Assembly: GCA_001781435.1 (NCBI GenBank)
Contig: MFLV01000023.1
Span: 11,191-49,395, forward strand
DNA length: 38,205 nt
From: Candidatus Kaiserbacteria bacterium RIFCSPLOWO2_01_FULL_51_21
Lineage (GTDB): Bacteria > Patescibacteriota > Minisyncoccia > Phycocordibacterales > 2-01-FULL-51-21
Reading direction: 5' to 3'
The position numbers and the translations under genes are program-made. Positions 1 to 38,205 of this stretch are shown piece after piece; the first letter of the stretch is position 1, and every line of letters begins with the position of its first letter. The notes under the pieces were generated by a model that was not told the DNA's origin, did not search any database, and was given only the letters and a program-made list of their open reading frames with translations.

Positions 1-218
1 CCGGCAACAACGCGAGCGACGCGGCGGATTGAAATGATGCGCTGATCGAGGCCGGATTTGCCGAACTCGCCGCGGCGGCCGCCGCGGCGCGCATTCTTAG
101 ACCGTCTCCCCGTTCGGGAACCCTGTGAAGAAGCCGTCCTTACTTTTTCTTTCTCTTGAGCGACTACTCCCGCGGTGTTACTGCTTACTTCCAATTCTTT
201 TGTTTCATTTTCAGCCAT
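1..218 (-). CDS. rpsE: 30S ribosomal protein S5 (N-terminal part)
   Basis: This is the first ~72 codons of S5, running off the left edge of the window. The ATG is at 216-218. Reading the minus strand gives a ~50-residue basic/low-complexity tail (rich in R, G, S, K), followed by the recognisable S5 start of the double-stranded RNA-binding domain, LDQRIISIRRVARVVAG. S5 sits at the back of the 30S subunit near the decoding centre and takes part in translational accuracy. It follows rplR by 9 nt, as in spc operons. The long basic N-terminal tail is longer than in typical S5 and resembles the extensions on S10, L23 and L4 in this window. No Shine-Dalgarno site is seen before the ATG. Confidence 0.93.
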   Translation of the reverse strand, partial: MAENETKELEVSSNTAGVVAQEKEKVRTASSQGSRTGRRSKNARRGGRRGEFGKSGLDQRIISIRRVARVVA

Positions 219-227
219 ACCGGTTAA

Positions 228-572
228 TTAGAATGAAAGCCCCGCATTGCGAGCGCTCGTCGCAAAGAGAGCGATAACGCCAGCGTAGCGATACCCGCCC
301 CGGTCGAACACCGCTTGGGTAATTTTTTTTGCCGCTGCTTTTTTCGCTAAGAGTTTTCCCATCTCTTCCGCCTTTTTCTGCATCGCGCCGGTAAGTCCTC
401 TCGAGGAAGCTGCAGCGAGCGTCACACTTTTTTCGTCGTCAACAAGCTGTGCGTAGAGCTCCCGATTCGATTTAAAAATGGAAAGTCTGGGTCGTGCGGC
501 AGTTCCTCGCACCTTCGCCCGAATTCGTGCATGCCGCCGTAGACGCTTTGTTTGTTTATTCGTTACGCTCAT
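228..572 (-). CDS. rplR: 50S ribosomal protein L18
   Basis: L18 binds 5S rRNA and helps attach it to the central protuberance of the 50S subunit. The 114-residue product has the family's basic N-terminus (KQTKRLRRHARIRAKVRG), the RPRLSIFKSNRELYAQLVDD strand typical of L18, and the closing GGYRYAGVIALFATSARNAG region ending in GLSF (usual family ending GLxF). Length is normal. The ATG is at 570-572, and rplF ends at 575, so the two genes are almost contiguous. The preceding sequence shows no purine-rich ribosome binding site, so initiation may rely on coupling to rplF. Confidence 0.96.
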   Translation of the reverse strand: MSVTNKQTKRLRRHARIRAKVRGTAARPRLSIFKSNRELYAQLVDDEKSVTLAAASSRGLTGAMQKKAEEMGKLLAKKAAAKKITQAVFDRGGYRYAGVIALFATSARNAGLSF

Positions 573-574
573 AG

Positions 575-1111
575 TTATGCCGTGGCAGTTGCCCGCTTAC
601 CTTCCTTGCGTCTGATGATCTCGTCAGAATAGCGGATACCTTTCCCTTTGTATGGTTCGGGCTTCTTAAGAGCCCGGACTTTCGCGGCAAACTGCCCGAC
701 CGCCTCACGATCAATGCCGGAAATCGTCATCGTTCCCTTCTCGATGCTCACCTTTAAGCCTTCTGGAATCGGTATTTTGACGGGGTGCGAAAAACCGAGC
801 GCCAAGGTGAGTGTAGTGCCTGAAACTTCAGCGCGATAACCGATGCCTTCAATGATAAGCTGTTTGGAAAATGGCTTGTTGACCCCTGCGATCATATTTT
901 TGATATGCGCCGTCGATGTTCCCCAAAGCGCCACTTTCTCAGGATCACCGAGTTTTAGTTCAATCGTTTTCTCAAGAATGATAAGTGAGACGCCGCTTGG
1001 GAGCGTGCGCATAAGTTGCCCGCCGGGTCCTTTCACGCGTACGATGTTGCCTTCAACCGTCACCTCGGTTTTCTCCGGTACTGTAATGATTTGTTTGCCG
1101 ATCCTGCTCAT
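575..1111 (-). CDS. rplF: 50S ribosomal protein L6
   Basis: L6 is a two-domain protein at the base of the L7/L12 stalk, near the factor-binding site. The product is 178 residues starting MSRIGKQIITVPEKTEV, the standard L6 opening. The C-terminal half carries the diagnostic KKPEPYKGKGIRYSDE motif (residues ~152-167), which binds 23S rRNA helix 97. A TTG further upstream (1126) is in frame, but it would overlap rpsH and add a non-homologous MVTII prefix, so the ATG at 1111 was chosen. rplF lies 8 nt after rpsH, and no Shine-Dalgarno site is evident. Confidence 0.96.
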   Translation of the reverse strand: MSRIGKQIITVPEKTEVTVEGNIVRVKGPGGQLMRTLPSGVSLIILEKTIELKLGDPEKVALWGTSTAHIKNMIAGVNKPFSKQLIIEGIGYRAEVSGTTLTLALGFSHPVKIPIPEGLKVSIEKGTMTISGIDREAVGQFAAKVRALKKPEPYKGKGIRYSDEIIRRKEGKRATATA

Positions 1112-1119
1112 AATTATAG

Positions 1120-1515
1120 TTACCAAATCTTAAACAGTGCCTCTCCGCCGACCCGCTCCTTGCGCGCCTGCCGGTCCGTGAGAATTCCTTTGGGCGTTGA
1201 GAGGATAAGTGACCCTTTTCCTGATTTCACCGGGCGCAGATCCCGTACGCTTTCATATATCCGCCTCCCTGGTTTTGAAATACGCTTAACTCCAGAGAGC
1301 CGCGGGAACCCGGCTTTATTGTAGGTAATTCCCACTTCCAGCAACTTTTTCACCTTTTTGCCTTGCTTGTTCACCGACTCAAGATATCCTTCCTTCCGCA
1401 GTGCTTCAGCAACTGCGTGGCGTAATTTCGAATACGGTGCGATCACTGACGATTTTTTGACCGCCGCCGCGTTTTTAAGCTGTATAATAAAATCTCCGAT
1501 AGGGTCCGTTACCAT
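1120..1515 (-). CDS. rpsH: 30S ribosomal protein S8
   Basis: S8 is a primary binder of 16S rRNA helix 21; in E. coli it is also the autoregulator of the spc operon. The 131-residue product starts [16 protein letters not shown], as usual, and the C-terminal half has [20 protein letters not shown], matching the family's S-T-S/T-x-G-hydrophobic-T/M rRNA-binding segment, followed by GGEALFKIW (usually GGE(V/I)LCxVW). Its ATG lies inside the last codons of rpsN (7-nt overlap, 1509-1515), suggesting translational coupling. Confidence 0.96.
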
Positions 1516-1694
1516 GACGATTTCTTAATTCCGGGAATTTCTCCTTCGTTTGCAAGCTCGCGGAAGCAGATACGGCAGAGGTCAAAATCGCGCATGTAGC
1601 CGCGCTTGCGCCCGCAGCGGAAACAGCGCCGAACCACCCGAGACTTGAATTTCGGGGTTTTCTTTGAGCGCGCTACGGTTGACGTTTTCGCCAT
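1509..1694 (-). CDS. rpsN: 30S ribosomal protein S14, zinc-binding type
   Basis: S14 is a small protein of the 30S head. The 61-residue length and four cysteines in two pairs (CFRC and CRIC, around residues 24-27 and 40-43) identify the short zinc-ribbon (type Z) form, not the long cysteine-free C- form. The start [12 protein letters not shown] was chosen because upstream residues in the open frame are non-homologous and lie across a strong promoter (1729-1757). It overlaps rpsH by 7 nt. Unlike its neighbours it is preceded by a 115-bp gap, so this gene can start its own transcription unit rpsN-rpsH-rplF-rplR-rpsE. Confidence 0.96.
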
Positions 1695-1704
1695 GCGTAA
1701 ATAA

Positions 1705-1796
1705 AAAGACCCCCATGGAGTCTCGCAAATATTAGCAATTTGAACCCTTGAAGTCAAACAACAGAGAGTTCTCCTAAGAAGAGGCTCTAGGTCTTT
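1705..1796. repeat. Long-range imperfect inverted repeat bracketing the rpsN promoter
   Basis: AAAGACC at 1705-1711 is complementary to GGTCTTT at 1790-1796. Just inside, GAGTCTC (1718-1724) pairs with GAGGCTC (1781-1787) with one imperfect position. The promoter at 1729-1757 lies in the loop. On the minus strand the second arm is followed by a T-rich stretch, so read-through RNA from rplE could form an attenuator-like stem, while RNA started at the internal promoter would lack the first arm. The regulatory reading is inference. Confidence 0.45.
1729..1757 (-). promoter_or_regulatory. Internal sigma70-type promoter for rpsN and downstream spc genes
   Basis: On the minus strand the -35 hexamer TTGACT (1752-1757) and -10 hexamer TAATAT (1729-1734) are separated by exactly 17 bp. 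Both are close to consensus. The start site would fall about 27 nt before the rpsN ATG at 1694. Confidence 0.75.
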
Positions 1797-1809
1797 ATTC
1801 AAAACAGTT

Positions 1810-2355
1810 CTAAGGCTGTTTCTGAAACGGCACACCAAGCTCCTTGAAAAACGCCGCTGATTCTTCCTTGTTTCTTGCTGTGGTAACAATGGTCACCGCA
1901 AAACCAAATACATCTTTGAGTTCCTCGTCGGCGGTTTCCGGAAAAATGGTGTGCTCTTTGATGCCGATGGTGAGGTTCCCCATCTCGTCAATCGCCTTAG
2001 GGGATATGCCGCGGAAGTCCTTGGTACGAGGAAGTGCCGTATTCAAAAGACGGTCTAAAAAATCATACATCCGCTTGCCGCGCAATGTCACCTGATAGCC
2101 TATGGTGTCCCCCTGCACCACTTTAAACGAGGCGATGGATTTCTTCGCTCCTCGGGGCGCCGCCTTTTGGCCGGTAATTTTTGCAAGCCGATCTATAACG
2201 ACAGCATGCCGATTTTTATCTTTCGCCACTTTCCCGACGCCGACTGAAACGATGACCTTCTGAAGCCGCGGCGACTGCATGACGCTCGTATAGTTAAACG
2301 GCGACTTGAGCGCCTGGAAAGACTTCTTTTCTTTTTCTTTAGTGAGAGACGCCAT
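1810..2355 (-). CDS. rplE: 50S ribosomal protein L5
   Basis: L5 binds 5S rRNA and forms bridge B1b with the 30S head and P-site tRNA. The 181-residue product begins [20 protein letters not shown]. It shows the family landmarks [55 protein letters not shown] and the C-terminal [19 protein letters not shown]. The ATG at 2353-2355 was chosen over an upstream in-frame start because it lies 4 nt after rplX and begins the conserved region. The gene is followed by the 115-bp gap holding the rpsN promoter, the only sizeable gap in this half of the operon. Confidence 0.96.
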
Positions 2356-2359
2356 GCTT

Positions 2360-2617
2360 TTATTTCTCTTTAGTGCGATGCCGCATCGTTTTGCCGCTCC
2401 CACCCACAAGCATCACGTTTGAAACATGGATAGGCATCGTTTTATCGATGATCTGCCCTTTTTGGTTCGCTTTCGTCGCTCGTTGGTGGCGTTTCTTTAT
2501 ATTTACCCCCTCAACCACAACCAAGTCTTCCCTGGGGAGAGCTCGAAGAACTTTGCCGCTTTTGCCGCGGTCTTTTCCAGAAATCACTTTCACCGTGTCT
2601 CCCTTTTTGATTTTCAT
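2360..2617 (-). CDS. rplX: 50S ribosomal protein L24
   Basis: L24 is an assembly initiator protein for the 50S subunit near the exit tunnel. The 85-residue product opens MKIKKGDTVKVISGKDRGKS, a textbook KOW motif. It also contains VVVEGVNIKKRHQRAT and the PIHVSNVMLV segment shared by bacterial L24. It is on the short side of the family (usually ~100 residues), ending soon after the HVSNV block. Spacing is 5 nt to rplN and 4 nt to rplE. Confidence 0.96.
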   Translation of the reverse strand: MKIKKGDTVKVISGKDRGKSGKVLRALPREDLVVVEGVNIKKRHQRATKANQKGQIIDKTMPIHVSNVMLVGGSGKTMRHRTKEK

Positions 2618-2622
2618 ATTTT

Positions 2623-3003
2623 CTAAACCACCTCGGGAGCTAACGAAATAATTTTTTGGTAGCCGAGTTCCGCAAGTTCGCGCGGAATGGGACCGAAAAC
2701 GCGAGCTGCTTTGGGCTCTTTTTTGTTCTTACCACTTGTCTCAAGAAGCACCACGGCATTTTCATCAAAGCGGATATAGGAGCCGTCTCGCCGGCGCATC
2801 GGCTGTACTTGTCGTACGACAACGGCATGGTGTACATCCTTTTTCTTAGTCATCTTGCGCGGCTCCGCGCTCTGCACCGAAAGAACCACCACGTCGCCGA
2901 TACGCGCATAGCGCTTGCGAGTGCTCCCAAGAATTTTGAAAATCCTCCCTATCTTCGCTCCGGAATTGTCCGCGATAGTTACCAATGTGCGAGGTTGGAT
3001 CAT
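2623..3003 (-). CDS. rplN: 50S ribosomal protein L14
   Basis: L14 lies at the subunit interface (bridges B5 and B8). The product is 126 residues and starts [19 protein letters not shown] (family: MIQxxTxLxVADNSGA). It continues with the conserved [20 protein letters not shown] and [20 protein letters not shown] segments, ending SLAPEVV as in most bacteria. Usual length is ~122. The ATG overlaps the TGA/ATG junction with rpsQ by 4 nt, implying translational coupling. Confidence 0.97.
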
Positions 3004-3257
3004 ATGATTTTAAAATGCTTGTGCTTCGATATCGGCCTTGTCTCTTCAATCCGAACTTTCTCTCCAACTTTATGGGCATTCCCCGGATCATGTGCCTGAA
3101 AACGCTTTGCGCGGCGAATGAACTTCTTATACGTCGGATGCATAACAAAGCGCTCAACACGCACCACCGCCGTGTCTTTCATCTTGTCGGAAACGACGAT
3201 ACCCTGCAGTATCTTCTTTTTATCCGGTGTATGGTTTTGTGTTGCCTCGTCTTTCAT
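3000..3257 (-). CDS. rpsQ: 30S ribosomal protein S17
   Basis: S17 is a primary 16S rRNA binder of the 30S body with an OB-fold. The 85-residue product contains the family core [20 protein letters not shown], followed by [20 protein letters not shown] and [15 protein letters not shown] (typical ETRPLSKxKxWxLV). A ~15-residue polar N-terminal segment precedes the core. It overlaps rplN by 4 nt and follows rpmC by 3 nt, in the canonical L16-L29-S17-L14 order. Confidence 0.96.
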
Positions 3258-3260
3258 ACG

Positions 3261-3449
3261 TTACGCGGTTTTTGATAACTGTTTCAACTTGGTATTGATG
3301 CGGGCAATATCTTTATGCAAGTTTTTCCCTTCCTTCACATTACGCGCCTTGCTCCCCGCAAGGCCAAACCGGAACTGCCGGAGTGCCTCCTGCTTTTCAA
3401 GAAGTAATTTCTTGAGATCCATTGGGGTTTTGTTTTTTAGGTCAATCAT
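3261..3449 (-). CDS. rpmC: 50S ribosomal protein L29
   Basis: L29 is a small two-helix protein at the tunnel exit, near the docking site for trigger factor and SRP. The 62-residue product MIDLKNKTPMDLKKLLLEKQ, with ALRQFRFGLAGSKARNVK and a final DIARINTKLKQL, fits the family (KxLRxxSxxEL...LRFQxATGQLxN...IARxxT). Length is normal. It is placed 2 nt after rplP and 3 nt before rpsQ. Confidence 0.94.
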   Translation of the reverse strand: MIDLKNKTPMDLKKLLLEKQEALRQFRFGLAGSKARNVKEGKNLHKDIARINTKLKQLSKTA

Positions 3450-3451
3450 AC

Positions 3452-3871
3452 CTATTCTCGCGCGACTACCTTGACTTTGAGGGGGAGTTTCGCGCCAGCC
3501 TTGCGAAGCGCCTCTTTACCCATTGCCTCTGTGGTGCCGTCAACTTCAAACAGGATACGTCCTGGAAAGACCTGCACCTCGTACCCCTGTGGATCGCCCT
3601 TGCCCTTTCCCATACCGACTTCAGCCGGCTTTGCCGTATAGGGGCGGTCGGGAAAAATCCGCGTCCAAAGCCTCCCTGTTTTCCCTAAGTAGCGTGACGC
3701 GGCGCGGCGAGCGGCTTCTATTTGGTTGGAAGTGATGCGCTTAGCCGAGAGCGCTCGTAATCCGTAAGAACCGAAAGCAACCGTGAGTCCCCGTGTTTCA
3801 ACCCGATGTTTTTTTGGATTCCGGCGACTCGTTTGCCACTTTCTAAATTTTACTTTCTTTGGAAACAGCAT
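3452..3871 (-). CDS. rplP: 50S ribosomal protein L16
   Basis: L16 contacts the A-site tRNA elbow and is needed for peptidyl-transferase centre assembly. The 139-residue product starts MLFPKKVKFRKWQTSRRNPK. The family signature region is present: VAFGSYGLRALSAKRITSNQ, IEAARRAASRYLGKTGRLW, then RIFPDRPYTAKPAEVGMGKG and a C-terminal GRILFEVDGTTEAMGKEAL. The N-terminal motif normally reads PKR(V/T)K(Y/F)RK; PKKVKFRK here agrees. Spacing is 2 nt on both sides. Confidence 0.97.
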   Translation of the reverse strand: MLFPKKVKFRKWQTSRRNPKKHRVETRGLTVAFGSYGLRALSAKRITSNQIEAARRAASRYLGKTGRLWTRIFPDRPYTAKPAEVGMGKGKGDPQGYEVQVFPGRILFEVDGTTEAMGKEALRKAGAKLPLKVKVVARE

Positions 3872-3873
3872 GG

Positions 3874-4536
3874 TTATTTCTTAGCAAACACTTCACCGCG
3901 GTAAATCCAGACCTTGACGCCAATGACGCCGTAGGGAAGATACGCTTTCTCGCGGGCAAAATCAATATCTGCGCGAAGCGTTTGCAAGGGAATGCGTCCG
4001 CGTTTCTGCTCCTCGGTACGAGACATGTCTGCTCCGCCAAGGCGCCCCGAAATGGCAATGCGGACGCCCAAAACATCGCGATTTGCCATAGTCTTTTCTA
4101 TTGTCTGCTTCAGTACCCGGCGGAACGGCATGCGTTTCTCAAGCGCTTCGGCAACCATATGACCGACAATTGCAGCATTCGATTCCGGCGAGCGCACTTC
4201 CTCAATATCGAGCCGAAACTCAGGCATCGATGCGAGTTTGAGTTTCGCGATTTCTGCTTTTATTTCCGCAGTGAGCCGTGTCGAACCTTCTCCGCTTCTG
4301 CCGATGATAAGACCGGGACGGGAAGTTTTAACAATGACGCGAAGCGTCTTCGAACTCCTTTCTATTTCCACCGTGCTTACGTACATGCCGCGCAGACGCT
4401 TGGTCAAGAAGCGGCGTATGGTGGTATCGACTTTGAGAAATTCCCGGTATTGCTTGGGGTTGCCGCTAAACCAGCGCGATTTCCAGTCGCGTAAAATGCC
4501 AAGCCGGTGTGAATAGGGGTGGACGATGTGGGTCAT
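3874..4536 (-). CDS. rpsC: 30S ribosomal protein S3
   Basis: S3 lies at the mRNA entry channel and contributes to mRNA helicase activity. The 220-residue product starts MTHIVHPYSHRLGILRDWKS; family members normally have GQK(V/T)xPxGxRLGI, so the first glycine-glutamine pair is changed here. The KH type II motif VKTSRPGLIIGRSGEGSTRL is clear around residues 67-87. The C-terminal domain carries GVRIAISGRLGGADMSRTE and PLQTLRADIDFARE, then YGVIGVKVWIYRGE. It is adjacent to rplP (2 nt) and separated from rplV by a repeat-type spacer. Confidence 0.97.
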   Translation of the reverse strand: MTHIVHPYSHRLGILRDWKSRWFSGNPKQYREFLKVDTTIRRFLTKRLRGMYVSTVEIERSSKTLRVIVKTSRPGLIIGRSGEGSTRLTAEIKAEIAKLKLASMPEFRLDIEEVRSPESNAAIVGHMVAEALEKRMPFRRVLKQTIEKTMANRDVLGVRIAISGRLGGADMSRTEEQKRGRIPLQTLRADIDFAREKAYLPYGVIGVKVWIYRGEVFAKK

Positions 4537-4548
4537 GGGATTAGGGGT

Positions 4549-4622
4549 AAGAATTACGAATTAAGAATCACGAATAAATGCATGATCCCATTCTTACTTC
4601 TTACTTCGTACTTCGTTATTCG
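4549..4622. repeat. Inverted short-unit spacer repeat (TTCGTAATTC type)
   Basis: The left part is built of variants of GAATTACGAA/GAATCACGAA, and the right part of variants of TTCTTACTTCGTACTTCG, so the two halves are reverse-complement versions of one another around 4575-4588. The same sequence type is seen at 8338-8364, 15899-15951 and 33364-33440. The right arm runs into the 3' end of rplV and encodes its last nine or so residues. Confidence 0.7.
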
Positions 4623-5019
4623 ACCCACTTGAGCGGAGCTCAAGGGTGATGTGGCTCGTGCGCTTTCTGATGGGAGTCGCCCTCCCGCGCGCGCGAGGCA
4701 TGGATTTCTTAAAGACAAAGCCCTTATCGACGGCGATGTTTTTTATTAAAAGGTTTTCCTTTTCTAACCCACCCTGCTTTGCGTTTGCAACCGCCGCGGC
4801 AAGAAGTTTCTTTACTTGTTTTGCGGCAAGTTTATCCATATGGGTTAAAAGGATCTCCGCGCGTGACACACTTTTACCGCGAATAGCATCGGCAACGAGC
4901 CTGACTTTGCGGGGAGACTGCCGATAGTTTTTTAAAATCGCTTTCGCCCCGTTAGAGATAGGAAGCTGCGCTTCCGAGTGCTTCGTTGTTTCTTTATTTA
5001 GTTGCCTTATCTGTGCCAT
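4594..5019 (-). CDS. rplV: 50S ribosomal protein L22
   Basis: L22 lines the nascent-peptide exit tunnel through its beta-hairpin. The 141-residue product contains LKNYRQSPRKVRLVADAIRG, KLAAKQVKKLLAAAVANAKQ, and the hairpin region KSMPRARGRATPIRKRTSHI followed by TLEL. Family length is ~110. The surplus is a ~25-residue polar N-terminal segment and a C-terminal tail (SSGSNNEVRSKK). The tail's last codons are encoded inside the TTCGTAATTC-type spacer repeat, so the repeat seems to have extended or replaced the original 3' end. Confidence 0.95.
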   Translation of the reverse strand: MAQIRQLNKETTKHSEAQLPISNGAKAILKNYRQSPRKVRLVADAIRGKSVSRAEILLTHMDKLAAKQVKKLLAAAVANAKQGGLEKENLLIKNIAVDKGFVFKKSMPRARGRATPIRKRTSHITLELRSSGSNNEVRSKK

Positions 5020-5076
5020 ATATTTCTTTCTTTATTTAAGACAAACTTCCGTAATCTCTAACGGGATTCATCAAGA

Positions 5077-5445
5077 TCATTTCTTTCCAGCCGGCGGCGC
5101 AGTTGTTCCTTCGGTGGTGGCAGCTTTTGCGGCTTGAGCGGAGGCAATCTCAGCTTGCTTTCTCTTCTCCTCAAGCTCTTTTTGCATCTTACCTCCATGT
5201 CGCAGAAATTTCTTGGTCGGAGAAAACTCGCCCAGACGATGCCCCACCATATCTTCCGTGACAAAAACGTCCACGTGTACTTTGCCGTTGTAGACGCCAA
5301 AAGTGAAACCGACCATTTCCGGCGCAATTTGACTCCGGCGCGCCCAGGTCTTAATAACCCCCGCCTTTTCAGATGGGCGTTTGCCGGCAATCTTTTTCAG
5401 CAATGTTTCGTCCACATAGGGACCTTTGATGAGGGACCGTGCCAT
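5077..5445 (-). CDS. rpsS: 30S ribosomal protein S19
   Basis: S19 is in the 30S head and contacts the P-site tRNA region and bridge B1. The 122-residue product starts [20 protein letters not shown]. It has [20 protein letters not shown] and [20 protein letters not shown] (family: ITxxMVGHKLGEFAPTRxF), then RHGGK. It is ~30 residues longer than the ~92-residue norm because of an Ala/Glu/Lys/Thr-rich C-terminal tail. Transcription probably starts at the promoter 5475-5503, directly beside an inverted-repeat element, not from rplB as in other bacteria. Confidence 0.96.
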
Positions 5446-5474
5446 AACAAAAAAGCTCTTGCGAGCGTCTGGCT

Positions 5475-5503
5475 ATACTACGAAAACAATGAGTGAAAGT
5501 CAA
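5475..5503 (-). promoter_or_regulatory. Promoter of rpsS-rplV-rpsC-...
   Basis: On the minus strand TTGACT (5498-5503) and TAGTAT (5475-5480) are separated by 17 bp. The -35 hexamer directly abuts the end of inverted-repeat element copy 1, whose edge reads ACGGGGTTTGACT. The position 30 nt upstream of rpsS fits a new transcription start after the terminator at 6253-6286. Confidence 0.65.
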
Positions 5504-5569
5504 ACCCCGTAGCGAATTTTGGCGATAGGGTTCCTGCGCTTCACGCGTCGCAAAAATCTACTACAGGGT
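5504..5569. repeat. Inverted-repeat element, copy 1 (66 bp)
   Basis: The left arm 5504-5525 and the reverse complement of the right arm 5548-5569 are near-identical, reading ACCCCGTAGCGAATTTTGG and ACCCTGTAGTAGATTTTTG. The loop is 22 nt. The same two arm types (GTAGTAGATTTT and GTAGTGAATTTT) occur at 24,875-25,014 and 35,689-35,760. This copy is in the opposite orientation to the other two. Its right end contains the TGA stop of the neighbouring gene at 5569-5838. Confidence 0.8.
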
Positions 5570-5838
5570 CAAACGAGAGCCGGCACAATCTTATTGAGAT
5601 TCTTTTTGAATTGCGTAAGCGTACCGCGAGATTTCGCATGGAGAAGTCCGCGAATCATTAGAAGTCCTTCTTCATAGGCGCTTCTGCTTTCGGACCTGCG
5701 CAGAAGCGCAAGCCCGTGATAGGCACGCCCAAGTGAATCCTGGTATTGCTGGAGATTTCCATGGTCGAGGGCAGAGATTGAGCGCACCACGTCAGCGGCA
5801 AGATTGCCGAACTGTAGTGCCGCCACAGGATCCATCAT
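5569..5838 (-). CDS. Hypothetical 89-residue helical protein
   Basis: The family is not recognised. The 89-residue product is predicted from composition to be alpha-helical (alternating Leu/Ala with Arg/Glu, e.g. LGRAYHGLALLRRSESRSAY) and has no membrane segment or cysteine. Its ATG overlaps the TGA of the DUF5674-like gene by 4 nt (5835-5838), so the two are probably translated together and may act together. The stop codon TGA (5569-5571) lies at the edge of inverted-repeat element copy 1, so the true C-terminus may have been changed by insertion of that element. Confidence 0.6.
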   Translation of the reverse strand: MMDPVAALQFGNLAADVVRSISALDHGNLQQYQDSLGRAYHGLALLRRSESRSAYEEGLLMIRGLLHAKSRGTLTQFKKNLNKIVPALV

Positions 5839-6200
5839 AGGTTGAGCTCCGGTATGTGTTTCTGCACGAGCCCCCGTATGAGATTTCTAAGCAGAGGGTC
5901 CTGCAATTCCATTTCATGGTTTCCCTGCCCGGGGCGAATATTGATGAGTGAAATATATTCAAGAGCCTCCTCCCCCTCTTCCTCGGGATAGAGATTAAAC
6001 CCCCAGGTATCCTCCGGCAGAGAGCCATCCAAAATAAGATGGGCATTCGCGTCCATGTGCCAATCGCCGCCAAGCGCTACAGTGCCGCGGCGGCAATCGG
6101 CAACACCCTTGACCATGGTGCCGTGCCAGCGGCTCGCAAGATCACGAACTTCATCAAGAGAGAGCGGTTCGCGGACAATAAGAATCTCAGGATTTTCCAT
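5835..6200 (-). CDS. DUF5674-like protein
   Basis: The 121-residue soluble protein begins MENPEILIVREPLSLDEVRD and carries MVKGVADCRRGTVALGGDWH, then WGFNLYPEEEGEEALEYISL, INIRPGQGNHEMELQDPLLR. This pattern (MVK-x-VxD-x(4)-G-x(2)-A-x-GG-x(2)-HxD, WG-x-NLYP, SLINIRP-x-QGN-x-ME-(hydrophobic)-D) matches my recollection of DUF5674, a family of unknown function common in Patescibacteria. The invariant-looking Asp, His and RP-QGN residues could form a binding or catalytic site, but no activity is known. It is placed between rplB and rpsS, where the S10 operon is normally unbroken. A TATGAT -10 box 9 nt before the ATG suggests its own nearly leaderless transcript. Confidence 0.7.
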   Translation of the reverse strand: MENPEILIVREPLSLDEVRDLASRWHGTMVKGVADCRRGTVALGGDWHMDANAHLILDGSLPEDTWGFNLYPEEEGEEALEYISLINIRPGQGNHEMELQDPLLRNLIRGLVQKHIPELNL

Positions 6201-6209
6201 ATACCAGCT

Positions 6210-6215
6210 ATCATA
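6210..6215 (-). promoter_or_regulatory. Candidate -10 box for the DUF5674-like gene
   Basis: The minus strand reads TATGAT, 9 nt before the ATG at 6200, leaving almost no leader. No good -35 hexamer was found at 16-18 bp. It lies after the rplB terminator, where a new start is expected. Confidence 0.4.
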
Positions 6216-6252
6216 CCGTGCAGATACGTGCTCGAGAAGTTATGCCAATACC

Positions 6253-6286
6253 AAAACATCCCCACGCCTTGGCGTGGGGATGTTTT
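6253..6286. terminator. Bidirectional terminator after rplB
   Basis: AAAACATCCCCACGCC (6253-6268) is fully complementary to 6271-6286, with TT between. On the minus strand the stem ends in four Ts; on the plus strand in eight. It begins 2 nt after the rplB stop codon and cuts the r-protein block into two units. Confidence 0.85.
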
Positions 6287-6287
6287 T

Positions 6288-7142
6288 TTACTGAGTGGTA
6301 TTCCGTTTCTTGCCGACTTTGCGACGGGAAATAATCAAATAATTAGAATATTTTTTCGGCCGACGGCTCTTCTGCCCCTTGCCGGTTGGCTTGCCCCACA
6401 TCGAAATAGCGCGACGGCGGCCACGGCCAGAGCGTCCTTCACCGCCACCATGAGGATGGTCAACCGGGTTCATCGCGGAGCCTCGCACCGTCGGGCGAAT
6501 GCCGAGCCAGCGGGACCGTCCCGCTTTGCCGATATTGACAAGTTTCCGCTCAGGATTTGAAACCTCACCTACCGAAGCCCATGCGGTATTAAGAATCATT
6601 CGCACTTCAGTTGAAGGCATTTTTACCTGTGTGTAAGGGCTATCCTGAGCAACGATCTCTGCATAATTGCCGGCGCCGCGCGCAAGTTTTCCCCCATTCA
6701 TCGGTTTCAGTTCAATATTATAGACAAAGGTACCAACGGGAATGTTTTTCAAAGGCAGACGGTTACCGGGCACCACTTTGGCCGTTTCAGAAACGATGAA
6801 AGTGTCGCCGACCTTAAGCGAGCGCGGCAGAAGAACATAGCGCCGCTCGCCGTCTTTGTACACAACCCGGCCGATAAAGCCGCCGCGATTCGGGTCGTAC
6901 TCGATTGTTTCAATGGTTGCAGGAATGTCGTGTTTGTTGTACTGAAAATCAATCTCGCGGAAAAGCCGTTTGTGCCCGCCTCCCTTATGGCGCACCGTGA
7001 TGCGGCCAAAAGCATTGCGTCCCACAAAACGCTTGCCGCCGTGTGTCAGCGGTTTATGCGGTTCAGTTGCAGTCAAGAATTTACGATATTCAATTCCGCT
7101 CATGCCGCGCTGGCCTGGTGTTTTTGGTTTGAGGTATTTCAT
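6288..7142 (-). CDS. rplB: 50S ribosomal protein L2
   Basis: L2 is one of the most conserved 50S proteins, needed for subunit association and peptidyl-transferase activity. The 284-residue product starts MKYLKPKTPGQRGMSGIEYR. It contains GRNAFGRITVRHKGGGHKRL, the SH3-like and OB-like core, GAGNYAEIVAQDSPYTQVKM, and the active-centre loop SAMNPVDHPHGGGEGRSGRG with the functionally important histidine of the DHPHGGGEG motif. It ends KYSNYLIISRRKVGKKRNTT. Length is normal (~275). It is followed at once by a strong terminator, which is atypical because rpsS usually follows in the same transcript. Confidence 0.97.
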   Translation of the reverse strand: MKYLKPKTPGQRGMSGIEYRKFLTATEPHKPLTHGGKRFVGRNAFGRITVRHKGGGHKRLFREIDFQYNKHDIPATIETIEYDPNRGGFIGRVVYKDGERRYVLLPRSLKVGDTFIVSETAKVVPGNRLPLKNIPVGTFVYNIELKPMNGGKLARGAGNYAEIVAQDSPYTQVKMPSTEVRMILNTAWASVGEVSNPERKLVNIGKAGRSRWLGIRPTVRGSAMNPVDHPHGGGEGRSGRGRRRAISMWGKPTGKGQKSRRPKKYSNYLIISRRKVGKKRNTTQ

Positions 7143-7145
7143 GGT

Positions 7146-7571
7146 TTATACCATCTCAATCTTATCCCCTGCTTTAAGATACACATACGCCTTCTTGCCG
7201 CCCGCCTTTATGCCGCGAATACGGCGGTTGAAAATAACTTTCGCGGGGATTTTAGTAATTGCGACTTTCCGCGGGCTTACTCCGTAAATCTCCCGCACTG
7301 CCATTTTAATATCGCGCTTGCTGGCTCTCGGAGCAACAATAAACACGTACGTCCCTTTTTCATTCGCAAACGAGGCTTTTTCAGTGATGCGGGGCGAGCG
7401 GAGTATACCGGCATATGTTCCCTTTGCGGCTTGCACCGTTTTTGCCTGGTTCACTTTCGGAGCCGTTTCTTTCGCTGATGGTCCCTTCACCTCTTTTTTC
7501 ACGCGCGAGGGTTGTACCAGCGTTTGAGCTTTTTTTTCTTCAGTATTCTTTTTTCTCTCAAATAGCGCCAT
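7146..7571 (-). CDS. rplW: 50S ribosomal protein L23 with N-terminal extension
   Basis: L23 sits at the tunnel exit and is the docking point for trigger factor and SRP. Residues ~52-141 form the normal domain: YAGILRSPRITEKASFANEK, VAPRASKRDIKMAVREIYGV, VAITKIPAKVIFNRRIRGIK and KAYVYLKAGDKIEMV. Residues 1-51 are a Lys/Glu/Ala-rich extension absent from typical ~95-residue L23. The ATG (7569-7571) follows rplD by 3 nt, which supports the long form being translated; a shorter internal start is not obvious. Confidence 0.95.
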   Translation of the reverse strand: MALFERKKNTEEKKAQTLVQPSRVKKEVKGPSAKETAPKVNQAKTVQAAKGTYAGILRSPRITEKASFANEKGTYVFIVAPRASKRDIKMAVREIYGVSPRKVAITKIPAKVIFNRRIRGIKAGGKKAYVYLKAGDKIEMV

Positions 7572-7574
7572 GGA

Positions 7575-8345
7575 TTATTTTTTCAGCGCCGCACGCTTCG
7601 CAATGAGGCCGAGGGAAATCTGCGGGTCGACAATTGCTACATAGGTGTATTTGAGCACGTCGCGCGGATTTAGGTTGCGCACCTCGCCGACTTCCACGGT
7701 GCCGAAGTTACGGAAGCTTTTTTCAACCGCCTCATTTCGCGCGGGGAGCGCGATGAATACGGCATTCTTTTTCTTGCTTGCAAGCTTCTCAAACCCAGAG
7801 ACACCGGAGAGCGCCAAAAGCGCCTGCTTTGCTTCCTTTGCTTTCGGCATCGAGAATGAGAGCGAATCAACAAAGAGAACTTCTCCGTCCTTGAGCTTCC
7901 GCGAGAGCGCAGAGAAAAGCGCCTGTACCCGCATCTTTTTATTCAAGCCCTTCGCGAACACCCGCTCTTTAGTCGGTCCGAAGGTGATGCCGCCGCCGCG
8001 CCACAGTGGGCTCCGGATAGAGCCGTGCCGCGCGCGACCGGTGCCCTTCTGTTGCCAGGGCTTGCGTCCGCCGCCGCGCACTTCGCCGCGCTGTTTCGTG
8101 TGGGCGATCGGCACACGGGCATTGGCTTCCATCGCCACCACCACCTGGTGTACTAAATCAGGATTCCACTTTGCGCCAAATACACGCTCCGGCAGCGCAA
8201 CCATTCCAACTTTCTTTCCTTGCTGATTGAAAATAGTCGCCTCCATATTGTTTAAATTCTCAACAACTGGTTCAGAAGACGGACGTTTTGTCTTCCTCGG
8301 CGTTCGCGATACCACTTTTTTTGTTTTTATTTTTCCCTGATTCAT
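7575..8345 (-). CDS. rplD: 50S ribosomal protein L4
   Basis: L4 has a globular domain and a loop reaching into the exit tunnel. In many bacteria it is the feedback repressor of the S10 operon. The core begins MEATIFNQQGKKVGMVALPE. It shows RVPIAHTKQRGEVRGGGRKP and QQKGTGRARHGSIRSPLWRG, the tunnel loop with GGGITFGPTKERVF. The proposed start (8345, MNQGKIKTKK) gives 256 residues with a 33-residue basic extension; the alternative is the internal ATG at 8246. An AGGAGG lies far (18 nt) from the 8345 ATG, separated by a short TTCGTAATTC-type repeat. The extension matches the style of its r-protein neighbours, but the start is not certain. Confidence 0.93.
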   Translation of the reverse strand: MNQGKIKTKKVVSRTPRKTKRPSSEPVVENLNNMEATIFNQQGKKVGMVALPERVFGAKWNPDLVHQVVVAMEANARVPIAHTKQRGEVRGGGRKPWQQKGTGRARHGSIRSPLWRGGGITFGPTKERVFAKGLNKKMRVQALFSALSRKLKDGEVLFVDSLSFSMPKAKEAKQALLALSGVSGFEKLASKKKNAVFIALPARNEAVEKSFRNFGTVEVGEVRNLNPRDVLKYTYVAIVDPQISLGLIAKRAALKK

Positions 8346-8364
8346 AATTCTTGATTCCAGATTC
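8338..8364. repeat. Short spacer repeat of the GATTC/AATTC type
   Basis: Between rplC and rplD the plus strand reads TGATTCATAATTCTTGATTC followed by CAGATTCC, the same unit type as at 15,899-15,951 (ATTCATGATTCC, CTTGATTCC). It lies between an AGGAGG and the rplD ATG, stretching the spacing to 18 nt. Confidence 0.45.
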
Positions 8365-8367
8365 CTC

Positions 8368-8997
8368 CTACATTCCGCGAACTTCGACGAGAGCGCCGCG
8401 GCGTCCCGGCACCGCACCGGAGACGACGAGCACATTGTTGTCCTTATCAATCTGAAGAACTTTCAAGTTTTTGACTGTTATGCGGTCTCCGCCCATACGC
8501 CCCGCCATACGCATACCCTTGATGACACGCCCTCCCGCACGACCGCCACCGCCGATGGAGCCTGGCTCGCGCTCCGAGTGCTTTTGGCCATGAGAGCGAG
8601 GCCCACCGTGGAAACCGTGCCGCTTCACCACACCCTGGAATCCTTTGCCTTTTGAAATTGCGGAGACGGCAACGGTATCGCCTTCTGCAAACACTGAAAC
8701 ATCGAATTGCTTCCCGACTTCCATATCCTCCAGTTTTTCTTTCCGGTCTTCATTCGGGCGAAATTCTTTGAGCCCGCGATAAAGCGCGCCACCCATTTTC
8801 CCTTTTTCAGCTTTAGTGAGATGCTTTTCTTTCCGCGTGCCGTAGCCAAGCACTACCGACGAGTATCCGTCCTTCTCCGGGAGTTTAACTTGCGTCACTG
8901 TCATGGGAGACACAATTAAAACAGTCGCCGGGTGAACTATCCCCTGCTCATCAAAAATTTGTGTCATTCCTTGCTTGGTTCCAACTATGAATTTCAT
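8368..8997 (-). CDS. rplC: 50S ribosomal protein L3
   Basis: L3 is an early 50S assembly protein whose extension approaches the peptidyl-transferase centre. The 209-residue product starts MKFIVGTKQGMTQIFDEQGI (family: GKKxGMTxxF). It contains ISKGKGFQGVVKRHGFHGGP, SHGQKHSEREPGSIGGGGRA and KGMRMAGRMGGDRITVKNLK. The family's glutamine methylation site region (GxxxQ) shows G-F-Q. The upstream in-frame extension overlaps the promoter and leader hairpins, so the ATG at 8997 is chosen. It is the first gene of a transcription unit that starts ~90 nt upstream; rpsJ, usually first, is cut off by a terminator and a foreign gene. Confidence 0.97.
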   Translation of the reverse strand: MKFIVGTKQGMTQIFDEQGIVHPATVLIVSPMTVTQVKLPEKDGYSSVVLGYGTRKEKHLTKAEKGKMGGALYRGLKEFRPNEDRKEKLEDMEVGKQFDVSVFAEGDTVAVSAISKGKGFQGVVKRHGFHGGPRSHGQKHSEREPGSIGGGGRAGGRVIKGMRMAGRMGGDRITVKNLKVLQIDKDNNVLVVSGAVPGRRGALVEVRGM

Positions 8998-8999
8998 GA

Positions 9000-9092
9000 A
9001 ATGAAAAATGCGCCTCAATGGCGCAAGCAACGAGCTTGTGAGCCATTGGTCCGCCTTCGGCGGACTTAGCGACGCCAAAACTGGCGTAGGGA
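9000..9092 (-). promoter_or_regulatory. Structured 5' leader of the rplC operon
   Basis: Three consecutive stems lie between the promoter and rplC: ACGCCA/TGGCGT (9072-9077 with 9082-9087), GTCCGCC/GGCGGAC (9049-9055 with 9059-9065), and a two-part hairpin CAATGGC/GCCATTG (9016-9022 with 9042-9048) enclosing CAAGC/GCTTG (9024-9028 with 9034-9038). A competing stem GCGCC/GGCGC exists at 9010-9024. Such leaders are where r-proteins (L4 in E. coli) repress S10 operons; which protein would bind here is unknown. Confidence 0.6.
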
Positions 9093-9093
9093 G

Positions 9094-9122
9094 AGTATAC
9101 ATGAGCACCTGAAAAATGCAAA
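9094..9122 (-). promoter_or_regulatory. Promoter of the rplC-rplD-rplW-rplB unit
   Basis: The minus strand has TATACT (-10, 9094-9099), 17 bp spacing, and TTTGCA (-35, 9117-9122; 4 of 6 consensus positions). It is the only promoter-like pair between the membrane protein gene and rplC. Confidence 0.55.
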
Positions 9123-9157
9123 GGATACAAAAATTGGTGGAAGACTCTACAGAACTT

Positions 9158-9949
9158 TTATTGCGATTCCTGAAGATATCTAGAGACAAAAAATTTACCT
9201 TTTTCAGTCAGCGCAATTTGCTCTGAACCCCCTGACCCACTAATAGTGACTAATCCTTTGGTATGAACTAAGGCAAGGATATTCGAATCAATAAGTCGTT
9301 GGTAACCATAATCAGACTGGAATTTTTGAGTTTTGCCTCCATTATTGTAAAGAACCTCTGTCACCTGTCTTATTTTTGGATAAAGATGATTCTTCTTAAA
9401 ATCTTCAAACTCTTGTTCCCATAATTCTTCCTGTGTTGTCACCCCCTTTATAGTTTTTCTTTTTTCCGCTTGACTAGCTTTTGAAGTTGCAATACTTTCC
9501 AACGTTTTTTCTTTTTTTCTTTCGAGTGAGAGAATCCATTGGTCATGTTCATGCCTTTTGGTCTCAAACATCCTTTTTCTCTCAAAACGACTTTCTAAAT
9601 ATTTTTCAAGAGCCCACTTTTGAACACGGGGCAAATACATTATTGTCACCCAAGTAAAAATTGCTGGAGGAATAAGATGCCAGGCATCATTAGCAAGGAA
9701 GTCGAGTATTGGGTTCCCCAGAGAAAAAGAAAGTTCAGATGAAATATATTCGATACGAGGGCTTATGAATAATGACGAATGCTCAAGAAAAATGATTTGA
9801 AAAAACTTCCAGTTCCAAGCTACAAAAAACCCAATATAGGTAAAATATAGAGGGCTACTTGTTTTTTCACTAGACCATTTTGAAAATGATGACCAAAAAC
9901 CATCCATAAAAAGATCTAGAATTTTGTTGAAGTTTGGAACTTCATGCAA
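9158..9949 (-). CDS. Membrane protein with coiled-coil and winged-helix-like C-terminus, unknown function
   Basis: The family is not recognised. The 263-residue product has two probable transmembrane segments (residues ~36-56, YFTYIGFFVAWNWKFFQIIF, and ~90-108, LIPPAIFTWVTIMYL). A long charged, probably coiled-coil stretch follows (~110-175, many K/E/R). The C-terminal ~60 residues (YGYQRLIDSNILALV, then GGSEQIALTEKGKFFVSRYL) resemble the helix-wing layout of winged-helix proteins. It starts with TTG at 9947-9949, preceded by a stop codon and AGGG; ATG at 9907 is an alternative. It is far more AT-rich than adjacent genes and sits between rpsJ and rplC behind a terminator, so it was probably acquired. 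Confidence 0.65.
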   Translation of the reverse strand: MHEVPNFNKILDLFMDGFWSSFSKWSSEKTSSPLYFTYIGFFVAWNWKFFQIIFLEHSSLFISPRIEYISSELSFSLGNPILDFLANDAWHLIPPAIFTWVTIMYLPRVQKWALEKYLESRFERKRMFETKRHEHDQWILSLERKKEKTLESIATSKASQAEKRKTIKGVTTQEELWEQEFEDFKKNHLYPKIRQVTEVLYNNGGKTQKFQSDYGYQRLIDSNILALVHTKGLVTISGSGGSEQIALTEKGKFFVSRYLQESQ

Positions 9950-9980
9950 TTACCCTACGTCAATTTGGTTTAAAATCAAG

Positions 9981-10016
9981 GAATGAAAAAGCCCCTGAAT
10001 AGGGGCTTTTTCATTC
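9981..10016. terminator. Bidirectional terminator after rpsJ
   Basis: GAATGAAAAAGCCCCT (9981-9996) is perfectly complementary to 10001-10016, with loop GAAT. A T-run closes the stem on both strands. It separates tuf-rpsJ from the membrane protein gene. Confidence 0.88.
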
Positions 10017-10028
10017 TGTGAATCTTCA

Positions 10029-10430
10029 TTAGATCAACTTCACGTCAATGTTGACGCCAGAGGGAAGGTTGAGGTTCGTGAGGGCCTCAATGACCTTCGG
10101 AGAGGGATTCAAGATATCGATGAGACGCCGATGAACCCGCATCTCAAATTGCTCTCGCGCATCTTTATAGATGAAGGTTGAGCGGTTCACCGTATACTTT
10201 TTAATTTCGGTCGGTAAGGGCACCGGGCCAAGGATCTGCGCGTCGTAGCGAAGCGCGGTATCGATAATTTGCTTTACCGATGCATCGAGAATTTTGTGCT
10301 CATAGGCGCGTACGCGGATTCGAAGGCGCGAAACTTCCGGCGCTTTTTCTACCTTTTTCGCCCGCGGTTTCCGGGCTACGGGCAAGCGCGGTTTCTTTTC
10401 TTCTTTTGGAATTTTAGGTTTTGCCGGCAT
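10029..10430 (-). CDS. rpsJ: 30S ribosomal protein S10
   Basis: S10 is part of the 30S head and, as NusE, partners NusB in transcription antitermination. The 133-residue product carries the normal domain from ~residue 34: RLRIRVRAYEHKILDASVKQ, GPVPLPTEIKKYTVNRSTFI, EQFEMRVHRRLIDILNPSPK and LPSGVNIDVKL. The first ~33 residues are a Pro/Lys-rich extension. In most bacteria S10 leads the S10 operon; here it is the last gene of a tuf-rpsJ unit, closed by a strong terminator. It is separated from tuf by an inverted GTTAGC-type spacer repeat. Confidence 0.96.
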   Translation of the reverse strand: MPAKPKIPKEEKKPRLPVARKPRAKKVEKAPEVSRLRIRVRAYEHKILDASVKQIIDTALRYDAQILGPVPLPTEIKKYTVNRSTFIYKDAREQFEMRVHRRLIDILNPSPKVIEALTNLNLPSGVNIDVKLI

Positions 10431-10432
10431 TG

Positions 10433-10515
10433 AGTTTAGCTGTTAGCCGTTAGGTATTAACTTCGTTAGCCATCCAGAATTTCTAATGGCTAAGGCAGCT
10501 AACTGCTAATGAAGC
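10433..10515. repeat. Inverted short-unit spacer repeat (GTTAGC type)
   Basis: The left half is made of TTAGC units (TTTAGCTGTTAGCCGTTAGG, CGTTAGCC). The right half is made of the complementary GCTAA units (GGCTAAGGCAGCTAACTGC, TAATGAAGC). The same arrangement occurs at 17,047-17,168. It fills the gap between tuf and rpsJ. Confidence 0.7.
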
Positions 10516-10518
10516 TGC

Positions 10519-11712
<1,194 letters not shown>

Positions 11713-11847
11713 AGTGCTTTTGGCTCGTAGAGAGAAGCGAGTGCGCGAGAGAGGCCTCACTTCCTCCTGCGAGCAGACTAAATTGATAATGCCGCAGAGG
11801 ATAACGCCTCTTCAAAACAAAAAGAACGCACCACTGCGATCGTCACT

Positions 11848-11875
11848 ATCATAATCAAACGACAAAAATAGTCAA
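11848..11875 (-). promoter_or_regulatory. tuf promoter
   Basis: The minus strand reads TTGACT (11,870-11,875), 16 bp, TATGAT (11,848-11,853). The -35 directly follows the terminator stem of the upstream gene, giving CGGGGTTGACT, a context also seen at the nusA and rpsS promoters. Confidence 0.75.
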
Positions 11876-11910
11876 CCCCGCACTTTCTGGGTATCAAAGA
11901 AAGTGCGGGG
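11876..11910 (-). terminator. Terminator of the YbjN-like gene, abutting the tuf -35
   Basis: CCCCGCACTTTCT (11,876-11,888) pairs fully with 11,898-11,910 around a 9-nt loop, a 13-bp stem. On the minus strand it is followed by TTGACTATTTTTG, which doubles as the tuf -35 region. It begins 10 nt after the stop codon of the gene at 11,920. Confidence 0.75.
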
Positions 11911-11919
11911 CGATGCTGT

Positions 11920-12399
11920 TCATATATCCTGATGATCAGCTTCTTCGAGGGCCTGCTTTGCTGTCTCCTTTCCCCAGTACACCATCATCGCGACGCAGAA
12001 ATACTTGTGCGTTACATCAAGACAAGCTGTTTGGTACGCCTCAAAAAGCTCTTCAAGACCGATACCCTTCTCTGCGGCAATGTGAACTTCGAAGTGGAAC
12101 ACGAACCCGCGGTCGTCTTGAAGCTCGCATTCGCTGTCATGCAGCCGAAAATTTATAAGCTCAACGAGTTTCTTAAGTTCCGTATTTTCGTCGAGGAAAT
12201 AATACAGAGGCGCGCACGAGAGAATCGTTCTTGTGTTTCGAATAATCGAGACATCGCAGGTCGTTACAATTGACTCATACACGGCCGTCCGGCGATATAC
12301 GCAGCTTACGCGATCCTCCCGCATACGGCTCCAGTGTTGTTCGGCCGCGAACTTTTCGAACATATGTTCAAGACGCTTCGTGTCATGATGCTCCCGCAT
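11920..12399 (-). CDS. YbjN-like (type III secretion chaperone fold) protein
   Basis: The 159-residue soluble protein starts MREHHDTKRLEHMFEKFAAE. The C-terminal two thirds follow the layout I know from YbjN-domain proteins: a strand-rich half (SCVYRRTAVYESIVTTCDVS), then ELKKLVELINFRLHDSECEL, DRGFVFHFEVHIAAEKG and a final helix AYQTACLDVTHKYFCVAMMV with YWGKETAKQALEEA. YbjN proteins are small alpha/beta proteins linked to regulation or stress; biochemical role unclear. The start ATG (12,397-12,399) has a strong GGAGG site 6-7 nt upstream. It has its own consensus promoter and terminator, so it is an independent cassette between fusA and tuf. Confidence 0.6.
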   Translation of the reverse strand: MREHHDTKRLEHMFEKFAAEQHWSRMREDRVSCVYRRTAVYESIVTTCDVSIIRNTRTILSCAPLYYFLDENTELKKLVELINFRLHDSECELQDDRGFVFHFEVHIAAEKGIGLEELFEAYQTACLDVTHKYFCVAMMVYWGKETAKQALEEADHQDI

Positions 12400-12424
12400 G
12401 ACTGCCTCCTTTCGTCTGGAGAGA

Positions 12425-12453
12425 ATTAGAGCACTTTCAAAAAAATCTGTCAA
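12425..12453 (-). promoter_or_regulatory. Promoter of the YbjN-like gene
   Basis: The minus strand reads TTGACA (12,448-12,453, perfect), 17 bp, TCTAAT (12,425-12,430), then a GGAGG site before the ATG. It is the closest match to the sigma70 consensus in the window. Confidence 0.8.
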
Positions 12454-12460
12454 AACAAAA

Positions 12461-12485
12461 CCCGTGCTGCGCGTTTGGCTACGGG
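12461..12485 (-). terminator. Probable fusA terminator
   Basis: CCCGT (12,461-12,465) and ACGGG (12,481-12,485) form a short stem. On the minus strand this is followed by TTTTGTTTTG. The stem is short (5 bp plus possible inner pairs), so this is a moderate call. Confidence 0.45.
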
Positions 12486-12518
12486 GCGAGACATGGTGAA
12501 GCAAAAGTCTGTAAGAAA

Positions 12519-14666
12519 TTATTTACGAGATTCTATAATTGATGCGGCAACCTGTGCAGGTACCGCTTGATAGTGATCAAATTCCATCGTTGAAGTACCC
12601 CGGCCCTCGGTCATGGACCGGAGCTGCGTCGTGTAACCAAACATTTCGGCGAGCGGTACTTTCGCGTCAATGACCTTGAGCATACCGCGGTCAGACATAC
12701 TTTCGATCTGTCCGCGCTTGGAGTTCAAGCTGCCGGTGATGTCTCCCATGAATTTTTCCGGCACCACTACTTCGATTTTCATAATCGGTTCAAGAAGCAC
12801 CGGGCTGGCCCGACGCGCGGCGTCCTGAAACGCTTGTGAGCCTGCAATTTTGAAAGCGATTTCAGAGGAGTCCACCTCATGGTAAGAACCGTCATAGAGT
12901 TCCGCCGAAACGTCCACCATCTTAAAGCCAGCGACGACGCCTCGTTCCATTCCTTCGCGAATGCCTTTTTCAACCGCCGGAATATATTCCTGCGGCACCA
13001 CGCCTCCTTTGATGGCGTTAATGAATTCAAAGTGATCTTCACGAGTGGTATTCTTTGCGATTTTCTTCCCTTCCACCACCGGCTCAAGCGGCTTTACGCG
13101 AATGCGCACATGGCCGTACTGCCCGCGACCGCCGGATTGCTTGATGTATTTCCCTTCCGCCTCCGCTTCTTTCTGAATCGTCTCTTTATAGGCGACTTGA
13201 GGCTTCCCGACATTTGCCTCGACGCCGAATTCGCGTTTCATGCGGTCGACAAGAATGTCGAGGTGCAACTCTCCCATCCCAGAGATAATGGTCTCCATTG
13301 TTTCCTGGTCGCTTGAAATTCGAAAAGTTGGGTCTTCGTCGGAAAGTTTTTTAAGCGCAAGGCCCATTTTCTCCTGGTCGGCTTTGGTTTTCGGCTCGAT
13401 GCGAAGAGACACCACCGGCTCGGGAAAAATAATTTTTTCCAGTATGATCGGTTTATCCGGATCACAGAGTGTATCCCCCGTCCTCGTACTCTTAAGTCCC
13501 ACTGCAGCGGCGATTTCTCCCGCACGCACTTCTTTAAGCTCTTCGCGGTCGTTGGCATGCATGCGAAGTACCCGCCCGATGCGCTCCTTCTCGCCCGTCG
13601 TCGAATTCAAAACGTAGGAACCCGCCGTGAGCGTTCCGGAGTAGACACGAAAATAGGTAAGCTGGCCGACAAAGGGATCAGACTGTAGTTTAAACGCAAG
13701 CGCGGAAAACGGCTCCGAGTCGCTCTCCTGACGAATTATCTCCTCTCCGGTATCAGGGTTTATTCCTTTCACCGGCGGAATATCGAGAGGTGAAGGAAGA
13801 TAATCGGCAACGCCATCGAGCACCAGCTGCACGCCTTTGTTCTTTAAGGCCGAGCCGGCAAATACCGGCACAATGGTGTTCGCAATCGTCGCCTTGCGCA
13901 GAATCCGCTTCAGTTCGTCGAGCGCGATATTCTTCCCGTCCAAAAAACTTGCCATTGCGGCGTCATCTTGTTCAACAATTTTTTCGACAAGTTCAGCCCG
14001 ATACTTCTCTGCATCCGCTTTCAGATGTTCAGGTATTTCTTTTTCCACCACTTTATTGCCCATCTCGCCTTCGAAATAGTAGGCTTTCATCTTGAGAAGG
14101 TCGACGACGCCCTCATGCGCTCCCTCTTCGCCTACCGGGATTTGCATCCGCACCGCATGTTTGGTAAGACGCTCAAGAATGGACTGGAATGAATGCTCAA
14201 AAGACGCGCCCATGCGATCAAGCTTATTGATGAAGCAGATGCGCGGCACTTTATAGTCGTCCGCATAGCGCCAATTGGTTTCTGATTGCGGTTCGACGCC
14301 CGCAACACCGTCAAAAACAACAACCGCGCCGTCAAGAACGCGAAGCGAGCGCTTTACCTCAACCGTGAAATCAATGTGTCCCGGCGTATCAATAATATTG
14401 AAACGGTAGCTGTTTTCCGGAGTCTTGGGCGTATCGGTTTTATTCCAAAAGCAGGTAATCGCGGCGGAGGTAATGGTGATGCCACGCTCGCGCTCCTGCT
14501 CCATCCAGTCCGTCACGGTGTCGCCCTCGTGCACCTCGCCGATCTTATGCGACACGCCAGTATAGAAAAGCACGCGTTCAGACGTCGTGGTTTTCCCCGC
14601 GTCAATGTGCGCAATTATCCCAAAGTTCCTGACTCTCTCTAATGGATAATGTTGTTCCCCTGCCAT
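12519..14666 (-). CDS. fusA: Elongation factor G
   Basis: EF-G is the GTPase that drives translocation and, with RRF, ribosome recycling. The 715-residue product is full length (typical ~700). Domain I has the P-loop [13 protein letters not shown] (19-31), switch I with [18 protein letters not shown] and NKLD. Domain II includes the [12 protein letters not shown] region. Domains III-V follow, with [20 protein letters not shown] and the domain IV tip region [12 protein letters not shown]. The C-terminus is [20 protein letters not shown], diagnostic of EF-G. The ATG at 14,664-14,666 lacks a Shine-Dalgarno site. In the str operon it normally follows rpsG directly; here two small unrelated genes intervene and it has its own promoter (14,697-14,724). 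Confidence 0.98.
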
Positions 14667-14696
14667 AATTAAAAACGCGCCAGTGGCGTGATTGAT

Positions 14697-14724
14697 AGAA
14701 TAGCTAAAACTGGGGAAAATGCAA
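14697..14724 (-). promoter_or_regulatory. fusA promoter
   Basis: The minus strand reads TTGCAT (14,719-14,724), 16 bp, TATTCT (14,697-14,702). A small hairpin ACGCGCCA/TGGCGT-like follows in the short leader (around 14,675-14,690). Confidence 0.6.
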
Positions 14725-14760
14725 CGTAAGTGTTAGTGTTTTCGCAGAAGGAGATTCCTA

Positions 14761-15051
14761 ATGGCAAAAAGTAAGCACACGCAGGAACTTCGAGCGCTTG
14801 GTTTTTATAAAGTAAAAATGAACGTACGGAATGAATTCAGAAGCATGGTTCGTGCAAAATTTAATCTTAAGGCCCCCTTCCCAGAATCACCACTTAATTT
14901 TACCTCCGGGAAGGATTTCTTTTTCCCAAATTGGGAATACGTTGAGTACACTTTTGCCACAGACGAAACGGGCCAGGCGTGGGGGAGTTTCGGTCTCATT
15001 GATCTTACCCACCTTGGTTTCGTAAACGATTCGCCCTATGACAAAACTTAG
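14761..15051 (+). CDS. Hypothetical 96-residue protein
   Basis: The family is not recognised. The soluble 96-residue product begins MAKSKHTQELRALGFYKVKM and contains an aromatic-rich segment (KDFFFPNWEYVEYTF) followed by a short DETGQAWGSFGLIDLTHLG region, suggesting a small beta-rich fold. No cysteines or membrane segments. An AAGGAG site lies 8 nt before the ATG, and a compact terminator begins at its stop codon. It is therefore a complete small gene on the opposite strand to all surrounding str-operon genes, placed between fusA and rpsG. Origin by insertion is likely; function unknown. Confidence 0.65.
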   Translation: MAKSKHTQELRALGFYKVKMNVRNEFRSMVRAKFNLKAPFPESPLNFTSGKDFFFPNWEYVEYTFATDETGQAWGSFGLIDLTHLGFVNDSPYDKT

Positions 15052-15076
15052 CCCGACGCGCACGCGTCGGGCTTTT
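15051..15076 (+). terminator. Terminator of the 96-residue gene
   Basis: GCCCGACGCG (15,051-15,060) pairs with CGCGTCGGGC (15,063-15,072), followed by TTTT. The stem shares its first base with the stop codon. Confidence 0.8.
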
Positions 15077-15078
15077 CC

Positions 15079-15303
15079 TCAACTGTCCAGATGAACTGTT
15101 GAGACAGAATCGAGAAAATTGCAATGGCGAATCATCCGCCGGGCCACTTCGAAGCAGATAATCGCACATACTGCCAGAAAGCCACCCGCCATCCACGCTT
15201 GTATGGCCCCAAGTATCAGAGCCATAATGATGGCAACTATTGCCAGTCCGACGAGGTACCGTGCGCGAATCCTATGGTACCTTGTGAAGGTTGTGAGCTG
15301 CAT
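15079..15303 (-). CDS. Small membrane protein, unknown
   Basis: The family is not recognised. The 74-residue product starts MQLTTFTRYHRIRARYLVGL. Two closely spaced hydrophobic segments (~18-36, VGLAIVAIIMALILGAIQAW, and ~38-52, AGGFLAVCAIICFEVA) form a probable helical hairpin, flanked by arginines on both sides. The start was chosen because GGAGAGG lies 4 nt upstream of this ATG; an in-frame start at 15,339 has none. It is in the direction of rpsG and separated from it by a bidirectional terminator. Confidence 0.55.
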   Translation of the reverse strand: MQLTTFTRYHRIRARYLVGLAIVAIIMALILGAIQAWMAGGFLAVCAIICFEVARRMIRHCNFLDSVSTVHLDS

Positions 15304-15357
15304 GGTGCCTCTCCTTATTAAGCTTCCCTTATTCAACAATTTTGAAAGCTAAAATGC

Positions 15358-15383
15358 AAACAGCTCACCCAGGTGAGCTGTTT
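15358..15383. terminator. Bidirectional terminator after rpsG
   Basis: AAACAGCTCACC (15,358-15,369) pairs fully with GGTGAGCTGTTT (15,372-15,383), loop CA. On the minus strand it ends the rpsL-rpsG unit. Confidence 0.8.
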
Positions 15384-15424
15384 AATCCCTCACATTCGTT
15401 CGAGATGATTTTGGTCTACCAAAA

Positions 15425-15892
15425 TCACCAAGCGAAGTGGGCAAATGCTTTGTTGGCTTCCGCCATGCGATGAGTATCTTCTTTCTTCTTGAAAGCGGCT
15501 CCCTCGTTGTTTGAAGCCGCAATGATCTCGTCGGCAAGTTTTTTATGCATCGGCACGCCTTTCTTTGAAAGGGCAGCCGCAATGAGCCAGCGATAAGCGA
15601 GGGAGAGACGGCGTTCAGGCCTAACTTCGCGCGGCACTTGATAGTTGGCGCCTCCCACCCGGCGTGAACGCACTTCAACGGCGGGGCTCACATTTTTTAC
15701 TGCCGCTTCAAAAACGGGAAGTGGATCGCCTTTTGTCTTTTCCTTTATTTCGGAGAATGCGCCATAGACAATTTTCCGAGCAGCGCTTTTGTTGCCCTTC
15801 TTCATGATGTAATTGATGAACTTTGTCACCTTCACCGAGTTGTAGGTTACATCAGGAGAGAGTCCGTGTTTTTTCTTCAGCTTCCTTCTCAT
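15425..15892 (-). CDS. rpsG: 30S ribosomal protein S7
   Basis: S7 nucleates assembly of the 30S head and contacts the E site. The 155-residue product starts [20 protein letters not shown]. It contains [20 protein letters not shown], the hairpin [40 protein letters not shown], and a C-terminus [13 protein letters not shown] as in most S7 (AFAHYRW). Length is normal. The upstream gap to rpsL consists of a TTCGTAATTC-type spacer repeat. No Shine-Dalgarno site is seen before the ATG. Confidence 0.97.
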
Positions 15893-15898
15893 TTCTTA

Positions 15899-15951
15899 TT
15901 TGTAATTCTTAATTCGTACTTCGTTATTCATGATTCCTGCTTCTTGATTCC
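15899..15951. repeat. Short-unit spacer repeat (TTCGTAATTC type)
   Basis: The rpsG-rpsL gap is made of tandem variants: TTGTAATTCTTAATTCG, TACTTCGTTATTCATGATTC, CTGCTTCTTGATTCC. It is one-armed compared with the inverted copies at 4,549 and 33,364. The right edge touches the rpsL stop codon. Confidence 0.65.
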
Positions 15952-16358
15952 TATTTTGGCCGCTTGGCTCCGTAGGAGCTCCGGCTTGTGCGACGGTTTT
16001 CAACGCCGGCGGCATCGAGCTTGCCGCGGACAATGGTGTAGCGAACGCCGATGTCTTTCACGCGCCCACCGCGAAGTATCACTACCGCGTGTTCCTGAAG
16101 ATTGTGGCCGATGCCCGGAATGTAGGCGGTCACTTCCATACCGTTCGTGAGCCGTACACGAGCAATCTTCCGGACTGCAGAGTTCGGCTTTTTCGGCGTC
16201 TTGGTCGTCACTTTTGTACACACTCCGCGCTTGAAAGGCGAAGGGTAGAAGGTCGGACGGTTTTCAAGCGAATTAAAGCCGCGCGAAAGGGCCACGACTT
16301 TTGACTTGCGTTTTACAATCTTTCTCTTTCGCTTAATTAATTGGTTTATGGTGGACAT
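15951..16358 (-). CDS. rpsL: 30S ribosomal protein S12
   Basis: S12 is at the decoding centre. The 135-residue product starts [20 protein letters not shown] and carries [20 protein letters not shown], with the lysine of KKPNSA where streptomycin-resistance mutations occur in other species, and [20 protein letters not shown] followed by RVKD and [12 protein letters not shown], the second resistance region. Usual PNSALRK reads PNSAVRK here. The first gene of the str block, with a TTGCAT-17-TAGAGT promoter that overlaps the end of the M50 protease gene. Confidence 0.97.
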
Positions 16359-16370
16359 CCTAATTCAAAA

Positions 16371-16385
16371 GGCGGCTTAACCGCC
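16371..16385 (-). promoter_or_regulatory. Hairpin in the rpsL leader
   Basis: GGCGG (16,371-16,375) pairs with CCGCC (16,381-16,385); on the minus strand it is followed by TTTTGAATT. It could be a weak terminator/attenuator between the promoter and the rpsL ATG (16,358). Confidence 0.4.
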
Positions 16386-16394
16386 ATTGCGGAC

Positions 16395-16423
16395 ACTCTA
16401 CTACACCGATTCTAAGGATGCAA
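16395..16423 (-). promoter_or_regulatory. rpsL promoter
   Basis: The minus strand reads TTGCAT (16,418-16,423), 17 bp, TAGAGT (16,395-16,400). The -35 hexamer lies within the last codons of the upstream M50 protease gene and is the same hexamer as at fusA. Confidence 0.5.
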
Positions 16424-17047
16424 CCCAGTGATGAGCTCGAAAAGAAAACCGACAGCTGCAGAAAAAATCGGAAAAAAGATATACCCAAAAAGGAGAAAAA
16501 AGAGAAGGAGCCCTAGGAGACCAAAGCTCGCGACGCGTTCGCCGAAGTCGATAAAGACGCGCTGTAAGCGGTAGGGCAGGAGCACCGCGAGCACTTTCGA
16601 GCCGTCAATCGGCGGAATAGGAATAAGGTTGAAGATCGCGAGCATGAGGTTATAAATGACAACCACACTCGCAAGCGAGATGAATGACGGAGGTAGAGCC
16701 GTACCCACAAACCGAATAAGAAGTCCGAAAATAATCGCAAGCAAGAGATTAATGCCTGGACCAGCAAGCGCAACAAGCGCTTCCCCCCGCTTCCCCCGTA
16801 AATTGTAAGGGTTATAGGGAACCGGCTTTGCCCAGCCAAACACGACACCGGCATGGGTCAACACGAGGAGCGCAGGCAAAAGCACTGACCCAAACAAGTC
16901 AACATGTTTTATTGGGTTAAGCGTAAGACGTCCGGCAAGGCGCGCAGTCGGGTCGCCAAGCCAATTGGCAACGACGCCATGCATCACCTCGTGAATGACG
17001 ATTGAAAAAATAAGAATGACAAGACCGAAAAATACGTCGAGTTGCAT
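16412..17047 (-). CDS. M50-family site-2 protease-like membrane metalloprotease
   Basis: The family cleaves transmembrane substrates in the membrane. The 211-residue product is almost entirely hydrophobic, with about five transmembrane segments. The zinc site HEVMH (H19-E20-x-x-H23) lies in the first segment, and the third ligand in the NLIPIPPIDGSKV motif (Asp of PxDG, ~residue 148). A GWAKPVPYNPYNLR loop after the second segment is typical of compact bacterial and archaeal M50 proteins without PDZ or CBS domains. Substrate unknown. It lies upstream of rpsL on the same strand; its own start is next to the GTTAGC-type spacer. Confidence 0.88.
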   Translation of the reverse strand: MQLDVFFGLVILIFSIVIHEVMHGVVANWLGDPTARLAGRLTLNPIKHVDLFGSVLLPALLVLTHAGVVFGWAKPVPYNPYNLRGKRGEALVALAGPGINLLLAIIFGLLIRFVGTALPPSFISLASVVVIYNLMLAIFNLIPIPPIDGSKVLAVLLPYRLQRVFIDFGERVASFGLLGLLLFFLLFGYIFFPIFSAAVGFLFELITGLHP

Positions 17048-17168
17048 GGGAGCTTCATTAGTTGTTAGCTGCGTTAGCAGTTAGCGTAATACGAAAAATT
17101 GCAAAAGTATATGGATATGCTACCATGCCTTGCTAACGAAGCTAAAAGCTAATTGCTAAAGAAGCTAA
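17047..17168. repeat. Inverted short-unit spacer repeat (GTTAGC type)
   Basis: The left arm has TTAGTTGTTAGCTGCGTTAG and CAGTTAGCG. The right arm has TTGCTAACGAAGCTAAAAGC and TAATTGCTAAAGAAGCTAAT. The ~35-nt middle contains the possible rpmB promoter. Same sequence type as 10,433-10,515. It fills the gap between two divergent genes (M50 protease and rpmB). Confidence 0.7.
17099..17126 (+). promoter_or_regulatory. Possible rpmB promoter
   Basis: TTGCAA (17,099-17,104), 16 bp, TACCAT (17,121-17,126) on the plus strand, in the loop between the two arms of the spacer repeat. Four of six consensus positions in each hexamer. Confidence 0.35.
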
Positions 17169-17172
17169 TCCT

Positions 17173-17415
17173 ATGGCCAAAATTTGTCCCGTCACTAAAA
17201 AAACCTCGCAAGTCGGAGGCGGCTACAGCAATCGCACGCGTGCGACGCAATACAACCCTATCGGCAAAACCCGCCGGCAAGTGAATCTTCAAAAAAAGCG
17301 GATTTATATTCCGGAGCTTAAGAAACATATCATTGTCCGCATCTCTACCAAGGGGCTTAAAACCATCAGTAAGAACGGCGCCTACGCAACGCTCAAAAAA
17401 GCGGGAGTGATCTAA
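17173..17415 (+). CDS. rpmB: 50S ribosomal protein L28
   Basis: L28 is a small 50S protein near the E site. The 80-residue product starts MAKICPVTKKTSQVGGGYSN (family: x-C-x-(V/I)-TGK-x(3)-GN-x-(V/R)SH). It continues with NPIGKTRRQVNLQKKRIYIP and VRISTKGLKTISKNGAYATL, matching L28 in order and length. It is the only r-protein here outside the large block and on the plus strand. Its TAA stop overlaps the TAG stop of the convergent metallo-hydrolase gene by 2 nt, so there is no room for a terminator between them. Confidence 0.88.
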   Translation: MAKICPVTKKTSQVGGGYSNRTRATQYNPIGKTRRQVNLQKKRIYIPELKKHIIVRISTKGLKTISKNGAYATLKKAGVI

Positions 17416-18272
17416 AAATTCCCAATTTCTGTCTGAACACCGTCAGAGCGCATAATAATCGTTCCCTCCTCGCCCGTGCGAAAAATTCTTACGCCGAATT
17501 TTGAAAGCGTGTCGAGAGTCTCTTGATGCGGATGACCATAACGATTGTCCTTGCCGAGGGATATGACCGCGTACTCTGGCGCAACTGCCGCGATAAAGCC
17601 AGCGCCCGTTGAAGTGCGCGAGCCGTGATGTCCAACTTTGAGTACATCGCTTTTGAGCTCCGTAGGATCAATCGCGAGTAAATGATTTTCTACCTTTTGT
17701 GTCGCATCTCCGGTAAGTAATACTTCGGTTTCGCCATAGACGAGCCGCATGACGATTGAACCATTGTTCGGTGTCTCAGTTGAAACATCGAGGTCGGGAA
17801 AAAGAATTTTCAGATATGCTTCGCCACCGAGATCAACGACTTGTCCGCGGCGCGCGAGCACGCGCGTCGCTCCCTCTGCCGTCACCTCCTTTTCAAATTC
17901 CGGATACATCTGCGATTTCCCCACCGTTCCCGGCTCCATCACGGTTGCGATTTCATATTGCTTCAGCACATCTAAAAATCCGGCAAAGTGGTCCTGGTCA
18001 GGGTTGGTGAGGATAAGCATATCAATCGTGCGGTCATACAGCGGCATTACTTTCCCAAGTTCCTGCAACACCTTTGCGTTCGGTCCTCCATCAATGAGTA
18101 CCTGATTCCCCGCGGGTGACTCGATAAAAATAGAATCGCCCTGTCCGATGTCAAAGAAGACAACCGTAAGTCCTTGCGGCTTTTCGGCGAAAACTGCGTA
18201 GTAGATGAACGCATTCGCAATGAAAAGAGCAAGTACCAAATACCATCTGATATGCCGTCGCACACGTTCCAT
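17412..18272 (-). CDS. ComEC-type metallo-beta-lactamase fold hydrolase (detached domain)
   Basis: The 286-residue product has an N-terminal membrane anchor (~10-28) then an extracytoplasmic metallo-beta-lactamase domain. FFDIGQGDSIFIESPAGNQV (39-58) matches the VGQGD start of the ComEC/Rec2 C-terminal domain. The metal motif reads TNPDQDHFAG (89-98), with Asn at the first His position of HxHxDH. LLTGDA (185-190) and KVGHHGSRTST (212-222) supply other ligands. In other bacteria this domain is fused to the ComEC channel; here the channel (21,072-22,559) lacks it. Likely nucleic-acid or nucleotide hydrolase in DNA uptake (inference). TATACT lies 6 nt before the ATG (leaderless). Confidence 0.85.
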   Translation of the reverse strand: MERVRRHIRWYLVLALFIANAFIYYAVFAEKPQGLTVVFFDIGQGDSIFIESPAGNQVLIDGGPNAKVLQELGKVMPLYDRTIDMLILTNPDQDHFAGFLDVLKQYEIATVMEPGTVGKSQMYPEFEKEVTAEGATRVLARRGQVVDLGGEAYLKILFPDLDVSTETPNNGSIVMRLVYGETEVLLTGDATQKVENHLLAIDPTELKSDVLKVGHHGSRTSTGAGFIAAVAPEYAVISLGKDNRYGHPHQETLDTLSKFGVRIFRTGEEGTIIMRSDGVQTEIGNF

Positions 18273-18278
18273 GCAAAT

Positions 18279-18284
18279 AGTATA
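18279..18284 (-). promoter_or_regulatory. -10 box of the metallo-hydrolase gene (leaderless start)
   Basis: The minus strand reads TATACT, then ATTTGC, then ATG (18,272). The expected start site coincides with the start codon. Confidence 0.5.
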
Positions 18285-18314
18285 TCCCGTATCTCCCCAC
18301 CTAATGAGCGAAAC

Positions 18315-18351
18315 GAAACCATTTGATATATCAAATGGCCACTTTGGTTTC
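18315..18351. terminator. Palindromic hairpin after the histidine phosphatase gene
   Basis: CCATTTGATATATCAAATGG (18,319-18,338) is a perfect loopless palindrome centred on GATATATC. An alternative outer stem is GAAACC/GGTTTC (18,315-18,320 with 18,346-18,351). It lies 3 nt after the stop codon of the minus-strand gene, as expected for a terminator. Confidence 0.6.
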
Positions 18352-18353
18352 CG

Positions 18354-18878
18354 TTAGTATTCAATGATTCGATACTGGCCGCGCTTCAAATTGCCCTCGT
18401 AACCAAGTTCCATAAGTAACGTGTTGAATCCTGTACCATGCCCGACAAGAAGAAGTGTTTCTCCGGGGTGCCGGAGAGCATATTCATCGAGTGCGGTCCG
18501 GTGTCGAGCAATAACATCTTCTTGTAGTTCCCCTCCAAAAGCACGATGGTTATAGGAACCCTCGGAATAGTGCAAAATGCCATACTGCTCAAAAGCCTCC
18601 TGTCGAGTGATTCCATCCAAACTTCCAAACGAACATTCGCGCAAGCGCGCGTCGAGATGCACTGGCGCGCCGAGAAACGAGGCAACGATGTCCGCAGTTT
18701 GCGCCGCGCGTTTCAAGTCAGAACTTATAATCCGATGAATGCTAAGCGGCACAAGCTCTTCGGCAAGCGCGCGAGCTTGTGCTTTGCCGTTTTCATTAAT
18801 TTCAGTATCGGTGTGCCCTTGGAGCCGGTTCTCGACATTCCAATCGGTCTCGGCATGGCGGATGAGGATGAATTTCAT
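18354..18878 (-). CDS. Histidine phosphatase (phosphoglycerate mutase-like) family protein
   Basis: The 174-residue product starts MKFILIRHAETDWNVENRLQ, with the RHG-type motif R7-H8-A-E; His8 would be phosphorylated. GHTDTEINENGKAQARALAE and ISSDLKRAAQTADIV are standard for the cofactor-dependent PGM / broad phosphatase branch. ECSFGSLDG supplies the acid residue, and LLLVGHGTG (~141-149) the second catalytic His. At 174 residues it is shorter than GpmA (~230-250), so a CobC/PhoE-like phosphatase is more likely than a glycolytic mutase. A TATATA -10-like hexamer is 6 nt before the ATG, together with AAGGA. Confidence 0.85.
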   Translation of the reverse strand: MKFILIRHAETDWNVENRLQGHTDTEINENGKAQARALAEELVPLSIHRIISSDLKRAAQTADIVASFLGAPVHLDARLRECSFGSLDGITRQEAFEQYGILHYSEGSYNHRAFGGELQEDVIARHRTALDEYALRHPGETLLLVGHGTGFNTLLMELGYEGNLKRGQYRIIEY

Positions 18879-18917
18879 ATTCCTTATATAACAGAAGAAC
18901 CAGCTAAAAAGAAATCG

Positions 18918-18943
18918 CCCGAGGCACACTTGTGCGCTTCGGG
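18918..18943 (-). terminator. Terminator of the desaturase gene
   Basis: CCCGA (18,918-18,922)/TCGGG (18,939-18,943) with inner GCACA/TGTGC; on the minus strand it is followed by CGATTTCTTTTTAG. Confidence 0.6.
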
Positions 18944-18968
18944 ACGATGAAGTTGCTGCAAGACGTTT

Positions 18969-19862
18969 CTATGCCGTTGCTGTCTGGCGTAGCAGGGCGG
19001 CTCGTTTTTGTACGACCTCTTCGGGAACCCGTCTGAGGTCGTAGGCAAGCTTGACCTTGGAGCAGAGCCAGATGGCCCACTTCCCGAAATCGAGCGCCCA
19101 CCAGCGCGGGTCAATGCGACAATCGTCCGGCGCAACGTGGTGGCGACCGTGATCGGTTCCTTCGCCTGCGGTAAGTGGCCCGAGCCATGCATTGCTACGG
19201 CCCGTGCCAACACCGTATCGACTCTTCCCGAAGTAGTGGGCGACGGAATTAATGCTCCAGGTCGTGTGGTACTGGACCACGAGACGCAGAAACCCGCCGA
19301 CTAAAAATCCGCCGACCCAATCGCCCCACAAGGCACCAAGACCTGTCGGTAACCCGAAGCCAACCAGCGCACCGAGCCACACGTGATTCCTCTGTTGCCA
19401 CACGAGGATTGGTTTTCTCATGAGTTTTCGGGCACTCGGGGGCACTTGTCTCGTGGAGTACAGATGCCAGATGCAGTGAGCCCACCAAAAACCATGCAGG
19501 ACCGAGTACGGATCCCTCGGAGTGTCGGTGTACTTATGGTGGTCTATGTGATGACCGCTCCACCACGGGATACCGTCCTGCATTGCACCTGGATTCACCA
19601 CAGCGATGCCTAACTCGAGCGCGCGAGACGCCTTGTAGGAATCGTGAGAGTAGAGCCGATGAGGCCCCATGGTGATGGAGAGGTGAACGAGAAGGAACAG
19701 GAGTCCCGCCATCACCGCGGTATTGATACTGAAGTGGACATAGGCCATGTGCCAGATGGCGACTATCCCCGCCACATGGACGATGGTGAACCACGCGAGC
19801 AGGTCGTATCGAAACGGCCGCTCGCGCGCTGGATTGTACAAAGGCGATATGAGTTCCGCCAC
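18969..19862 (-). CDS. Membrane-bound fatty acid desaturase (delta-9 / acyl-lipid type)
   Basis: Introduces a double bond into acyl chains using O2 and a di-iron centre. From the preferred GTG start (GGGGAGG 6-7 nt upstream) the product is 297 residues. The three histidine boxes are HRLYSH (68-73), HHIDHHKYT (104-112), HGRHH (238-242), plus NSVAHYFG (His209), in the spacing of the stearoyl-CoA/acyl-lipid desaturase family, with four hydrophobic segments. The last box normally reads GE-x-(Y/W)HN-x-HH; here GEGTDHGRHH. An ATG further upstream (19,916) is in frame but lacks a ribosome site. Divergent from sodA. Patescibacteria rarely make fatty acids, so acquisition and action on scavenged lipids is likely (inference). 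Confidence 0.88.
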   Translation of the reverse strand: MAELISPLYNPARERPFRYDLLAWFTIVHVAGIVAIWHMAYVHFSINTAVMAGLLFLLVHLSITMGPHRLYSHDSYKASRALELGIAVVNPGAMQDGIPWWSGHHIDHHKYTDTPRDPYSVLHGFWWAHCIWHLYSTRQVPPSARKLMRKPILVWQQRNHVWLGALVGFGLPTGLGALWGDWVGGFLVGGFLRLVVQYHTTWSINSVAHYFGKSRYGVGTGRSNAWLGPLTAGEGTDHGRHHVAPDDCRIDPRWWALDFGKWAIWLCSKVKLAYDLRRVPEEVVQKRAALLRQTATA

Positions 19863-19932
19863 GGGCGACCTCCCCATTTGTGTTGCAGTTCTACTCCGAT
19901 AGTAACAATTCATCACAGAAACACAATTGCGC

Positions 19933-19938
19933 TATACT
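19933..19938 (+). promoter_or_regulatory. -10 box of sodA (leaderless start)
   Basis: TATACT is followed by ATCCGT and then the sodA ATG at 19,945. The -35 is weak (TTCATC, 19,909-19,914, 18 bp spacing). On the opposite strand TTGTGT-16 bp-TACTAT in the same gap can serve the desaturase. Confidence 0.55.
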
Positions 19939-19944
19939 ATCCGT

Positions 19945-20529
19945 ATGTACGAAGCGAAGAAATTCAACTTGCCCGAGCTTAAAGGGCTTTCGCAAAAACA
20001 GCTTGAGGTACACCTTGGGCTCTACGCGGGATATGTAAAATTTTTAAACACGCTTGAGCAGGTAATCGTTGATTTGAAAAAAGACGCGGAGAAAAATGCC
20101 TATGTCTTAGGTGAAGTGCAGCGCCGGAAGGGATTTGAATTTGATGGTATGCGCATGCATGAATACTACTTTGGAAGCATGGAGAATGGCGGAAGTGCGG
20201 TTGAGCCGAATGGAGAACTCACTAAGGCACTTGAGAAACAGTACGGAAGTTTTGACAATTGGACGGCAGAATTTAAAGCAACGGGCATGATGCGCGGCAT
20301 CGGCTGGGCAATCCTTTATTACGACCCCATGGGTAAACAATTCCACAACGCCTGGGTTACCGACCACGAACTTGGTCAACTTGCAGGACTTCCCATTATT
20401 CTTGCCATGGACATGTGGGAGCACGCTTTTATGGTGGACTATGTTCCTGCAGAAAAGAAAAATTACATCGAGGCATTTTTCTCAAACTTGAATTGGGAAA
20501 TACTCGAAGAACATTTTAAAGCAGTATGA
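19945..20529 (+). CDS. sodA: Superoxide dismutase, Fe/Mn type
   Basis: Converts superoxide to O2 and H2O2. The 194-residue product has the four metal ligands in order: His23 (LEVHLGLYAGYV), His72 (MRMHEYYFGS), Asp156 and His160 (MDMWEHAFMVDY). The C-terminal domain also has GIGWAILYYDP. The first helix lacks the usual HH-x(2)-HH cluster: the motif reads VHLGLYAGY, with Leu and Tyr at positions usually held by His residues. Metal (Fe or Mn) cannot be decided by eye. It begins 6 nt after TATACT, so the transcript is probably leaderless. A strong terminator follows. Divergent from an oxygen-using desaturase, fitting an oxygen-exposed niche. Confidence 0.9.
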   Translation: MYEAKKFNLPELKGLSQKQLEVHLGLYAGYVKFLNTLEQVIVDLKKDAEKNAYVLGEVQRRKGFEFDGMRMHEYYFGSMENGGSAVEPNGELTKALEKQYGSFDNWTAEFKATGMMRGIGWAILYYDPMGKQFHNAWVTDHELGQLAGLPIILAMDMWEHAFMVDYVPAEKKNYIEAFFSNLNWEILEEHFKAV

Positions 20530-20537
20530 AAAACAAA

Positions 20538-20560
20538 AGGGCCGCCCTGTTGGCGGCCCT
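20538..20560 (+). terminator. sodA terminator
   Basis: AGGGCCGCC (20,538-20,546) pairs with GGCGGCCCT (20,552-20,560), loop CTGTT, followed by TACTTTT. Confidence 0.8.
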
Positions 20561-20593
20561 TACTTTTCCGATCGGTTACCAACTGCGAAATCC

Positions 20594-20995
20594 CTACGGT
20601 TTGCGCTCGCGCGTCGGCAGCGGCCGACTGGTCTCGACAAGCACGCTCCACTCAGACTGGCGAACCATAATGAACTCGTTGGAGTCGAGGTAGTTGCTGA
20701 CCTGATGCTGACATTCGAAAGTATAGCCGATCCGACAACTCACCGTGAGATGGTAGTCATCCACGCGAATTGAATTGCTTGCAACGGATCGTTTATCCTT
20801 CTCGACCTCGGTAAAAGGATCCTCCTTGTGGACCTTAGAAGCCCTAGCTCTTGGGTCCTGCGGTACGTTGTAGGAATTCGGCCCTGGGTAAGGAATAGAA
20901 ATATCGAACCCTCCCGCAGTGCCAAACACCGCAATTCCAATTACGCTGGCGATCAATAGGCCGGAACCTGTGGACACAAGCCGTTTTTCTTTCAT
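20594..20995 (-). CDS. Hypothetical exported protein with N-terminal membrane segment
   Basis: The family is not recognised. The 133-residue product starts MKEKRLVSTGSGLLIASVIG, a positively charged N-terminus and a ~20-residue hydrophobic segment (~10-30) that could be a signal peptide or anchor. The rest is polar, with a Pro-rich linker (SIPYPGPNSYNVPQDPRA) and a C-terminal region with two cysteines (SCRIGYTFECQHQV, ten residues apart) that may form a disulfide outside the membrane. GGGGA lies ~8 nt before the ATG. It lies between convergent sodA and comEC on the comEC strand. Confidence 0.55.
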   Translation of the reverse strand: MKEKRLVSTGSGLLIASVIGIAVFGTAGGFDISIPYPGPNSYNVPQDPRARASKVHKEDPFTEVEKDKRSVASNSIRVDDYHLTVSCRIGYTFECQHQVSNYLDSNEFIMVRQSEWSVLVETSRPLPTRERKP

Positions 20996-21071
20996 CAGTG
21001 TTCCCCAAAAAATTAAGTAGAGGTTTTCTCTACTCTTCTATTTTGCATGGAATCACAAATAAGATAAAAAG

Positions 21072-22559
21072 TCAATGTCTTGTGGTCCTTGTTTTAAGCC
21101 ATAAAAATGCCGCAAGTGCGGCGTAGAGCAAGACCATGAGCCAGGCGGGGAAATACGGGATGGTGACCGAGGCAAATGGAAGCGAGGAGAAAAGCTCCAC
21201 GATTTTGAGTTCGTAGGTAAGGAGGGCGTAGGAAATAAAAGCGAAGGGCATGGAAAGAATTGTTGAAAGAAATCCCGCAACGCCGGTAAGAAAACCGAAA
21301 AGCATAGTAATGGGAATGAGCGGAAGTATTAAAAGATTTACCAAAAGCCCGACCACGCTAAACTGCCCCGTGTTGTAGAGAAGAAGCGGCAAGACAAACA
21401 ATTGCGTGGCAAGTGTTGCGGCAATGATGGTGCGAAGTCCCCAAAATTTCGGAACGCGCATAATACGCGCTTCAATCCGCGGCGATATTTGAATGAGGCC
21501 GAGCGTTGCGAGAAATGATAATTGAAACGACGGGTCAAAGAGAAGGATGTACGGATTGTGCAGCACCATAAGAAATCCGGTAAGTATGAGTGCGTGTGTA
21601 ATCGCAGAAGTTCTTCCGGTTGCAAGCGCCAAAAGACCGATAAGTGCCATGGCGCCCGCGCGCACCGCGGTGGCGGACGCCCCAACCATAATGACAAAAA
21701 GGACAATTGAGATGCCTCCCGCAATTAAACTGCCGCTTCCGCGTTTTCGCAAAAACATGCCAAAAAACCGCATAATAAAATTCGCAACAATCGTGATGTT
21801 GAAACCTGAAAGAACAACAATGTGAATAATTCCCGTCATTCGAAACGCATCCAGAAGCTCCTTGCCCAATGATTGTTTCGCTCCAACCACGAGACCTCCC
21901 ATGAGCGATGCTTGCGGCTCGGGAATAACGCGCGAAACCCGCGAGAGAAATGAATCTTTAATCGCGAAGAGTGCACGCTTCAAGGGATTGCCGCTGCCCG
22001 CGTTTAGCAAAGAAACTTTTGCAAAACTTATTTGATAAAAAATACCGTCTTTGGCGAGAAACTGCGGATAATTGAACACGCGGCCGGTATCGGTTTCAAA
22101 ACTTTTCGGTTTTTCGAGCTTGCCGATGACTTGCACAAAGTCGCCGTAATGAAATTCCGGGAATCGTGCGGTACCGACAAGCACGGTATCGTGAAGCGCT
22201 TCGGCTCCCACTTTTTCAAACCGCACGGTGAGAAGCGTTTGATTCTCCCGCTCATCCGGCTCCTCAATAATCGTTCCTTCCGCAACTACACTTGAGCCAA
22301 CTTTTGCTTCGAACAAAGGATCCCCTTGACGTATATCCGCGATATTGAGCCGTAGCATCCCGAGTCCTGCCGCAACAAGGCAAATCGTCAGAAACGTTAT
22401 TCTCCCATTCGCACGAATAAGAGAATGGGCGAAAGTAAGCATAACGCCGATAAGAAGAAGAAAAAATGAAAATGACCAGCCTAAATCAACAAAAGAGCGA
22501 AACGCGACGCCTGCGATGAATCCGCCGATAAGCGCATATAACCATCTTTGGTTTTGCAT
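21072..22559 (-). CDS. comEC: ComEC/Rec2 competence channel protein lacking the hydrolase domain
   Basis: ComEC forms the inner-membrane channel for single-stranded DNA in natural transformation. The 495-residue product has an N-terminal DUF4131-like part (two or three membrane segments, then an OB-like soluble part, ~75-190). The competence domain follows, with LMGGLVVGAKQSLGKELLDA, HIVVLSGFNITIV (the equivalent of the HLLAVSGLH motif) and DPSFQLSFLATLGLI, then about eight further membrane segments. It ends after the last segment (LYAALAAFLWLKT), without the metallo-beta-lactamase domain of ~750-residue ComEC. A separate such domain is encoded at 17,412-18,272. TACTAT lies 7 nt before the ATG (leaderless). 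Confidence 0.88.
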   Translation of the reverse strand: MQNQRWLYALIGGFIAGVAFRSFVDLGWSFSFFLLLIGVMLTFAHSLIRANGRITFLTICLVAAGLGMLRLNIADIRQGDPLFEAKVGSSVVAEGTIIEEPDERENQTLLTVRFEKVGAEALHDTVLVGTARFPEFHYGDFVQVIGKLEKPKSFETDTGRVFNYPQFLAKDGIFYQISFAKVSLLNAGSGNPLKRALFAIKDSFLSRVSRVIPEPQASLMGGLVVGAKQSLGKELLDAFRMTGIIHIVVLSGFNITIVANFIMRFFGMFLRKRGSGSLIAGGISIVLFVIMVGASATAVRAGAMALIGLLALATGRTSAITHALILTGFLMVLHNPYILLFDPSFQLSFLATLGLIQISPRIEARIMRVPKFWGLRTIIAATLATQLFVLPLLLYNTGQFSVVGLLVNLLILPLIPITMLFGFLTGVAGFLSTILSMPFAFISYALLTYELKIVELFSSLPFASVTIPYFPAWLMVLLYAALAAFLWLKTRTTRH

Positions 22560-22566
22560 GTATCAA

Positions 22567-22572
22567 ATAGTA
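22567..22572 (-). promoter_or_regulatory. -10 box of comEC (leaderless start)
   Basis: The minus strand reads TACTAT, 7 nt, ATG (22,559). It directly follows the 44-bp palindrome. Confidence 0.45.
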
Positions 22573-22584
22573 AAAATCTTGTTG

Positions 22585-22628
22585 CCAAAACTCAAACTAT
22601 GCGATATATCGCATAGTTTGAGTTTTGG
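22585..22628. terminator. 44-bp perfect palindrome between rnhA and comEC
   Basis: The left half 22,585-22,606 (starting CCAAAACTCAAACTATGC) is the exact reverse complement of 22,607-22,628; the centre is GATATATC, as in the palindrome at 18,319-18,338. It has no unpaired loop. Position after rnhA fits a terminator, but T-runs are poor. Confidence 0.65.
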
Positions 22629-22656
22629 GTGAATAAAAAAAGTTTCTATTCTCTTC

Positions 22657-23085
22657 TCAAGCAGTGCAACCATCCATTGCTCGGTTGGCTAATCTGTCGG
22701 CTTCCTTATTTTGCTCACGGCGAATGTGTGTAAAGACGATATGCGGGAATGCCGAGACACAGAGATTATGAATTTTTATGAACTGCGGAAAAAGCGTCGG
22801 CTCCTTTATTTGATACTTGCCTGACAGCTGCCTGGCCACAAGCTCGCTGTCCATTTTCACCTCAACGCTCATTTCTTTGAGCTTTGCCACACCAAACATT
22901 TTTTTGAGCGCTTCGAGGCCAAGAACTACCGCCTCGTATTCGGCCCAATTATTGGTCTGACGTCCTAAAAATTTTGAAATTTCTTTGAGGATATCCCCCG
23001 CTTCATCCTGAATCACAACACCGATACCGGCTGGCCCCGGGTTGCCGCGAGCTCCCCCGTCAGTGTAGAGAAAGACTTTCTGCAT
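22657..23085 (-). CDS. rnhA: Ribonuclease HI
   Basis: Cleaves RNA in RNA-DNA hybrids, for example primers and R-loops. The 142-residue product starts MQKVFLYTDGGARGNPGPAG. The four catalytic carboxylates are Asp9 (YTDGGARGNPG), Glu49 (NWAEYEAV), Asp79 (VKMDSELV) and Asp130 (NKEADRLAN). It has the short form without the E. coli-type basic handle region, like Bacillus/archaeal RNase HI-like proteins. The ATG at 23,083-23,085 was chosen over an upstream in-frame ATG because homology starts here. It follows recJ on the same strand. Confidence 0.9.
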   Translation of the reverse strand: MQKVFLYTDGGARGNPGPAGIGVVIQDEAGDILKEISKFLGRQTNNWAEYEAVVLGLEALKKMFGVAKLKEMSVEVKMDSELVARQLSGKYQIKEPTLFPQFIKIHNLCVSAFPHIVFTHIRREQNKEADRLANRAMDGCTA

Positions 23086-23152
23086 GATCTCAAATGTGAC
23101 AATCCTTTTTTGATAGCGTTTCAAAAAAGTCTATTGCGGTTTATCCTCCGTG

Positions 23153-24853
23153 TCAACGGAATTCGAGACCCACGATACGAAGGCGCAACTCCGGAAAATG
23201 CCGAAATGTCGAACGCTCTATTGTCGCGGTGAGGTCAACCTGATTACCCGCTACGAGCGGAAAGATAAAGTCCTCTGGTTTCATAAAAAATCCGATTGCC
23301 GAGATGCTTCTCCCGCCATGCGCAAAGCGCAATTCTAAATGTTTTTGCTCTTTCCCAAATTGACGTACTTCGGCAATTACCACTTTGGGGAAACGAAATA
23401 CCGGCTTCGGATTGCCTTTACCGAAAGGAGAGAGCGAGGCAATTTGCCGGTAGGTCTCCCAGGTAACATCGGCAAGCGAAAGCTCGCCGTCATGGGGAGC
23501 AGAAAGAGGGATTTCCACGCGAACGGAGAGGGCGAGCGCTTCAACGAGATGCACTTCAAGCAGGTGCACCTTTTCCTGCACAACGCTGAATCCTCCGCTG
23601 AATTGGTGTCCGCCGAAGTCTAAGAAAAGATCGCTACGTGCACGCATGAGCTCAACCACATTCACGCTCCCGTCGGAGCGGCAAGAACCTTTAATAGTTA
23701 AATCAGCCTCCCGTCCCCATAAAAAAACCGGCCGGGCGTATTCTTCGGCAAGCGTATTGGCGGCAAGCCCGAGAAGCGCCGGTTTCCAGCGCGGATCTCC
23801 CATAACGATAACGCCACTCACCGCACGATCCTCCATGCGCTTACGGATCTCTTTGACCATACTTGCCACTACCCCCTTGCGCTCATCATTAATACGGTCG
23901 AGGTGCTCCGAGAGTTCATCCGCGGTCGTTTCATCGTGAGTGGTAAGCAGACGAAACGCGTCCATCGGTGCGTCCATGCGCGACGCCGCGTTAATCCGCG
24001 GCACCAGCATGAAGCCGACATCGTCTTCAGTAAGCTCATTTTGCTTCACCTTCATGCGGCGGCACAGCTTCTGGAGGCCGAGGCGCGGAGATCTGCGAAG
24101 CACGACAAGCCCGAAATGGGCAAGCGCGCGATTTTCGCCAAGAAGAGGAACCATATCCGCGAGCGTCCCGAGTCCCGCCATATCGAGAAGCCACTTTTCC
24201 CATCCGGCCGGCACATTAAAATTCCCTCGTGCCATGAGTCCCTGCACCAGTTTGAATGCAAGGCCGCTGCCGCATAATTCCCGAAAGGGATAGGTCTCCC
24301 CTTCTCGATGCGGATTCAAAACGGCATAGGCGTCGGGTAAGCCCGCTTCTCCCGGCAAATGATGATCCGTTACGATAACATCAATTCCAATCTCCCTCGC
24401 ACGCGCAATTGCTTCGATGTCGGTTGTACCGCAATCAACGGTGATGAGCAGTGACGCGCCGCTCTCCGCAAAGCCTTCAAGAGCAGTACTGTTGAGCCCA
24501 TACCCCTCTCTGTGGCGATGCGGGATGTAGTTTGTGAAGCGCGAGTAACCGACACGCTTAAAAAAATCATGGAGGATGACACCGCCGGGGATTCCGTCGC
24601 AATCGTAATCGCTGTAGACCACAATAGTCTCTTCGCTTCGCATTGCGCCGAGGATCCGCGCAACCGCGCGCTCCATGTCTTGCATGAGAAACGGGTCGTG
24701 CAGATCGCGCTCGTAGTCAGGCTTGAGAAACAGTTCTGCGGCTTCCTCAGTAGTAATCCCCCGAGCAAGAAGCAAACTCCGCAGAAGCCGAGGGTACTGA
24801 GCTAACACCATTTCGCCGTCAAACCTTTCGGAGACAGCTTTTTCACTTTCCAT
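23153..24853 (-). CDS. recJ: Single-stranded-DNA-specific exonuclease RecJ
   Basis: 5'-3' ssDNA exonuclease of recombination and mismatch repair. The 566-residue product has the DHH-domain motifs: YSDYDCDGIPGG (~78-89), ITVDCGTTD, IDVIVTDHHLPG (DHH), and the DHHA1 motif FGGHQFSGGFSV (GGH). A C-terminal OB-like domain follows (FGKGNPKPVFRFPKV, then IGFFMKPEDF). Length matches RecJ (~560-580). The second codon block starts with ATG at 24,851-24,853, with a TTG 6 nt upstream as alternative. TACAAT 8 nt before the ATG suggests a leaderless transcript from the region holding inverted-repeat copy 2. DNA degradation by RecJ fits alongside ComEC uptake. Confidence 0.93.
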   Translation of the reverse strand: MESEKAVSERFDGEMVLAQYPRLLRSLLLARGITTEEAAELFLKPDYERDLHDPFLMQDMERAVARILGAMRSEETIVVYSDYDCDGIPGGVILHDFFKRVGYSRFTNYIPHRHREGYGLNSTALEGFAESGASLLITVDCGTTDIEAIARAREIGIDVIVTDHHLPGEAGLPDAYAVLNPHREGETYPFRELCGSGLAFKLVQGLMARGNFNVPAGWEKWLLDMAGLGTLADMVPLLGENRALAHFGLVVLRRSPRLGLQKLCRRMKVKQNELTEDDVGFMLVPRINAASRMDAPMDAFRLLTTHDETTADELSEHLDRINDERKGVVASMVKEIRKRMEDRAVSGVIVMGDPRWKPALLGLAANTLAEEYARPVFLWGREADLTIKGSCRSDGSVNVVELMRARSDLFLDFGGHQFSGGFSVVQEKVHLLEVHLVEALALSVRVEIPLSAPHDGELSLADVTWETYRQIASLSPFGKGNPKPVFRFPKVVIAEVRQFGKEQKHLELRFAHGGRSISAIGFFMKPEDFIFPLVAGNQVDLTATIERSTFRHFPELRLRIVGLEFR

Positions 24854-24861
24854 CGCCAATT

Positions 24862-24867
24862 ATTGTA
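24862..24867 (-). promoter_or_regulatory. -10 box of recJ (near leaderless)
   Basis: The minus strand reads TACAAT, 8 nt, ATG (24,853). No clear -35; the inverted-repeat element starts 8 bp upstream of it. Confidence 0.4.
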
Positions 24868-24874
24868 ACATTGC

Positions 24875-25014
24875 TATACCCCGTAGTAGATTTTGGCATT
24901 GTCTCTTCGTTGCGACGGTTATTGTAACAGCGGACAGTGAATTTCATTTCGAGTATAGCTGGAAAGCTTTACTTAGAGACAGGGCAACTATGCCAAAATT
25001 CACTACGGGGTATA
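24875..25014. repeat. Inverted-repeat element, copy 2 (~140 bp)
   Basis: Arms 24,875-24,899 and 24,990-25,014 read, in the same sense, CCCCGTAGTAGATTTTGGC and CCCCGTAGTGAATTTTGGC: complementary except at two internal positions. The stem extends outward through TATA. The 90-nt interior contains further pairing TGTCTCT/AGAGACA (24,900-24,906 with 24,975-24,981). It occupies the whole divergent promoter region of recJ and the HIT gene, and its right edge contains the TATACT -10 box (25,011-25,016). Confidence 0.85.
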
Positions 25015-25016
25015 CT
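25011..25016 (+). promoter_or_regulatory. -10 box of the HIT gene, in the edge of the repeat element
   Basis: GGGGTATACT spans the right edge of inverted-repeat copy 2; TATACT is followed by GTCTCCC and then ATG (25,024), so the transcript would be leaderless. Confidence 0.5.
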
Positions 25017-25023
25017 GTCTCCC

Positions 25024-25392
25024 ATGGAACAAGATTGCGTATTCTGCAAAATCACGCGAGGAGAAATTCCCTCAATAAAAATATACGAGGACGCTGACTA
25101 TCTTGCCTTTATGGATATCCGACCGCGCGCCCCAGGGCACGCCCTGGTCATTCCAAAACAGCACTATCGCTGGGTATGGGATGTTCCGGATATAGGAACC
25201 TATTTTGAGAAAGCGCGTGATGTTGCTCGGGCAATACAGAAAGCGTTCAGCACTGACATGGTTCATTCGAAGGTAGAGGGAGAAGAGGTTCACCATGCCC
25301 ACATTTGGCTTTATCCTGACCCAAAAAATACTCTGGGAAACAAGGACAACCTCGTTGGAAATGCAGAAAAAATACGCACAGCACTCGGTTAG
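25024..25392 (+). CDS. HIT-family protein
   Basis: HIT proteins hydrolyse or transfer nucleotides from phosphoramidates and dinucleoside polyphosphates. The 122-residue product starts [20 protein letters not shown], the classical HIT opening with CxxC zinc-type cysteines (C5, C8). It has [20 protein letters not shown]. The triad region reads [11 protein letters not shown]: aligned to the usual VPHLHFHLIP, the first two histidines (including the nucleophile) are kept and the third is Trp. The upstream in-frame extension crosses the repeat element and is rejected. Likely leaderless. Substrate unknown. Confidence 0.88.
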
Positions 25393-25455
25393 TTTTTTCT
25401 CTGCTGGTAAGCAGAAGCGGGAGATGAAAATAGAAAGAGCTGCACCGGGAAGCTC

Positions 25456-26274
25456 ATGGGTATGGACACTCTTGAAATAATCAACAAGGAATTGAAGCTC
25501 TCGCGCATTACTCATGCGCTCTTTGATTTTGACGGCACTGTCTCCCTTATCCGTGAAGGATGGCAAAAAATAATGGTCGGGATGATGGTGAATGAGCTCT
25601 TGAAAACTCCTAAGCATGGAGAAAAAGAGGAAGTCGAGCATGCGGTCACCGAGTACGTCAATGAGCTGACGGGAAAACAGACAATGTATCAAATGCTTCG
25701 TTTCGTCGAAGAAATCAAAAAAAGAGGAAGCGAAGCGAAAAATGCCCTCGAATACAAACGTGAGTATCTTCAGTTGATCCGCGAACATACCAAATCCCGT
25801 CTGGAGAATCTTAAAATCGCTTCTGTAGACCCCGATGAATATATGGTGCGTGGGTCCCGTTCTTTTCTTACCTCTCTCAAAGAGAGGAACATTTCCTGTT
25901 ATCTGGCTTCAGGCACTGACGAACCTTTTGTTGTTGAAGAGGCGCGCTTGCTTCGTATTGATTCGCTATTTAAAGAAATATGGGGAGCACAAGATGCCTA
26001 CCTTACGTTCTCAAAAAAGATTGCTATCGAACGCATCCTCAAGGAAGCAAATATTTCTGGAGAAAACCTTGTCGTATTCGGCGATGGATACGTGGAAATG
26101 CAAGAAGCAAAAGCCCATGGAGCGGTCGCAGTCGGCATTGCAAGTAACGAAACGATACGCAAGGGCGTCAACTCTTGGAAACGAGAGAGGCTTATCAAGG
26201 CGGGGGCTGATGTTATCATTGCAGACTTTGCGTCTACAGACGCTCTAGTCTCTTTTCTTTTCTCCGTCTCATAA
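25456..26274 (+). CDS. HAD-family hydrolase
   Basis: A haloacid dehalogenase-fold phosphatase. The 272-residue product has motif I DFDGT (24-28, HALFDFDGTVSL), a long helical cap (~35-125), motif II in YLASGTDEPF (~153-162), motif III lysine in LTFSKKIAIERIL, and motif IV FGDGYVEMQEAKAHGA (GDGxxE form). This is the C1-cap phosphatase/beta-phosphoglucomutase-like layout. It is followed by a heptose-kinase-like gene, so it may work on a sugar phosphate (for example a heptose bisphosphate), but nothing in the sequence fixes the substrate. Start ATG 25,456, with a second ATG two codons later. No strong Shine-Dalgarno site. Confidence 0.82.
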   Translation: MGMDTLEIINKELKLSRITHALFDFDGTVSLIREGWQKIMVGMMVNELLKTPKHGEKEEVEHAVTEYVNELTGKQTMYQMLRFVEEIKKRGSEAKNALEYKREYLQLIREHTKSRLENLKIASVDPDEYMVRGSRSFLTSLKERNISCYLASGTDEPFVVEEARLLRIDSLFKEIWGAQDAYLTFSKKIAIERILKEANISGENLVVFGDGYVEMQEAKAHGAVAVGIASNETIRKGVNSWKRERLIKAGADVIIADFASTDALVSFLFSVS

Positions 26275-26346
26275 GTAACCAGTACCGAGCTTTTTCGATT
26301 ATAGAGTTTGGACTAGAAATTCGGACTAGGAATCAGGAGGTGCCCC

Positions 26347-27357
26347 GTGAGGCAACAACAAACTACCCTACCTTATGCCCGCGTGGCTGATCTTCTCAAA
26401 GAAGCCCGCGAGAAACCCGTCGTCGTCTTAGGCGACGTCATGCTTGACGAATTCGTGCACTGCATGAAGGAAGACTCACCCGAGCCTCCCGGCTTGAAAT
26501 TGTGGGTGACCAACACCGAGTACCGGCTCGGTGGAGCGGCGAATGTCGCCCTTAACATCGCCCGGCTCGGGGGTCGAGCGCTCTTGGTCGGCGTCACGGG
26601 CGACGACGAGAATGCCAAGATGCTGCGCCATAAGCTCGTCGAGCAAGGCCGCTATACCATCGAGGCATTCCTTGTCATCGATCCCTCACGGCCGACCACC
26701 GTTAAGACCCGCTTTCTAAGCGGCGGGGTCGCCCATCTGCGAGTTGACCGCGAGAAGCGTGAGTTCATAAGCGGTCCCGTCGAGAAGCAGTTGAAGGTCC
26801 AGCTCGCCGGCGCGATTGATGAAGTGCTCGGAAGTCCCGGGAGCCTCATCGTATCCGACTACCAGAAAGGAGTGGTAACGGGAGGGTCAGGCAGTTTGTT
26901 CCAACATGTCCTTCATTCTCGTGTCCCGGTCTACGTCGACCCGAAGTACCGGCCCGCGGAGTTCTATCGAGGAGTGGACGTCATCACTCCAAACCTCAAG
27001 GAGGCTTCGGAACTCGTCGGCAGAACCCTCGACACCCCTCAAGAGATCGAGGAAGCCGGACCGGAACTTCTGAAGGCAACCGTGTCAAAAGCAGTCCTCG
27101 TGACGCAGGGCGAAGATGGTATGACCCTCTTCGGGTCATCCGAAGACCCACTTCACATCCCCGCCATACCGGTCAAGGAAGCAGATACGGTTGGCGCGGG
27201 AGATACGGTGATTTCTACCCTCGCGCTTATGCGTGCTGTCGGAGCGACATTTGCCGAAGCAGCGATTATTGCGAACGCGGCGGCAGGCATTGTGGTCAGT
27301 AAAGTCGGCACCGCAACCTGCTCTCCCGAGGAGCTCCTCGCGCAATTCGTGAAGTAA
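26347..27357 (+). CDS. PfkB-family kinase, HldE/RfaE N-terminal type (heptose 7-phosphate kinase-like)
   Basis: By family, HldE kinase phosphorylates D-glycero-beta-D-manno-heptose 7-phosphate at C1 in ADP-heptose synthesis. The 336-residue product has VVVLGDVMLDEFVHCMKEDS, the EYRLGGAANVALNIARLGG glycine motif, RPTTVKTRFLSGG followed by HLRVDRE, LIVSDYQKG, VYVDPK..ITPNLKEASELVG, and the catalytic ADTVGAGDTVIS with the GAGD Asp. The C-terminal cytidylyltransferase domain of full HldE is missing. GTG start at 26,347 with AGGAGG 5-6 nt upstream. GC-rich compared with the preceding HAD gene. A terminator follows. Another PfkB sugar kinase role is possible. Confidence 0.85.
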   Translation: MRQQQTTLPYARVADLLKEAREKPVVVLGDVMLDEFVHCMKEDSPEPPGLKLWVTNTEYRLGGAANVALNIARLGGRALLVGVTGDDENAKMLRHKLVEQGRYTIEAFLVIDPSRPTTVKTRFLSGGVAHLRVDREKREFISGPVEKQLKVQLAGAIDEVLGSPGSLIVSDYQKGVVTGGSGSLFQHVLHSRVPVYVDPKYRPAEFYRGVDVITPNLKEASELVGRTLDTPQEIEEAGPELLKATVSKAVLVTQGEDGMTLFGSSEDPLHIPAIPVKEADTVGAGDTVISTLALMRAVGATFAEAAIIANAAAGIVVSKVGTATCSPEELLAQFVK

Positions 27358-27378
27358 CCTTCCATGCCCTTGTGGCAG

Positions 27379-27407
27379 ACTCTCCCTTGTGGAAACGCAG
27401 GGAGAGT
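27379..27407 (+). terminator. Terminator of the heptose-kinase-like gene
   Basis: ACTCTCCCT (27,379-27,387) pairs with AGGGAGAGT (27,399-27,407), loop of 11 nt, followed by TCTTTTTTAAT. Confidence 0.85.
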
Positions 27408-27499
27408 TCTTTTTTAATCTATCCCGTGCCCAACCACTTCAATATCGCCGCCGCGATCGATGTTATATTTTCTTTCATAGTTGCCCGCGTATGCATCTA

Positions 27500-28636
27500 T
27501 CAGTTTTTTTCATACAATGCCTGAAGACCCGGCAATGTCCCTTTATACAAAAACTCGAGCATGGCACCACCGCCGGTCGAAACAAACGAAAAGCGGCTCT
27601 CGAGTCCAAGTTTCCCAATTGCCGCAATAGTATCACCCCCGCCGACTACCGAATAGACGCCGCTTGCCGCAATCGCTTCCGCGAGCGCTTCGGTTTGATT
27701 TACAAATCCATGCTCGTAGTTCCCCAGAGGACCATTCCAGAGCACGAATTTCATTTTTGAGAGAAGTTCTGAGACAGTGCTGATTGTTTGAGGTCCTACG
27801 TCCATAATAGTGTCCGAGGGCATCACGTCGCTTATGTTCTTAAGAGTGTTTTTGCCGTTTACTTCAACCACGACAACATCAGAGGGAAGGAGAAGTTTCT
27901 TGTTCCTTAGAATCTTTAAAAAATCGTGTCTCTCGGGAGAGACTCGCGACATTCCAACTTCTTTCCCCTGTGCCTTAAACACATCATTTGCGATGGCGCC
28001 TCCCACAAATACATAATCGTAGCTTTTTAAGAACTTCTCGATGAGCGGTCCCTTTGTTTCAAATTTTGCTCCCCCAATGATACACAGTGAGGGGGAGGGA
28101 GGATGCAGAGCATTTGAAAGTTCGGCAATTTCTTTTTGAAGCTCAAGTCCTGCATAGCTTTGAAGCAGTGTCGGCACCCCGGTGATGGAAGCATGGTTGC
28201 GGTGTGAGACTCCAAACGCGTCGTTTACAAAACACTCGGCGAGCGACGCGAGCTCTTTTGCAAATTGGGGGTCATTTTTTTCCTCACGCGGGTCACTGCG
28301 GAGATTTTCAAGCAATAGTACTTCACCGTTCTTAAGCGCCGCGCGGGCAACCTTCGCCCGAGCACCGAGAATATCCGGAACAAAAGAAATCGGCAAAAAC
28401 TGAGAAAGCGCTTCCGCCACCGGCAACAAGGTGGCTCCGCTACGGCCAAGGTGGCTTACTAAAATAATACGCGCACCGGCCCGCCGCAAAAATTCTATAG
28501 TTTCAAGCGACTGGCGCAACCGAAAAATATCAAGCACGCGCCCGCCCTCAACCGGTACGTTTAAATCAGCGCGAAGAAGCACTCGTTTTCCTTGCAAATT
28601 CTCTGCGGCGCGAATATCGGGCAAAGCCTTAGGCAT
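27500..28636 (-). CDS. pgk: Phosphoglycerate kinase
   Basis: Glycolytic ATP-forming step from 1,3-bisphosphoglycerate. The 378-residue product starts MPKALPDIRAAENLQGKRVL. It shows LLRADLNVPVEGG, the substrate-binding SHLGR, FVNDAFGVSHRNHASITGVP, GGAKFETKGPLIEKFLKSYD and the nucleotide-binding NGPLGNYEHG and GGGDTIAAI. It is slightly shorter than the usual 390-400. The ATG at 28,634-28,636 overlaps the end of tpiA by 8 nt, indicating coupling; longer in-frame starts lie inside tpiA and are rejected. It is the last gene of the pilus-tpiA-pgk series. Confidence 0.95.
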   Translation of the reverse strand: MPKALPDIRAAENLQGKRVLLRADLNVPVEGGRVLDIFRLRQSLETIEFLRRAGARIILVSHLGRSGATLLPVAEALSQFLPISFVPDILGARAKVARAALKNGEVLLLENLRSDPREEKNDPQFAKELASLAECFVNDAFGVSHRNHASITGVPTLLQSYAGLELQKEIAELSNALHPPSPSLCIIGGAKFETKGPLIEKFLKSYDYVFVGGAIANDVFKAQGKEVGMSRVSPERHDFLKILRNKKLLLPSDVVVVEVNGKNTLKNISDVMPSDTIMDVGPQTISTVSELLSKMKFVLWNGPLGNYEHGFVNQTEALAEAIAASGVYSVVGGGDTIAAIGKLGLESRFSFVSTGGGAMLEFLYKGTLPGLQALYEKN

Positions 28637-29387
28637 TTGAGACGCTCTCAAGAATTTCGTTGAAGCTTTTTGCATCGGTGCTTGCGTGTCCAACAAGAAA
28701 TCCGTCAACATCCCCATAGGTATAAAGCGATGCCACATTATCCGATTCCACTGAACCGCCGTACAAAATAGGCACGCGTTCCGCAATCGAACGATCTATT
28801 ATTTCCGTAAGCGTTTTTCGTATAAAAATAACCGCCTCATGCACCTCTTCCGGCTTCATTGCGTCCGCAGCCGACTTTCCGATCGCCCAAATTGGCTCAT
28901 ATGCAATAAGTACGCGCCGAATCTCCGCACTCGAAAGACCGACAAGCGCTGAGCGAATTTCCTGTCGGAGAATCTCGTGATAGGCGCCCTCTGTATCACG
29001 CTCCGCTTCCCCAATGCAAAGTATTGGCTGCAGTCCTTCGGCAAGAGCGCTGCGAATTTTTTTTGCGACCATGGCCTCATCTTCACCAAGCGCTCGCCGC
29101 TCTGAATGACCGACGATAACATACGCCACCTGAAAAGGGACAAGCATCGAGGCAGACACCTCTCCCGTGTGAGCAACTCCACCCTCTCCGGAAACATTTT
29201 GACTGCCAAGAAACAGTTTTCTTCGCGCGGTGAAGAGGGGAAGAAAAATGACGGGCGGACAAACTACCGTCGTAACATTCCGCGCGCGAGCCGCACTTTT
29301 TTTAGCGGCAGTGAAAAGTTTGAGCGCATCACGCTTTGTGGCGGGATAGCTCTTCCAATTTGCAATAACTATTTTTTTCCGAGCCAT
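28629..29387 (-). CDS. tpiA: Triosephosphate isomerase
   Basis: Interconverts dihydroxyacetone phosphate and glyceraldehyde 3-phosphate. The 252-residue TIM-barrel product has Asn10/Lys12 (IVIANWKSY), the electrophile His94 (IVGHSERRALGE), the base Glu164 (IAYEPIWAIGKSA) and the phosphate-binding ILYGGSVESDN. The final phosphate loop reads DGFLVGHAS, where most enzymes have LVGGAS: a Gly to His change next to the substrate phosphate. NWKSY replaces the usual NWKMN. Located 29 nt after the last pilus-locus gene on the same strand. Confidence 0.94.
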   Translation of the reverse strand: MARKKIVIANWKSYPATKRDALKLFTAAKKSAARARNVTTVVCPPVIFLPLFTARRKLFLGSQNVSGEGGVAHTGEVSASMLVPFQVAYVIVGHSERRALGEDEAMVAKKIRSALAEGLQPILCIGEAERDTEGAYHEILRQEIRSALVGLSSAEIRRVLIAYEPIWAIGKSAADAMKPEEVHEAVIFIRKTLTEIIDRSIAERVPILYGGSVESDNVASLYTYGDVDGFLVGHASTDAKSFNEILESVSNA

Positions 29388-29416
29388 GTTCGCCTATGAT
29401 AACACGCTCTTTGCCC

Positions 29417-30700
29417 CTAAATTTCTTCCCAGGAATCGATGCTGAAACTTCCCGATGGCCCCGATGAAAAATTGAGATTGATGACGCCTGTCTCGTACGT
29501 CACCAGCGCACTGTTTTGAAGGTGTAATTTATACCCGGTCACTTCACGAAGCGAAACGTTATTTCTAATCAGAATTTCGCCTCGTCCCGCATAAAGAAGA
29601 AGTTTGCCGTTAGCGCTATTTTGCAAGGTTATGGCAACATTCGAACCTCCGGCCTCCGCACTGCGATTTTGCGATAAAAAAACAATATAGGACTGCGGGT
29701 CACCTGATCCGAAAAATGAGCCGTTGTTAAGATCCATAATAGCGCTATTTAAATTGTCCGAAGGATTGTCTGCAATAATCTGTGCGCTGTTCTTTCCAAG
29801 CGACGAGGCAGCAACAATGGTCGGATTGTTTTGAAACGTCACGTTGCCTACGACCCAAATGGGGCCCGCAAAGGTCACGGTTGGATTTCCGCTTACCACA
29901 AGATCACAGGCGATTTTTTTAGGGCCAATCGTTGTATCCGAACTGATAACATACGGGCAGGGCGACGAAATCGTTCCGCCAGAAGCTGCCACACTCTCCC
30001 ATGTTTCGACCAAGGCGTCGGAGATAGGAAGCGAGGAGGTGGACTGATCGGCGCTTCCGGGGTAAGAGGTCCTTAAAACAGTCGACCCCGAAATACTCTG
30101 GTAGTACGCGTCTTTATCAATGGTCGAATTTTGAATCGTATGAGCATACATCGAACTTGTCGCATGAATACCGCTAACGAAACCCGATGGTCCCGCGGAA
30201 ATCACGTCGCCGCCGATACTATTGCCGGACCCCTGTATCGGCCCATTTGATAGGACATTGCCATATACCCGCGAGCTGTTTTCAAGAAGCATGCCTCCCA
30301 CATCGGATTGGACGCCAAAACTAAATGAGGCGCCGGTTCCAACGATAAGCACCGCCGAAATGGCCCGAGTTACCTCGCTTTCAGTTTCCGCAACAGTAGC
30401 GAGCGACTTCCCATTAAACACATCCACAATAGTCGTCGTTGCCGCCACTCCCCCGAGCGTCAGCGTTTGCGGAGAGACGACGGCATTTCCTTGTTTTAAG
30501 CGCAAACTTACGTCTTCCAAAGACCCTTCAGCCGCAAAATAGCTCTGCTTTGATTCGACTAAGGTCCGCACACCGCGTATTTCTTTTACTATCGGGGTTA
30601 CAATGCCGGCAATAATGACAAGGCTTCCAAAAAGAAAGAGCAGCACGGCCGTAATAACTGCTTGCCCTTGTGATCGCGGAATATTTGAAAATTTTTTCAT
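29417..30700 (-). CDS. Large exported pilus-locus protein (PilX-like N-terminus, beta-rich body)
   Basis: The 427-residue product has a single N-terminal membrane segment (~12-36, GQAVITAVLLFLFGSLVIIA) followed by a KQSYFAAEGSLEDVSLRLK helix with the glutamate typical of PilX/minor-pilin type proteins (YxAAExGxE). It lacks a G|FxLxE cleavage site. The rest is Ser/Asn/Gly/Thr-rich with repeated short hydrophobic strands (GNVLSNGPIQGSG, GNVTFQNNPTIVAAS), suggesting a right-handed beta-helix. Only two cysteines, in SPCPYV and KIACDLV (~26 apart in sequence), may be bridged. Position as last gene of the pseudopilin set suggests a tip or surface adhesin role (inference). Confidence 0.7.
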   Translation of the reverse strand: MKKFSNIPRSQGQAVITAVLLFLFGSLVIIAGIVTPIVKEIRGVRTLVESKQSYFAAEGSLEDVSLRLKQGNAVVSPQTLTLGGVAATTTIVDVFNGKSLATVAETESEVTRAISAVLIVGTGASFSFGVQSDVGGMLLENSSRVYGNVLSNGPIQGSGNSIGGDVISAGPSGFVSGIHATSSMYAHTIQNSTIDKDAYYQSISGSTVLRTSYPGSADQSTSSLPISDALVETWESVAASGGTISSPCPYVISSDTTIGPKKIACDLVVSGNPTVTFAGPIWVVGNVTFQNNPTIVAASSLGKNSAQIIADNPSDNLNSAIMDLNNGSFFGSGDPQSYIVFLSQNRSAEAGGSNVAITLQNSANGKLLLYAGRGEILIRNNVSLREVTGYKLHLQNSALVTYETGVINLNFSSGPSGSFSIDSWEEI

Positions 30701-30702
30701 AG

Positions 30703-31206
30703 TTAATAGGCACCACGCAAAACCGCAAAATCCTCAAATGATTCACTTTTTGTTCCTACGGAACTGGTCGCCGTGAGAATTAATTGGATGCGCACTCCAA
30801 GGATTGAACTTGAGGTAATTTTCTCAAACATAAGGGTGTCAACGCTTACATCGGGAAGCGTGAGCGACCCGATGTCGATTCCATTCTCACGTACACGCAA
30901 TGAGCCATTCACAAGCGAGAACATGGTTGTCGTTGCGCCCGAGAGGAGCGTGAGCTGCCCTGGATTTGCGTTTAAAATACTTGCGGCATCAACCGAGCTT
31001 GCGGCGCGAATATCGCGCATCATCCGCTCCATGCCAATCGTCGCACTCTCATTAATATGGCGCGCCACGATAAGCGCTCCATAGGAGCGCATCATGGAAA
31101 CAAAAAGACCGATAATGGCAGTGAGGAGAAGAACCAAAAGTGCAACATAAATAAGCGCTTCAAGAAGCGTCATGCCTCGAGACGATGTCCTCAAAAGACG
31201 ATGCAT
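30703..31206 (-). CDS. Prepilin-type pseudopilin (PilW/GspJ-like)
   Basis: The 167-residue product has a basic leader MHRLLRTSSRG followed by MTLLEALIYVALLVLLLTAI, a type IV prepilin signal with cleavage after Gly11 and Glu at +5. Instead of Phe or Met-methylated Phe, position +1 is Met. The body has a long helix (ATIGMERMMRDIRAAS) and a beta-rich C-terminal head, the pattern of PilW/GspJ minor pilins. It lies 1 nt after the preceding pseudopilin and 2 nt before the next gene, so the operon is tight. Exact minor-pilin class is uncertain. Confidence 0.75.
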   Translation of the reverse strand: MHRLLRTSSRGMTLLEALIYVALLVLLLTAIIGLFVSMMRSYGALIVARHINESATIGMERMMRDIRAASSVDAASILNANPGQLTLLSGATTTMFSLVNGSLRVRENGIDIGSLTLPDVSVDTLMFEKITSSSILGVRIQLILTATSSVGTKSESFEDFAVLRGAY

Positions 31207-31207
31207 A

Positions 31208-31681
31208 TTAATTGTCTAAAAGATTAGTCAGATAGGTCATAATGGTTGTCGTGCCATCTTCCCAAACAACTTGGGCGGTCACGTGTCGTGTATTACTGTC
31301 AAAAGAAGCAGAAGGGTTTGCGGAAACAATCTCTTTTGAAACGTCGTCGCGATATACATCATCAAAAATAATGACCCGAGTAAATCCATCGTTCGACGAT
31401 ATGGTTGTCGAGAGAGTCCAGCCATTGTTCCAATCAAGATAATACGCGCTGCTCGAAGCAAGTGGTGCAATATTAGTGGTCCATGAACTATCGCGGAGAT
31501 AACGCACCGCTTCGAGTCCCTCTTCAGCATACAGAGCCGCTTGAATTTTTTGGGTATTTGCCAATCCGCCATGGACCGAAATATTAAACGAAGACAAAAT
31601 ACCGACAAGTGCCGTCGCGATAATTGCCGCCCCAATCACAACTTCAAGAAGCCCTATTCCCTGTTTCCGGCTATACCGCAT
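31208..31681 (-). CDS. Prepilin-type pseudopilin (PilV/GspI-like)
   Basis: The 157-residue product begins MRYSRKQGIGLLEVVIGAAI. The KQG|IGLLEVVI site is a prepilin peptidase signal with +5 Glu; cleavage would follow Gly8. The helix continues TALVGILSSFN, and the EEGLEAVRYLRDSSW block, with conserved E and R, is typical of PilV/GspI-like minor pilins in Patescibacteria. The head domain is Ser/Thr/Asp-rich. It overlaps the upstream FimT-like gene by 11 nt. Acts in the inner membrane and pilus fibre by family. Confidence 0.78.
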   Translation of the reverse strand: MRYSRKQGIGLLEVVIGAAIIATALVGILSSFNISVHGGLANTQKIQAALYAEEGLEAVRYLRDSSWTTNIAPLASSSAYYLDWNNGWTLSTTISSNDGFTRVIIFDDVYRDDVSKEIVSANPSASFDSNTRHVTAQVVWEDGTTTIMTYLTNLLDN

Positions 31682-32147
31682 AGGTAACGTGTCTTGCTAC
31701 GCGGATAAGACCAGTGGCTTCGATAGTTATCGTTCTCGTTTTTGAAGCGTCTGAAACAAGCATGACTACCACGTTTCCGGTCGTGTTCACTTTCCCGCTT
31801 GCTCGGGCAAATACGATATCGCTTCCGCCCGTAGTAAAATTTATGGCACTAATCTGAATGCGCGAAGATAGCGTAGTGATTTGATTGTCCGGATCAGACG
31901 CATTGTAGGTTTCTCCCTTGAAGAGCGTAACGGTAGAACTTGTAAAATGTATGCCGTAGGAGGAGGCGCCAACGCTTCCCATAGCTTTTGATCGCGCCTC
32001 GTTTACTACGGAAGCTATTTCAATTGTACTGGTATCGAGAGTCTTTGTTCCACTAAATTGATTAAGTGCGATGATGCTAAAAATAAAAAGACCGCCAAAG
32101 AGCGCAACGACAATGAGTACTTCCATAAGGGAAAAAGCGCGGCTCAT
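31671..32147 (-). CDS. Prepilin-type pseudopilin (FimT/GspH-like)
   Basis: The 158-residue product has a very short leader MSRA followed by FSLMEVLIVVALFGGLFIFS, so cleavage after Ala4 and Glu at +5. Short leaders with Ala at -1 are accepted by prepilin peptidases. The helix is followed by EIASVVNEARSKAMGS and a head with YGIHFTSSTVTLFKGETYNA, matching the GspH/FimT head (R-S-x-A-M, GI-x-F, LF-x-G). It overlaps pilC by 4 nt (ATGA) and the next pseudopilin by 11 nt. In other bacteria FimT binds DNA for uptake; that role here is only a possibility. Confidence 0.78.
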   Translation of the reverse strand: MSRAFSLMEVLIVVALFGGLFIFSIIALNQFSGTKTLDTSTIEIASVVNEARSKAMGSVGASSYGIHFTSSTVTLFKGETYNASDPDNQITTLSSRIQISAINFTTGGSDIVFARASGKVNTTGNVVVMLVSDASKTRTITIEATGLIRVARHVTYAV

Positions 32148-33361
32148 ATGGCGTTTGAAAGCGAATAGATCGGGCTAATAACTGAAAGCGCAAAGAAGCC
32201 AACCGCAATTCCGATAACAACCATAAGAATGGGCTCGATAATAGTCGACATATTTTTTGTCTTCTGCTCAACCTCGTTTTCATAAAACGTCGCAACTTGG
32301 AGAAGCATCGTGGAGAGTCCCCCCGTTTCTTCTCCGACCGAAATGAGTTCGCCCATAAGCGGCGGGTAGAGATGCTCGTTTTGAGAAAAGGCTGGTGCGA
32401 TCTGAAGACCTTTTTGGATTTGCTTCTGCGCCTCCGCAAGCACTTCACGGAAGTAGGAATTTTGGATAACCTCACGAGCAATTGAAAATGCCGTTATCAC
32501 TTCAACCCCCGAAGAAAGAAGGGAGGAGAGCGTGCGCGCGGTCCGAGCAGTGTTAACTTCGCGCACAAGCCCTTTAATGATCGGGGTGCGCAGGAGAACA
32601 AATTCAAACGTCCGATGTCCTCGCGGTGTTCTCAAAAGGGCAATAAAACCCATCACTCCGCCGACAACACCGAAAATGGCAAGAAGGAAATTTCCGACAA
32701 ACCAGTCGCTCACGCCGATGATAATGCGGGTGGTAAGCGGTAACTGTACGTCAAATTCTTTGAATGTAGCAGTCAGTGTTGGAACCACAAAAATAAGCAT
32801 CGTAATGCCGATGATTACCATTGCGGAAAGGACGATACCCGGATACATCATCGCGCCTCTGATTTTTTTAGTAAGCATATATGAACGCTCTACCTGGTCG
32901 GCAACACCAAGAAGAGCCCCCGATAATTTACCGCTTTCGTCCCCCGCTTTTACCATAGCGATAAAAAGCTTCGGAAACACTTTGGGAAACTGCTCCATTG
33001 CCTCATGAAGACTTCTCCCGCGTTTGATCCCCTCAATGAGGGAAAGCAGGACTTCTCTTAAATGCCGATTTCTTGTTTGCCGCTCAAGCACCCCGAGTCC
33101 CCGAGAGAGCGGTAATCCTGCCGCAAGCATAGCGCCGAGGTTCCGCGCAAAAACAATTTTCTCGCTCGTACGTACGCTGCCAAAAAAAGAGATGAGCTTT
33201 CTCACATCGATGTGAAGCCCTTCCCTGACTTCATTGATCGAAACGACCGTCCCACCCACCTTACGCACCTCGGCATACACGGCAAAACGGTCCGGCAAGT
33301 CTAGCGTCTCTTCATACGTCTCTCCTCCCGCGTGTGTGGCTTTATAGTGAAATTTTGGCAT
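32144..33361 (-). CDS. pilC: Type IV pilus inner-membrane platform protein PilC
   Basis: PilC (GspF family) is the membrane platform on which the PilB ATPase works. The 405-residue product starts MPKFHYKATHAGGETYEETL (family YxY-x-A). It has two T2SSF domains, each with the marker FARNLGAMLAAGLPLSRGLG (~71-90) and LSSLLSSGVEVITAFSIARE (~276-295), GDESGKL and GEETGGL (paired G-(D/E)-E-(S/T)-G), and three membrane segments (~170, ~220, ~375-400). Length is normal. It follows pilB after a TTCGTAATTC-type spacer repeat and overlaps the next gene by 4 nt. Confidence 0.94.
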   Translation of the reverse strand: MPKFHYKATHAGGETYEETLDLPDRFAVYAEVRKVGGTVVSINEVREGLHIDVRKLISFFGSVRTSEKIVFARNLGAMLAAGLPLSRGLGVLERQTRNRHLREVLLSLIEGIKRGRSLHEAMEQFPKVFPKLFIAMVKAGDESGKLSGALLGVADQVERSYMLTKKIRGAMMYPGIVLSAMVIIGITMLIFVVPTLTATFKEFDVQLPLTTRIIIGVSDWFVGNFLLAIFGVVGGVMGFIALLRTPRGHRTFEFVLLRTPIIKGLVREVNTARTARTLSSLLSSGVEVITAFSIAREVIQNSYFREVLAEAQKQIQKGLQIAPAFSQNEHLYPPLMGELISVGEETGGLSTMLLQVATFYENEVEQKTKNMSTIIEPILMVVIGIAVGFFALSVISPIYSLSNAI

Positions 33362-33363
33362 AT

Positions 33364-33440
33364 TATGCAGAAGTACGAAGTACAGGAATAAAGCTCATGG
33401 CACGATCTCGTAATTCGTAATTCATAATTCGCGATTTCTT
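33364..33440. repeat. Inverted short-unit spacer repeat (TTCGTAATTC type)
   Basis: The left half reads AGAAGTACGAAGTACAGGAA; the right half TCGTAATTCGTAATTCATAA with TTCGCGATTTCTTAC, the reverse-complement style of unit. It fills the pilB-pilC gap and touches the pilB stop codon. Related to 4,549-4,622 and 15,899-15,951. Confidence 0.68.
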
Positions 33441-35190
33441 ACTCCGAGATAACACGGAGTACTTCTTCAATCGTGGTAATACCCTGTGCCGCTTTGAAAA
33501 TACCGTCTTCAAACATCGTGAGCATTCCCTCCGTCACTGCCTGTTTTTCAATCGTATCTTCCGTGCCTCCTTTCATCACAATGTCTTTAATCGTTGGCGT
33601 CACCGGAAACACCTCATGAATACCGATACGACCGCTAAAACCATCAGGGCACTCGGGAGAAGCTTTCGCTTTATAAAAAGGAATTTTCTCCCACGTAGCT
33701 CCCCCGGGAACGATTTTCTCCTCTTTCAGCGTTGAGAGGACATGATCAAGGTTGACCGACTTGCCAAGTGAAGTAATTTCTGACTGCGAGAGACGGTATT
33801 CCTTCCGCGGAGAACAAAGCTTCCGTACCAGTCGCTGGCCGATAATCACGTTCACGGTTGAAACCAAAAGAAAAGGTTCGGAGCCCATGTCAATCATGCG
33901 CGGGATTGCGCCAGCGGCTGAATTGGTATGCAGAGTCGAGAGAACAAGATGCCCGGTGAGTGCGGCGTTAATGGCAAGCGAGACGGTTTCTTTGTCGCGA
34001 ATTTCCCCGACCATGATGATGTCGGGATCCTGTCGCATAAATGTGCGAAGTCCTGCGGCAAAGGTGAAGCCTATTTCCGGCTTCACCTGCGTTTGGTTGA
34101 CCCGAGGCATTTGATACTCGATAGGATCTTCAATTGTCGAGATATTTACTTCCGGCGTGTTCAGGATATCGAGAAGCGTATAGAGCGTTGTGGTCTTACC
34201 GGAACCGGTCGGACCGGTGGTGAGGAGCATGCCGGTTTTTTGTTTTGCGGCGCTGTGCAAGCGCTCAAGCGCCTCGCCATGAAATCCCAAACTTTCCAAG
34301 GTGAACCCTCCCGCGCTCTCTCGCAGCAACCGCATAACTACCTTTTCGCCATAGAAAACCGGCAGAAGCGAGACGCGCAAAGATACTTTTTGCCCGTGTA
34401 AATCTATTTTGAAGCGGCCGTCCTGTGGAAGCCTTTTTTCATCGAGTTTAAGATTCGCAAGAACTTTAATGCGTGCGGTGATCGAGGAAGCGGCGGTCTT
34501 TGGAAGCATCATCGCATCGTGGAGAATACCGTCAATGCGATAGCGCACGACCAATTCTTTCTCCATCGGCTCGATATGGACGTCGGAAGCATTCTGCACG
34601 ACGGCATGGGAGAGAAGTGAATCAACGATGCGCACCACCGGTAAATCCTCAGCGAGCTTTTTAAGATCACTTACCGAGGCATCGCTTCCCGGTTCGTTGG
34701 AAATAGCCTTGAGGGCCTCTGATTCGGCTTGGATAATATCGCCAAATTCGTCTTTGAGCGTTTTTTGATACTGCAGAAGTGCACTTTTAATGGAATCGGC
34801 ATCGGTAAGCCGCGGCAGAATCTTGAGCCCAACCTTTTTTTTCACGAAATCAATCGCTTCAAGGTCGCCGGTATCAAGCATTGCCACTTCAAGAGCGTCT
34901 CCAGTTTTCTTAAAAGCGAGAATGTTGTGATTGCGCGCGATGGGTTCCGGAATAAGAGAGAGTGCTTCGGGGTCAATCTTCTTCCCCTTTAAGTTAACAA
35001 AGGGAATTCCTAAGACATACGCTTGCATGCGGCGCATATCATCTTCAGTGACTACCGCTCTCTCTACCAGTACCTTACCGATGCTTACGTTGTCTTTTTC
35101 CGCCTGTTTTTCGGCATCTTCAAATTCACTCCGCGGCACCAAGCCAGAGTCGACAATGAATCCTTTGAGTTGTTTCTCGTCAATGTACAT
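33439..35190 (-). CDS. pilB: Type IV pilus assembly ATPase PilB
   Basis: Hexameric cytoplasmic ATPase for pilus extension. From the preferred ATG (35,188-35,190) the product is 583 residues. An N-terminal GspE-N type domain (~35-145, GKVLVERAVVTEDDMRRMQA) precedes the catalytic domain: ASDVHIEPME, Walker A GPTGSGKTT (326-334), Asp box TIEDPIEY, Walker B DIIMVGEIRD (390-399), and His box TGHLVLSTLHTNSAAGAI. The usual tetracysteine zinc site (CxxC...CxxC) is reduced to one Cys on each side (KLCSPRK, PECPDG). A longer in-frame start at 35,301 overlaps the divergent promoter and is rejected. Confidence 0.94.
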   Translation of the reverse strand: MYIDEKQLKGFIVDSGLVPRSEFEDAEKQAEKDNVSIGKVLVERAVVTEDDMRRMQAYVLGIPFVNLKGKKIDPEALSLIPEPIARNHNILAFKKTGDALEVAMLDTGDLEAIDFVKKKVGLKILPRLTDADSIKSALLQYQKTLKDEFGDIIQAESEALKAISNEPGSDASVSDLKKLAEDLPVVRIVDSLLSHAVVQNASDVHIEPMEKELVVRYRIDGILHDAMMLPKTAASSITARIKVLANLKLDEKRLPQDGRFKIDLHGQKVSLRVSLLPVFYGEKVVMRLLRESAGGFTLESLGFHGEALERLHSAAKQKTGMLLTTGPTGSGKTTTLYTLLDILNTPEVNISTIEDPIEYQMPRVNQTQVKPEIGFTFAAGLRTFMRQDPDIIMVGEIRDKETVSLAINAALTGHLVLSTLHTNSAAGAIPRMIDMGSEPFLLVSTVNVIIGQRLVRKLCSPRKEYRLSQSEITSLGKSVNLDHVLSTLKEEKIVPGGATWEKIPFYKAKASPECPDGFSGRIGIHEVFPVTPTIKDIVMKGGTEDTIEKQAVTEGMLTMFEDGIFKAAQGITTIEEVLRVISE

Positions 35191-35209
35191 GCGAGAGTCG
35201 GTTGACTCC

Positions 35210-35215
35210 AGTATA
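35210..35215 (-). promoter_or_regulatory. -10 box of the pilus operon
   Basis: The minus strand reads TATACT, 19 nt before the pilB ATG. The best -35 at 17 bp is GGACAA (weak), so activation by a regulator is conceivable. It lies back to back with the promoter of the winged-helix gene. Confidence 0.5.
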
Positions 35216-35227
35216 ACGCAAGGCGCA

Positions 35228-35255
35228 TTGTGTTGTCCTTTTATTTCTATATACT
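35228..35255 (+). promoter_or_regulatory. Promoter of the orphan winged-helix gene
   Basis: TTGTGT (35,228-35,233), 16 bp, TATACT (35,250-35,255) on the plus strand, 27 nt before the ATG at 35,282. Confidence 0.55.
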
Positions 35256-35281
35256 TACTGCGGATATTACGGAGAACTCCG

Positions 35282-35638
35282 ATGAAAGATACGGCAGTCA
35301 AGCGCGATTGGCTTTTTCTTCCCGTTCACAAGATAGACGACCTTGTCCTGCGTAAAGCGACAAAACGGGCGTACTGGAAAGGAGGAAAGGTCAATCTCAC
35401 CGTCAGACAATTCGACCTCGTGGACCTTCTCTTCTCCCACCGCGGCACGGACATTTCCTCCCGCAAGCTATACGATACCTTTCGCGGACGTCCCGGCCTG
35501 CTGGCGGGAAACGGTCCAGAAGGATACCGGGTGAATCTGCGCGTCGTCATAATGCACATTCGGAAGACATTCAAGGCGATTGACCCGGCGTTCGATGAAA
35601 TAGAGACGTTCGCGGGTTTCGGTTACCGATGGAAATAG
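35282..35638 (+). CDS. Orphan OmpR/PhoB-type winged-helix DNA-binding protein
   Basis: The 118-residue product starts MKDTAVKRDWLFLPVHKIDD. From ~residue 35 it follows the trans_reg_C fold: VNLTVRQFDLVDLLFSHRGT (family LTxxEFxLLxxLxxxxGxxxSR), SSRKLYDTFRG, YRVNLRVVIMHIRKTFKAID (recognition helix, family VDVHIxRLRKKL) and the wing IETFAGFGYRWK (family IxTVRGxGYR). There is no receiver domain or transmembrane segment, so activity is not set by phosphorylation of this protein. GGAG lies 8 nt before the ATG. Divergent from the pilB operon with a shared 91-bp promoter region, so it may regulate it or itself (inference). Confidence 0.83.
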   Translation: MKDTAVKRDWLFLPVHKIDDLVLRKATKRAYWKGGKVNLTVRQFDLVDLLFSHRGTDISSRKLYDTFRGRPGLLAGNGPEGYRVNLRVVIMHIRKTFKAIDPAFDEIETFAGFGYRWK

Positions 35639-35652
35639 CCGGGAGAGCCCCA

Positions 35653-35676
35653 CTGCCGCGTCACTAGGCGCGGCAG
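35653..35676 (+). terminator. Terminator of the winged-helix gene
   Basis: CTGCCGCG (35,653-35,660) pairs with CGCGGCAG (35,669-35,676), loop TCACTAGG, followed by TTTC. The T-run is short. Confidence 0.6.
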
Positions 35677-35688
35677 TTTCAATGCTTG

Positions 35689-35760
35689 TTGACCCCGTAG
35701 TAGATTTTGGCGATGCGCCGAAGGCGCGGGCATAGCCCTTCGCCAAAATTCACTACCGGA
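35689..35760. repeat. Inverted-repeat element, copy 3 (~70 bp)
   Basis: Left arm 35,691-35,713 (GACCCCGTAGTAGATTTTGG) and right arm 35,740-35,760, which in the same sense reads ATCCGGTAGTGAATTTTGGC. The 26-nt interior has its own hairpin GCGCC/GGCGC (35,715-35,726). Orientation as in copy 2. Confidence 0.82.
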
Positions 35761-35890
35761 TTGACCCCGTTGAGAGTACGCGGGCGCAGTATTTCAATAC
35801 CGATACCATAAGTACCTCACGAGTTGATGAGCACGGTTCTCTGCGCAAAAAATTCACAGCGCACGCGCCCTACTTCTAACGGGGTTGACA
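35761..35890. repeat. Second, related inverted repeat adjoining copy 3
   Basis: Left end TTGACCCCGTTGAGAGTACG (35,761-35,781) and, in the same sense, the reverse complement of the right end (35,866-35,890) TCAACCCCGTTAGAAGTAGG are similar, so the block is an imperfect inverted repeat with ACCCCGTT termini. It shares the ACCCCGT edge with the first family, and TTGACCCCGT occurs directly repeated at its left edge and that of copy 3. The interior (35,782-35,865) shows no gene. Its right edge supplies the -35 of the nusA promoter. Confidence 0.55.
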
Positions 35891-35912
35891 AAAAACAGGG
35901 AGGGTATAAACT
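35885..35912 (+). promoter_or_regulatory. nusA promoter
   Basis: TTGACA (35,885-35,890, perfect -35) in the context ACGGGGTTGACA. The -10 is either TAAACT (35,907-35,912, 16 bp) or TATAAA (35,905-35,910, 14 bp). The start site would lie near 35,917-35,919. Confidence 0.6.
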
Positions 35913-35916
35913 TATG

Positions 35917-36170
35917 GGCATTACTGAAACGTCCGCCCCCGAGGGGCGGACGTTTCGTTCAAAGAGTCTTGACTGCCCCAGCCCTAACTTTGCGAAGGTG
36001 CTCGAGTAGAATCGGTGTAAAGAATCTTGGTGACAAATTCTTTGGCAACCCGCTTCGCGCAATAGGGACGGCCTGTTCGGCCCCGCGGGTTGCGAGACAA
36101 GAAAATAGCAAAATGAGAGCGGGGTCTAAGATTTTCTAAGCTCGTATTACTCGCTAATAAAATCTAAGAT
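35917..36170 (+). promoter_or_regulatory. Long structured 5' leader of nusA
   Basis: About 250 nt without a convincing gene. Three stems stand out. A perfect 14-bp hairpin GAAACGTCCGCCCC with 35,943-35,956 lies almost at the expected RNA 5' end. GCAACCCGC/GCGGGTTGC (36,045-36,053 with 36,085-36,093) encloses GGCC/GGCC. AGATTTT/AAAATCT (36,129-36,135 with 36,159-36,165) ends 5 nt before the start codon, where it could control ribosome access. None is followed by a good T-run on the plus strand. No tRNA or known riboswitch pattern was recognised. Confidence 0.5.
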
Positions 36171-37352
36171 ATGTTCGATTTGAAAGTAATCCATTCCGTG
36201 CTTGACCAGCTTGAGGAAGAGCGGGGTATCCCGCGGGGAAAAGTGCTTGAGGCGATTGAGACGGCGCTTGCGACCGCATATAAAAAGGAATACGGCAAAC
36301 GCGGACAAATTATCCGGGCGGCGTTTGATTTGGGAAGCGGCAATACTCAATTTTTCCAAGTGAAGATTGTTGTCGAGCCTTCTCAGGTCATCATGGAAGA
36401 CGAAGAAAAAAGGGACGAAAACGACGAGCGTGTGCGGTTCAACCCCGAACACCATATCTTTCTCGACGATGCGCGCAAAATCAAAAAAGATGCGCAGCTT
36501 GATGACGAACTTATCTTTCCTCTTGAATCCAAAGGCGATTACGGCCGTATCGCGGCGCAAACCGCCAAGCAGGTCATTATTCAAAAAATCCGCGAAGCGG
36601 AAAAAGTCTCCGTGCTTGAAGAATTTGGGGAGCGCGAAGGAGACATCGTCTCGGGCACCGTTCAGCGCGTCGAGCGGGGAAATCTTTTTGTTGACCTTGG
36701 CCGCGCCACCGGTATCTTGCCCTACGAAGAGCAGATTCCGGGCGAGCGGTACCGGCAGGGAGAGCGCATCCGGGCGTATCTTTTCTCTGTCGAGGAAAGC
36801 CCGCGTGGCGTGTTTTTGCGTCTTTCGCGTGCCCACCCCCAATTTCTCGTAAAACTTTTTGCGCTTGAAGCACCGGAAGTCGCAAGTGGCGTCGTCGAGA
36901 TTAAAACAATCGCACGAGAGGCGGGTTCCCGCTCAAAAATAGCCGTTGCTTCCCGCGATGAGCATATTGACCCGGTCGGGTCCCTTGTCGGCCAGCGGGG
37001 CGTGCGCGTTTCAACCGTGATGAGCGAACTCGGCGGAGAAAAAATAGACATCATCGAGTGGTCCTCGGACCCGCGCCAATTTATCGAAGACGCCCTCTCT
37101 CCGGCCAAGGTCCTGGGGGTTACCATTGATGAGGCAACGCGCAGGGCGGTTGTTGAGGTCTCTTCCGAACAGCAGTCCCTCGCGATCGGCAAAGGCGGGC
37201 AAAACGTGCGCCTCGCGGCAAAACTTACCGGCTGGAAAATAGATATTCAATCTCTCCGCGGCGAATCGCTCGCGGAATCTGGAGAAAGCGGAAAACCAGA
37301 ATTAAAAACTGAAAGTACCCCAATACCAGAAGCATCTCAAAAGTCCGAGTAA
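36171..37352 (+). CDS. nusA: Transcription termination/antitermination factor NusA
   Basis: NusA binds RNA polymerase and RNA, affecting pausing, termination and antitermination. The 393-residue product starts MFDLKVIHSVLDQLEEERGI, with the N-terminal RNAP-binding domain (~1-135: VLEAIETALATAYKKEYG, RIAAQTAKQVIIQKIREAEK), an S1 domain (~150-225: GDIVSGTVQRVERGNLFVDL, LPYEEQIPGERYRQGERIRA), then two KH domains including RSKIAVASRDEHIDPVGSLV and LAIGKGGQNVRLAAKLTGWK (GxxG motif). A short acidic Glu/Ser tail ends it; there are no E. coli-type AR repeats. The gene is alone, without the usual rimP upstream, and ends in a strong terminator. Confidence 0.96.
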   Translation: MFDLKVIHSVLDQLEEERGIPRGKVLEAIETALATAYKKEYGKRGQIIRAAFDLGSGNTQFFQVKIVVEPSQVIMEDEEKRDENDERVRFNPEHHIFLDDARKIKKDAQLDDELIFPLESKGDYGRIAAQTAKQVIIQKIREAEKVSVLEEFGEREGDIVSGTVQRVERGNLFVDLGRATGILPYEEQIPGERYRQGERIRAYLFSVEESPRGVFLRLSRAHPQFLVKLFALEAPEVASGVVEIKTIAREAGSRSKIAVASRDEHIDPVGSLVGQRGVRVSTVMSELGGEKIDIIEWSSDPRQFIEDALSPAKVLGVTIDEATRRAVVEVSSEQQSLAIGKGGQNVRLAAKLTGWKIDIQSLRGESLAESGESGKPELKTESTPIPEASQKSE

Positions 37353-37353
37353 A

Positions 37354-37390
37354 CAAAAATACCCTCCGCTTCAGGCGGAGGGTATTTTTG
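37354..37390. terminator. Bidirectional terminator between nusA and the glycine-rich gene
   Basis: CAAAAATACCCTCCGC (37,354-37,369) pairs fully with 37,375-37,390, loop TTCAG. T-runs flank the stem on both strands, so it can serve both convergent genes. Confidence 0.9.
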
Positions 37391-37399
37391 ATGTCCTTT

Positions 37400-38205
37400 T
37401 TAAAATTCCCAAACAACAATCATGCCGCTTCCGCCTGCGGTGCCAACGACACCCGCGTCAGCGAATGTTAGTATACCAGTGTTATTCGGGTCACTTCCAT
37501 AATAACCTGTACCGCCCGCACCCCCACCCCCATTTACTCCTGCGATCGCTCCACCTGCTCGTGTGCCGCCACCGCCAAAAAAGGAACCGCCACCAGACCC
37601 TCCGATACCCCCAGAGCCTTTGCCGCCAACTCCTCCGGGATCTCCGCGAAGATTAAGATTTCCTAAGCTCCCGAGGCCTCCACCCCCCCCCAGTCCCGTG
37701 TTTCCGAAACCTCCGGCACCTCCTAGAGCTTGGCAAAGAGAAGGAGATCCAAAAGTGGAAGTACCTCCAGAACCTCCACTAACAGCTTGGCCGCTTGCGG
37801 CAGAACCACCGGCGCCTACTGTAAAAGGAATACTATTAATAGCTGAAACGTCGACAAGTTTTTTACAATAGCCTCCTCCACCACCACCACCACCTCCGCA
37901 GTTAGCTGGCCAATTATTGCCATCCCAGGTACAACTTCGAGCTCCACCGCCGCCGCCGCCAACAACTTCAACAAGAATCTTTGTAATGCCTGCGGGTTTG
38001 GTCCATGTACCAGCACCTGCTGTAGTAAAAGTTTTGACCGATTGATAGAGGCCCCCACTACTACTCGGCCACGCTGTAATGCAATCTGCTCCAATGCAGT
38101 ATTTTGGAGAGGTGACCTTGGGGTCAGTTCCGCCAAGCGCCTGGAGGAGTTGTGAGGCGACTGAGTTTTGTCCAATGAGGTCGGTTGCCGTGATGGAGCT
38201 CGTCT
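37400..38205 (-). CDS. Glycine-rich-domain surface protein (C-terminal part)
   Basis: A continuous minus-strand frame of 268 codons runs from the right edge of the window to a TAA at 37,400-37,402; the N-terminus is outside. The visible part opens with DLIGQNSVASQLLQALGG and SPKYCIGADCITAWP, a Cys-pair segment. Then comes VKTFTTAGAGTWTKPAGITK followed by ILVEVVGGGGGG, the standard entry to a glycine-rich domain (family pattern TWTxPxGVTxVxVxxxGGGGGG). About 150 Gly-rich residues follow, with further cysteines (ARSCTWDG, PTNCGGG, GGYCKK, SLCQA), and it ends GGSGMIVVWEF. Such domains occur in phage tail and bacterial surface proteins. Likely exported (inference). Confidence 0.75.
   Translation of the reverse strand, partial: TSSITATDLIGQNSVASQLLQALGGTDPKVTSPKYCIGADCITAWPSSSGGLYQSVKTFTTAGAGTWTKPAGITKILVEVVGGGGGGARSCTWDGNNWPANCGGGGGGGGGYCKKLVDVSAINSIPFTVGAGGSAASGQAVSGGSGGTSTFGSPSLCQALGGAGGFGNTGLGGGGGLGSLGNLNLRGDPGGVGGKGSGGIGGSGGGSFFGGGGTRAGGAIAGVNGGGGAGGTGYYGSDPNNTGILTFADAGVVGTAGGSGMIVVWEF

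What the first reader, a model, noticed from the sequence alone, without database searches (positions are those of the whole stretch)
24875..25014. Family of inverted-repeat elements with asymmetric arms (CCCCGTAGTAGATTTT / CCCCGTAGTGAATTTT)
Three intergenic copies (5504-5569, 24,875-25,014, 35,689-35,760) share ~20-bp arms but differ in loop length (22, 90, 26 nt) and loop sequence. In every copy one arm has GTAGTAGATTTT and the other GTAG(T/C)GAATTTT, so the hairpin keeps the same two-base internal mismatch (TAGA against TGAA). Copy 1 lies in reverse orientation, so the asymmetry tracks the element and not the strand. This points to selection for a bulged stem (protein recognition, like REP or MITE-type elements mobilised in trans) and not to random palindromes. 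No transposase gene is in the window.
Basis: seen in the sequence. Interest (0 to 1): 0.78.

Follow-up and report, generated by a model that had tools for sequence, protein, structure and literature searches.

The report
Hairpin transposons linked to GIY-YIG nuclease
Three short hairpins in this tiny-genome bacterium are copies of a mobile DNA element that leaves a 4-base duplication where it lands, and its full-size relatives (about 300 bases, in many related bacteria) carry one gene, a very small GIY-YIG DNA-cutting enzyme that probably moves them: a type of transposable element I could not find described.

Summary
The three hairpins belong to a mobile family with about 15 copies in this 629-kb genome and many more across Paceibacteria. 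Each copy has a nearly invariant core, GTAGTAGA / TTCACTAC (an A.C mismatch plus a G.T wobble or bulge). The rest of the stem differs between copies but stays complementary (117/121 copies against 38 with shuffled partners). Copies are flanked by an exact 4-bp duplication (81/106 against 7 expected; consensus YNNR), and one empty site is shown. Y1 genes are not associated with them.

About 300-bp versions with the same arms carry one ~90-aa GIY-YIG nuclease ORF. Of the 30 closest homologues of that nuclease, picked without regard to hairpins, at least 22 lie between such arms (4 of 310 control windows do). Arm type follows the nuclease tree. Two intact elements in one genome are 93% identical with unrelated flanks, and their ORF is under strong purifying selection (dN/dS about 0.05).

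Best reading: tiny autonomous "GIY-YIG hairpin elements", with the window's copies as MITE-like derivatives. Nuclease-driven movement is inferred, not shown. The window genome and another high-copy genome now lack this nuclease. No described family fits in the literature I could search.

The parts
5500..5504 (.). target duplication of copy 1, left (TCAAA; 4-bp core TCAA)
   Evidence: direct repeat of 5569-5573; general 4-bp duplication
5505..5568 (-). copy 1: short hairpin element, 64 nt, reverse orientation
   Evidence: CM hit G000:C23:16695-16758 (-), E=6.0e-14
5569..5573 (.). target duplication of copy 1, right (TCAAA)
24875..24878 (.). target duplication of copy 2, left (TATA)
24879..25010 (+). 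copy 2: long-form hairpin element, 132 nt, between two divergent genes
   Evidence: DNA fold z=-5.7; CM hit E=4.2e-6
24879..24899 (+). left arm of copy 2, CCCC-GTAGTAGA-TTTTGGCAT
   Evidence: invariant core
24990..25010 (+). right arm of copy 2, ATGCCAAAA-TTCACTAC-GGGG
25011..25014 (.). target duplication of copy 2, right (TATA)
35689..35692 (.). target duplication of copy 3, left (TTGA)
35693..35760 (+). copy 3: short hairpin element, 68 nt, two apical hairpins
   Evidence: best CM hit of the genome, E=2.6e-18; DNA fold z=-6.3
35761..35764 (.). target duplication of copy 3, right (TTGA)

Best explanation
The window's hairpins are non-autonomous (MITE-like) members of a family of very small DNA transposons of Paceibacteria, the GIY-YIG hairpin elements. 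A full element is about 300 bp: a 4-bp target duplication; a left arm (about 4 variable GC-rich bases, GTAGTAGA, then 7-10 variable bases); one ~90-aa GIY-YIG endonuclease ORF filling the loop; and the complementary right arm ending TTCACTAC. SHOWN: the anatomy, the 4-bp duplication, one empty site, within-genome copies, the selection for pairing with a kept mismatch, the co-inheritance of arm type with nuclease clade, and purifying selection on the ORF. INFERRED: the nuclease, a relative of the structure-specific SLX1/UPF0213 group, recognises the folded hairpin (extruded cruciform or single strand at the replication fork) through the mismatched GTAGTAGA/TTCACTAC base, cuts there, and makes a 4-nt staggered cut at a YNNR target. 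Host polymerase and ligase fill and seal. Copies that lost the ORF keep only the arms and are moved in trans by a resident or passing nuclease. In the window's genome the nuclease has since been lost or was never resident.
For: (1) 4-bp duplication: 81/106 copies exact against 7.3 with swapped flanks; per-position match .95 at positions 1-4, partial (.5) at position 5.33 or less further out. Empty site TGAAAC in L050 against TGAAA[element]TGAAAC in L063. (2) Pairing selected: 117/121 exact-core copies have complementary inner arms against 38 shuffled, with 49 different 7-mers. Core invariant in 102 distinct copies. (3) ~300-bp versions with the same arms and an ORF (Pfam GIY-YIG E=1.8e-16 and 3.5e-18). 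(4) 30 nearest GIY-YIG homologues in 384 genomes, hairpins ignored: 22 have a bracketing inverted repeat scoring >=11 against 4/310 displaced windows; arms legible by eye in further ones. (5) Tree: the GTAG-arm nucleases lie in one supported clade (97/96) of 24 rows, 22 with GTAG arms and 2 without; all arm types need 7 changes against 32 shuffled. (6) Genomes with a GTAG-clade nuclease more often carry short hairpins (OR 10, p=0.0024). (7) Two intact elements in genome G114: 93% identical, flanks unrelated, both starting at ATG/TATG, dN 0.023 and dS 0.435. (8) Active-site residues invariant across 15 members; nearest solved relatives UPF0213 and SLX1. (9) G111 has both an autonomous element and short copies with the same arms and CATA duplication. 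(10) Tandem unit = element + one GCTTG.
Against: No experiment. GIY-YIG enzymes are known as hydrolases, not strand-transferases, so the joining step is unexplained. The window genome (92% complete) has only one GIY-YIG gene, and it falls in a clade without arms. G495 (99% complete) has 21 CM hits, a count that can include both strands of one copy, and no nuclease match at E<=1e-8; G020, G483 and G496 also have none. No autonomous copy with exactly the window's TTTTGGC stem was found. The 4-bp symmetric YNNR duplication would equally suit an unseen DDE transposase; I did not search for DDE families. The exact-core collection starts from the core sequence, so the invariance of the core is partly by selection (the mismatch-tolerant searches also find it).
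Confidence: 0.7

Rival explanations
1. An ordinary MITE family moved by an unseen DDE transposase; the GIY-YIG gene is a passenger that sits in the loop of some copies.
For: Fixed 4-bp symmetric duplication; high-copy genome G495 and the window genome without this nuclease.
Against: No inverted-repeat pair with another gene inside turned up where isolated arms were inspected; arm type follows the nuclease clade; the ORF is under strong purifying selection between copies in one genome; complementary stems of ever different sequence are not needed by an enzyme that binds each end as duplex DNA.
Confidence: 0.15
2. REP/REPIN-type palindromes moved by a Y1 (RAYT) transposase. They share a GTAG at the foot of a hairpin with an imperfect stem.
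For: GTAG-tagged REPs and their RAYTs are a known kind (PMC3733652); the genome has one Y1 gene.
Against: 4-bp target duplication; Y1 absent from G051, G068 and G169 with three to nine copies; Y1 in 91/142 genomes irrespective of the element; the genome's own Y1 gene is surrounded by a different palindrome; GTAG is paired in the stem here, not an unpaired tag.
Confidence: 0.04
3. Homing or intervening-sequence type elements that spread by copying into homologous sites and are tolerated because the RNA hairpin is clipped out or splinted (like 23S rRNA intervening sequences).
For: One copy lies inside a 16S rRNA gene; published CPR rRNA insertions with GIY-YIG match neither group I nor group II introns, and many are short and ORF-less (PMC11270868); hairpin arms around an ORF resemble intervening sequences.
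Against: Copies sit at unrelated sites with different 4-bp duplications, not at one homologous site; elements with unrelated flanks in one genome.
Confidence: 0.06
4. Immobile structural or regulatory hairpins (terminators, mRNA stabilisers) that arose independently.
For: Strong folding, intergenic location of the window copies.
Against: Target duplications, an empty site, tandem arrays, a nested composite present at two sites; copy 2 lies between divergent genes, where no terminator is wanted.
Confidence: 0.03

Closest known systems
REP / REPIN palindromes with RAYT (Y1) transposases
   Same: Small dispersed imperfect hairpins with GTAG at the foot, moved in trans
   Different: 4-bp target duplication, GTAG paired in the stem, two different arms, no Y1 association; the linked enzyme is GIY-YIG
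MITEs (e.g. Correia, RUP, ERIC) of DDE insertion sequences
   Same: Short non-autonomous inverted-repeat elements with a fixed target duplication and longer autonomous relatives
   Different: No DDE gene seen; stem sequence varies freely while pairing is kept; the autonomous form is only ~0.3 kb
GIY-YIG homing endonuclease genes (I-TevI in group I introns, stand-alone seg genes)
   Same: Selfish gene for a GIY-YIG nuclease
   Different: Bounded by hairpin arms, 4-bp duplication at diverse sites, no intron, ~90 aa (little more than the catalytic domain)
23S rRNA intervening sequences (IVS) and the GIY-YIG insertions of CPR rRNA genes (PMC11270868)
   Same: ORF in the loop of a hairpin; some copies in rRNA genes; the published GIY-YIG rRNA insertions may well be this family
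   Different: Dispersed over the genome with target duplications; that paper does not describe arms, duplications or short derivatives outside rRNA in the parts read
Penelope-like retroelements (GIY-YIG plus reverse transcriptase)
   Same: GIY-YIG endonuclease used by a mobile element
   Different: No reverse transcriptase, DNA hairpin ends, tiny size
Integron attC sites
   Same: Structure kept, sequence free, asymmetric unpaired bases, apical variable part
   Different: No attC core motifs seen, dispersed single copies with duplications, no integrase tested

Membership tests
REP/RAYT (Y1) palindromes | Unpaired GTAG tag 5' of the hairpin | tested here: not met
   GTAG pairs with CTAC in the arms
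REP/RAYT (Y1) palindromes | Y1 transposase present with the same repeats at its flanks | tested here: not met
   Own Y1 gene has another palindrome; no Y1 in G051, G068, G169
REP/RAYT (Y1) palindromes | No target duplication | tested here: not met
   81/106 copies with exact 4-bp duplication
DDE-type insertion sequence / MITE | Terminal inverted repeats with fixed-length target duplication | tested here: met
DDE-type insertion sequence / MITE | Autonomous copy encodes a DDE transposase | tested here: inconclusive
   Longer copies found encode GIY-YIG; DDE families not searched
Group I intron with GIY-YIG endonuclease | Intron RNA fold around the ORF | tested here: not met
   No Rfam intron match in 18 loci including GIY-YIG elements nor in the hairpin loci
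GIY-YIG nuclease superfamily | Catalytic domain with Y..YIG, Arg, Glu | tested here: met
   Pfam E 1.8e-16 and 3.5e-18; Y5, Y16, G18, R26, E62 invariant
23S rRNA intervening sequence | Restricted to rRNA genes, IVP four-helix ORF | tested here: not met
   Dispersed, one copy in 16S; ORF is GIY-YIG
Integron attC | R boxes RYYYAAC / GTTRRRY and an integron integrase | not tested
   No such boxes noticed by eye; integrase not searched
Rfam RNA families | Match to a curated family | tested here: not met
   No element matched

The most novel reading that the evidence does not exclude
A ~90-aa GIY-YIG nuclease acts as the sole transposase of the smallest autonomous DNA transposons known (~0.3 kb). 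It excises and inserts a folded hairpin by structure-specific cutting with a 4-nt stagger, and a whole superfamily of such elements, each nuclease clade with its own arm sequence, pervades Paceibacteria and has seeded MITE-like hairpins and rRNA insertions.
Probability: 0.45. Interest if true: 0.92.

Novelty: categorically new. Interest (0 to 1): 0.84.

Why it matters
Transposable elements are classed by their enzyme (DDE, HUH/Y1, tyrosine or serine recombinase, reverse transcriptase, Cas1). A GIY-YIG nuclease as sole mobiliser of a hairpin-bounded DNA element would add a class and would be among the smallest autonomous elements. It would give a role to one of the commonest but unexplained gene families of CPR genomes and a likely source for the unexplained non-intron insertions in their rRNA genes. 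The evolving but always paired stem with a fixed mismatch makes the recognition rule directly testable with a 90-aa protein and a 60-nt oligonucleotide.

Tried and rejected
Y1/RAYT mobiliser: rejected. Known RNA family: no element matched. Viral carriers: no exact arm in IMG/VR. Autonomous IS of 1-3 kb: pairs of copies about 1.6 kb apart in G114 looked like one, but their inner sequence is not shared. First CM structure string was unbalanced. One protein reference was malformed. Literature searches for MITEs in Patescibacteria and GIY-YIG with CPR, hairpins or transposons gave no description of such elements; the library lacks preprints and most subscription journals.

Full report
OBSERVATION. 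The three hairpins exist as described and fold much better than shuffled DNA (z -3.5, -5.7, -6.3). The genome (629 kb, 28 contigs, 92% complete) holds about 15 copies: 14 arm matches within two mismatches, 21 within three, and 12 distinct places at E<0.01 with a covariance model, the GTAC-type copies L007, L009 and L012 being additional. There are two sizes. Short copies have a core of about 32-77 nt with up to two small apical hairpins. Long copies are 121-141 nt with a richer inner fold; copy 2 of the window is of this kind.

CORE AND STEM. An exact 18-nt left arm occurs in 33 stretches of 85,000 genomes. Nearly all are Paceibacteria/Parcubacteria, and all but three of them (two outside this group, one without a partner arm) have the right arm close by. 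A looser pattern that demands only GTAGTAGA...TTCACTA found 19 of 142 genomes of the class. In 121 such copies, 117 have complementary inner arms against 38 when partners are shuffled, with 49 different left 7-mers. So pairing is kept while sequence is free, and the A.C mismatch with its G.T neighbour (or a bulged G in the G114 family) is kept although stems around it are perfect. That is what selection for a recognised, imperfect hairpin predicts. The core sequence was part of the search, so its invariance alone is weaker evidence.

MOBILITY. The sequence outside the arms is a direct repeat of exactly 4 bp: 81 of 106 copies, against 7.3 when flanks are swapped between copies. Its consensus is YNNR. 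An empty site is seen: L050 has one TGAAAC where L063 has TGAAA[element]TGAAAC. A copy sits in the loop of another copy, and the composite occurs at two or more sites in G111. Tandem units consist of element plus one duplication (a second array at G481:C20:16517-16786). One copy lies inside a 16S rRNA gene (L052).

NOT Y1. Genomes G051, G068 and G169 carry three to nine copies and no Y1 match; Y1 occurs in 91 of 142 genomes of the class. The only Y1 gene of the window's genome is surrounded by another palindrome, ACTTGGAGGCTTAGCCTCCAAGT.

THE NUCLEASE. Looking for wider-spaced arms gave elements of 287-311 nt with the same arms, two of them with clear duplications (CATA, AATG), and one ORF in the loop. 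The ORF is a GIY-YIG nuclease of about 90 aa (Pfam E 1.8e-16 and 3.5e-18). To test the link without circularity I took the 30 best homologues in 384 genomes by protein alone. Twenty-two have an inverted repeat of score 11 or more bracketing the ORF; of 310 windows displaced by 500-700 bp, four do. The flanks read as GTAGTAGA/TTCACTAC or its reverse in most, with outer CCCC/CCAG/CCCG and often a TATG duplication. Other GIY-YIG clades have other arms, such as CCCGTTAGAG, CCCAGTAACA, CCGCACC, CCCTGTTAAAT. A tree of 76 proteins puts all GTAG-arm nucleases in one supported clade (97/96, 24 rows, two without legible arms), and arm types need 7 changes against 32 for shuffled labels. The window genome's single GIY-YIG gene falls in a clade without arms. 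Short hairpins are commoner in genomes with a GTAG-clade nuclease (odds ratio 10, p=0.0024; two hits judged chance were set aside). In G114 two intact 314-bp elements are 93% identical with unrelated flanks, dN 0.023 and dS 0.435. The nearest solved relatives are UPF0213 proteins and SLX1, a structure-specific nuclease. Residues of the active site are invariant.

MECHANISM. Shown: element boundaries, duplication length, selection on pairing and on the nuclease, co-inheritance of arms and nuclease. Inferred: the nuclease binds the folded arms by the mismatched core, cuts at the hairpin foot and staggers the target by 4 nt; host enzymes fill and seal; ORF-less hairpins are moved in trans. The joining step has no precedent I know of for GIY-YIG enzymes.

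WEAK POINTS. The window's genome and a few others with up to 21 model matches (G495; matches can count both strands of one copy) lack this nuclease now. Loss after spread is usual for MITEs, but the fact also fits an unseen DDE enzyme, which I did not search for. No autonomous element with the window's own TTTTGGC stem was found.

KNOWN OR NEW. The held literature has no such element. One paper reports that GIY-YIG genes in CPR rRNA insertions belong to neither intron group and that many short ORF-less insertions are uncharacterised (PMC11270868); these may be the same elements. I rate the kind as categorically new, conditional on the nuclease being the mobiliser; if it is only cargo, this is a new variant of a MITE.

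Noticed in passing
L364, L365, L368, L369, L371, L373 (flanks of the GIY-YIG ORF): Other GIY-YIG genes lie directly before tRNA genes with what looks like a partial duplicate of the tRNA's 5' part on the far side, suggesting another GIY-YIG element type that inserts into tRNA genes.
   Followed up: no
L022 1230-1980 (G000:C27): The genome's only Y1 (RAYT-like) gene is surrounded by copies of ACTTGGAGGCTTAGCCTCCAAGT, and two in-frame copies lie inside its own coding sequence (LRGLASKLR, LGGLASKL).
   Followed up: partly
window 24879-25010; L001, L002, L006, L007: Long-form elements hold two segments whose complements follow in crossing order (TGTCTC..GTTGC....GAGACA..GCAAC); in L007 the first pair is replaced by TATGCCT/AGGCATA, as for a pseudoknot.
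   Followed up: partly
L222, L036, L218 (autonomous elements): The start-codon region CTGATTATGTTC is the reverse complement of the codons for EHNQ inside the ORF (GAACATAATCAG); it may hide the start codon. The stop codon often overlaps the right arm.
   Followed up: no
L139 2209-2524 and G481:C20:16517-16786: Head-to-tail arrays of four elements separated by a single copy of the target duplication.
   Followed up: partly
L052 848-911: A short element lies inside the 16S rRNA gene of a Kaiserbacteria genome.
   Followed up: partly
window 22585-22628: A perfect 44-bp palindrome without a loop, CCAAAACTCAAACTATGCGATA/TATCGCATAGTTTGAGTTTTGG.
   Followed up: no
window 10443-10519 and 17048-17159: Another repeat family rich in GCTAA/TTAGC, inverted, 82-84% complementary over 28-37 nt.
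   Followed up: no
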